Shown here: positions 1-36,125 of the stretch, piece by piece | Layout: each line of letters begins with the position of its first letter | Position numbering within the stretch: the first letter of the stretch is position 1 | Source: Solirubrobacteraceae bacterium | GTDB taxonomy: Bacteria > Actinomycetota > Thermoleophilia > Solirubrobacterales > Solirubrobacteraceae | Length of the DNA stretch: 36,125 nucleotides | Direction: 5' to 3' | Assembly: GCA_017882455.1 (NCBI GenBank) | Contig: JADGPL010000029.1 | Span: forward strand, 1-36,125 | Notes under the pieces: generated by a model | Seen by the model: only the letters and a program-made list of their open reading frames with translations | The model's database searches: none | Told to the model about the DNA's origin: nothing | Made by a program: the position numbers and the translations under genes

Positions 1-2532
1 GGAAGCGGCAACGGGCAGCTCAACGAACCCTGGAGCGTCCGCGTAAACAGCCACGGCGAAATCTTCGTCAGCGACTCCGCCAACTACCGCATCCAGACGT
101 TCGCACCCACGGGCTCCCCTGAAAGCACGACCACACCCACCATTTCCGGGGAGCTTCTAAGCGGACAGACCCTCCGCGCCAGCAGCGGCAACTGGAAAGG
201 CGCCGCCACGATCACCTACACCTACCAGTGGGAGGACTGCAACACCTCCGGCGAAAGCTGCGCAGCGATCCCCGGCGCCACTGGCTCCGCCCACCTCCTC
301 GCCGCCGGCGACATCGGCCACACGCTGCGTGTAGTGATCAGCGCAACCAATCCTGCCGGCACACTCACCAGCACATCTGGCGCAACAGAAGTCGTCGCGG
401 CCGCCCGCACCACGAAATACGCCTACGATGCCAACGGAAACCTCGAAACCCAAACGGACCCCGAAGGCAACAAAACCACCTACACCTACGACGCCGACAA
501 CGAGCCGACCAAGACCGAAACCCCAAACAAAGCAGCGATCGAAACCGGCTACGACGGTGCCGGCCAGGTGACGAGCCAGACCGACGGCAACAAACACACA
601 ACCACATATGCCCGGAACGTACTCGAGGAGGTCACCGAAGTCACCGACCCCCTCGGGCACAAAACCACCAAGCATTACGACTTCGCCGGCAACCTCACAA
701 GCCTCACAGACCCCGCCAAACGAACAACCAGCTACGCATACGACGAAGACAACCGCCTTCTCACCATCCGCTACTCCGCCGAAACCACGCCCACCGTCAA
801 ATACGAATACGACAAAGACGGCAACCGCACCACCCAACACGACGGCACGGGCACAAACACCTACACCTACGACCAGCTCGACAGACTCACCGAAACGAAA
901 GACGGGCACGGTGACACAACCAGCTACGAATACGATCTCGCCAACGAGCAGACCAAGATCACATACCCCAACGGCAAAGCCGTCACCCGCTCCTACGACA
1001 GCAACGGAAGACTCAAAAGCGTCACGGATTGGCTAGAACACACCACAAAATTCGGCTACGACGCCGGCTCAAACCTGACCGCGACAATATTTCCGAGCGC
1101 CACCGGCGACGAAGACACCTATAAATACGACGAAGCCGACCAAGCAAGCGAAATCAAGATGACCAAGGGCACAGAAGCCCTCGCATCACTCGCCTACACC
1201 CGCAACAAAGACGGCGAGATCACCGAAGCAGCCTCAAAAGGCCTGCCCGGCGAAGAAAAACCGGCTTACGTCTACGACGAAAACAGCCGGACAACCAAAG
1301 CGGCCGGCAGTACATACAAATACGACGCCGCCAACAACGCCACCCAGATCGCCGGCAGTACCTACGCTTACAACAGCGCGGACGAGCTCGAAACAGGCCC
1401 AAGCCTCACCTACACCTACGACGAAATCGGACAGCGAACCAAAACCACGCCCTCGGGCGGCGCTGCCACCAGCTACGGGTACGACCAAGCTGGCAACCTG
1501 ACATCGGTCGAACGTCCCAAAGAAGGCGAAACACCCGCAATCAAAGACAGCTACGCCTACAACGGCGATGGACTACGGACGTCGCAAACCATCTCCGGCA
1601 CCACGAGCTACCTTGTGTGGGACACGACCGAAGCCCTCCCGCTCCTACTCAACGATGGCAGCAATAGCTATATCTACGGTCCAGGCAATCTCCCCATCGA
1701 GCAGATCTCGACGGGAAGTACCATTCTGTACATACACCACGACGGCGAGGGCTCCACGCGTCTTCTTACTAGCACCACTGGGACTACAGAAGCTACCTTC
1801 ACCTACGATGCCTACGGCAATCAGACCGGACACACCGGTACTGCCTCTACTCCGCTCGGTTACGACGGTCAGTACACAAGTAGCGATTCGGGTCTAATCT
1901 ATCTACGTGCGCGAGTATACGATCCGAGGACGGCCCAGTTTCTCACGACCGACCCGCTCGTTGCCGACACTCGTCAAGCATATAACTACGCCTTTGATAA
2001 CCCGATCACAGGGAGCGATCCTACGGGCCTGGCGAGCCTATTTAGCGAGGCTTTCAATCTTGGCGCCCGTGCGACTGCGACATTGATTCAGAGCACGCCA
2101 GCTGGCGGGGTGCTTCAAGTTGCGAGTGATGTCACAGGCCTGACACTAGGACTGTGTGCTAATGGAAGCTTTGTGGGAGGAGGCGCGGCCCACGCAAGCG
2201 CATGCTACGCTGCCACTCCGAACGGACAGGCTGGACTTATATTCACCCTCGGAGGCGGAGCTGGTTTCCCGATCAGCGGCAGCCTAACGGTTGGCCCACT
2301 GACTAGCAACGGCCAGACGCTGAGCGATCAGGGTAGGTGGTTCACTGGAGTCGGAGGATCGGCTGGAGAGGGCGTGGTCGTCGGCGGCGGCTATTCTCAA
2401 GGCACCAATGGCTGTGGACAAACAATCTGGCAGACGACCGGTGGGTTTGGACTTGGCGTCAATTTGCCACCTCAAGTTCCGGTGAGTGGCTATGCTGGTG
2501 AGAGCTATACATGGACTTTCGAAGCCTTCTAG
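1..2532 (+). CDS. NHL/Ig/RHS-repeat surface protein, 5' end missing
   Basis: Open from the first base in frame 1, so the start lies upstream; 843 residues are visible. Residues 1-40 form an NHL-type beta-propeller blade (GQL..P, FVSDSANYRIQTF). Residues 45-120 look like an Ig-like module. From residue 130 to about 620 come many YD/RHS repeats (YDANGN, YDEADQ, YDQAGN). The RHS-associated core follows at about 632-653 (LIYLRARVYDPRTAQF) and the usual DPTGL hinge at 673-677. The last ~165 residues are a glycine-rich tip with no motif I recognise. RHS proteins are large secreted or wall-attached shells that often carry a C-terminal toxin; whether this tip is toxic cannot be told. Base use changes within the gene: C/A-rich codons up to about 1600, more mixed after, which fits replacement of the 3' end. 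Confidence 0.9.
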   Translation, partial: GSGNGQLNEPWSVRVNSHGEIFVSDSANYRIQTFAPTGSPESTTTPTISGELLSGQTLRASSGNWKGAATITYTYQWEDCNTSGESCAAIPGATGSAHLLAAGDIGHTLRVVISATNPAGTLTSTSGATEVVAAARTTKYAYDANGNLETQTDPEGNKTTYTYDADNEPTKTETPNKAAIETGYDGAGQVTSQTDGNKHTTTYARNVLEEVTEVTDPLGHKTTKHYDFAGNLTSLTDPAKRTTSYAYDEDNRLLTIRYSAETTPTVKYEYDKDGNRTTQHDGTGTNTYTYDQLDRLTETKDGHGDTTSYEYDLANEQTKITYPNGKAVTRSYDSNGRLKSVTDWLEHTTKFGYDAGSNLTATIFPSATGDEDTYKYDEADQASEIKMTKGTEALASLAYTRNKDGEITEAASKGLPGEEKPAYVYDENSRTTKAAGSTYKYDAANNATQIAGSTYAYNSADELETGPSLTYTYDEIGQRTKTTPSGGAATSYGYDQAGNLTSVERPKEGETPAIKDSYAYNGDGLRTSQTISGTTSYLVWDTTEALPLLLNDGSNSYIYGPGNLPIEQISTGSTILYIHHDGEGSTRLLTSTTGTTEATFTYDAYGNQTGHTGTASTPLGYDGQYTSSDSGLIYLRARVYDPRTAQFLTTDPLVADTRQAYNYAFDNPITGSDPTGLASLFSEAFNLGARATATLIQSTPAGGVLQVASDVTGLTLGLCANGSFVGGGAAHASACYAATPNGQAGLIFTLGGGAGFPISGSLTVGPLTSNGQTLSDQGRWFTGVGGSAGEGVVVGGGYSQGTNGCGQTIWQTTGGFGLGVNLPPQVPVSGYAGESYTWTFEAF

Positions 2533-2942
2533 GGACGCTGCGGCAGACTGCCCGCAGGGATCTTCCTGCCAGTTTTTACGTCGGCGGGGGCATTAGCGGA
2601 GGCTGGGGCGGTGCAGGCTGGCTGCACGTATCGCCCGGTGTCATATGCTATGAACCGGGCCGTCTCTTGGGCAGGTTGAGCCGCGTCGAGCGTATCACCC
2701 AGGCAAGCCCGACGGTCGTCGTCGTGAAAGCCAGGCTCTTGTTCCCGGCCTTTGATAGCGGGCTACTCCTTTTTGACGGAACGCGTTTTGTTCGCCTTCT
2801 CCCATGGTTTGGGAGACTCGGCGGCATCACTGCAGCGATCCGCGCAGCCGGGTTCACGGTTGAGGAGCGGCGCACATGGATCTCTCTAGGCTGGCGCGCC
2901 GGCCGACAGCTGAGCTCTGAATCGCACGCCGAGAATCACTGA
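2511..2942 (+). CDS. Small PH-like hypothetical protein, possible RHS partner
   Basis: A 143-residue protein whose ATG lies 22 bases inside the 3' end of the RHS gene in another frame, so the two are probably translated together. The central part (about residues 35-115) alternates short beta strands with a final helix (WLHVSPGVICYEPGRL, then VVVVKARLLFP, then GGITAAIRAAGFTV). This resembles the bacterial PH-like fold seen in many small actinobacterial proteins. No signal peptide is evident. Immunity genes of polymorphic toxins usually sit directly downstream of the toxin, so an immunity role is possible, but this is inferred from position only. It could equally be an unrelated small cytoplasmic protein. 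Confidence 0.6.
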   Translation: MDFRSLLGTLRQTARRDLPASFYVGGGISGGWGGAGWLHVSPGVICYEPGRLLGRLSRVERITQASPTVVVVKARLLFPAFDSGLLLFDGTRFVRLLPWFGRLGGITAAIRAAGFTVEERRTWISLGWRAGRQLSSESHAENH

Positions 2943-2982
2943 ACCCGCCTGCCGTGCCTGCTCCTTCGCCGCCTCATCGGCC

Positions 2983-3272
2983 CTAGTCGGGTTGGGAAGT
3001 GGCCCGACGATCAGTGCGCCTTCGGTTAGTCAGCTGCTCCAGCTCAATGCGAGTGAGAGGGTATGCAGGGTTTGTGATTGAGACGCTCTCAGGAGCGAAA
3101 GCCGCGTCGACGAGCTGCACCTCGTGCTCGGAGGGTGCGTAGTGGGCATAGATCTGGGTGGTCTTGCTGTCGGCGTGCCCGAGGAACTCCTGGATGGTGC
3201 GGATGGGGACGCCTGATGCCGCGAGTCGTGTGGCGAAGGTATGGCGGAGGTCGTGGAAGCGAACACCTCGAC
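2983..3272 (-). pseudogene. C-terminal stump of a tyrosine recombinase/integrase
   Basis: Reading leftward, the reverse strand gives the second half of an integrase catalytic domain: [19 protein letters not shown] (box II His-x-x-Arg), then [21 protein letters not shown] with the nucleophile tyrosine, then a tail of about 50 residues to a TAG stop. The N-terminal DNA-binding domain and the first catalytic arginine are absent. Homology ends abruptly just before GVRFH, at about base 3272. The frame stays open beyond that point only as the antisense of another gene fragment. The remnant cannot be an active recombinase; it marks an old integrated element. Confidence 0.8.
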
Positions 3273-3803
3273 TTCCCGCGACGCTCGATGCGCGCCCGCC
3301 GCGTCCGATCCCAGCTCGACGCCCTTGAGGTCGACGGGTTCCTCGAGCGCTCGCGCCGCAACGGAGTACAGATATGGGTACTGACGCGTAGCGGACGCCG
3401 GCGCCTGCGCCGCGCACATCTCGCAGGCAACGTGCCCCAGCTTCCCGAGTCGCCGCAGCATCGCACCTGGCGGAACGCACGGACTGTCGCGGCACTGGAG
3501 ATCGAGAGGTTCCGCCAGAGCCTGCGCGAGAGCCTCGGCGAAGCCATCAGCCTTCTGGACGCCGAGCCGCCTGCCGGCTCCGACGCGTGGTTCGAGCTGT
3601 GCGAGCGTCTCCGCCGAGCTGCCTGGCGCCTCGGCTCGGCCAGCTACTGCCTGCGGGAGTGGGCCGAGCCCGGCGACGAGCGAGCGGATGTCGACGATCA
3701 TCGGGAGCGTTCTGACGAGCCGCTCGCCGCAGACCAGCAGAGGCGATACCAGGTTCGGCGGCACGGCCGCCGCAGCGTGAGGCTCTGGGACACATCGACA
3801 TAA
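3273..3803 (+). pseudogene. 5'-truncated winged-helix regulator
   Basis: The plus-strand frame ending in TAA at 3803 reads like the second half of a winged-helix domain ([19 protein letters not shown], then [15 protein letters not shown]), followed by about 110 mostly helical, Arg/Glu-rich residues. The beginning of the winged helix and a natural start are missing, because the frame runs head-on into the integrase stump at about 3272. An internal ATG at 3288 could give a shortened product lacking part of the DNA-binding domain. The family may be PadR- or MarR-like, but this is uncertain. Confidence 0.5.
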
Positions 3804-4095
3804 GACAGTGCGAACTTCGCTTCGGGAACAACCTGGTCAATTACACAACAATCACCGGTCGACACCTGCCTGGGCTCAAGTACGCACGCTCCTGGTCGCA
3901 GAGGAGGATCGACTTCGCCTGCCATATCAATCCGGACGGTGGGTGACGACGAGACTGAGTACCCGTCGCCTGGATCACAAGACAGCCGATTAGGACGCCG
4001 CACAGCCGACTCATGTCCATCGCCCTAGACACAGCCCTCTGCCACCGTGTCCGTATCCGCCGCCAGTCGCCGGAGACTTCCTGGTCGACGTGTAC
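3804..4095. other. Non-coding gap between decayed and intact accessory genes
   Basis: These 292 bases carry only short frames on both strands, with no recognisable protein, RNA or repeat. It separates the truncated winged-helix gene from the end of the HEPN gene and is probably eroded sequence. No clear terminator was seen. Confidence 0.5.
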
Positions 4096-4605
4096 TCAAC
4101 GCCCAGGGTTAAACCTCGCGATGAACCAGTCCGCAGCCTCACACGCGACATCCTTCAGCGCCAATGCCTTGACCGTACCAATACCCTCGTTTAGCCCGTG
4201 CGCAATCTTGTTGCGCCGATCGACGAGAAACGCAAGCTCCCGGCGCAGGCGCTGGTCGTCCGCCTCCAACAAAGCCTCCAGCTCGGCTGACCATTCGGTA
4301 TCGAATCGGCCTGCCAACAAACACAATGAATCAGGCCACGGGTTTTTTCCTCGCTCCAGCCAAGACTGGCCAAATGTTCGCACTGGCCCTGCTGAACGGC
4401 CCGCCAAATAGCCGCGGGAGACCAGGATCACCGTTTGCTCAAGATAACCACACCCACGTACAACGAGCAAGCGCGCTAGCCAATCTCGCGCCTCGGCTGA
4501 TGAATCGCCGGCCGGTAGTGCGACTAGATTCGCGAGCTCATCGAGACGGAGCTTTAGTTTTGTGACCTCACTCGGAGGCCAGTTCGCCACGACAGCTGTC
4601 GCCAT
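4096..4605 (-). CDS. HEPN-domain protein, candidate RNase toxin/effector
   Basis: 169 residues, largely helical. The HEPN signature R-x4-H is present near the C-terminus as R131-N-K-I-A-H136 followed by glycine (FLVDRRNKIAHG). In HEPN nucleases such as RNase LS, Swt1-like and RiboL-PSP-HEPN proteins this motif forms the metal-independent RNase site of a dimer. An upstream basic/aromatic segment (VSRGYLAGRSAGPVRTFG) resembles those in RiboL-PSP/MAE_28990-type HEPN proteins. It lies 29 bases downstream of the DUF262 gene on the same strand, so the two are almost certainly one operon. Similar DUF262-HEPN neighbours are known from defence islands. RNase activity is inferred from the motif only. 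Confidence 0.7.
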   Translation of the reverse strand: MATAVVANWPPSEVTKLKLRLDELANLVALPAGDSSAEARDWLARLLVVRGCGYLEQTVILVSRGYLAGRSAGPVRTFGQSWLERGKNPWPDSLCLLAGRFDTEWSAELEALLEADDQRLRRELAFLVDRRNKIAHGLNEGIGTVKALALKDVACEAADWFIARFNPGR

Positions 4606-4634
4606 GTTGCTACACGCTTACAGTTCGTCTCGCG

Positions 4635-5810
4635 TTACCGCTGCGCGAAGATCTTGGTGGCTATTGCGAGTCGGGTGCGCACTGCGTCCTCGTCGGCAGT
4701 CGCGCGTGATATTGACCGCTGCAAGTCACTGTCAGCGAGCAGTTCTTCGGTCCCAAGCTTTACGGCGGCCGGATCGAGCGTATCGCCGCTATCCAAACGC
4801 CTAAACAGGCCGACAAGAACCGCCTCCGTGAGGGCCGCGTTCACTTGGCGACTGCCGCTACGAAGTCCATCCTGCCCAGGTCCCGCCTTGGCCGCGAGAA
4901 GCTCGGTGCTCACGTTGAACCGCTGCTCGACCGTATCACCTGGGAACTGCTCGAGATTGCGATGGTCCGCCACGAAGTCATTGAGATACTTCTTTAGGGG
5001 ACGATGGTAGGTGCCAGGCGAGATATACAAGGCGACGACTCGGAGTATCAGCTCCTGATCGCGCAAGCGTGGGGATTCGGGGCCGTAGAGCGCGCGCCAG
5101 CTTGGAGAAGCGTTGAGCCGCGTTAGGTACTCAATCAAGGGGCCCGCATAGAGAGCCACGCGAATCTCGTGGGGAGTAAGCTGCGTACCTCCAGAGTTGA
5201 GACGCTCAAATACCTGATAAACGGCGTCGAGCGATGCGGCAGAGCCATCCGTTTTGACGATCGTTGCCTGGATAAATGTATTGTCGAGAGCGCGACGACG
5301 ATCTTCCGGCAATCCCCGGTAGGTAAGGTCGCGAAACTCATCTCCGACGTTGCGTAGTGCAAATGGTTTACCGAGATGTTCGCCGCGGTAGAAGTCGGCC
5401 ATGGTGCGTAGCCGCTGCTGCCCGTCTAGGACGAGATAGCGCTTGTCAGCTTGCTGAACCAGAAAGATTCCCGGTATCGGATAGCCGAGTAGCAACGACT
5501 CGATGAATCGATCCATTTGCGGGCGGTTCCACACAAAGCCGCGCTGAAACCGCGCGGTCTCGATCTGATCTTCCCCGACCACCGGCCCCTCGGCATCGTC
5601 ACGACCAAAGGTTGGGATGACGATGTCATCCCGCTCTAGGCGGCGCACGAGTCCCTCGATATCGAAGTCGGAGCCACTATAGACAACGGGCTCCGGATGA
5701 GGGTCGGGGGCCTCAAGTTCGGCGAGATCTTGGGAGACCAGCTCCTCCGGATCTACCGGCTCCTCGGAATGGGTAGAGCCATCAGTCTCCTGCTCAGCTA
5801 CGTTGGTCAT
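4635..5810 (-). CDS. DUF262 (GmrSD N-terminal/ParB-like) protein
   Basis: 391 residues. After an acidic, probably disordered N-terminus (about residues 1-45) comes a DUF262 domain: FQRGFVWN at 88-95, ESLLLGYPIPGIFL at 104-117, the ParB-like nucleotide motif DGQQR at 129-133, and FERLNSGGTQLTPHEIR around 206-222. DUF262 is the N-terminal part of GmrS/GmrD modification-dependent restriction enzymes and of several phage-defence proteins (BrxU, SspE-type); the DGQQR motif is linked to NTP binding or hydrolysis. No HNH DUF1524 nuclease motif is visible in the C-terminal half, so the nuclease partner is probably the downstream HEPN protein. Start: ATG at 5810, with none upstream giving better coverage. 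Confidence 0.85.
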   Translation of the reverse strand: MTNVAEQETDGSTHSEEPVDPEELVSQDLAELEAPDPHPEPVVYSGSDFDIEGLVRRLERDDIVIPTFGRDDAEGPVVGEDQIETARFQRGFVWNRPQMDRFIESLLLGYPIPGIFLVQQADKRYLVLDGQQRLRTMADFYRGEHLGKPFALRNVGDEFRDLTYRGLPEDRRRALDNTFIQATIVKTDGSAASLDAVYQVFERLNSGGTQLTPHEIRVALYAGPLIEYLTRLNASPSWRALYGPESPRLRDQELILRVVALYISPGTYHRPLKKYLNDFVADHRNLEQFPGDTVEQRFNVSTELLAAKAGPGQDGLRSGSRQVNAALTEAVLVGLFRRLDSGDTLDPAAVKLGTEELLADSDLQRSISRATADEDAVRTRLAIATKIFAQR

Positions 5811-6052
5811 GCCGACATCATGTCATCGACTACCAGAACGAGGCAGCCCGGCGGCTGGTTTCCGTACAGGACGATCATCTCGGTGACCGCTGCGGGTGCC
5901 TCGACAACACGGCTCGGCGATCATTGAATCCGGCGCATGCCGCCGTGGCGTGACCATATCGACAGAAATTGGACCCCAATTGGACCCCAACCCAATCCAC
6001 CGCCACCTGCACATCAACCCAAAACCACCGGATTTGCAGGCCCTTCCTAAGG
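5811..6052. other. Intergenic, with an 11-bp tandem repeat beside tRNA-His
   Basis: 242 bases between the DUF262 start and the tRNA-His 3' end with no credible gene. The 11-bp unit AATTGGACCCC occurs twice in tandem at 5968-5978 and 5979-5989, then a degenerate third unit. The tRNA 3' flank is a usual insertion point for integrase-borne elements, and an integrase stump lies at the other side of this segment. No full duplication of the tRNA 3' end was found near it. Confidence 0.5.
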
Positions 6053-6126
6053 GGTGAGCGACGGGACTTGAACCCGCGACCGCCTGGACCACAACCAGGA
6101 GCTCTACCAACTGAGCTACGCCCACC
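6053..6126 (-). tRNA. tRNA-His (anticodon GTG)
   Basis: The reverse strand folds as a cloverleaf: acceptor GTGGGCG/CGCTCAC, D-arm GCTC AGTTGGTAGA GCTC, anticodon stem-loop CTGGT-TGTGGTC with anticodon GTG, and T-arm GCGGG TTCAAGT CCCGT. The extra G at position -1 (base 6126) can pair with C73 (base 6053), the identity element of histidine tRNA. CCA is not encoded: the next bases read CCT. Confidence 0.96.
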
Positions 6127-6158
6127 AAGATGCTGCGAGCAAGAAGTCTAGCGGTGCT

Positions 6159-6752
6159 TCAGCCGGTATCTCCACCCGAGGAGGCGAGCGCTTGTTCGGC
6201 CAGCGCGAGCGTCTCGCTGGGAGCCATCCCGGGCGAGCCGGCGGCGGCCTGCTGCCAGGCGGCGAGCAGCTGAGAGGGCTGGGCACCGAGCAGCGAGGCG
6301 AGCTGGACGCCCAGCGCCAGCGGGTCGGCGAGCGCCGCGGCGCCAGCGGGGCTCGCCGCAGCCGATCCCTCCTGAGCGCCAGAGCGATCTTGCGCAGCGG
6401 AGCCGGCCTGCGCGGCGGCCACCTGCGCGCGAGCGGCCTCCTCGATGCGAGCGTCTTCCTGCGCTCGTGCGCGCTCCTGCTCTGCCTGGGTGACGGTCGT
6501 GAGCACACGCTCTGTGATGTCCTCGCTGCGCCGCTGGGCGGCTCGCCATCCGCGTCCCATGGAGAGCTGCTGGGTCTCGAGCTTGGGGCCTTCGAGGATC
6601 GTGAGCTTGGCCTCGTGCGGGTTCCACTTGCGTTCGCCGACCTCGACCCATTGCTCGCGAGCCCAGGGCACGACCACGGCGCGCAGCTCGGCTTCGCTCA
6701 GGTTGAAGCGCCAGGCGCTGTGGGGAAACTGGCGCAGCTCGATATGGAACAT
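6159..6752 (-). CDS. Conserved hypothetical protein with Ala/Gln-rich C-terminus
   Basis: 197 residues. The first ~85 (MFHIELRQFPHSAWRFNLSE onward) form a compact region with LTILEGPKLETQQLSMGRGW. It is followed by a charged helix likely to be a coiled coil (QAEQERARAQEDARIEEAAR) and an Ala/Gly/Gln-rich low-complexity tail. I do not recognise the family by name, but similar starts occur in related actinobacteria. There is no signal peptide or membrane segment. It is the last gene of a leftward run starting with the methyltransferase, 43 bases after the M48 protease, and ends 32 bases before tRNA-His. A role at the membrane with DUF4389 or M48 cannot be shown. Confidence 0.7.
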   Translation of the reverse strand: MFHIELRQFPHSAWRFNLSEAELRAVVVPWAREQWVEVGERKWNPHEAKLTILEGPKLETQQLSMGRGWRAAQRRSEDITERVLTTVTQAEQERARAQEDARIEEAARAQVAAAQAGSAAQDRSGAQEGSAAASPAGAAALADPLALGVQLASLLGAQPSQLLAAWQQAAAGSPGMAPSETLALAEQALASSGGDTG

Positions 6753-6795
6753 GGGTCAAAGGCTCGCAGGTGGGCGGCGCGGGCGCGGCGCCGCC

Positions 6796-8046
6796 TCAGC
6801 GCGGCTTTGGGAGCTGCTCCCAGGCGTCGACCATGGCGATGCGCTGCACGATCGTGGGATGGTCCGCATCCAGGACGTAGGACCACGTGGGCGGGTCCGG
6901 GTCGGAGAGGCTGGTGGTGGCGAGCTGGTGGAAGAGACTCTGCGCAGCTTCGGGATCGCGCGTGGCGCGGAGCGCCGACCAGTCGGCCTCGGCCTCCTCG
7001 CGACGATAGACGACGTTCCACAGTGGCTGTGTGAGCAGCTGCAGGACCACGAACACCAACAGCGCCACGGGCACGGACTCCGGACGCGAGAGCCCGCCGC
7101 GACCGCGGGTCAGCAGCGCGACGAGCGCGGCCGCGGGGATCAGGAAGAGGAGCAGCCAACCGACGCGCTTGAGCGGATGGTGGTGGGCGAGATGGCCGAG
7201 CTCGTGGGCGATCACGACACGGATTTCCCGTCGGTCGAAGCGCCCGTCGAGCAGCGTGTTCCACAGGATCACCCGGCGGGTGGACCCGAAGCCGACCGAC
7301 TCGGCGTTCGGCGCGGTGGTGTAGCGGGACACCTGCTGGACGACGGCTTTGGTGTGGGGTATGCCCTCGGCTTGGGCAAGCGTGCGCACGTCGCCGGCGG
7401 TGGAGGGGTAGCGCAGGGGCCGCGTATCGGGTACGAGGTAGATGCTCAGGAAGGTGGAGAGCAACGCTAGGGCGGCGAACACGGGCGCAGCGCCCACCCA
7501 CCACCATCGCCGCAGCGGGCCAGCCAGGCCCATGGCCACCAGCAGTGCGAGCGATACGAACACGAAGCGCCCGCCCAGGCCCAGGAAGCTCTGGAGCAGG
7601 TAGGCCGGATAGCCCTGGTGGGAGACCCCGTGTCGGCGCTCCCACCATACGGAGGCCAGCCCGAATGGCACCTCGGCGAGCCACACGAGCGCGAAGCCGA
7701 GCATTCCCAGCATCATCCCGGTGCCGATGCGCCCGGCGGCCGACTCGCGCATCAGCCTGTGCCCGCGCCTGGCATAGATCACGAGCACGACGAGCAGGGC
7801 CACCTCCGCGAGCACCTGGTCGACGGAGAGGAAGCGTTCGTAGGAGGAGGCTCGGCGCAGGTAGGAGCTCGTGAACAGCGTCCGGGGGTCGACGTGTGGC
7901 AGGCGCAGGCCGGAGGGCACGCTGGTGCGCCACAGCGCGTGCGCGGCCCATATCCAGGCCGCCACGCAGCCGAGGGTGGCCACAGCCAGCGGTAGGGCCC
8001 GCAAGGGATGTGTACCCCTCCCCGGCCTGTCGGAAGCGCTGCTCAC
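6796..8046 (-). CDS. M48-family membrane metalloprotease
   Basis: 416 residues starting at GTG. Several hydrophobic spans lie in the N-terminal half (around 18-36, 78-92, 110-130, 155-175, 183-205). The zinc motif is HELGH at 281-285 (VVIAHELGHLAHHH), followed by another hydrophobic stretch and the third-ligand region REEAEADWSAL near the C-terminus. This is the layout of HtpX/Ste24-type M48 peptidases, which degrade or process membrane proteins with the catalytic site facing the cytoplasm. It starts 11 bases after the DUF4389 stop, so it is co-transcribed. The long region before the catalytic domain makes it more Ste24/Oma1-like than HtpX. Confidence 0.9.
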   Translation of the reverse strand: MSSASDRPGRGTHPLRALPLAVATLGCVAAWIWAAHALWRTSVPSGLRLPHVDPRTLFTSSYLRRASSYERFLSVDQVLAEVALLVVLVIYARRGHRLMRESAAGRIGTGMMLGMLGFALVWLAEVPFGLASVWWERRHGVSHQGYPAYLLQSFLGLGGRFVFVSLALLVAMGLAGPLRRWWWVGAAPVFAALALLSTFLSIYLVPDTRPLRYPSTAGDVRTLAQAEGIPHTKAVVQQVSRYTTAPNAESVGFGSTRRVILWNTLLDGRFDRREIRVVIAHELGHLAHHHPLKRVGWLLLFLIPAAALVALLTRGRGGLSRPESVPVALLVFVVLQLLTQPLWNVVYRREEAEADWSALRATRDPEAAQSLFHQLATTSLSDPDPPTWSYVLDADHPTIVQRIAMVDAWEQLPKPR

Positions 8047-8057
8047 GCGACGCGGGA

Positions 8058-9350
8058 TCAGCCGGGGACCGGCCCGTCGGCCCCGCCGGCCGTCTCCTCC
8101 GCATTCGGCTCGCCGTTCAGACAGGGCCCGCCATAGGGATAGGAGTCGCTCAGGAGCATCAGGTAGCCGGCGGTCTGAGCGTGATAGCGCAGCGCGAGGG
8201 CCTCGGCGTTGCGCAGCCCGCGGGGCATCCTGCCGGTGGCAAGCGAGGCGAACCAGCCCAGGACCGCCGCGAGGGTCAGGACGCTCGAGTAGCCGATCGA
8301 GAGGATCAGGGCGGGTATCGCCAGGATCAATCGCAACGCGACCTTCCAGCGACTCTGGGCCCGCCTGTCCTCGATCAGGACTTCCAGGGGATAGCTTCCG
8401 GCGCGACCGGTGAACCCGGGGAACGGGTTGGCGATCAGGTAGAGAAAGCCGTAGACATGGATGTCATAGCGCAGGAAGGCGGACATGAAGCGGTGCAGGG
8501 CCGCGGGCGAGCGCCCCAGCAGCAGCGTGGCAAGCCAGTTGAGGATCGCGACGAGAAAGATGAGGACGGTCCAAAGCTCGAGCCAGATGAGATGTGGGAA
8601 GGCGAGCAGCACGCGGAAGAGCACGGTGAGCCTGCTGCGCCGCAGATCCTCGTCGAGCTCCACGCGGATCGGGTCGGCGCGCACGGGCAGCCCCTCGAGC
8701 GCGGCCAGCGGGTCGGCGTTCGGGTAGCGATCGGTGAGGAGCAGGACATAGCCCCAGAACTGCGCGCCGTAGGAGAGACAGTAGGCGGCGGCGTCGCGCA
8801 GGCCCCTTGGCATCCGGCCACGGGCCAGGATGGCGAACCAGCCGAGGAGAGCTGTGAGAAACAGCAGGCCCAGGGTGCCGGGGGAGCTGAAGCCTCCTCC
8901 GGAGCGTCTCCCGGAGGACGAGGAGGGCGAGGTGAAGCTCGCGCCGGGGAACCCGATCAGGGCGCCGGCGAGCAGTGCGGCGGGCATCGCCAGGATCGCC
9001 CGCAGGCCCACCTTCCAGCGGCTCTGGCGCTGCGGCGGGGCAATCACGAGGTCGACCGGGTATCCGTCCTGCCCGTCGAAGGCGGGGTAGGGATTGGCGG
9101 CGAGGTACAGGTAGGCGTAGAGCTGCGTGGCATATTTGAGGTAGCTGGCCAGGAACCTGTGCAGCGGCGCGGGGGTGCGCCCGAGGGCGAGCGTGGAGAA
9201 CCAGCTGGCGACCGCCGCAAGGATGGCCACGATCGTCCACAGCGACGCCCAGATGTAGTGGGGGATCGCGAGCAGCGCCCGGAAGAAGACCGTCAGTCGG
9301 CTGCGGTTCGTGTCGTCGTCGAGCACCAGCCGGATCGGGTGCTCGCTCAC
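8058..9350 (-). CDS. Duplicated DUF4389 membrane protein
   Basis: 430 residues made of two similar halves. Each has PIRLVLDDD.NRSRLTVFFR / PIRVELDEDLRRSRLTVLFR, a LLAIPHYIW or LLAFPHLIW segment, long hydrophobic spans, an LGR(T/S)PA.LHRF motif, and R-x2-RW-K followed by a LILAIPA span. These features define DUF4389, a family of actinobacterial membrane proteins of unknown function. A Ser/Gly-rich loop separates two spans in the first half. Its ATG overlaps the methyltransferase stop by four bases (ATGA), showing translational coupling. It probably sits in the cytoplasmic membrane; no activity can be assigned. Confidence 0.88.
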   Translation of the reverse strand: MSEHPIRLVLDDDTNRSRLTVFFRALLAIPHYIWASLWTIVAILAAVASWFSTLALGRTPAPLHRFLASYLKYATQLYAYLYLAANPYPAFDGQDGYPVDLVIAPPQRQSRWKVGLRAILAMPAALLAGALIGFPGASFTSPSSSSGRRSGGGFSSPGTLGLLFLTALLGWFAILARGRMPRGLRDAAAYCLSYGAQFWGYVLLLTDRYPNADPLAALEGLPVRADPIRVELDEDLRRSRLTVLFRVLLAFPHLIWLELWTVLIFLVAILNWLATLLLGRSPAALHRFMSAFLRYDIHVYGFLYLIANPFPGFTGRAGSYPLEVLIEDRRAQSRWKVALRLILAIPALILSIGYSSVLTLAAVLGWFASLATGRMPRGLRNAEALALRYHAQTAGYLMLLSDSYPYGGPCLNGEPNAEETAGGADGPVPG

Positions 9351-10234
9351 GACGCTCCTTCACCGGCGTTCGTGCTCGCGTCTCCGTCGGTCGCAGGCAG
9401 CGGATGCCCGAGACGCGCCCTCATGATCTCGACGGCCTCGGGGTTGGAGTCGATCAGCACGTAGTGGCGATCGAGCTTGGCGGCGACCGCGCCGAGCGTG
9501 CCGCTGCCGGCGAAGAAGTCCAGGCACCAGTCGCCGGGGCGCGAGGAGGCCTGCACCATGCGCTTGACTATGCCCTCGGGCTTCTGGGTGGGGTAGCCGG
9601 TCTTCTCGCTGCCGGTCGTGGGAACGATGGTGTGCCACCACACGTCCGTCGGGAGCTTCCCGCGCGCGACCTTCTCTGGCGTGACGAGGCCGGGCGCCAT
9701 GTAGGGCTCGCGGTCGACCTGCTCGGAGTCGAAGTGGTAGGCGTCGGGATCCTTGACGTAGACGAGGATCGTGTCGTGCTTGGCCGGCCAGCGGCGCTTG
9801 GCGCGGGCGCCGTAGTCGTAGGCCCAGATGAGCTCGTTGAGGAAGCACTCGCGCCCGAAGATCTCGTCGAGCGCCAGCTTGCAGCGATGGGCCTCGCGGT
9901 AGTCGATGTGGAAGTAGAGCGTTCCCTCGCGGGCGAGCAGCCTGTGGGCTTCGTGCAGGCGAGGAGCCAGGAAGGCGGGATAGTCCTCGTGGCGATCGCC
10001 GTAGCTGTGCTCGGAGAGCAGCTCGGTGCTGTAGCGCCGACCCTGGAATCCGGTGCGCTCGCCCTCGGCGTCCCTGACCGCCCGCAGGGTCTTTCGCGCC
10101 TGGGCCCTGCCGGTGTTGAACGGCGGGTCGATGTAGATGAGCTGGAAGGACTCGTCGGCGAAGCCGGGGAGCAGCTCGAGGTTCTCCCCCAGCAGGATCT
10201 GATCGATCGCCGGGGTTCCGGGCGCGCGGCTCAC
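9347..10234 (-). CDS. Beta-type DNA methyltransferase (adenine/cytosine-N), orphan
   Basis: About 295 residues from a GTG at 10234 (VSRAPGTPAIDQILLGEN); an ATG at 10300 is the alternative. Motif IV appears early as LIYIDPPFNTGR and motif I late as DFFAGSGTLGAVA followed by YVLIDSNPEAVEIM. The order IV before I with no large recognition domain between is typical of beta-class amino-methyltransferases (N6-adenine or N4-cytosine). The segment KTGYPTQKPEGIVKRMV is also typical of this group. No restriction endonuclease is adjacent, and it heads the operon with DUF4389 and M48, so it is likely a regulatory or housekeeping orphan enzyme. Target sequence unknown. Confidence 0.9.
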   Translation of the reverse strand: MSRAPGTPAIDQILLGENLELLPGFADESFQLIYIDPPFNTGRAQARKTLRAVRDAEGERTGFQGRRYSTELLSEHSYGDRHEDYPAFLAPRLHEAHRLLAREGTLYFHIDYREAHRCKLALDEIFGRECFLNELIWAYDYGARAKRRWPAKHDTILVYVKDPDAYHFDSEQVDREPYMAPGLVTPEKVARGKLPTDVWWHTIVPTTGSEKTGYPTQKPEGIVKRMVQASSRPGDWCLDFFAGSGTLGAVAAKLDRHYVLIDSNPEAVEIMRARLGHPLPATDGDASTNAGEGAS

Positions 10235-10409
10235 GAGCCAGAGGTTACGTTCGTGTCCCGATGGAGGGAATCGGGATGCAACAGCGCGGGGACCCCGCAT
10301 CGGGCTCCACCCCACCGGCCGCCGTGCGGGCTGCTCGAGCCGCCGCGTGACCGGCGTGGCCTCACCCCGCCGGCGCCGGCCCGGCCTGCGCACCTGTTTA
10401 CTGCAGGGG

Positions 10410-11996
10410 ATGCCACGATCCGCTCGAGCCCGACGCCCGCGCACACGCGTGCGCGCGGGCGCCTTCCTGCTGAGCGTGGCGGTGGCGCTGGCGGTGGCGC
10501 TGCCCGCGGACGGCCTTGTGCCGGGAGCCACCGAAGCGCCCACGCCCGTCCAGGTGCCGGCGCCGGCACCGGCACCGGCACCCCCTCCGGCTCAGGCTCC
10601 GGGCGCGGGGGCGACTCCGGCGCAGGCGACGGTGACGATCGATCCGGCGCTGCCCGGCGAGCGGGTTCCGCGGGAGTTCGTGGGGCTGTCCTTCGAGCTG
10701 GCAGACGCGCGGCAGCTCGCCGCATACGGAAGCCGTGGGAACCTGGTCGCTCTCCTGCGCTCGCTGGGCCCGGGATTGCTGCGCCTGGGCGGCGCCTCGG
10801 CCGACACGCGGGTTGCGTGGACGGATCGCCTCACGCCGCGGCCGGCGTGGGCGAGCAGCGTGCTGGACATGGCCGATCTGCGCGGGCTGCGCACGCTGGC
10901 GGCGCACAGCGGCTGGCGGGTGCTGCTGACGATCGGGCTCGCCCACTATGACCCGCGCGCGGCCACGCGCGAGGCGGCGGCCGCCAAGGCGGCGCTCGGG
11001 CCGCAGCTGGCGGGAATCGAGGTGGGCAACGAGCCGGACTCCTACGGACGGCACGGCCTGCGCACGCTTCCCTGGACGGCGTCCCAATACGAGACCGAGG
11101 TCAGCACCTACCGGCGGGCGATCGCGGCGAGCGCCCCGGGCATCGCTGTGGCGGGTCCGGGGGTATCGGGCTCGAGAGCCTTCCGGCAGTGGGGTTCGGC
11201 GGAGGTGCGCCGCCAGCATCCGGCGCTGCTGACCGGCCACCACTATCCCCTGCGCTGCGACAGCGTGCCGGCGCCCACGATCGAACAGCTGCTGAGCACG
11301 ACCACGCGCGAAAAGGAGGCCGAGTCGCTGACGCGCTTCCTGACGGTGGCGCATGCCAGCGGGACGCCGTTTCGGATGGATGAGAGCAACACGGTCTCCT
11401 GCGGCGGCACCGCCGGCATCAGCGACACCTTCGCCTCGGCGCTGTGGGCTGTTGGCTACATCTCCCAGACGATCGCCCGGGGCGCCTCGGGCATCAACCT
11501 GGAGGGCAACCCGGCGAACTGCAAGGGCTACTCCCCCCTGTGCGCCCCATCCCCCGCACGCCTGACGGCCGGCTCGCTGCACGCTCAGCCGGAGTGGTAC
11601 GCGCTGCTGCTGAGCAGGCAGCTGGTGGGAGACCGGCCGCTGCCCACGAGGGTGCTCGCTGCGCAGCAGCCCAACCTGTCGGTGGCCGCGCTGCGCACCC
11701 CGACGGGCGCCCTGCACTTCGTGATCGTGGAGGACGAAGGGGGTGGCGCCGGCGTCACGCTGCGCCTGCGCGTGGGGCGTGGCTATGGCTCTGCTTCGAT
11801 GCTCGCCCTGCGGGCTCCTACTCCAGCGGCGAGGTCCGGGGTGACGCTGGGCGGGCGCGCTGTGGCAGCGAACGGCTCGTGGAGCGGGGCCGCCTCCTCT
11901 CCTCGTGTAAGGGTGCGCGAAGGCGCGGTCTCGATCGCCGTGCCGGCGGCCAGCGCGATGCTCGTGACCGTGTCGCCGGCCCGCTCGGGAGGCTAG
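10410..11996 (+). CDS. GH79-like secreted glycoside hydrolase
   Basis: About 528 residues from ATG 10410; ATG 10347 is an in-frame alternative. A basic N-terminus plus hydrophobic stretch (GAFLLSVAVALAVALPADGL) suggests export, followed by a Pro/Ala linker. The catalytic barrel has GLSFEL, LRLGGASADTRVAW, the acid/base motif GNEPDSYG (Glu codon at 11031) and the probable nucleophile region FRMDESNTVSCGG (Glu codon at 11382). These match the clan A family 79 (heparanase/beta-glucuronidase) layout. The C-terminal ~100 residues look like the beta-sandwich that follows the barrel in this family. Substrate unknown; it may act on uronic-acid polysaccharide. Its stop codon shares four bases with the convergent membrane-protein gene. 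Confidence 0.75.
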   Translation: MPRSARARRPRTRVRAGAFLLSVAVALAVALPADGLVPGATEAPTPVQVPAPAPAPAPPPAQAPGAGATPAQATVTIDPALPGERVPREFVGLSFELADARQLAAYGSRGNLVALLRSLGPGLLRLGGASADTRVAWTDRLTPRPAWASSVLDMADLRGLRTLAAHSGWRVLLTIGLAHYDPRAATREAAAAKAALGPQLAGIEVGNEPDSYGRHGLRTLPWTASQYETEVSTYRRAIAASAPGIAVAGPGVSGSRAFRQWGSAEVRRQHPALLTGHHYPLRCDSVPAPTIEQLLSTTTREKEAESLTRFLTVAHASGTPFRMDESNTVSCGGTAGISDTFASALWAVGYISQTIARGASGINLEGNPANCKGYSPLCAPSPARLTAGSLHAQPEWYALLLSRQLVGDRPLPTRVLAAQQPNLSVAALRTPTGALHFVIVEDEGGGAGVTLRLRVGRGYGSASMLALRAPTPAARSGVTLGGRAVAANGSWSGAASSPRVRVREGAVSIAVPAASAMLVTVSPARSGG

Positions 11997-14470
11997 GGCG
12001 AGAGCTCAACCCACTGGTAGGCCGTGCCGCAGAGCGCCTGCCAGCGCGAGACCGTGCTGTGGCGAAGCGGAGCCGCGGCCGGCGTGGCTGCGGGCGTCAG
12101 GAGGACGGCGTCCAGCACCGCGGCGCCCCCATCGCCGGGAGCCAGCGTGGTGGATCCCCGGGTCACCCACAGGCGATGCGCTCCAGCCGCCAGGCGCACG
12201 GGGATCGGCGGAATCGTGTCGGGCACCAGCGAGTTGCCGCTCAGCTGACCGCCGATCGAGGCGAGCGGACGCCCGTCGAGGCTCAGATGCACCGTGGGCA
12301 TGATCTGCCCCTGGACCCACAAGTCCCACGGGCCGCCGGCCGGCACCCGGAAGCCTGCCGACAGTCGTCCGGGGCGGCTCATGACGAGGCCGCTGCGCTC
12401 GTGCCCCCAGCCGCGGGGATGAAAGGCGCGATGCAGGTCGATCGGCACGATCATGGGCGCTGAGGCCGCGACGAGGCCCGTGGGAGCACCGCCGACGCCG
12501 TGTTCGAAGTGGCGCGCGGAGGCGGCGGCCAGGCGGCCGATCTGGCGACATTGCTGGGCGGGTCCCCCGCTCAGGGCGAGATGCTCGATCGCGGGGACGG
12601 CGCGGGGAAGACGCCGCCAAGCCTCGTAGTAGGAGCCCTGCCACACCAGGCCGTAGGCGGCCGGCGGGCGGCTCTGGGCGGGATCGCGCCGGGTCACGAT
12701 CAGCGGGTAGGAGGCCAAGGCGCTCGGGGAGATGCGGTCGAGCTGCACGGGGTCGCCGTAGCCACCGGCGGCGCTCGCCAGAGCGGGCGGCGGATAGACG
12801 AAGTCGGGACCGCCCGGGTCGAGGTCGCGCAGCTCGTACATGGAGTATTCGTCGAAGTCCGTGAACAGCGCAGGACCCTGTCCGGCGAAGCGGGCGTCGA
12901 GCGAGGCGAGCTCCCGATAGCGGGCCGTGGGAGCGAGGTTTGCGACGTGGTACTGCAGGGCGTCGGAGGCGAGCGCTCCGCCGGCGATGCCGAGCGCCGT
13001 CAGCGCTGCTGCCGCCGCAGCGACCCTCCGGAGCGGGAGCGCCCGCAGTGCGGCCACTCCCCCCCACGCCAGCAGGATCACGGCGGGCGAGGTGAGCATC
13101 TCGGTCTTGGCGCTCGCCCACGTGGTCGCGGTGAGGCTCACGAGCAACCAGGCAAGGAGCATCAGCGCCAGCCAGCCGGCGAGCGCGAAGGCGCGCCGGC
13201 GCAGCAGCTGGACGACGCCGAGCAGGGCCGCGGCGGCGCTGAGGGCGATCAGGAGGTGGGTGGCGACCAGGGCGCCCCCGCCGGGCGCCAGCTTGTAGCT
13301 GCCCCCGAGCCACACACCGAACACCTGGACAGCACGCAGCGGGCTGTGCAGGTTGCCGGAGTTAGTGGTGGTGGCGATGTTCTGGGCGACCTTGAGCGAG
13401 CCGGGGAGATCCACCCAGGTTGGCCAGGCGGCCACGAGCAGGACCGCTCCCCCTCCCGCCAGGAGGCCAAGGGCGCTGCGCGGCCGGTACCCGCCACGGC
13501 CGATCAGGCGGCGCAGGAGCACGAACGCCGGCACAGCCACGCTCACCAGCACCCACGCGCCGAAGGCCGCCCCGAGCGCGGAGACGCCCGCGGCGAGCAG
13601 CAACGCGAACGGAATCGCCCCCGTTGCCCCCCTGTCGAGCCAGGAGCGATTGCGGCAGACGAGCGCACCGAGGGCGAGGATGAAGGGCAGGGCCGTGATC
13701 TCCTTGACGGAGCCGAAGAGCTCGTAGGCGTAGACGAGGGCGCCCAGCACGGCGGTGAGGGCTGCCACGATCCCCCACGCCCCGGCCAGTCCCAGCCGTC
13801 GGGCGATCGCCCAGGCGGGCCCGACGGCGGTGGCGAGCATGAAGGCGTTGAACGGCTGAAATGCCCAGATCAGGGGCAGGCCCAGCAGCAAGGCGCTCGC
13901 GCCGAACAGCGTGTCCGCGCCCGAGGGGTAGCTCGTGTTGTAGTAGGCGTTGATGAACTGCCCGTAGGAGTTGCGCAGGTCGAGGTGGGCGTAGTGCTGG
14001 CCGTGGCGGATCAGGAAGTCGGCCCCGATCAGGTGCACGGCGGAGTCGGAGAGGACCATGAAGGAGGAGAAGGTGGTCCTGCCCGCCGCCAGCACTGGAG
14101 CCAGGGCGATCAGATAGGCGAGCAGGGAGGCGGCGGGCAGCCACGCTCGCCGGCGCATGGAGGCGAGCAGCCGAGCGGCTCGGGCGCGGCCGAGCCAGAA
14201 GCCGGCGAGCGCCACGGCGAGCACCAGGTAGGGCGTGGCCGGGGCCAAGGGGTAGACGTAGGTGCTCAGCTGGGAGACCGCGATCAGTCCGGCGGCGCCC
14301 ACGGGCAGCAGCAGCGGCGCAGCCAGGCCCGGACGGCTGCAGCGGTCCACCAAGAGGCCGGTGCCCAGACACAGCGCTGCGAGCGCACACGGATAGAGCA
14401 GCGCGGTGGCGATGAACATCAGGGCCCCGCGCTGGAATCGAACCAGCCAGCTCGCTAGCGGCAGCGCCAT
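11993..14470 (-). CDS. Large polytopic membrane protein, possible GT-C-like
   Basis: 825 residues. The first ~510 contain a dozen or more hydrophobic spans. The C-terminal ~300 are soluble and probably extracytoplasmic, with beta-rich stretches ending in a sugar-binding-like sandwich (VHLSLDGRPLASIGGQLSG, then LAAGAHRLWVTRGSTTLAPG). Between early spans is a long loop with SSFMVLSDSAVHLIGADFLI and NAYYNTSYPSGADTLFG, of the type seen in GT-C glycosyltransferases (Asp-containing loop after the first helices). This suggests a lipid-linked sugar transferase or cell-envelope glycan protein, but it is inference. It faces the GH79-like hydrolase tail-to-tail. Confidence 0.65.
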   Translation of the reverse strand: MALPLASWLVRFQRGALMFIATALLYPCALAALCLGTGLLVDRCSRPGLAAPLLLPVGAAGLIAVSQLSTYVYPLAPATPYLVLAVALAGFWLGRARAARLLASMRRRAWLPAASLLAYLIALAPVLAAGRTTFSSFMVLSDSAVHLIGADFLIRHGQHYAHLDLRNSYGQFINAYYNTSYPSGADTLFGASALLLGLPLIWAFQPFNAFMLATAVGPAWAIARRLGLAGAWGIVAALTAVLGALVYAYELFGSVKEITALPFILALGALVCRNRSWLDRGATGAIPFALLLAAGVSALGAAFGAWVLVSVAVPAFVLLRRLIGRGGYRPRSALGLLAGGGAVLLVAAWPTWVDLPGSLKVAQNIATTTNSGNLHSPLRAVQVFGVWLGGSYKLAPGGGALVATHLLIALSAAAALLGVVQLLRRRAFALAGWLALMLLAWLLVSLTATTWASAKTEMLTSPAVILLAWGGVAALRALPLRRVAAAAAALTALGIAGGALASDALQYHVANLAPTARYRELASLDARFAGQGPALFTDFDEYSMYELRDLDPGGPDFVYPPPALASAAGGYGDPVQLDRISPSALASYPLIVTRRDPAQSRPPAAYGLVWQGSYYEAWRRLPRAVPAIEHLALSGGPAQQCRQIGRLAAASARHFEHGVGGAPTGLVAASAPMIVPIDLHRAFHPRGWGHERSGLVMSRPGRLSAGFRVPAGGPWDLWVQGQIMPTVHLSLDGRPLASIGGQLSGNSLVPDTIPPIPVRLAAGAHRLWVTRGSTTLAPGDGGAAVLDAVLLTPAATPAAAPLRHSTVSRWQALCGTAYQWVELSP

Positions 14471-16907
<2,437 letters not shown>

Positions 16908-16963
16908 GCAGGCACGAGGCGCCCCGGACCACGCGGGCTGCCCAGCGGGCATACAATCGCGAG

Positions 16964-17254
16964 ATGGTCCTGTACACCTGTCCGGCGCGCACTCATGGAG
17001 CCAACGCCCCGCTGGTCAAGCATCCGTGCGGAGTGGCCGCCGAGGCCTTGGACACATCGGGCCACACCTACGAGGTGAAGGTCGTGGGCGGCTTCAAGAA
17101 CATCCCCTTCAGCCGTCGCGGCAAGCGCGAGGAGATCCGCGAGCTGACCGGCCAGGAGGACGTGCCGGTGCTGGTCCTGGACGACGGCTCGACGATCAGC
17201 GGGAGCGGCGAGATCGTCGCCTGGGCCAAGAGCCATCCCGCGTCGGGCACCTGA
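16964..17254 (+). CDS. Glutaredoxin/GST N-terminal-like protein
   Basis: 96 residues with a thioredoxin-fold look: MVLYTCPART at the first strand/helix turn, then HTYEVKVV, then the cis-Pro motif EDVPVLVLDDG and the GST-like SGSGEIVAWAK. The active-site Cys is C6, but the glutaredoxin CxxC second cysteine is absent (CPAR); a further cysteine C22 follows in HPCG. It belongs to the short GST_N/glutaredoxin-like proteins common in actinobacteria. It may use mycothiol or act in monothiol chemistry. It starts 56 bases after the MFS gene and may be read from the same transcript. Confidence 0.75.
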   Translation: MVLYTCPARTHGANAPLVKHPCGVAAEALDTSGHTYEVKVVGGFKNIPFSRRGKREEIRELTGQEDVPVLVLDDGSTISGSGEIVAWAKSHPASGT

Positions 17255-17285
17255 GCCGCACAGGTAGCGCAAACCACACCGCCAC

Positions 17286-17306
17286 CACGGTTTTGCCGTG
17301 TTTGTG
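17286..17306 (+). terminator. Weak candidate terminator
   Basis: CACGG-TTTTG-CCGTG hairpin (17286-17300) followed by a T-rich TTTGTG, between the glutaredoxin-like gene and the opposed tRNA-Arg. The stem is short, so rho-independent action is uncertain. Confidence 0.35.
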
Positions 17307-17307
17307 A

Positions 17308-17381
17308 TGCCCCCGGCTGGATTCGAACCAGCGACCCTCGGATTAGAAGTCCGATGCTCTATCCAGCTGAGCTACGGGGGC
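17308..17381 (-). tRNA. tRNA-Arg (anticodon TCT)
   Basis: The reverse strand folds as a cloverleaf: acceptor GCCCCCG/CGGGGGC with discriminator A, D-arm GCTC AGCTGGATA GAGC, anticodon stem TCGGA with loop CTTCTAA and anticodon TCT, and T-arm GCTGG TTCGAAT CCAGC. It reads AGA arginine codons. CCA is not encoded. Confidence 0.96.
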
Positions 17382-17487
17382 GCACGGACGCCGCCGAGAC
17401 AGTCTGCTCTGAGCGAGCGAGCTTTGTCCGGTTGTTTCCATCGTGGCACGTTCCCAGGACTGACACCGCTCCCGCCGGCAGCCGAGC

Positions 17488-17527
17488 GTTGAACGTAGAC
17501 GCGATCCGTTGAACGTAGACGCGATCC
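17488..17527 (+). repeat. Perfect 20-bp tandem repeat upstream of dsbA-like gene
   Basis: The 20-base unit GTTGAACGTAGACGCGATCC occurs twice back to back (17488-17507 and 17508-17527). A third GGTTGAAC copy of its beginning lies at 17536-17543, just upstream of the thioredoxin-like gene at 17567. It may be a doubled regulator or sigma-factor site, or a recent slippage duplication. Confidence 0.7.
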
Positions 17528-17566
17528 TTAGGCACGGTTGAACAGAAACCTGTAAAAGTTGCGCCT

Positions 17567-18394
17567 ATGAGCCCAGTGGAGAGCGACGAAGAGGACCTGA
17601 CCCGCAAGCAGCGCCGCGAGCAGGCGCGCGCCGAACGCAAGGCGATGGAGGAAGCCGAGGCGGCTGGCGCAGCCAGGCGCACGCGGCTCACCCAGCTCGG
17701 CGTGGTCGCGGCCGTCGTGGTGGTCGTGGTGGTGGTGATCCTCGTCGCGACCGGCGGCGGCAGCAAATCGGCGGCGCCGAAGGTGGGAAGCACAACGGCG
17801 AACAAGGCAGCCCAGACAGTCAACGCGCTCGTGGCCGGCATCCCCCAGAAAGGCAACGTCCTGGGCTCCCCCACGGCACCTGTGACCCTCCAGTACTTCG
17901 GGGATCTCGAGTGCCCGATCTGCAAGGACTTCACGCTGGGGGCGCTGCCCACCGTGATCCAGAAGTGGGTGCGCCCGGGCAAGCTGAAGATCGAATACCG
18001 CTCCCTGGAGACGGCGACGCGCGAACCAGAAACATTCAAGCTCCAGCAGATCGCGGCCCTGGCAGCCGGCAATCAGAGCAAGATGTGGAACTTCATCGAG
18101 CTCTTCTACCACGAGCAAGGGGAAGAGAGCAGCGGCTACGTCACCGAAAAATACCTCCAGGGGCTGGCCCAGCAGGTGCCCGGCCTGAGCCTGGCGTCGT
18201 GGACCACGGACCGCAACAGCGCCACGTTCGCGAATCAGGTGGCAAGCGACGCCCAGGCGGCCAACAACGCCGGCTTCACCGGCACGCCCTCGTTCCTGCT
18301 CGGGAAGACCGGCAGCACCCCGTCCAAGTTCGAATTCAGCTCGTTGACCGACGCCTCGTCGCTCAACGCAGCGATGGAAAAGCTGCTCGGCTAG
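17567..18394 (+). CDS. Membrane-anchored DsbA-like thiol oxidoreductase
   Basis: 275 residues. A highly charged cytoplasmic N-terminus (about 1-40, Arg/Glu/Ala, likely helical) is followed by one membrane span (about 43-62, very Val-rich). The extracytoplasmic DsbA/thioredoxin_4 domain has active site CPIC at 116-119 (GDLECPICKDF), a helical insertion, and the cis-Pro loop TGTPSFLLG near 245. Such proteins introduce disulfides into exported proteins and are reoxidised by VKOR. The VKOR gene starts 8 bases downstream, making the pair a complete oxidative-folding unit. The 20-bp tandem repeat lies 39 bases upstream of the ATG. Confidence 0.93.
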   Translation: MSPVESDEEDLTRKQRREQARAERKAMEEAEAAGAARRTRLTQLGVVAAVVVVVVVVILVATGGGSKSAAPKVGSTTANKAAQTVNALVAGIPQKGNVLGSPTAPVTLQYFGDLECPICKDFTLGALPTVIQKWVRPGKLKIEYRSLETATREPETFKLQQIAALAAGNQSKMWNFIELFYHEQGEESSGYVTEKYLQGLAQQVPGLSLASWTTDRNSATFANQVASDAQAANNAGFTGTPSFLLGKTGSTPSKFEFSSLTDASSLNAAMEKLLG

Positions 18395-18402
18395 GTGGTC
18401 CG

Positions 18403-18894
18403 ATGAGCGCCCGCGCCCTGAGGATCACGCTGCTCGTGCTCGCGGTGATCGGGCTGGGCATCGCCAGCTATCTCACCTACGTGCACTACGCCGGCATCAA
18501 GCCCGCGTGCACGGCCGGCGAAAGCTGCACGAAGGTGCAGACATCGATCTACTCCAAGCTCGCAGGCGTGCCGGTGGCCCTGATCGGACTGCTGGGCTAC
18601 ATCGGCATCGTAGGCTCGCTGCTGGTTCCCCAGGGCGAGACGACCCGGCTGGCGACGATGTCCTTCACGGTGGTCGGATTCGGGTTCAGCGCCTATCTCA
18701 CCTACCGCGAGCTCTTCTCGATTCACGCGATCTGCGAGTGGTGCGCGTCGAGCGCGGGGATCATGACGATTCTGATGTGCCTGTCCGTTTGGCGCTTCCT
18801 GCGCGGCGATGACCCCTCGCTGGGGACCGGGCCGGCACATCTGGGGCAGAACGCCGGCCATGAGTCGAGCGCCACGCTCCCCGGCGCCTACTGA
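18403..18894 (+). CDS. Vitamin K epoxide reductase family protein (DsbB role)
   Basis: 163 residues with four hydrophobic spans. The conserved VKOR cysteines are present: C36 and C42 in the loop after span 1 (CTAGESC) and the quinone-side active site CEWC at 111-114 before the last span. Ser in YSKLAGVP fits the conserved loop. Actinobacterial VKORs replace DsbB and pass electrons from DsbA-like proteins to quinone. The short spacing to the DsbA-like gene supports a shared transcript. The ATG at 18403 gives a start directly before the first span (RITLLVLAVIGLGIASYL). Confidence 0.93.
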   Translation: MSARALRITLLVLAVIGLGIASYLTYVHYAGIKPACTAGESCTKVQTSIYSKLAGVPVALIGLLGYIGIVGSLLVPQGETTRLATMSFTVVGFGFSAYLTYRELFSIHAICEWCASSAGIMTILMCLSVWRFLRGDDPSLGTGPAHLGQNAGHESSATLPGAY

Positions 18895-18975
18895 GGCTGG
18901 ACAACTAGTAAATCCGTCCAACCGCGGCGGACCAGCCCGAGCAAGCGCTGCGGCGGACCGAAGTGTCTCCCAGGA

Positions 18976-20736
18976 ATGGGCTTCCAGGCAACGAGCACTG
19001 CTCCCCATGCGAGCATCGATACCGCGCTCGGTGGCGAGGCGCGCATAGCCCGCCTGTTCGAGATGACCAGCGACCTGCTGGCCACGATCGCCCTGGACGG
19101 CCGCTTCACGCTGCTCAATCCAGCCTGGGAGCAGCTGCTCGGCTGGAGCCTCGAGGAGCTGCAGTCGAGGCCGATGCAGGAGTTCATGCACCCGGACGAC
19201 GTCGAGCCGACGCTCGCCGTCATGCAGGCGGCGGGCGAGCAGCGCGCCCAGCTCGAGAACTTCACCAATCGCTTTCGCCACCGCGACGGCTCCTGGCGCT
19301 GGCTGCTGTGGAGCGCGCGCTGTGACGGAGACACCTGGTATGCGGCGGTCAAGGACGTGACCGACCGGCTGTGGCTCGAGCGCCAGGCGCTGCACGACCC
19401 TCTCACGAAGCTTCCGAACCGGTTGCTGTTGATGGACCGGGCCTGCCAGGCGCTGGCGCGCCTGCATCGCAGCAGCGGCGTCGTGGCAATGCTGTTCGTA
19501 GACCTGGACAAGTTCAAGGCGGTCAACGACAACCTCGGCCACGGCGTGGGCGACCGCCTGCTCGTGGGCATCTCCGAGCGCCTGGCCGAGCTGATGCGCG
19601 ACAGCGACACCGTGGCGCGCCTCGGCGGCGATGAGTTCGTGATCCTGGCCGAGGACATCGAGAGCGAGGACGAGGCGATGGCTCTCGCCGGGCGAGTGTT
19701 GGAGGCGCTGCAAGAACCCTTTCCCGCGGGCAAGAGCGAAGTGGCGATGCTGGCGAGCGTGGGCGTGTCGGTCGCCCGCAGCCCGGACACCGACCCCGAG
19801 GCGATGCTTCGCGAGGCCGATCTGGCCATGTACCGCGCCAAGGCCGCGGGCGGACGTGGGCTGGATCTGTTCGACGACAGCCTGAGGCGCGAGGTCAGCA
19901 CGAACCTGCAGATCCAGGAACGCCTGCGCCAGGCCCTCCCCCGACACGAGCTGCTGCTCGCCTATCAGCCGATCTTGCCGCTCGCGGGCGGACAGGCGGT
20001 GGGCTGCGAGGCGCTCGTGCGCTGGCGTCCACAGGGCGGGGACGGCGCCGACAGCGCGGACATGCTCCCAGCGGCATTTCTGGCGCCGGCCGAGGAAAGC
20101 GACCTGATCGTCCAGATCGGCAACTGGGTGCTGCACTCGGCGTGCGCCCAGGCTGAGATCTGGAGGCGCAGCGGCATCGCGATCCCGATCTCGGTGAACG
20201 TCTCGGCGCGCGAGCTGACGGAGATGGATCTGGCCGAGCGGGTCCATGAGGAGCTCGCCTACTGTCGCCTGCCCGGGCGAGCGCTCTGTCTCGAGGTCAG
20301 CGAGGACGCGATTCACCGAGACCCCGAGCGCGCACGGGCGGCCCTGAAGGACGTGAAGCGCCTGGGTGTCTCGGTGGCTCTGGACAAATTCGGCTCGGGA
20401 GAGTTCTCGCTGAGCCTGCCGAGCAACCTCCCGCTGGACGTGGTCAAGCTCGATCGCTCGCTGACCGCCAACTTCGACCGCGACAAGGAGCGTCGCGCGA
20501 TGTTCGCGGCCACGATCGCGCTCGCCAAGGAGGCGGGGCTGACGGCGGTGGCGGTGGGGATCGAGACGAACCGCCAGCTGGCGCTGGCACGCGAGCTCGA
20601 GTGCGCGGTCGGGCAGGGATTTCTGCTGCAGATCCCGGCCTCGCCGGAGGAGGTGCGTCTCAGGGACACCGTCGGGTCGGTAACGTCCGCCCCATGGCGT
20701 CCCCTCGTGCGACTGGGCAGCAGCAACCGCCGCTGA
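18976..20736 (+). CDS. PAS-GGDEF-EAL cyclic-di-GMP protein with degenerate EAL
   Basis: 586 residues, no membrane span. The PAS domain is at about 25-135 (LNPAWEQLLGWSLEEL, FRHRDGSWRWLLW). GGDEF spans about 140-300, with intact GGDEF at 217-221 and an I-site RDSD at 208-211, so diguanylate cyclase activity with product inhibition is likely. The EAL domain (about 315-570) has EALVR at 345-349, but the metal-binding DDFGTG loop reads DKFGSG at 470-475, and the later AEGVE motif reads AVGIE at 526-530. Both are changes at positions important for hydrolysis, so the EAL half is probably a non-catalytic binding module. The gene overlaps rpiA by 43 bases. Confidence 0.92.
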   Translation: MGFQATSTAPHASIDTALGGEARIARLFEMTSDLLATIALDGRFTLLNPAWEQLLGWSLEELQSRPMQEFMHPDDVEPTLAVMQAAGEQRAQLENFTNRFRHRDGSWRWLLWSARCDGDTWYAAVKDVTDRLWLERQALHDPLTKLPNRLLLMDRACQALARLHRSSGVVAMLFVDLDKFKAVNDNLGHGVGDRLLVGISERLAELMRDSDTVARLGGDEFVILAEDIESEDEAMALAGRVLEALQEPFPAGKSEVAMLASVGVSVARSPDTDPEAMLREADLAMYRAKAAGGRGLDLFDDSLRREVSTNLQIQERLRQALPRHELLLAYQPILPLAGGQAVGCEALVRWRPQGGDGADSADMLPAAFLAPAEESDLIVQIGNWVLHSACAQAEIWRRSGIAIPISVNVSARELTEMDLAERVHEELAYCRLPGRALCLEVSEDAIHRDPERARAALKDVKRLGVSVALDKFGSGEFSLSLPSNLPLDVVKLDRSLTANFDRDKERRAMFAATIALAKEAGLTAVAVGIETNRQLALARELECAVGQGFLLQIPASPEEVRLRDTVGSVTSAPWRPLVRLGSSNRR

Positions 20737-21398
20737 TCGACGACCCGATCCGCGAGCACCAGAAGGCTGCCGCGGCCAGGGCTGCGGCAGCGCTGGTCGA
20801 GGACGGGATGCGACTGGGCCTGGGCAGCGGCTCGACCTTCGCGCACCTGCTTCCCGCAATCGCCGAGCGCGGCTACGCCGGCTTGCGCTGCGTCGCAACC
20901 TCTCCGGCCACCGCTGCGGCTGCGGGCGCCCTCGGCCTCGTGGTGCAGTCTCTCGACGAAGTGGGCGAGCTGGACATGGCGATCGACGGCGCAGATCAGA
21001 TCGACGAGCAGGGGTGGCTCGTCAAGGGCGGCGGCGGCGCACACACGCGCGAGAAGATCGTGGCCGCGTCCGCCAGGCGCTTCGTGGTGATCGCCTCGGC
21101 CGACAAGGCGGTGGCCTCGATCGAGCCGCCCATTCCCCTGGAGCTGCTCCGCTTCGGCGTGGGCCGCACGCTGCTCTCCTTGACCCCGGCGCGCCTGCGC
21201 GGAGTTGATGACAGTCCGGACGGGGGCCTGATCGCCGACTACTTCGGCCCGGTGGGAGATCCGCGCGAGCTTGCCCGCAGGCTCAGCGCCACGCCCGGCG
21301 TGGTCGAGCACGGGCTGTTCGCGCCAGAGATGGTGAGCACGATCCTGATCGCCCGGGACAGCGGCGTCGAGCTGCGCGAGGGCGCCAAGCCGAGCTAA
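20694..21398 (+). CDS. rpiA: Ribose-5-phosphate isomerase A
   Basis: 234 residues from ATG 20694, whose first 43 bases lie inside the GGDEF-EAL gene. It shows GLGSGST (phosphate loop), DGADQID with the catalytic Asp, and KGGGGAHTREKI, all hallmarks of RpiA. It converts ribose 5-phosphate to ribulose 5-phosphate in the non-oxidative pentose phosphate pathway. Length is normal for the family. The first ~17 residues (MASPRATGQQQPPLIDDPI) are poorly conserved and a later start is possible. Its stop TAA overlaps the stop of the opposed cupin gene. Confidence 0.95.
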   Translation: MASPRATGQQQPPLIDDPIREHQKAAAARAAAALVEDGMRLGLGSGSTFAHLLPAIAERGYAGLRCVATSPATAAAAGALGLVVQSLDEVGELDMAIDGADQIDEQGWLVKGGGGAHTREKIVAASARRFVVIASADKAVASIEPPIPLELLRFGVGRTLLSLTPARLRGVDDSPDGGLIADYFGPVGDPRELARRLSATPGVVEHGLFAPEMVSTILIARDSGVELREGAKPS

Positions 21399-21970
21399 GC
21401 GCCGGCCTGGAGCGGTCGTAGCTCCTCGCGATAGGACTGAGCGTGACGGGCGAGGACGCCGTCCGCTCCGATCACGTAGGCCCCCATCTGCAACAGGGGC
21501 GGAGAGTAGACGTGGATGGTGACCGCCGGGTCGGAGCCCTCGTGGCGGACGCGATGGATGTCGACCGGGGAGAAGTGAAAGCTCGAGCCGGCCTTGAAGA
21601 CGCGCTTGGCCGGCGGCCCCTCGATCGTCAGGCGCTCCTCGCGCACGGCTCCGCTGACGACGGCCACCCCGCCGGCAGAGACGTCGTGATCGTGAAATCC
21701 GGTGTCATGGTCCTCCATCCAGCAGATCAGCCAGGCGGTGACGTGCTCGTCGCTGAGCAGCTCCTCGTAGACCCGCTGGGTGGCGTCGTGCTTGACGAGG
21801 TGGATCCACAGCTCGGGCCGCTCGGCGAGCTCGGTGACGAACCGCTCGAGCTCGGGGCCCGAGAGATCACGTCCGCGCGGGCGCGGAACGCCGGCCAGCG
21901 ACGGCCTCCCATCGGTGGGCGTGGGAACCGAGGCGGCGGAGGGGACATACAGAGAGGCGGCGGTGCTCAC
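21395..21970 (-). CDS. Cysteine-dioxygenase-like cupin
   Basis: 191 residues, starting GTG. The cupin metal site is visible: H93 and H95 in GFHDHDVSAGGVAVVSG, and H139 in SPVDIHRVRHEG, with the HVYSPPL strand typical of type I cysteine dioxygenases. These non-heme iron enzymes oxidise cysteine to cysteine sulfinate; related 3-mercaptopropionate dioxygenases share the fold. The start overlaps the upstream amidohydrolase stop (GTGA), so the two form one unit read leftward. Substrate is therefore open. Confidence 0.82.
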   Translation of the reverse strand: MSTAASLYVPSAASVPTPTDGRPSLAGVPRPRGRDLSGPELERFVTELAERPELWIHLVKHDATQRVYEELLSDEHVTAWLICWMEDHDTGFHDHDVSAGGVAVVSGAVREERLTIEGPPAKRVFKAGSSFHFSPVDIHRVRHEGSDPAVTIHVYSPPLLQMGAYVIGADGVLARHAQSYREELRPLQAGA

Positions 21971-22914
21971 CGCACACCTGCCGCTCGCGTCGTACCGAGG
22001 GCGCGCCGCGTGCCCTCGACGATGGGGTCCCAGTCCAGCAGCTGCGGCATGCCGAGCTCTCCCGGCTCGACGACGGGACGATCGGATCCGTAGAGCAGCT
22101 GCTCAGGGCCGACGAGATCCGCCATCGCGCTCACGGCCTCGGGCCCGTAGGAGGAGGTGTCATAGAAGACCAGCGGGTCGGGGACCTCCAGGGGCGGCCC
22201 GCCGCGCGCGCTGAGACGCTCGGCGTGCAGAGGAGCAAGGCCGGCGAGCATCGTGAATATCGCGCGCAGCTGCGGATGGTTGGCGCGTCCGGCCACGTGG
22301 AAGGCCATCCAGGCGGCGTGCATGCCGGCGACGTAGCTCGTGAGCGCGGGCCACCACAGGGGCTCGCCGAGGGACACGTCGCGAGCCGGCCGGACGGCGT
22401 CCTCGCGCAGTCCGGGTCCCGGGTGCACCAGCAGCGGCGCCTGGAGTAGCTCGAGGCGCGCGAGCACGGCGCGCAGCCCAGCGAGGGCATCGACGCCGGC
22501 GATGGCGCCGGCGGGCAGCGCCAAGCCGATGCAGCCGCGCTCGAGCGCTCGGTCGACGTCGTCGGGATCCACGCGGTCGAGCGCAATCGCGCCCCACACG
22601 CCGAACGGATCCTCGAGCGACAGGGCACCCTCGTGATATGCGTCGATCAGCGAGAGCGCGTGCGCCCGGGGAAGCGCCTCGATGCCGAGCGGGCTGGAGA
22701 GGCACACGAGCGCGCGGTCGAGGCCGTCGAGCTCCACCAGGGCCGAGCGCAGCGACGGCACCTCGCTCTCGAGATCGATCACATATGGACGCTCCCCAGC
22801 TAGATACAGAACGACGAGCCCGCTCTCATGGCGAACGAATGGGAACTCGCGGCGCACGGCCAGCGCCTCGACTAGCGGCTCGGTCCAGAGATGTTGGTGA
22901 ACGTCGATCTTCAT
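21967..22914 (-). CDS. Amidohydrolase-family metal-dependent hydrolase
   Basis: 315 residues forming a TIM barrel. The N-terminal metal motif is HQH at residues 6-8 (MKIDVHQHLW), a His lies in PLLVHPGPGL, and the C-terminal catalytic Asp is in LLYGSDRPVVEPG. This is the amidohydrolase-2 (ACMSD/TIM-barrel) group, which includes decarboxylases and lactonases. The middle shows a Trp/His-rich barrel segment. It is followed directly by the cupin, an arrangement seen in ring-cleavage or thiol-compound degradation, but the substrate cannot be named. An inverted repeat lies just upstream. Confidence 0.82.
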   Translation of the reverse strand: MKIDVHQHLWTEPLVEALAVRREFPFVRHESGLVVLYLAGERPYVIDLESEVPSLRSALVELDGLDRALVCLSSPLGIEALPRAHALSLIDAYHEGALSLEDPFGVWGAIALDRVDPDDVDRALERGCIGLALPAGAIAGVDALAGLRAVLARLELLQAPLLVHPGPGLREDAVRPARDVSLGEPLWWPALTSYVAGMHAAWMAFHVAGRANHPQLRAIFTMLAGLAPLHAERLSARGGPPLEVPDPLVFYDTSSYGPEAVSAMADLVGPEQLLYGSDRPVVEPGELGMPQLLDWDPIVEGTRRALGTTRAAGVR

Positions 22915-22941
22915 AACATTGTTGATCTGTTTTATGCAGAT
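22915..22941 (-). promoter_or_regulatory. Candidate operator before the amidohydrolase
   Basis: Next to the ATG lie two dyads: AACA-T-TGTT (22915-22923) and ATCTG-N7-CAGAT (22925-22941). This short AT-rich pocket in GC-rich DNA is a likely promoter/operator for the amidohydrolase-cupin operon. The regulator is unknown. Confidence 0.35.
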
Positions 22942-23090
22942 TAGCAGATGCGGCGTCCCTTGGGAAGGGCTCCGAGCGCAGTCGCGACCTGAATCGCCCG
23001 CGGCACCTGCCGCGGCGATTCAGTCCGGTCCTGCCCAGCCCGCCAACCCCCCTCAGCCCATCGACCCCGCCCAGCCCGCCGACCCTGCTA
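22942..23090. other. Intergenic, Pro/Ala-codon-rich low-complexity
   Basis: About 150 bases before the IS630 end, with repetitive CCCGCC/CAGCCC motifs and no credible gene. It ends in the dinucleotide TA at 23089-23090, the insertion target of the IS element. Confidence 0.4.
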
Positions 23091-24333
23091 GTGGACGTGT
23101 CCGTAAGTGATGCGGCTCAGGCGGCGAGCGCGAGCGGGGGAGGCTCGTGTTGAGTGATCTTCTCGATCACGCGGTCGAGCTTGGCGCGGGTGAAGGTCCA
23201 TTCGAACGGCCGGGCGATGGTGCGGTAGTGCTGCCCGAAGTCCAACAGGTGCCGGGCGAGTTCCGGCAAGCTCGCGAAGTCGTTGGGGGTCAGCGCCTTG
23301 CGTTGCACGATCGAGAAGTAGATCTCGATCTGGTTCAGCCAGGAGGCATGAACGGGAAGGTGAATCAGTCGAGCGTTGGGGTAGGCGTCGCGCATCCGCT
23401 TGACAGAGGTCTTCCCGGCGTGGCTTGAGCCGTTGTCAACGATCCAGTAGACGGTCCGCGCGGACCGGTACGGCTCGACGTTCATGACTTGGTCGACGAG
23501 CCGTCCGAACGGGAGGATGCCGGTGGTCTGCTCGACGCGGTCAAACAAGTTGGCGTGGTGCACGTCCCACGCGGCGAGGTAGGCGAGTGTCCCGCCGCGC
23601 AAGTACTCGAACTCGACCAGCCCTGGACGACCGGGTCCTGGCGGGAGGGTCGGGTGGTGGCGGCCGAGGGCCTGCAGCTGGGTCTTCTCATCGGCGCTGA
23701 TGACGTACTCGTCGGGGCGCAGGCGCTTGCCGTCGAAGGAGCGGGCGTAGAGGTCAAGCGCACGGGCGGCCTTCTCGGCGAAGTCGGGGTCGCGCGGGAA
23801 GATCCAGGAGCGGACCTGCCACGGCTTGATCGCGTCCTCGTGCAGCCACCGCCAGATCGTCGACGCGGACGCGTCAGTCACGCCGCGCTCGATCACCAGA
23901 CGGTGCAGCTCAACCCGCGAGAAGCGCGAGAGCGGAAGCTCGTGGCTGCGTGGCAGCTCGCACGCGATCGCCTTGACCTCGGCAACCTGCTCCGGGGGGA
24001 AAACGGCGCGGTCGTCCCGACCGCGCTTGATCCTCAAGCCCATCCAGCCTCTCGACGCAAAACCGGGCTCTTCGCCGCCCGACACTATCCGGCGAGCAAT
24101 CCAACCGCACCGCGATATCGATGTCCTGCATTCCCTCAGCCGCATACAAGATCATCCGCGCGCGCTGCACCGTCCGGAACGGCAACGTGACCGTGCCGGC
24201 CCGCCGCTCAAGCTCACTGCGCTCATCCTCGGAAAGCTCGATCACATGCTGGCTGGTCCTGGGCACGACACATAATTCTGCGCCCGCGACCCCAACCCTT
24301 CCAATAAGCCGCAGGACTTGCGGACACGTCCAC
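23091..24333. mobile_element. IS630-family insertion sequence, complete
   Basis: 1243 bp bounded by 18-bp inverted ends GTGGACGTGTCCGTAAGT at 23091-23108 and its complement with one change at 24316-24333. TA dinucleotides flank both ends (23089-23090 and 24334-24335), the target duplication made by IS630/Tc1-like transposases. It holds one transposase read leftward in two overlapping frames. It sits in an intergenic gap, upstream of the amidohydrolase and 15 bases from the end of the VOC gene, so no gene is broken. Confidence 0.93.
23117..24266 (-). CDS. IS630-family transposase, two frames joined by frameshift
   Basis: The first frame (24266 to 23910) carries the N-terminal helix-turn-helix (LSEDERSELERRAGTVTLP, VQRARMILYAAEGMQDIDIA). 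The second frame (open from 24145, stop at 23117) carries the DDE domain: SADEKTQ, VYWIVDNGSSHAGK, and LNQIEIYFSIVQRK with the final Glu. The homology passes from first to second frame near a T4C6 run (plus-strand bases 23994-24003), where DNA reads CGT TTT CCC CCC GGA in the first frame. The shift is +1 relative to the first frame. Either programmed slippage on the run or an old one-base mutation explains it. A fused product would be about 380 residues, normal for IS630. Confidence 0.88.
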
Positions 24334-24348
24334 TAGGTCCGATCCCGC

Positions 24349-24744
24349 TCACCCCCGTTGGACGATCAGGAACCGGTTGCCGTCGGCGTCGCGAAAGAAG
24401 AACATCGGCGGTACCGGCCCGCCCATGCGCATGACGGCCTCATCTGCGTCCACGCCGCGGGCCCGCAGGTGCGCGTGGTCGGCGTCGATGTCCTCGGAGG
24501 TGAAGGCCACGTGGGTGTCGATCCCGATCGGTTCGCCCTGCTGTGGTGGCACGAGGGCGATGGTGCTGGCAGCCCCCGGAGGCGCCACTTCGACCCAGCG
24601 GTCCCCCCGCCCGAAGGGGATGTCGGCGCGCTGCTCGAATCCGAGCGTTCCCAGGTAGAACTCGAGCGCGCGGTCCTGGTCGCTCACGGGAACGATCACG
24701 GTCCCGATCTGGGAGATCCGCGTCTCGGTCGTGGTCTCAGTCAT
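24349..24744 (-). CDS. VOC-family (glyoxalase-like) protein
   Basis: 131 residues with two babb repeats: TVIVPVSDQDRALEFYLGTLGFE at the start and THVAFTSEDIDADHAHLRARG in the middle, ending FFFRDADGNRFLIVQRG. These are glyoxalase/bleomycin-resistance (VOC) hallmarks. The metal-ligand positions are a His in IDTHVAF and possibly other residues, so it may bind a metal, but the substrate is unknown. Its stop lies only 15 bases from the IS630 end, yet the reading frame is complete. It is divergent from the universal stress protein gene. Confidence 0.85.
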   Translation of the reverse strand: MTETTTETRISQIGTVIVPVSDQDRALEFYLGTLGFEQRADIPFGRGDRWVEVAPPGAASTIALVPPQQGEPIGIDTHVAFTSEDIDADHAHLRARGVDADEAVMRMGGPVPPMFFFRDADGNRFLIVQRG

Positions 24745-24911
24745 GAGGTCCTCCTGTCTCGTGGGTTCTCGAGCTAGGACCGCCGAGCGCCGCGAAACTC
24801 ATCGACGGCCGCAGAGATGGGACCGGGCTTCACCACGTGCGGCACTTCCCTGTCCGCACGACGGGAAACTCCGGATGGGTCAGATTTGCAGACGCATTAG
24901 GTTGCACCATC

Positions 24912-25316
24912 ATGACGTTCAAGAACGTACTGGTGGGAGTGGATGGGAGGCCCACCGGCCGCGATGCGATTGCGCTCGCCTCTCAGCTGGTGGATCCCGA
25001 GGGGAAGCTGACGCTTGTCCATGTGCACCGCAACGAAATGGCGGAGCGCGAAGCGTCACACAAGCTGCTCGAAGAGGAGCGCAGTGCAGCAGCCGTGGAG
25101 GCGGAGCTCGTCAGCGTCGCCTCAAAGGCGCCGGGCGAGGGTCTTCACGAGCAGGCGAAGGAGCAGGGCGCAGATCTGCTCGTTGTCGGCTCCTGCAGCC
25201 ATGGCGTTCTCGGGCGCGCGGTGCTCGGCGATGACACACGCGCCGCCCTGAACGGCGCTCCCTGCACGGTCGCGGTAGCGACCAGCGGCTACGCCGAGCA
25301 GCTCGAGGCGAAGTAG
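24912..25316 (+). CDS. Universal stress protein (UspA-like), short
   Basis: 134 residues from ATG 24912: MTFKNVLVGVDGRPTGRDAI, then LTLVHVH, and near the end ADLLVVGSCSHGVLGRAVLG followed by GAPCTVAVAT. The UspA nucleotide-binding pattern G-x2-G-x9-G(S/T) is only approximate (GSCSHGVLG), so ATP binding is possible. It is a single-domain protein on the short side of the family. An upstream in-frame ATG at 24837 would add 25 residues unlike the family, so the later start is preferred. It is the last chromosomal gene before the tRNA-Trp attachment site. Confidence 0.87.
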   Translation: MTFKNVLVGVDGRPTGRDAIALASQLVDPEGKLTLVHVHRNEMAEREASHKLLEEERSAAAVEAELVSVASKAPGEGLHEQAKEQGADLLVVGSCSHGVLGRAVLGDDTRAALNGAPCTVAVATSGYAEQLEAK

Positions 25317-25419
25317 CCGACCTACCGGTGCAGCCGCCCGCGCCCGGAGTTCAGGGCGCCGGAGCCCAAAAAACGGCTCAGGAAGCAGCAACGCTCCGAT
25401 TTCCGGGGCATTCCTATAG

Positions 25420-25464
25420 CGGGGGACCCAGGAATCGAACCTGGCGTTGCGGTTTTGGAGACCG
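25420..25464 (-). other. Attachment site: displaced 3' half of tRNA-Trp
   Basis: Read on the reverse strand this is the last 45 bases of a tRNA: anticodon loop CTCCAAA (anticodon CCA), stem ACCGC, variable AACG, T-arm CCAGG-TTCGATT-CCTGG, acceptor GTCCCCC and discriminator G, which fits tryptophan. The 5' half is missing: beyond base 25464 the D-arm is absent and the first anticodon-stem pair mismatches. This is what integration through a tRNA anticodon stem leaves at the far end of an element. The orientation places the element to the right, where an integrase is found; the reconstituted tRNA should lie beyond the window. Confidence 0.82.
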
Positions 25465-25861
25465 GCGTTTAGAGGCATTTTGAGCAGAATATTCAGGAGC
25501 CTGAGCGCTCTGGGGATCGTCCTAGGGATCGAAGCTCATCACGAGCACGACTATGACCGCATCCCGAACGGGCCGCCGACCGCCGACTTGGGGGGCGACC
25601 TCACGCGATATAGGGTCAATTTAAAGAGCCGAACTTGCCGCCGATCTGGGAGATAGCCTCGTGTAGTTATTGTCGCGGAAGTCACAAGAGATCTCGTGGC
25701 AGCGCTGCTCCCCGCAGTCGCCAACGGAGCATGAAATCACGCGCCAGCAGGTCGCACGACGCGACGTCCGGCCACCAGCTAGGGCTGCACGAACTCCGGC
25801 ACAACGATGGCCTATTGTGCGCCCGCACCTTCCGCAATACACCCCACAGCTATAGGCAAAC
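25465..25861. promoter_or_regulatory. Leader region of the helicase gene, candidate leaderless promoter
   Basis: 397 bases between att and the helicase with no credible gene. A TATAGG at 25851-25856 lies five bases before the ATG at 25862, so transcription would begin about at the ATG and the mRNA would be leaderless, common in actinobacteria. No good -35 or ribosome-binding site is seen. Composition is less GC-rich than the chromosome. Confidence 0.35.
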
Positions 25862-28753
25862 ATGAACGCTGCGGGGACACAGCGACCAGGCGCGTTCCGA
25901 GCAAACGCACATCTCGTCCGGCTGGACTACAAGCTCGTAGAGGAACAGCGCCTGCGCGAGGCCCAACTGGGAGCCTGCGCAGCGCTGCTCTCGCACAGGG
26001 CTCTCAGCCGGGCCCCAGCGCAAATCGTGCTGCCGACTGGCGTCGGGAAGTCGCTGGTGCTCACTGCCGCCCCCTACCTGCTGCGCGCCGAACGCGTGCT
26101 GGTTGTCGCACCGGGACGACTGGTTCGCGATCAGCTCTACAACGGGTTCAAGACACTCGATCAGCTGACCCGCGCAGGCGTACTGCCCAACGGCACCGCC
26201 CCACCCGAGGTACGCGTCGCGCGCAAGCTTGCCACGCCGGAGGACTGGGAGCACTGGGAAGCCGCCGACGTAGTCATCGGCACCCCCCACGTACTCAGCG
26301 ACGGCTACCCAAATGTGACGCGCGTACCACGGAACCTGTTCGATCTGATCCTCTTCGACGAGGCGCACCACCTGCCGGCGAGCACATGGACGAAGCTGCA
26401 CGATGCCGTGGACGCTCGCGCTGTGCTGCTGACCGCAACACCGGTGCGGCGCGATGGCAAGCGTCTACCAGGTGAGATCGCGTTCGTGTATCCGCTGGAG
26501 CGAGCGTTGGACACGAAGGTGTACTCGCCGGTCGAGTACATCCCTGTCACGCCAGCTGCCGGTGAAGAGAAAGATCACGCGCTGGCCATGAAGGCAAAGG
26601 AGCGTCTGCTCAGCGACGCGCACACCGCAGCCAACAGTCGCCTGCTCGTCCGCGCTGACCGGCGCATAGATGCGGAAGCGCTCGTCGAGCTCTACCGATC
26701 AATCGCGGTGCCGTTGGGTTTGATCGTCGCAAGTAGCAGCGCGCGCAACGTTCGCAGCACGCTGGAGAAGCTGACCTCCGGAGAGTTGCTCGGGCTAGCG
26801 TGCGTCGGGTCGCTCACCGAGGGATTCGACTTCCCTACGCTGAAGATCGCGGCGTACCACACGCCCCATCGCTCCCTACAGCCAACTTTGCAGTTCCTCG
26901 GCCGGCTTTCCCGGGTTACTACGATCACTGGAGAGCTCATAGCGGACCCTCGTGATCTCTCGCGAGACACCGCAACGCTCTACCGAAGTGATGAGGCATG
27001 GTCGCGGCTATTGCCCCAGATCGTCGACTCGGCGGTACAGCTTGAGCGCGACACGCGCCGGTTCATCGACCGGGCGCAGCCAGCTGGCGGACCGGTCGCT
27101 CTCCCCTGGCTCGCGCTCGCACCCCCCCGCTCGGTGCAGATCTACCGGGTCCCTGAGCGTCCCACACTCGACCTGAGCCCGGACCTGCTCGGCCGCCAGC
27201 GAGTCACCCAACGCCTCTACCAGCCCGAGCACGATCTGCTCGCGGTCCTGACGGAGGAGCGTTCGCGCCCTCGGTTCGCCACATCCAGCCACCTGGACGG
27301 CTACGCACACCATCTCCACCTCGCCCATTGGGTACGCGAGCATGGGCTGCTGTTTATCTCAAGCGACAGGCCATCCGCCCAGGCCGAACTGCTCGCGCAA
27401 GCCGGAGTGACTGGCGCGCCGCTGATTGGCGCCTCGGACCTACGCAGGCTGCTTGCGGCGACAAACGCAAAGCGATTCTTCAACGTGGGCCTGCGTGAGA
27501 GCCGGCCACGGGAGGCGTTCAACGCCTCCTACGAGACGCTCGCGGGCCCACATGCCGACGCCGCAGTTGGTGCAGACGACGTCGAGAACAAGCTGCTCGG
27601 CCACGCGATGGGACGCATTGGCAGCGGAGCAGGCACCTTCGGGATCTCCACCGCCAAGGGAAAGTACTGGGAGCCAGCGCGTGCCGCGAGCCTGTTCGAG
27701 TTCAAGGAATGGTGCGCACAGTGCGCAGTCAATGTCACCGCCGGCGCTGGCGCCGGCTCACCGACGGCGCTTCACAGCCTCAGGATCGCCGACCGCATCA
27801 TGCGGTACCCGGAGCATCCCATCGCCGCGAGCCTCAACGAGAGATTCCTCGCCGGCAACCAAAGTCTGGTGCTCGGCCAGCAGGAGATTGCGCCCGTCGA
27901 CATCGACATCGACATGGAACGGACCGATGACACCCATCTCTGCCTGACTCTCTGTCACCACGGGTCGCCGGTGACACGCATCACGACAAACGTGAACGGA
28001 ACTTTCGAGGCGGAGGACGATGCTTACGCACTGGATCTCGATAGCGGAGAGCTGAGCGCTCTTGGGGTGAGCCTTCAGTCCGCGCCGCCGACGATCTACT
28101 TCGGGGACGGCTCAGCCGTCATAGGATCGACGAGCAGCACCCCAAAGATCGAGCCCGGCGGCGACCCTCCGGAGTTCGCGATCGGCCTTGGATGGGCTGG
28201 GGTCAACCTCGCCGTCGAGGCAGGAGATGCAGGACCAGCGCTAATCAACATCCAAGAGTCCACGCGGCGCTACGCCGCGCAGCACGCAACATGGCTGATC
28301 ACCGACCACGGCACTGGAGAGCTCGCCGACCTCGTCGCGATCACGACGGGAACAGCAGGAGCCACAACGGTGGAGTTCATGCACTGCAAGGGCAGCAAAA
28401 AACCGCCAGGAGGGCGAGTCGAAGACCTTTATGAGGTGATCGGACAGGCCCTGCGCAGCGTGCGTCACTGCCGTGAGGGTGAGAGCCTCTGGCGCGAGCT
28501 GAGCAGCAGGCTCGCTTCCCGCGCGAGCACTAGGGTCCTCAATGGCGACGCCACCACGCTGACGGCGGCTCTTGCGCACTGGTCCAGTGGCGGCGCTCCG
28601 CTCACGACCTTCAAGGTCACGGCCGTGCAGCCGGGACTACTGCTGTCGCAGGCCGGTAGCAGCACAACCATCCGCCAGTTGCTGTTCGCTGCGAACGCTC
28701 ACTGCTTCGCACAAGGCGTCCAGCTGCAGTTGTGGTGCAACGACGGGTCCTGA
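25862..28753 (+). CDS. DEAH superfamily 2 helicase with large unknown C-terminus
   Basis: 963 residues. Residues ~35-400 are an SF2 helicase: Walker A PTGVGKS at 58-64, DEAH at 166-169, TATP at 191-194, EGFDFP around 320-325, and motif VI QFLGRLSR at 344-351. The remaining ~560 residues match nothing I can name. Near the C-terminus, LADLVAI (D823), then VEFMHCKGS (E838, H841, K843), then GGRVEDLYEVIGQALRS resemble the spacing of a PD-(D/E)xK nuclease core, with H in place of the usual acid two before Lys. The gene stands alone between attachment site and integrase, where such elements carry cargo. A defence role is an inference. Confidence 0.8.
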   Translation: MNAAGTQRPGAFRANAHLVRLDYKLVEEQRLREAQLGACAALLSHRALSRAPAQIVLPTGVGKSLVLTAAPYLLRAERVLVVAPGRLVRDQLYNGFKTLDQLTRAGVLPNGTAPPEVRVARKLATPEDWEHWEAADVVIGTPHVLSDGYPNVTRVPRNLFDLILFDEAHHLPASTWTKLHDAVDARAVLLTATPVRRDGKRLPGEIAFVYPLERALDTKVYSPVEYIPVTPAAGEEKDHALAMKAKERLLSDAHTAANSRLLVRADRRIDAEALVELYRSIAVPLGLIVASSSARNVRSTLEKLTSGELLGLACVGSLTEGFDFPTLKIAAYHTPHRSLQPTLQFLGRLSRVTTITGELIADPRDLSRDTATLYRSDEAWSRLLPQIVDSAVQLERDTRRFIDRAQPAGGPVALPWLALAPPRSVQIYRVPERPTLDLSPDLLGRQRVTQRLYQPEHDLLAVLTEERSRPRFATSSHLDGYAHHLHLAHWVREHGLLFISSDRPSAQAELLAQAGVTGAPLIGASDLRRLLAATNAKRFFNVGLRESRPREAFNASYETLAGPHADAAVGADDVENKLLGHAMGRIGSGAGTFGISTAKGKYWEPARAASLFEFKEWCAQCAVNVTAGAGAGSPTALHSLRIADRIMRYPEHPIAASLNERFLAGNQSLVLGQQEIAPVDIDIDMERTDDTHLCLTLCHHGSPVTRITTNVNGTFEAEDDAYALDLDSGELSALGVSLQSAPPTIYFGDGSAVIGSTSSTPKIEPGGDPPEFAIGLGWAGVNLAVEAGDAGPALINIQESTRRYAAQHATWLITDHGTGELADLVAITTGTAGATTVEFMHCKGSKKPPGGRVEDLYEVIGQALRSVRHCREGESLWRELSSRLASRASTRVLNGDATTLTAALAHWSSGGAPLTTFKVTAVQPGLLLSQAGSSTTIRQLLFAANAHCFAQGVQLQLWCNDGS

Positions 28754-28844
28754 GGGCGACCGTCCTGAGGAGCGCAGTTCAGTCGGACTGCAGCGCACGA
28801 GCATAAGGGACAGGTCGACCATGACCCACCAATGTCGAGCTGTT

Positions 28845-30086
28845 CTAGTCGAGTGTGCCGTGCCCGGTGAGCACATCAGCATCCCGCGCGAGCCACCGAT
28901 CAAGCAACTCCTGGGCGTGGTTCATCTCGCCGGGCAATCCGTGCGTATAGCGCTCCTGCGTGATCCGCGCAGCTCCGACCTGGTGCGCAGGTGCCGCATG
29001 TCCCATGAACTGAGAAACGATGACCGGCCGGACTCCGGCGGCGTCGAGCCACGACGCACAGGTGTGCCGACACTCGTGGGCCGTGATCCGGTCACCGACC
29101 TTCTCACCAGTCGGCTCGCCGTGCCTGCCCTTCGGCTCCCAAACGTCGTCGGCACGCTTTTGCAGGCCCTCGAACGACAACATGCCGCTATTCCGCCCTC
29201 CGGGCTTGTGCCCGGGACAGAGCAGCACTTTGGGCCCGGGCCGACCACGGCGCATGAGCTCGCGCCGCAGCCTTGCAGCGAGCGGTTTGACGATGGGCAC
29301 AGCTCGCTGGGCGGCGCGCGACTTCCGCCCACGCTCGTCGGCACCCAGGTAGATGACACCGAGGTCGAGGTCGACATCTTCCACGCGCGCGTGACGAATC
29401 TCGGCTCTGCGGGCGGTCGCGTAGGCAGCGAGCGCATACGGGAGAGCGTCGGCGGGATCGAGCGCGTCGAGCAAGGTCTGCATCTCAGCGACGGTGGCAA
29501 CTCGATCCCGCGGGGTCGCGTTCATCGCGGGGAGACGAACCCGCGAGGCTGGATCGTGGTCGACGAGTTCACGGTCTTGCGCCCAGCCGTAAAGGCTGCG
29601 GATCGCGTTGACAACGGTGCGCACGCGGCTGCCGGACTTCTCCGGTGTTATCGAGTCGATGAGCCGCTGGACGTCGCCGCGGCGCACATCCGCGAGGCGC
29701 TTTCCACCGAAAGCCGGCCGCACGTAACGTTCAAGCGCTCCTTGAAGATCGCGCACGGCTGATGGCTTGTACTGGCGTCCGTGCTTGTTCAGTGCTCGGC
29801 CTGCATCGATTGCTGCGAGGTACGCCTCGATCGCGGTCGAGACTCGCATCGAGTTCGATGCAGGCACTCTTCCCGCGCGAACCGTCGCCTGGAGGTCGGT
29901 GCGAGCGCTGCGCGCCTCAGCGATCGTGCGCACCATCTTGGTCTTGCGGTGCTTGGTGTCCACCCGGTCCCATACCCGGCCCCAGTAGGACGGCGAGCAG
30001 TCGCAAGTTCCATCTTGTTCGACTGCGCAGTCAATTCGGTGGCGCGCGTAAACGCCTTGGTATCGAGTCTTGGTGTCCTTCGGCAT
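28845..30086 (-). CDS. Tyrosine integrase of the mobile element
   Basis: 413 residues from ATG 30086 (MPKDTKTRYQGVYARHRIDC). The N-terminal part resembles an arm-binding domain with a CDCSPSYWGRVW segment. A SAM-like core-binding domain follows (about 95-190: STAIEAYLAAIDAG, TVVNAIRSLYGWA). The catalytic domain has box I Arg in TARRAEIRHARVEDVDL, box II HECRHTCASWL, and the nucleophile Tyr in ITQERYTHGLPGE. All catalytic landmarks appear present, so it may be active. The gene ends 91 bases from the helicase end (convergent). With the excisionase and relaxase it forms the recombination/transfer block of the element. The closest attachment site is the tRNA-Trp fragment. Confidence 0.93.
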   Translation of the reverse strand: MPKDTKTRYQGVYARHRIDCAVEQDGTCDCSPSYWGRVWDRVDTKHRKTKMVRTIAEARSARTDLQATVRAGRVPASNSMRVSTAIEAYLAAIDAGRALNKHGRQYKPSAVRDLQGALERYVRPAFGGKRLADVRRGDVQRLIDSITPEKSGSRVRTVVNAIRSLYGWAQDRELVDHDPASRVRLPAMNATPRDRVATVAEMQTLLDALDPADALPYALAAYATARRAEIRHARVEDVDLDLGVIYLGADERGRKSRAAQRAVPIVKPLAARLRRELMRRGRPGPKVLLCPGHKPGGRNSGMLSFEGLQKRADDVWEPKGRHGEPTGEKVGDRITAHECRHTCASWLDAAGVRPVIVSQFMGHAAPAHQVGAARITQERYTHGLPGEMNHAQELLDRWLARDADVLTGHGTLD

Positions 30087-30091
30087 ACCGG

Positions 30092-30310
30092 TCACGCTAC
30101 ACGTCGCCCCTGCTGGATCGTGTGCTCTTTGAGCCACTCCTCGAGCGACTGTCTGGGGTACAGCCGCAGCGCTCCCGAGTAGACGACCGGGAGGTCGGGC
30201 TTGACGTGCCGGGCGAAGTGATCCACGGATATGCCGAGCGCTTCCGCGGCCTCCTGCTGATTGAAGGCGAGGCGCGGCACCGTGCGCCGCATGCGCTTCT
30301 CGCTCGTCAT
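30092..30310 (-). CDS. Excisionase-like helix-turn-helix protein
   Basis: 72 residues with a MerR/AlpA-type helix-turn-helix (FNQQEAAEALGISVDHFARHV) and wing (LPVVYSGALRLYPRQSLEEWL). This is the DNA-binding excisionase pattern found next to tyrosine integrases. The ATG overlaps the relaxase stop by four bases (ATGA), and the integrase starts six bases later, so the three genes are one leftward transcript. It probably directs excision or represses integration. Confidence 0.88.
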   Translation of the reverse strand: MTSEKRMRRTVPRLAFNQQEAAEALGISVDHFARHVKPDLPVVYSGALRLYPRQSLEEWLKEHTIQQGRRVA

Positions 30311-32958
30311 CGTGTTCGCTCTTGTGCTGGTGGCTTGATGGCGCGGTGGAGTGTGCGGATGACGCCGGGGAGGCGTGGGGCGTAGCGCTCGGGGCCTCGG
30401 CTTGCGATCGTGCGATCGAATCCTGGCCAGCGTTCGTAGCCGGGTGGCTCTGGGTGTGCGAGGGACGGTGTTTGGATGCGGCTGCGGCCCATGTCTCGCG
30501 CGAGACGTTTGATTCGGGCGGCGTCATGGCCGTCGGTGCCGAGATCGTCTCGGTTGACGTACCAGTCGGTTCCTTGGCGGGCGCGGGATGCCTCTACGTA
30601 TGCGGGCTCCTTGCTGGTCTGCCAGCCGCCCGTCACGACGAGCGTGCGTGTCACGGTCGCGCCCTGCGCGCGGTGGATGTGGCTGGCGTACCCGAGCCGT
30701 AGGCGTGCGAGCTCGTCGCCGGCGAGTGTTCGCCACTGGTGGGTGGCGTCGAACTGGATCAGCACCTCGCCGGTCTCGTTGATGTCGATGACCTCACCGC
30801 GGGCGCCGTTCTCGACGCGCTCACTACCGAGCTGGTGGTGCTGGTCGATCATCGCCACCCGATCACCCGCACGGACGCCGTAGTGGACGCCCGGCACCTG
30901 GACTTCGATGTCGCCGAGTTCGCCGCGCTCGGCGCGATAGTGCTGAGCCCGCGCGTTCAGGCGGTTGATCTCCACATTGGATGCGTCAGAGATCAGCGCA
31001 ACCTCACTGATCGGGATCGTCTCGGTCAGCATGGCCCATCCCTGGACAGCGCGCTCAACAGCCTCATCGCGGGTGTCGCTCATATGTAGCTGGCCTCTGC
31101 GGAGGTAGTGCGCCATCGCCCTGTCAGAACGGCCGGCGCGCAAATCCGCCCACGCCCTCTGCTCGGCGCGGTCAAGGGTGCGCCGCACGTTCGATAGCTG
31201 CGCGCTCGGCGCGATCTCTGCGAGCCGATCGAACATGCCACCCGCGCCAATCGAGGGGAGCTGCGCGCCATCACCGATCGCCACGAGCTTCGCCCCCGTC
31301 CGGTCAACCACCTCAGTCAGCCGGTCGAGCCTGCTCGTGTCCGCCATCCCCGCCTCGTCAAAGAAGATCGTCGTGCGCGCGTCGATGTCGAGCCGGCCAT
31401 GCTCGACTCTCGCCACGAGCGCATCGAGCGTCAGCGTCCGCCCGGCCAGCGCGGGGCTGTCTTGGCCGAGACGCTGCGCGGTAGAGCCGGACACCGCGAT
31501 CCCGTAGGTGTGGTGGCCGGTGAGCTGCTCTGCTCTCGCGGCGGCGTCGATCACCACGCCCTTGCCGGTGCCTGCTGGCCCGACGAGGACCGCAGCACGC
31601 TCCGGGCCGGTGATCGCATGGAGCGCCAGGGCCTGCTCGTCGCTCAGGCGCGAGCCGATCCGCTCCGCGAGCTGGTCACTGGCGACCGTGCGCGCCTGCT
31701 CGCCCACGTCCCTGCCGGCGGGCTGGGCGAGCTGCGTGACCCTGCGCTCGATCGCCTGCTCTTTGGCGCGTACTGCGAGCGTCGTCATCCGCCCGCCCTC
31801 CAACGGGAGCACGCGACGCTCGGCGATCATCCCCCGCGCCCTGGCAAGCGCGTCCGCTGGAGAGAGTTCACCAGCGGACTGCTCGAGCAGCACCGCGCGC
31901 AGCTCGCCGGGCTCGAATGTCGCGGCGCGCTCGGTCAATCGTTCTTCGACGCGATCCTCAAGCGCACGCCCCGCACGCGAGCGATCGCCGCGCGTCCCGT
32001 CGGGTAGCTCAAGCTGGGAGCCGTGGCGTGCGGCCTTCTCATCCCACACCCGCTGCAGATCCACATGGGTGACGGGGAGCTTGGCCTTACGGTTCTCCAG
32101 CTTCAGCCGCCGCAGCTCGCCATGCTCGGGTGCCCTCCCCCACTTCGCCCGGAACTGCTCAGCCGCCCGTGCGACCTCACGGCTGCGAGCAGAGAACACA
32201 TCGAGCAACCCCTGCGGCACCCCTGCGATCTCAAAATAGCGGCCCTCCTTCCCCGTCCCTCCGTCGATCTCATAGCCGCGCTCAGACAGCTCGTGTGCGA
32301 GCGCGGAACGGTAGAACGCACCAACCTCACGACCAGAGCGAAAGACCGGCCGTGAGGCAACCGCCACGATCCGTCCGTCATCCCTGACCGCGCTCGTGAC
32401 GACCACGTGACTGTGCAGCTGCGGGTCCGGTGCGTCGCCATCCATCACGCCGCGCGCGGTCGTGTGCAGATACTCCGCGGCGATCAGCTCGCGGGCCGGC
32501 TCCTCCACCACCCCGCGGCCATACCGGCGCCGCACGGCCGGCACTGTCTCGGTCATGTGCTCGATCGCCTGCTCGACCGCGCTTCGGTGCGCCTCCTCGA
32601 TCACTCCCCGCTCGTGTTCATCGCCGAGCGCCCACGTCACCGACACAGACTTCGGCGCGCTGAACGTCACATCGACCCCACCACCCCGGCAGCCGTCCGC
32701 CCCGGCACGGCGAAGCCAGCCGCCACCCCTCGGGTGCCTGCCCTCCATCAACGCGATGAAGTCCGGGCCATCGACGACGCTGCTCTCGATGCCGAGCTGC
32801 GCGAGCGTGTCCGCCGACGCGAGCCACCGGCCGGGCGCCTGCGCGGGCTCGCCGCCGGGCGTGAGGTAGTAGTCGCCGCGCTCGGGCTGGACGGTCTTGC
32901 CCTCCAGATACCGGGCGTAGCCGCCGCCTTTCGCGGCACCAATGCTCGATGCAGTCAT
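30307..32958 (-). CDS. MobF-family relaxase with helicase domain
   Basis: 883 residues from ATG 32958 (MTASSIGAAKGGGYARYL); GTG/ATG codons a little upstream are alternatives. The relaxase part (about 1-300) has VDVTFSAPKSVSVTWAL and the His cluster LHSHVVVTSAVRDDGR of TrwC/TraA enzymes. The second half is a RecD-like SF1 helicase: GPAGTGKG (Walker A), FFDEAGM (Walker B), IGDGAQLPSIG, and YASHIHRAQGATV with VEASRARQG near the end. Such proteins nick at oriT and unwind DNA during transfer. No mating-pore genes are visible, so the element is likely mobilised by a helper. Probable oriT is upstream. Confidence 0.93.
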   Translation of the reverse strand: MTASSIGAAKGGGYARYLEGKTVQPERGDYYLTPGGEPAQAPGRWLASADTLAQLGIESSVVDGPDFIALMEGRHPRGGGWLRRAGADGCRGGGVDVTFSAPKSVSVTWALGDEHERGVIEEAHRSAVEQAIEHMTETVPAVRRRYGRGVVEEPARELIAAEYLHTTARGVMDGDAPDPQLHSHVVVTSAVRDDGRIVAVASRPVFRSGREVGAFYRSALAHELSERGYEIDGGTGKEGRYFEIAGVPQGLLDVFSARSREVARAAEQFRAKWGRAPEHGELRRLKLENRKAKLPVTHVDLQRVWDEKAARHGSQLELPDGTRGDRSRAGRALEDRVEERLTERAATFEPGELRAVLLEQSAGELSPADALARARGMIAERRVLPLEGGRMTTLAVRAKEQAIERRVTQLAQPAGRDVGEQARTVASDQLAERIGSRLSDEQALALHAITGPERAAVLVGPAGTGKGVVIDAAARAEQLTGHHTYGIAVSGSTAQRLGQDSPALAGRTLTLDALVARVEHGRLDIDARTTIFFDEAGMADTSRLDRLTEVVDRTGAKLVAIGDGAQLPSIGAGGMFDRLAEIAPSAQLSNVRRTLDRAEQRAWADLRAGRSDRAMAHYLRRGQLHMSDTRDEAVERAVQGWAMLTETIPISEVALISDASNVEINRLNARAQHYRAERGELGDIEVQVPGVHYGVRAGDRVAMIDQHHQLGSERVENGARGEVIDINETGEVLIQFDATHQWRTLAGDELARLRLGYASHIHRAQGATVTRTLVVTGGWQTSKEPAYVEASRARQGTDWYVNRDDLGTDGHDAARIKRLARDMGRSRIQTPSLAHPEPPGYERWPGFDRTIASRGPERYAPRLPGVIRTLHRAIKPPAQERTR

Positions 32959-33392
32959 CACTACTGTTAATGACCGTGAGCGGCCGAAAACGGCCACCCG
33001 ATTTCGGGGAGATGGCTATCCACGCCCTGTATAGACCCCAACCGCCCAAGACCGGCCAACGACTTTCCCGGCACGCTGGGGGAGCGCGTACAAGGAGGCG
33101 AAGCCGACGCCTCCGATGCAGGTAGCGGCGGCCACCCGGCCGCAACCACCCCCGACGCCCGCGCCACCACGTAGCCCTGCGCGCCCAGACTGGCGATACG
33201 CGCGGCCCCTCACCGCTCGAAGGCCCGCCCGCGCAGTCGGCGACCCGAGTATCCCCGCTCGCAGGACACAGCAATCGCACAGCACCCGCTGGTGTGTGCA
33301 TCATGTCTGTTCTGGCCGTTGTGCTGTGCGTCGGCGTGTGGCGTAGTCGGCGCACAGCGTTGCGTCGGGGTGCTGCTGTAGCGTCGCGGCTC
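32959..33392. promoter_or_regulatory. Relaxase upstream region with candidate oriT hairpin
   Basis: 434 bases between the divergent relaxase and HEPN genes with no credible ORF. A perfect 7-bp hairpin GGAGGCG-N7-CGCCTCC lies at 33094-33114, 136 bases upstream of the relaxase ATG. MobF oriT sites usually lie next to the relaxase gene and include inverted repeats, so this is a candidate; no nic site can be assigned. Divergent promoters for both genes should also lie here. Confidence 0.35.
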
Positions 33393-33980
33393 ATGGCTTC
33401 AAAGTCGCTCATGGATTGGCGATCGGACGCGGCGGCGGCGTTCGACGAGATCGAGAACGCGCATAAGGCAGTCGGCGGGAGCAAGCCGGGCCGGCGGTTC
33501 TTGACCCAGCAGCTCAACTACGCCTACACGATGCTGCTCGCGGCGCGCTTCCAGGGATTCGCCCGCGCGCTACACGCGCAGACCGCAGACGCTATCGCGC
33601 TCGGGGCACACGACGCCAACTACGCGGAGCTGTTGTATGGAAGCCTGACGAACAACACGACTCTTGAACGGAACAACGCACATCCCAACTCGATCGCTGA
33701 CGACTTCGCACGCTTCGGGCTCGACATCTGGGCCGATGTCGATCGGGAGCGCAGCCGCAACGACGAGCGTCGCAAGAAGCTCTGGGCGCTCGTCACGTGG
33801 CGCAACGCGATCGCGCACGACGATATCGATGCCAAGCTCAAGAGAGGGGCTCTGGAACCCTTGACGATCAGCCTCGCCACGTGCCGTGGCTGGCGCAGCG
33901 CGCTCAACATCCTGGCCACATCGCTCGATAAGGTCGCAGCCGACCGCTGCCAAGCGCTCGGACTTTCCCGTCCTTGGTGA
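33393..33980 (+). CDS. HEPN-motif protein of the mobile element
   Basis: 195 residues from ATG 33393 (MASKSLMDWRSDAAAAFDEI); an upstream in-frame ATG at 33294 adds residues unlike the rest. The protein is mostly helical. R137-N-A-I-A-H142 followed by acidic residues (VTWRNAIAHDDID) fits the HEPN R-x4-H signature. A segment LNYAYTMLLAARFQGFARAL is typical of the RiboL-PSP-HEPN group, where a conserved helix precedes the motif. It may be an RNase toxin or a stress/defence effector. It is followed 12 bases later by a small beta-rich protein, an arrangement like toxin and antitoxin. Confidence 0.65.
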   Translation: MASKSLMDWRSDAAAAFDEIENAHKAVGGSKPGRRFLTQQLNYAYTMLLAARFQGFARALHAQTADAIALGAHDANYAELLYGSLTNNTTLERNNAHPNSIADDFARFGLDIWADVDRERSRNDERRKKLWALVTWRNAIAHDDIDAKLKRGALEPLTISLATCRGWRSALNILATSLDKVAADRCQALGLSRPW

Positions 33981-33992
33981 TACCTTCAGATC

Positions 33993-34208
33993 ATGGCACG
34001 CAACAGGACATCCTCAGCCGGCTCGCTCAAGGTCGGTGACCACGTGACCTCGAAGCTTCCAGCCTTCAACTGGAAGGGCGTTATCGTCGAGGATCTTGGT
34101 CCGCTCGGTATCGACGGCAGCGAGATCTTCGTGATCCGCGTAGGCGACGAGGACGACGGCCGACGCTTCAACGCGCGCGCCGAAAGCCTCGAACGCGTAG
34201 CGGCGTAG
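33993..34208 (+). CDS. Small beta-barrel-like protein downstream of HEPN
   Basis: 71 residues: after a basic, polar start, LKVGDHVTSKLPAFNWKGVIVED and SEIFVIRVGDEDDGRRFNARAESL suggest a small SH3/KOW- or CYTH-like barrel. I do not recognise a family. The ATG lies 12 bases after the HEPN stop on the same strand, so they are co-transcribed. By position it could be the partner or antidote of the HEPN protein. An independent nucleic-acid- or ribosome-binding role is equally possible. Confidence 0.6.
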   Translation: MARNRTSSAGSLKVGDHVTSKLPAFNWKGVIVEDLGPLGIDGSEIFVIRVGDEDDGRRFNARAESLERVAA

Positions 34209-34253
34209 CTGCGGCCTGCCTGCGCCCCTGTGGCGTGCGTCTGCGGGCAAGCA

Positions 34254-34270
34254 CAGCGCGTTGTGCGCTG
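34254..34270. terminator. Possible bidirectional terminator
   Basis: CAGCGC-GTTGT-GCGCTG hairpin between the convergent small-protein and XRE genes. The stem is perfect but there is no T tract on either side, so function is uncertain. Confidence 0.3.
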
Positions 34271-34280
34271 AGTGGCCCTC

Positions 34281-34499
34281 TCAGTCCTTGGGCGCCAGCG
34301 TCGACAGCGGAACGCCCATCCCATCGGCCAGCGCGATCATCACGTCATACGTGGGATCGAGCCGTCCAGCTTCAAGGGCGCTGATCCGCTGTGCGGCAAT
34401 GCCGGTTCTTGCGGTGAGGTCCGCGACGGTGGTTCCCTGGTGTTCGCGCACCCGCCGGAACGACTCGCCAAAGCGGATCAGCTCAGCTCGCTCGTCCAT
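34281..34499 (-). CDS. XRE-family transcriptional regulator
   Basis: 72 residues from ATG 34499 (MDERAELIRFGESFRRVREH). The Cro/C1 helix-turn-helix is clear: TVADLTARTGIAAQRISALEAGRLDPTYDVMIALADGMGVPL. It consists almost only of the DNA-binding domain, as in small immunity repressors of mobile elements or antitoxins. It overlaps the last 17 bases of the upstream two-component-like regulator on the same strand, so they are co-expressed. It could control the element's own genes or the neighbouring HEPN unit. Confidence 0.88.
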   Translation of the reverse strand: MDERAELIRFGESFRRVREHQGTTVADLTARTGIAAQRISALEAGRLDPTYDVMIALADGMGVPLSTLAPKD

Positions 34500-35211
34500 A
34501 GCCTTCTCTCGTTGGTGGCGTGCTGGGCGCGAGGCAGTAGCCGACGCCCCATGTCGAGCGCACCCAGCCGATCGCGCCGGCCTTCGCGAGCTTGCAACGC
34601 AGCCGCGAAGCATGCGTCTCCACCGTCCGCGAGGCGTCCTGCGACGGATATCCCCACACTCGGCGCAGCAGCTCGGTCTTGGCGAATACGCGGGTCGGCT
34701 CCCGCGCGAGATAGAGCAGTAGCGCGTACTCAAGTCTGCGCAGGCTCACGGGCGTCGATCCGTAGATCACGGTCCGCGTGGCCGTGTGGATCGTCAGGGC
34801 GTCGCACTGGATCACTGTCGGTATCTCGATCGTGGGCCGGCGCAGAAGCGCCCGCACTCGCGCGAGCAGCTCCGCGTACGCGAACGGCGCGCGGATCACG
34901 TCATCCGCCCCAGCATCGAACGCGCGCAGGATGTCGATGGGATCGCTGCTTCTGCTCATCCATAGGACGCGGACTCCGGAGCCCGCAAGCTCGCCCCGAC
35001 GCAAGGCACGTAGAGCGTCCAGCCCCGCGCCTCTCTTCGACGTGTGAGCAAAGACGACCAGATCGACCTCGCCGAGCAACGCGAGGTCGTAGACCGGCCG
35101 TACGTCGAAGCCGTCCAGTGCCAGCTCATCAGCCAACACTTGGTTTTCGTTCGCCTGGCCGTATACGACTACGACCTGGGGCGCAGCTCGCGGGGTATCC
35201 TCCGGCTGCAT
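34483..35211 (-). CDS. OmpR-type regulator with a dead (pseudo) receiver
   Basis: 242 residues from ATG 35211. The N-terminal ~120 fold like a receiver but lack the phosphorylation site: the acidic pair after strand 1 is Y17-G18, the acceptor position is A55 (LVVFAH), and the Lys before Pro-Phe is A108 (VIRAPF). The C-terminal OmpR/PhoB winged helix is intact (PVSLRRLEYALLLYLAREP, RRVWGYPSQDASRTVETHASRLRCKL). It is therefore likely phosphorylation-independent, as in atypical or ligand-controlled regulators. No histidine kinase is visible. Its ATG is close to the 3' end of a group II intron remnant, so its original promoter may have been changed. Confidence 0.85.
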   Translation of the reverse strand: MQPEDTPRAAPQVVVVYGQANENQVLADELALDGFDVRPVYDLALLGEVDLVVFAHTSKRGAGLDALRALRRGELAGSGVRVLWMSRSSDPIDILRAFDAGADDVIRAPFAYAELLARVRALLRRPTIEIPTVIQCDALTIHTATRTVIYGSTPVSLRRLEYALLLYLAREPTRVFAKTELLRRVWGYPSQDASRTVETHASRLRCKLAKAGAIGWVRSTWGVGYCLAPSTPPTREGYGRAS

Positions 35212-35231
35212 GGGAAGGTCCTTCCTTTCCG

Positions 35232-35296
35232 ATCGGGTCGGGGCCGGGCTTAACCCGGCCCCTCCCACACCACCGGACATGCGGGTCCGCATCCGG
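35232..35296 (-). ncRNA. Group II intron domains V and VI (3' end)
   Basis: On the reverse strand, CCGGATGCGG-ACC-CGCATGTCCGG (35273-35296) makes the domain V hairpin, followed by GGTGGTGTGGGAG and a perfect stem GGGGCCGGG/CCCGGCCCC (35240-35262) with loop TTAAG as domain VI. The sequence then ends in GACCCGAT, like known bacterial intron 3' ends. Exon boundary is at about 35232. These structures overlap the last codons of the maturase frame. Confidence 0.72.
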
Positions 35297-35996
35297 CGGT
35301 TCGCGTCGTGTCCCGGAAACGGCGGTAAGGGTCGGCGAATCCCTTCAGGCCCTGCTCGGCCCAGTAGGCATCTGGTAGGGCGCGCTTGAGGAAGGTGCGT
35401 GCTGCACGCCAGGAGCCCTTGTTGGTCATGGCCCACTCGCGGGCCTCCCGGTCGGGCATTCCCAGCGCCTGCAGGCGGCTCCATCGTGTTCTGATGCGCT
35501 GCCATTCCTTCCAGCGTGCCTGTCTCATCCTGCCTCTGAGCCAGCCGTCGAGCTCGATGAACGGTGTGGGTGTGTCGGCGAACGCGAAGTAGGCCGTCCA
35601 CCCAACCGTGAAGCGGTTGATCTCAGTGATCCTCCGCTGCATCGAGACACCCCAAGTACGGGAGGTCAAACGGCGTATCTGGTCCTTGGCCCGCTTGCGG
35701 GCTTTGGGGTCCAGCCACACCTTGACCTCGCCTTTGCGGCGGTGAAAGCAGAACCCCAGAAAGGGGCGCCTTCCCGCCCGGTCCACCGCGGACTTCCCTT
35801 GGTTGACCTTCAACTTGAGGCTGTGTTCGACGTATCCGCTGATGCTCTGCAGGACGCGCTGTCCCGCCCGCTCGCTGGCGACATAGATCCTGCTGTCGTC
35901 CGCGTAGCGCACGAAACGGTGCCCGCGCCGATCAAGCTCCCAGTCGAGGTCGTCGAGCATGACGTTTGAGAGCAGCGGCGAGAGGACTGCTCCCAC
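35250..35996 (-). pseudogene. Group II intron reverse transcriptase/maturase, 5'-truncated
   Basis: About 248 residues from the reverse strand: GAVLSPLLSNVMLDDL (RT block 4), RFVRYADDSRIYV with the catalytic YADD, FLGFCFHRRKGEV (block 6-7), then a maturase domain (RLTSRTWGVSMQRRITEINRF, VGWTAYFAFADTP). RT blocks 0-3 are missing, as is the intron's 5' RNA domain. The frame runs into unrelated recombinase sequence at about 35997, so the intron is truncated by recombination or deletion. The remnant cannot retrohome. Confidence 0.9.
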
Positions 35997-35997
35997 G

Positions 35998-36125
35998 CAA
36001 TGGGTAACTTCTGTCGGGGTCTGTGTTTGGGGTGGGGATCGAGTGGCGAACGGTGATCTTGTCGTCGTCGCCGCCGATGAGGACTTCGCGGACGACGAGC
36101 CGCAGGATGTGTTGTTGTTCTTCGA
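35998..36125 (-). CDS. C-terminal end of a serine recombinase-like protein, partial
   Basis: The reverse strand reads EEQQHILRLVVREVLIG and then KITVRHSIPTPNTDPDRSYPL, matching the C-terminal end of large serine-recombinase/resolvase-family proteins (RLLV-EVLI, I-x-RHSIP). The rest lies outside the window. It ends where the intron RT sequence starts, so the two have been joined by rearrangement. The exact stop cannot be fixed: the frame stays open into the intron remnant. Confidence 0.6.

Follow-up and report, generated by a model that had tools for sequence, protein, structure and literature searches.

What does a large protein do whose gene is the sole gene of note between a tRNA fragment and an integrase? 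In the window, by which we mean the whole stretch of 36,125 nucleotides of Solirubrobacteraceae DNA that was analysed, an uninterrupted frame on the forward strand runs from ATG to stop and encodes a protein of 963 residues. An earlier note had read this gene as a helicase with an unrecognised C-terminus, perhaps a divergent nuclease, carried as lone cargo between a tRNA-Trp attachment fragment and an integrase. Both flanks were confirmed, and the gene and its immediate surroundings are listed here.

25419 to 25464, reverse strand: tRNA-Trp (CCA) 3' fragment of 46 bp, an attachment-site remnant at the left end of the element (only copy in its own assembly; 46/46 versus a same-genus tRNA-Trp)
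25862 to 28753, forward strand: predicted helicase-nuclease gene (963 aa, open frame; 61 full-length sequences aligned)
28845 to 30527, reverse strand: tyrosine recombinase (integrase) of the element (Pfam Phage_integrase, E = 7.7e-13)
30307 to 32997, reverse strand: MobF/TrwC relaxase-helicase, start codon uncertain, its frame overlapping that of the integrase (Pfam TrwC, E = 1.7e-64; NCBIfam MobF, E = 3e-59)

The tRNA-Trp fragment comprises the part from the anticodon loop to the acceptor, and up to 46 of its 46 bases are identical to the 3' part of an intact tRNA-Trp of the same genus. ARAGORN called no complete tRNA at the fragment, and no second copy of it was found in the window's own draft assembly. 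A gap of 397 bp separates the fragment from the ATG of the helicase-nuclease gene, and 91 bp lie between the stop codon and the integrase gene. With its MobF relaxase, the element can probably be mobilised. On the outer side of the tRNA-Trp fragment, a gene for a universal stress protein (24912-25316) is taken to be the chromosomal flank; because the element reaches the contig end at 36125, its other end lies outside the sequence. Some genomes of the same genus (L111 and L114) hold an intact tRNA-Trp and a further partial copy 1.2-1.4 kb away, which points to tRNA-Trp as a recurrent insertion site in the genus, and the short inserted segments at one tRNA gene in these two genomes have the appearance of an insertion hotspot. 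Several other genes were seen nearby. Within the same element, 33294-33980 (forward strand) has a weak likeness to HEPN_RiboL-PSP (Pfam E = 5.5e-5, below the cut-off), and its product is possibly an RNase toxin or that of a second defence gene. A response-regulator-like protein with a Trans_reg_C domain is encoded at 34483-35601 (reverse strand), also within the element, and a fragment of a group II intron reverse transcriptase/maturase at the contig end (35250-36125, reverse strand). An IS630-family transposase gene (23117-24145, reverse strand) lies just beyond the element.

The protein was compared with 60 relatives in an alignment of 61 full-length sequences, its own included, that share 22-39% identity with it, and AlphaFold2 models were made of the full-length protein (pLDDT 85) and of residues 403-963 (pLDDT 88). 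The following parts, all on the forward strand, were recognised.

25943 to 26536, forward strand: RecA-like domain 1 of the SF2 motor, residues ~28-225, with K63 and DEAH 166-169 (Pfam ResIII, E = 1.9e-18; structure matches to FANCM, RIG-I, Mfd, RadD and XPB at Z 25-28)
26537 to 27076, forward strand: RecA-like domain 2, residues ~226-405, with motifs V and VI (E320, Q344, R348, R351; invariant residues and structure match)
27119 to 27754, forward strand: probable RdgC-like domain, a predicted DNA-binding clamp, residues ~420-631 (AF2 pLDDT 88; Foldseek match to 2owy, E = 3.7e-4; VIA Z 8.3-8.5; phage RdgC models)
27755 to 28171, forward strand: beta-rich stretch without an assigned fold, residues ~632-770, the least conserved part (model and conservation)
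28199 to 28750, forward strand: predicted PD-(D/E)XK-type nuclease domain, residues ~780-963 (alpha-beta-beta-beta-alpha core in the model; VIA matches)
28217 to 28219, forward strand: codon of E786 (61/61 invariant)
28319 to 28330, forward strand: E820-x-A-D823, the GExAD motif (E820 and D823 each 61/61)
28382 to 28390, forward strand: H841-C-K843, HxK replacing the usual (D/E)xK (H841 and K843 each 61/61)
28445 to 28447, forward strand: Q862, a glutamine of the core helix (61/61 invariant)

The N-terminal part is a complete SF2 DEAH motor, as the earlier note had claimed. Its motifs are GVGKS with K63, DEAH at 166-169, TAT at 191-193 and QxxGRxxR at 344-351, and the residues of Walker A, DEAH, TAT and motifs V and VI are invariant or nearly so among the 61 aligned sequences. 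RadD, SauUSI (7clg) and XPB are the nearest solved motors by sequence profile, and RadD/XPB by Foldseek; Tako8 and SAM synthetase, which also matched by sequence in the PDB, were taken as chance hits. The likeness to the RadD/XPB repair helicases stops with the motor region, however, and we know of no RadD or XPB protein with an RdgC-like domain and a PD-(D/E)XK C-terminus. On the 963-aa protein Pfam found a ResIII/DEAD helicase at residues 30-196 and nothing else, and the 561 residues that follow the motor (403-963) matched no Pfam family in any of the 61 aligned sequences, so that the description of the C-terminus as unrecognised held.

The model of this C-terminal region was nonetheless informative. 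For residues ~420-631 the top match of a PDB-wide Foldseek search was RdgC (2owy, E = 3.7e-4, probability 1.00), and VIA aligned 193-199 residues to RdgC with an rmsd of 4.3-4.6 and a Z of 8.3-8.5, which is just above the level of a common arrangement. A second library agreed: a search of viral protein models returned a phage 'Recombination-associated protein'. The kinetochore proteins Iml3/CENP-L (Z about 7-8), phage lambda RexA and RnlA matched the middle domain with lower scores. Since the identity to RdgC is about 11% and the Z lies so near the common-arrangement level, we regard residues ~420-631 as a probable RdgC-like, DNA-gripping domain. According to the title of 2owy, RdgC binds DNA with a toroidal architecture, and a role in gripping DNA is therefore the natural reading of the modelled fold. 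RdgC itself is a stand-alone, ring-forming DNA-binding protein, whereas here a shorter version of the domain appears to sit inside a helicase-nuclease. This domain had been missed in the first reading of the sequence, and it changes the mechanism to be proposed.

The last ~180 residues carry the strongest evidence for a catalytic function. In the fold search of the C-terminal model (403-963) for a PD-(D/E)XK core, which had been suggested as a check, PD-(D/E)XK enzymes led the matches at residues ~780-963: CdiA-CT (VIA Z 8.8, 144 residues aligned, rmsd 3.8), EndoMS (6.5), Hachiman 8zue_A (6.2), Card1 (5.7) and LmuA (5.1), the individual Z values being modest. We take all five to be PD-(D/E)XK nucleases. 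The order of helices and strands in the model (helix 797-806, strands 811-815, 824-829 and 835-842, helix 853-870, strand 890-894) was accompanied by six invariant residues, namely E786, E820, D823, H841, K843 and Q862 (61/61 each), in the pattern E...GExAD...HCK...GQ. Overall conservation of the nuclease core (0.49) is close to that of the motor (0.51), with the lowest value (0.29) found for residues 632-770. Because the invariant residues agree with the secondary structure and the class of fold, a PD-(D/E)XK-type nuclease with a variant HxK active site is the clear reading of the modelled C-terminus, rather than a known non-nuclease domain. The arrangement D823...E838-x2-H841-x-K843 proposed in the earlier note stood in part: D823, H841 and K843 are invariant, but position 838 is Glu in 12 of the 61 sequences, which rules out E838 as a catalytic residue. 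H841 occupies the place at which the core hairpin of PD-(D/E)XK enzymes usually has Asp or Glu, flanked in the pattern by the invariant D823 and K843. The missing metal ligand may be supplied by E820 or E786. The replacement could also mean that metal catalysis is altered or lost; the strict conservation of the HxK site argues for nuclease activity. A PADLOC candidate, PDC-S71, matched the C-terminal region in 10 of the 61 sequences (best E = 6.5e-9), and the nuclease module thus seems to be common to another single-gene defence candidate. In the one case examined the alignment covered positions 420-482 of the 589-position profile; the window protein itself had no match to PDC-S71, and no helicase is common to the two.

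With these domains assigned, the protein could be set against known helicase-nucleases. A type IV restriction enzyme of the SauUSI kind, whose middle domain would read modified bases and whose nuclease would cut the modified DNA, is in our judgment improbable. Such an enzyme is likewise a single ATP-dependent helicase-nuclease polypeptide without a methylase, and the helicase region does match PADLOC mREase_IV and SauUSI weakly, but that match spans the helicase core alone, and the middle domain matched RdgC, with no modified-base reader fold among the matches listed. In addition, the SauUSI nuclease is of a different type and sits at the opposite end of the protein, so that the domain order differs as well. 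Hachiman (HamAB) resembles the window protein in combining a helicase sensor with a PD-(D/E)XK effector, and 8zue_A is among the structures matched by the nuclease domain. Hachiman, however, consists of two genes, with a separate HamA (DUF1837) beside HamB. The C-terminus had no Pfam match to HamA (DUF1837), no such neighbour was found among the tested window ORFs, and the weak PADLOC match of the window protein to HamB did not extend beyond the helicase core. The single gene and the absence of HamA rule out Hachiman.

The closest parallel in layout is Hna (Sinorhizobium meliloti SMa2245), also a single protein with an N-terminal SF2 helicase, a C-terminal PD-(D/E)XK nuclease, a broad and patchy distribution and carriage on plasmids. 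Hna is a 3'-5' ssDNA exonuclease that is triggered by SSB and causes abortive infection, the phage SSB releasing an ATP-inhibited nuclease (PMC13381803). Membership in this family was a first guess from the literature. We placed the SMa2245 gene on pSymA (L121, 12345-14882; 845 aa as published), and BLASTP of the window protein against SMa2245 gave no significant match; hhalign returned a probability of 22% over 126 columns of the motor, where the helicase motifs are common to both. Hna has 845 residues, an XPD/DinG-like helicase with a reduced Arch domain and a FECK nuclease motif, whereas the window protein has 963 residues, a ResIII/RadD-like motor, an RdgC-like middle domain and an HCK motif. 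Membership was therefore ruled out by sequence, the helicase class being different, but by analogy Hna may be the best guide to how the helicase-nuclease family works (PMC13381803).

Relatives of the gene are widespread and sparsely distributed. When one genome per species was scanned, at least 381 relatives were confirmed, the best 80 of which were used. NCBI labels relatives 'DEAD/DEAH box helicase family protein', with no more specific name. The aligned relatives come from ten phyla, and their tree takes 18 phylum changes compared with a minimum of nine, a pattern consistent with transfer though short of proof of it. A stringent profile is matched by 8 of the 232 genomes of the window's order, of which two give only partial matches; among 24 genomes of its genus, the window's own is the single positive. 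Among complete E. coli genomes, the variant tested is present in 14 of 5426. Plasmid records with relatives number 136, and in 31 of these at least 80% of the protein is covered; carriers include plasmids of Klebsiella, Pseudomonas and Acinetobacter as well as E. coli islands. In viral contigs all 80 loci kept match the helicase core alone (approximately residues 4-395) and none is full-length, by which a phage replication helicase was ruled out. In the phage collection a near full-length relative occurs solely in two Acinetobacter 'phage' records. One relative in the same order (L162) is spread over two neighbouring frames (profile positions 5-552 and 554-969), and this is either a natural two-gene version or the result of a frameshift or assembly error.

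The neighbourhoods of relatives were surveyed for defence genes, another check that the earlier note had proposed, and enrichment was found. The 112 proteins that are nearest neighbours of ~30 relatives matched 328 PADLOC models at E <= 1e-8, whereas 112 control proteins taken from remote parts of these genomes matched 41. This difference is indicative only and overstates the independent evidence, because PADLOC models are redundant. AbiEii, GajA, PtuA, LmuB, Old and a type II methylase are among the neighbour matches, whereas the control matches are mostly generic. A complete Gabija system (GajB, E = 2e-187; GajA, E = 6e-207) adjoins a relative on an A. baumannii plasmid. Alphaproteobacterial plasmids carry AbiEi/AbiEii and SIR2 near a Bradyrhizobium relative and AbiEii and HEPN near a Roseovarius relative, and a Rhodococcus relative has an Abi-family gene and an integrase nearby. 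In E. coli, one relative, WP_087602985.1 (L117, 12001-15282), lies beside a type I restriction operon at tRNA-Leu, with a WYL regulator and an integrase also present; another is next to an integrase at ssrA. Two further E. coli neighbours (L117, 15435-16700; L119, 12951-13595) are hypothetical proteins without a PADLOC match, whose genes may be accessory to those variants. On a P. aeruginosa plasmid the relative has upstream of it a gene for a 1015-aa hypothetical protein, also without a PADLOC match (L016, 4559-7603). Several relatives are found among ordinary genes, and no fixed core genome position was seen. A tRNA lies within 1.5 kb of 5 of 71 relatives and of none of 80 control windows, which is suggestive only. 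The relaxase and integrase of the window were not found near relatives of the same order.

These neighbourhoods also bear on whether the protein acts by itself. With its ResIII-class motor it might be the orphaned effector of a restriction system made of several proteins (type I/III or BREX-related), its partners being encoded elsewhere in the genome, and type I M and S genes do immediately precede E. coli relatives. Those operons, however, have their own gene for the helicase (R) subunit. No conserved partner gene emerged over 71 loci, and no neighbour family occurs in more than 11 neighbourhoods; the commonest, with 11 including the window's, is an integrase of the same family as that of the element. 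In the window no methylase or specificity subunit was detected among the ORFs tested, in agreement with the earlier note, and no methylase adjoins the gene. A type I/III subunit was rejected on these grounds, and we consider an orphan subunit of any of these systems very unlikely. The helicase-nucleases of BREX type 1 BR belong to the Swi2/Snf2 helicases and have a DUF499 ATPase and a methylase as partners (PMC12839542); this description sets them apart, such partners not being seen here.

Another reading is that the protein is a non-immune DNA repair or recombination enzyme that serves the mobile element, at transfer joints or by modulating RecA through the RdgC-like domain. Its motor is nearest to the RadD/XPB repair helicases, RdgC is a recombination-associated protein, and the gene is carried on plasmids and integrative elements. 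In contrast, defence genes abound in the neighbour sets, relatives also occur on the chromosome in restriction islands that have no transfer genes close by, and no transfer gene is a conserved partner. We consider this reading unlikely, but it bears on the immune one, since no known defence system adjoins the gene in the window and carriage on plasmids and islands also fits repair or maintenance of the element.

On balance, the protein is likely to be a single-protein, nucleic-acid-targeting defence enzyme that forms the cargo of an integrative mobilisable element. A role in defence is supported by context, that is, by the enrichment over the same-genome control, the patchy occurrence among phyla and the presence of integrases, tRNA genes, restriction genes and Gabija as neighbours. 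The reading given in the earlier note is thus partly supported overall: the helicase-nuclease assignment agrees with the invariant residues and the modelled fold, and the defence inference has gained contextual support and the standing of a candidate. For the helicase-nuclease family we infer action on DNA, protection against phage or plasmid, a triggering structure, and an outcome of clearance or cell death. The RadD/XPB-like SF2 motor would load on DNA and move along it with ATP, while the RdgC-like domain would grip or encircle the DNA and may select structures of phage or plasmid replication such as ends, gaps or recombination joints. The HxK-variant PD-(D/E)XK nuclease would cut on encountering a structure or protein characteristic of the replication of an invader, resulting in clearance of the invader or death of the infected cell. 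Since no methylase is linked to the gene, the host probably does not mark its own DNA by modification, which makes a trigger by replication structures or a phage protein likelier than recognition of a sequence. By analogy with the SSB-triggered Hna (PMC13381803), the trigger is likely to be a protein or an ssDNA structure. More tentatively, and with a chance of being right that falls somewhat short of even, we propose an undescribed phylum-wide immune family that couples a translocase, an RdgC-like clamp and an HxK-variant nuclease and uses a recombination fold as its sensor of invader replication.

That the family may be undescribed, as suggested from the sequence at the outset, finds support in searches of PADLOC 2.0.0, Pfam and NCBIfam as well as of the open literature. 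No PADLOC-DB 2.0.0 model was matched over most of its length by the window protein or by nine relatives, the matches being weak and confined to the helicase core, and no description of a helicase combined with an RdgC-like and a PD-(D/E)XK domain was found in the open literature, subscription papers and newer catalogues being outside the scope. In single-protein helicase-nucleases such as Hna, one polypeptide can both sense and destroy phage DNA. The protein described here would reach a similar layout from a different branch of helicases, with another middle domain and another nuclease motif. As a candidate for a widespread defence system of the helicase-nuclease kind, consisting of one protein, it is well supported, and its confirmation would add a common system to the defence catalogues and provide a test of the RdgC fold as an immune sensor of DNA.

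Follow-up and report, generated by a model that had tools for sequence, protein, structure and literature searches.

A conserved, apparently undescribed two-gene module pairs a HEPN protein with a small SH3-like barrel

Toxin-antitoxin, abortive-infection and CRISPR systems all make central use of HEPN RNases. In a stretch of 36,125 nucleotides from a Solirubrobacteraceae bacterium (contig JADGPL010000029.1; hereafter the window), a gene for a HEPN-type protein is directly followed by a gene for a small beta-rich protein, and an earlier note on this DNA proposed that the two form a toxin-antitoxin or defence unit. This raises the questions of whether the two genes belong together, whether the small protein is tied to this kind of HEPN protein, and what such a pair may do. 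The pair proves to be a real, conserved and apparently undescribed two-gene module.

The HEPN protein and its barrel partner

The HEPN gene (33393-33980, + strand) encodes a predicted RNase effector of 195 residues that ends in Pro-Trp and carries RNAIAH at residues 137-142 (codons at 33801-33818, + strand), at the position and in the frame given by the earlier note. The hexapeptide has the form of the R-x(4-6)-H active-site motif of the HEPN superfamily, and its R137, N138 and H142 are invariant in all 58 aligned members, together with W9 and N95. Residues F53, Q54, R58, L60 and H61 are also invariant across the 58, an invariance that is partly built in because FQ[GL][FY][AC]R[DA]LH was the pattern of the 64-locus scan described below. 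We do not read a second active-site motif into this FQxxxRxLH helix, given the circularity with the search pattern and a HEPN found via a shorter pattern (L129) that has Y in place of H61. A Trp lies within the last three residues in 50/58 members, with a C-terminal Pro-Trp in 43/58; the genes of the 58 pairs use all three stop codons, so that the C-terminus of the protein, and not an overlapping signal, seems to be conserved.

The best family match is Pfam HEPN_RiboL-PSP (PF18735), reached by 51 of the 58 aligned members at E≤0.1; the window protein matches it at E 3.4e-5 and 24.3 bits, below the curated cut-off of 28.4. A weak Pfam match links the window protein to the MAE_28990/MAE_18760 HEPN families (E 0.0084). 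The AlphaFold2 model is all helical (pLDDT 95.3), as expected of the all-alpha HEPN fold. Foldseek alone gives no significant match for this model (best E 0.37) or for that of the partner (best E 0.026), and structural support for both folds comes from a second aligner. Its top six rows for the HEPN model comprise five HEPN or HepT/MntA entries and YutE (Z 9.0-7.7, rmsd 3.8-4.8 over 127-138 residues), followed by a row at Z 7.1; Csm6 and MtlR entries rank lower, and unrelated helical rows trail the HEPN-type rows by only a small margin. Z values in this range do not suffice by themselves to establish the predicted HEPN fold, with which the Pfam matches of the 51 members agree.

The partner gene (33993-34208, + strand) begins after a gap of 12 bases (33981-33992), exactly the spacing that had been noted, with no obvious Shine-Dalgarno motif in the window. 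Across the family, the gap is short or overlapping in most of the 58 pairs, and a Shine-Dalgarno-like motif precedes the partner in 33 of them. Two small adjacent genes in an operon-like arrangement, probably co-transcribed, correspond to the layout of type II toxin-antitoxin pairs. The 71-residue product was suspected of having an SH3/KOW-like pattern, and this is borne out: its AlphaFold2 model is a small five-stranded barrel (pLDDT 78.9) that aligns best with KOW, Tudor and other SH3-like barrels. The window partner alone has no Pfam or NCBIfam match. A profile of the family matches Spt5 KOW (E 1.2e-4) and, weakly, the ProQ_C and PriA barrels. The partner thus resembles the KOW and SH3-like barrels (Spt5, NusG, L24, ProQ_C, PriA) in fold and weakly in sequence; unlike them, it is small, stands alone, is tied to a HEPN gene and leans acidic. 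At L045 (4609-5121), a tandem pair of barrel domains lies behind a single HEPN gene.

Conservation and specificity of the pairing

The earlier note had set conserved pairing in homologues as a check, and pairing is strongly conserved. In a first round of loci, a barrel gene lies just downstream of the HEPN gene in 7/7, the window included, one of which (L004) has a HEPN without its C-terminal part. A first scan of genome contigs with a single protein as query found nothing; a HEPN-only search of the genome collection, run with a six-row HEPN alignment, gave 64 loci. A six-frame search places a barrel gene directly downstream in 56/56 loci with a full-length HEPN, defined as a match from profile position ≤5 to ≥189 in one frame, or 54/54 without L028 and L050, which repeat L002 and L003. 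Eight loci lie outside this count: L053, in which HEPN and partner are both broken; L054, L070 (at a contig end), L073, L078 and L079, which are HEPN fragments without a partner; and L068 and L072, in which the HEPN is broken and the partner present. A partner profile iterated from the downstream frames matches the downstream ORF in 58/64 loci and 0/4081 reversed decoys, and in the 494,979 bases of the loci, read in six frames, no partner match occurs away from a HEPN gene. Eleven of the 64 loci were left out of the alignments, namely the repeats L028 and L050 and the broken, partial or misframed L053, L054, L068, L070, L072, L073, L076, L078 and L079, as was L064, which has unread bases; alignments A5 and A6 also omit L005-L007. 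Upstream of the first pair at L046, a second pair (1189-1902) has a broken HEPN frame and an intact partner.

Both genes are under purifying selection, with dN/dS below 1 between close pairs: in HEPN and partner it is, for example, 0.05 and 0.03 between L042 and L044, and 0.16 and 0.48 between L056 and L058. HEPN and partner distances correlate (r 0.75), and none of 2000 permutations reaches this value. That the adjacency is accidental and the small ORF not a gene, for which one might cite the missing Pfam or NCBIfam match of the window partner, can be dismissed on the strength of the 56/56 survey, the dN/dS values below 1, and the plasmids of L006 and L007, in which a gene is annotated where the partner lies.

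The forward association, from HEPN to partner, appears specific to this HEPN subfamily. PF18735 occurs at ten places in 149 genomes, one of which is the window pair; none of the other nine (0/9) has a barrel partner at E<0.01. A profile search of 294 genomes from the phylum of L060 (genome G483, titled planctomycete) found four strong HEPN matches (E<1e-45), all with a partner, and five weak ones without. This test is less independent than 4/4 suggests because only G661 is new: G483 is the genome of L060, and by sequence G749 is that of L035 and G654 that of L054. The HEPN helix of G661 reads FQGYCRSLH, which the pattern of the 64-locus scan would have missed. In G654 (L122, L128), the HEPN gene lies in two halves more than 1 Mb apart on the same contig and on opposite strands, with an intact partner behind the C-terminal half.

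The reverse association, from partner to HEPN, is less clean. The partner profile, searched against 396 genomes, matches in 23 genomes at E≤0.001, and the seven matches at E<1e-7 comprise three by a HEPN gene, one without a HEPN gene (L080) and three that are the ends of nucleotidyltransferases (L082, L084, L085); among the weaker matches, L097 and the HEPN-linked G469 were examined singly. At L080 (1438-1737), the partner-like gene precedes a frame that looks ArsR-like by eye. At L082 (1015-1692), L084 (1003-1680) and L085 (1489-2334, − strand), a nucleotidyltransferase encoded behind an XRE-like gene has a partner-like barrel as its C-terminus. The L082 protein weakly matches AbiEii, DUF6036 and Aminoglyc_resit, and some relatives of the nucleotidyltransferase show a match that stops at about residue 165.

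Distribution and genomic context

The family is rare and patchy, yet occurs across several phyla, on plasmids and in integrase or relaxase neighbourhoods. Within the window's phylum, it is present in 7/396 genomes: G000, G292 and G273 have a HEPN with a clear partner; in G362 and G469 the HEPN gene is broken and the partner match weak; and no partner accompanies the HEPN fragment of G180 or the weak, distant match of G262. The seven HEPN loci of the first round come from 4/101 related genomes, the window's own included, and from three plasmids, two belonging to Nocardia and the third a MOBF plasmid from Mycobacteroides abscessus. The pair occurs in Streptomyces, mycobacteria and planctomycetes as well; phyla follow the submitters' titles, mostly of metagenome bins, and Armatimonadota and Pseudomonadota are each a single tree row. 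In the HEPN tree, L002 is the neighbour of the window (91/70), the two lying among rows from mixed phyla, and L003, from the same genus, sits in a starred actinobacterial clade. Two deep lineages inside one genus suggest transfer, or old paralogues.

In the window, the pair lies next to genes typical of mobile elements, as had been proposed: a TrwC-family relaxase (30307-32997, − strand; E 1.7e-64), a tyrosine integrase and an HTH_17 gene. On a viral contig, L129, the pair stands just after a frame named integrase-like by eye. The XRE regulator named in the earlier note is a real HTH match (E 7.4e-10; about 34281-34499, − strand, convergent), and it looks incidental to the pair; as a third part it is unsupported, no Pfam family recurring in more than 2 of the 148 nearest flanking ORFs. 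These flanks are mostly unrelated metabolic genes, and with no recurrent family among those listed, the unit seems to consist of these two genes only. Between the relaxase and the HEPN gene there are only short repeats, and a promoter and terminator scan, uninformative here, found none.

Other genes of the window deserve mention in their own right. A second HEPN_RiboL-PSP gene (4096-4605, − strand; E 1.1e-7) directly follows a GmrSD_N gene (4635-5810, − strand; E 1.7e-28), and L103 and L107 likewise have GmrSD_N-like frames ahead of their PF18735 HEPNs, so that this represents another two-gene HEPN arrangement. A 963-residue ResIII/DEAD helicase-type protein (25862-28753, + strand) adjoins the integrase, and part of a group II intron maturase/reverse transcriptase (35250-35996, − strand) lies near the contig end.

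What the pair may do

Several described HEPN systems invite comparison. In HEPN/MNT (HepT/MntA; PMC7641770), an MNT adenylyltransferase is the best understood protein partner that switches off a HEPN RNase, with MntA adenylylating the tyrosine of an RX4HXY motif. The present pair is similar in having an RNase-type HEPN protein with an RX4H motif and an adjoining smaller partner gene, and HepT is among its best structural rows. However, the partner is a five-stranded SH3-like barrel without a Pfam match and not a minimal nucleotidyltransferase, and the tyrosine is absent in 58/58 members, with D at that place in 47/58; in the absence of both nucleotidyltransferase and modifiable tyrosine, membership in HEPN/MNT is rejected. 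PF18735 is the closest family, but the window protein falls below its cut-off, and the other PF18735 places lack a barrel, some lying beside a GmrSD_N-like gene. For the MAE_28990/MAE_18760 families, PMC3710099 describes operons that combine the HEPN gene with others, and for MAE_18760 a fusion to "a novel beta rich domain"; the associations given there are ParB nuclease and methylase genes, ParA, or fusions, and not a small barrel gene. In the abstract, outline and relevant passages of that article we found no pair of HEPN and small barrel, and in the passages of PMC12839542 on HEPN and Tudor domains in BREX-related systems nothing resembling one. RnlA is described in PMC7180214. Our literature search, which covered mainly open-access journal articles, returned no description of the pair, and PADLOC-DB 2.0.0 has no family matching either window protein at E≤10.

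The toxin-antitoxin or defence unit first suggested for this locus is a reasonable reading given the HEPN motif, the patchy spread, the occurrence on plasmids and near integrases and the fact that no third gene is conserved; conserved pairing and mobile placement are supported, and the regulator looks incidental. In the reading we prefer, with a probability of roughly 0.55, the pair is one mobile, self-contained conflict module in which a predicted HEPN RNase toxin is held in check by the barrel. The HEPN protein would cut RNA as a metal-independent endoribonuclease, relying on R137 and H142 in its active site and probably acting as a homodimer. The barrel, probably made from the same message, would bind the basic HEPN protein and block its RNase, which could be released when the barrel is lost or displaced, as upon element loss, phage infection or stress. 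The charges of the two proteins are compatible with such binding: HEPN proteins are net positive in 52/55 cases (median pI 9.6), and partner cores net negative in 35/55 (median pI 5.7). Together with joint evolution and a distribution like that of mobile modules, these charges favour inhibition over a role of the barrel as guide or sensor. Against an inhibitor count the 15/55 partner cores that are net positive, and against a conflict module the mostly ordinary metabolic flanks. The gene order also counts against a toxin-antitoxin pair, as the effector precedes its partner, which according to PMC3710099 is less usual among type II pairs.

Loss of one member of the pair does not decide the matter. 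Six loci or copies (L004, L012, the first copy of L046, L068, L072 and G654) have a broken HEPN and a kept partner, which in L012 is a weak match only (E 0.0074), and none shows the reverse. This asymmetry was rejected as proof of addiction, since it is not significant once length is allowed for, (585/800)^6 being about 0.15; moreover, the broken HEPNs are mostly in draft or metagenome assemblies, where frameshifts can be errors.

The main rival is a phage-defence RNase complex in which the barrel serves as sensor or guide, bringing the HEPN RNase to targets that could be ribosomes, RNA polymerase or the nucleic acid of an invader, and swapped extensions add sensing or cutting; we hold it to be a possible, if rather doubtful, account. 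Binding of RNA or DNA fits the partner's matches to nucleic-acid-binding barrels (Spt5 KOW, ProQ_C, PriA) as well as inhibition does. In 20/53 pairs, the partner continues for at least 65 residues after the barrel, more than a plain antitoxin needs, which counts against an inhibitor, and at least three kinds of extension can be told apart by eye. The actinobacterial partners of L030, L039, L047 and L064 show by eye a D...ExK arrangement, which we take to be a nuclease motif; that of L039 has a clear DUF2188 match and a weak, below-cut-off match to the HSDR_N nuclease (E 5.1e-4), so that this kind may be nuclease-like, judging by the motif and one weak match. Planctomycete partners share an extension of about 100 residues (QPRVWL region, by eye; L018, L023, L025, L026, L029, L032, L035, L037, L052, L060 and L072), for which Pfam, with L018 as sole query, gives no match. 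On the other hand, the barrel is followed by no more than 23 residues in 33/53 partners, and the acidic lean of the cores also speaks against this account. Searches of the flanks tell the same way: 34 PADLOC models match, and each of the 25 listed occurs in 1/148 ORFs (raw counts), so that none of the defence families listed recurs and the matches look like scattered single ORFs, not a defence island. The tblastn search, with three queries, has no match in 50,697 phage records, a further point against this account. PHROGs likewise gave no match, and viral contigs yielded none with alignment A1 and one with alignment A5.

A non-toxic RNA-processing or regulatory pair, in which the HEPN protein trims a particular RNA and the barrel is its RNA-binding subunit, would suit the purifying selection on both genes, the KOW-like matches and the metabolic flanks; it is improbable in view of the very patchy occurrence (7/396, 4/101 and four strong matches in 294 genomes), the plasmid, relaxase and integrase contexts, the decayed copies and the two deep lineages inside one genus.

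Returning to the inhibitor reading, its widest form is tentative: the pairs may be cross-phylum HEPN RNase switches in which the barrel inhibits, and exchangeable C-terminal domains, nuclease-like in actinobacteria and of about 100 residues in planctomycetes, sense invaders and release the RNase. If this is true, the similar barrel that ends the AbiEii/DUF6036-like nucleotidyltransferase would point to a control element that different conflict systems can reuse. HEPN RNases would gain a further mode of control from a barrel-type partner that accompanies one HEPN subfamily in several phyla, and the pair is small enough for quick testing. Such a partnership would also assign a function to the genes now listed as hypothetical proteins on plasmids of Nocardia and Mycobacteroides (the annotated records L006 and L007), and to their counterparts in Streptomyces, mycobacteria and planctomycetes.
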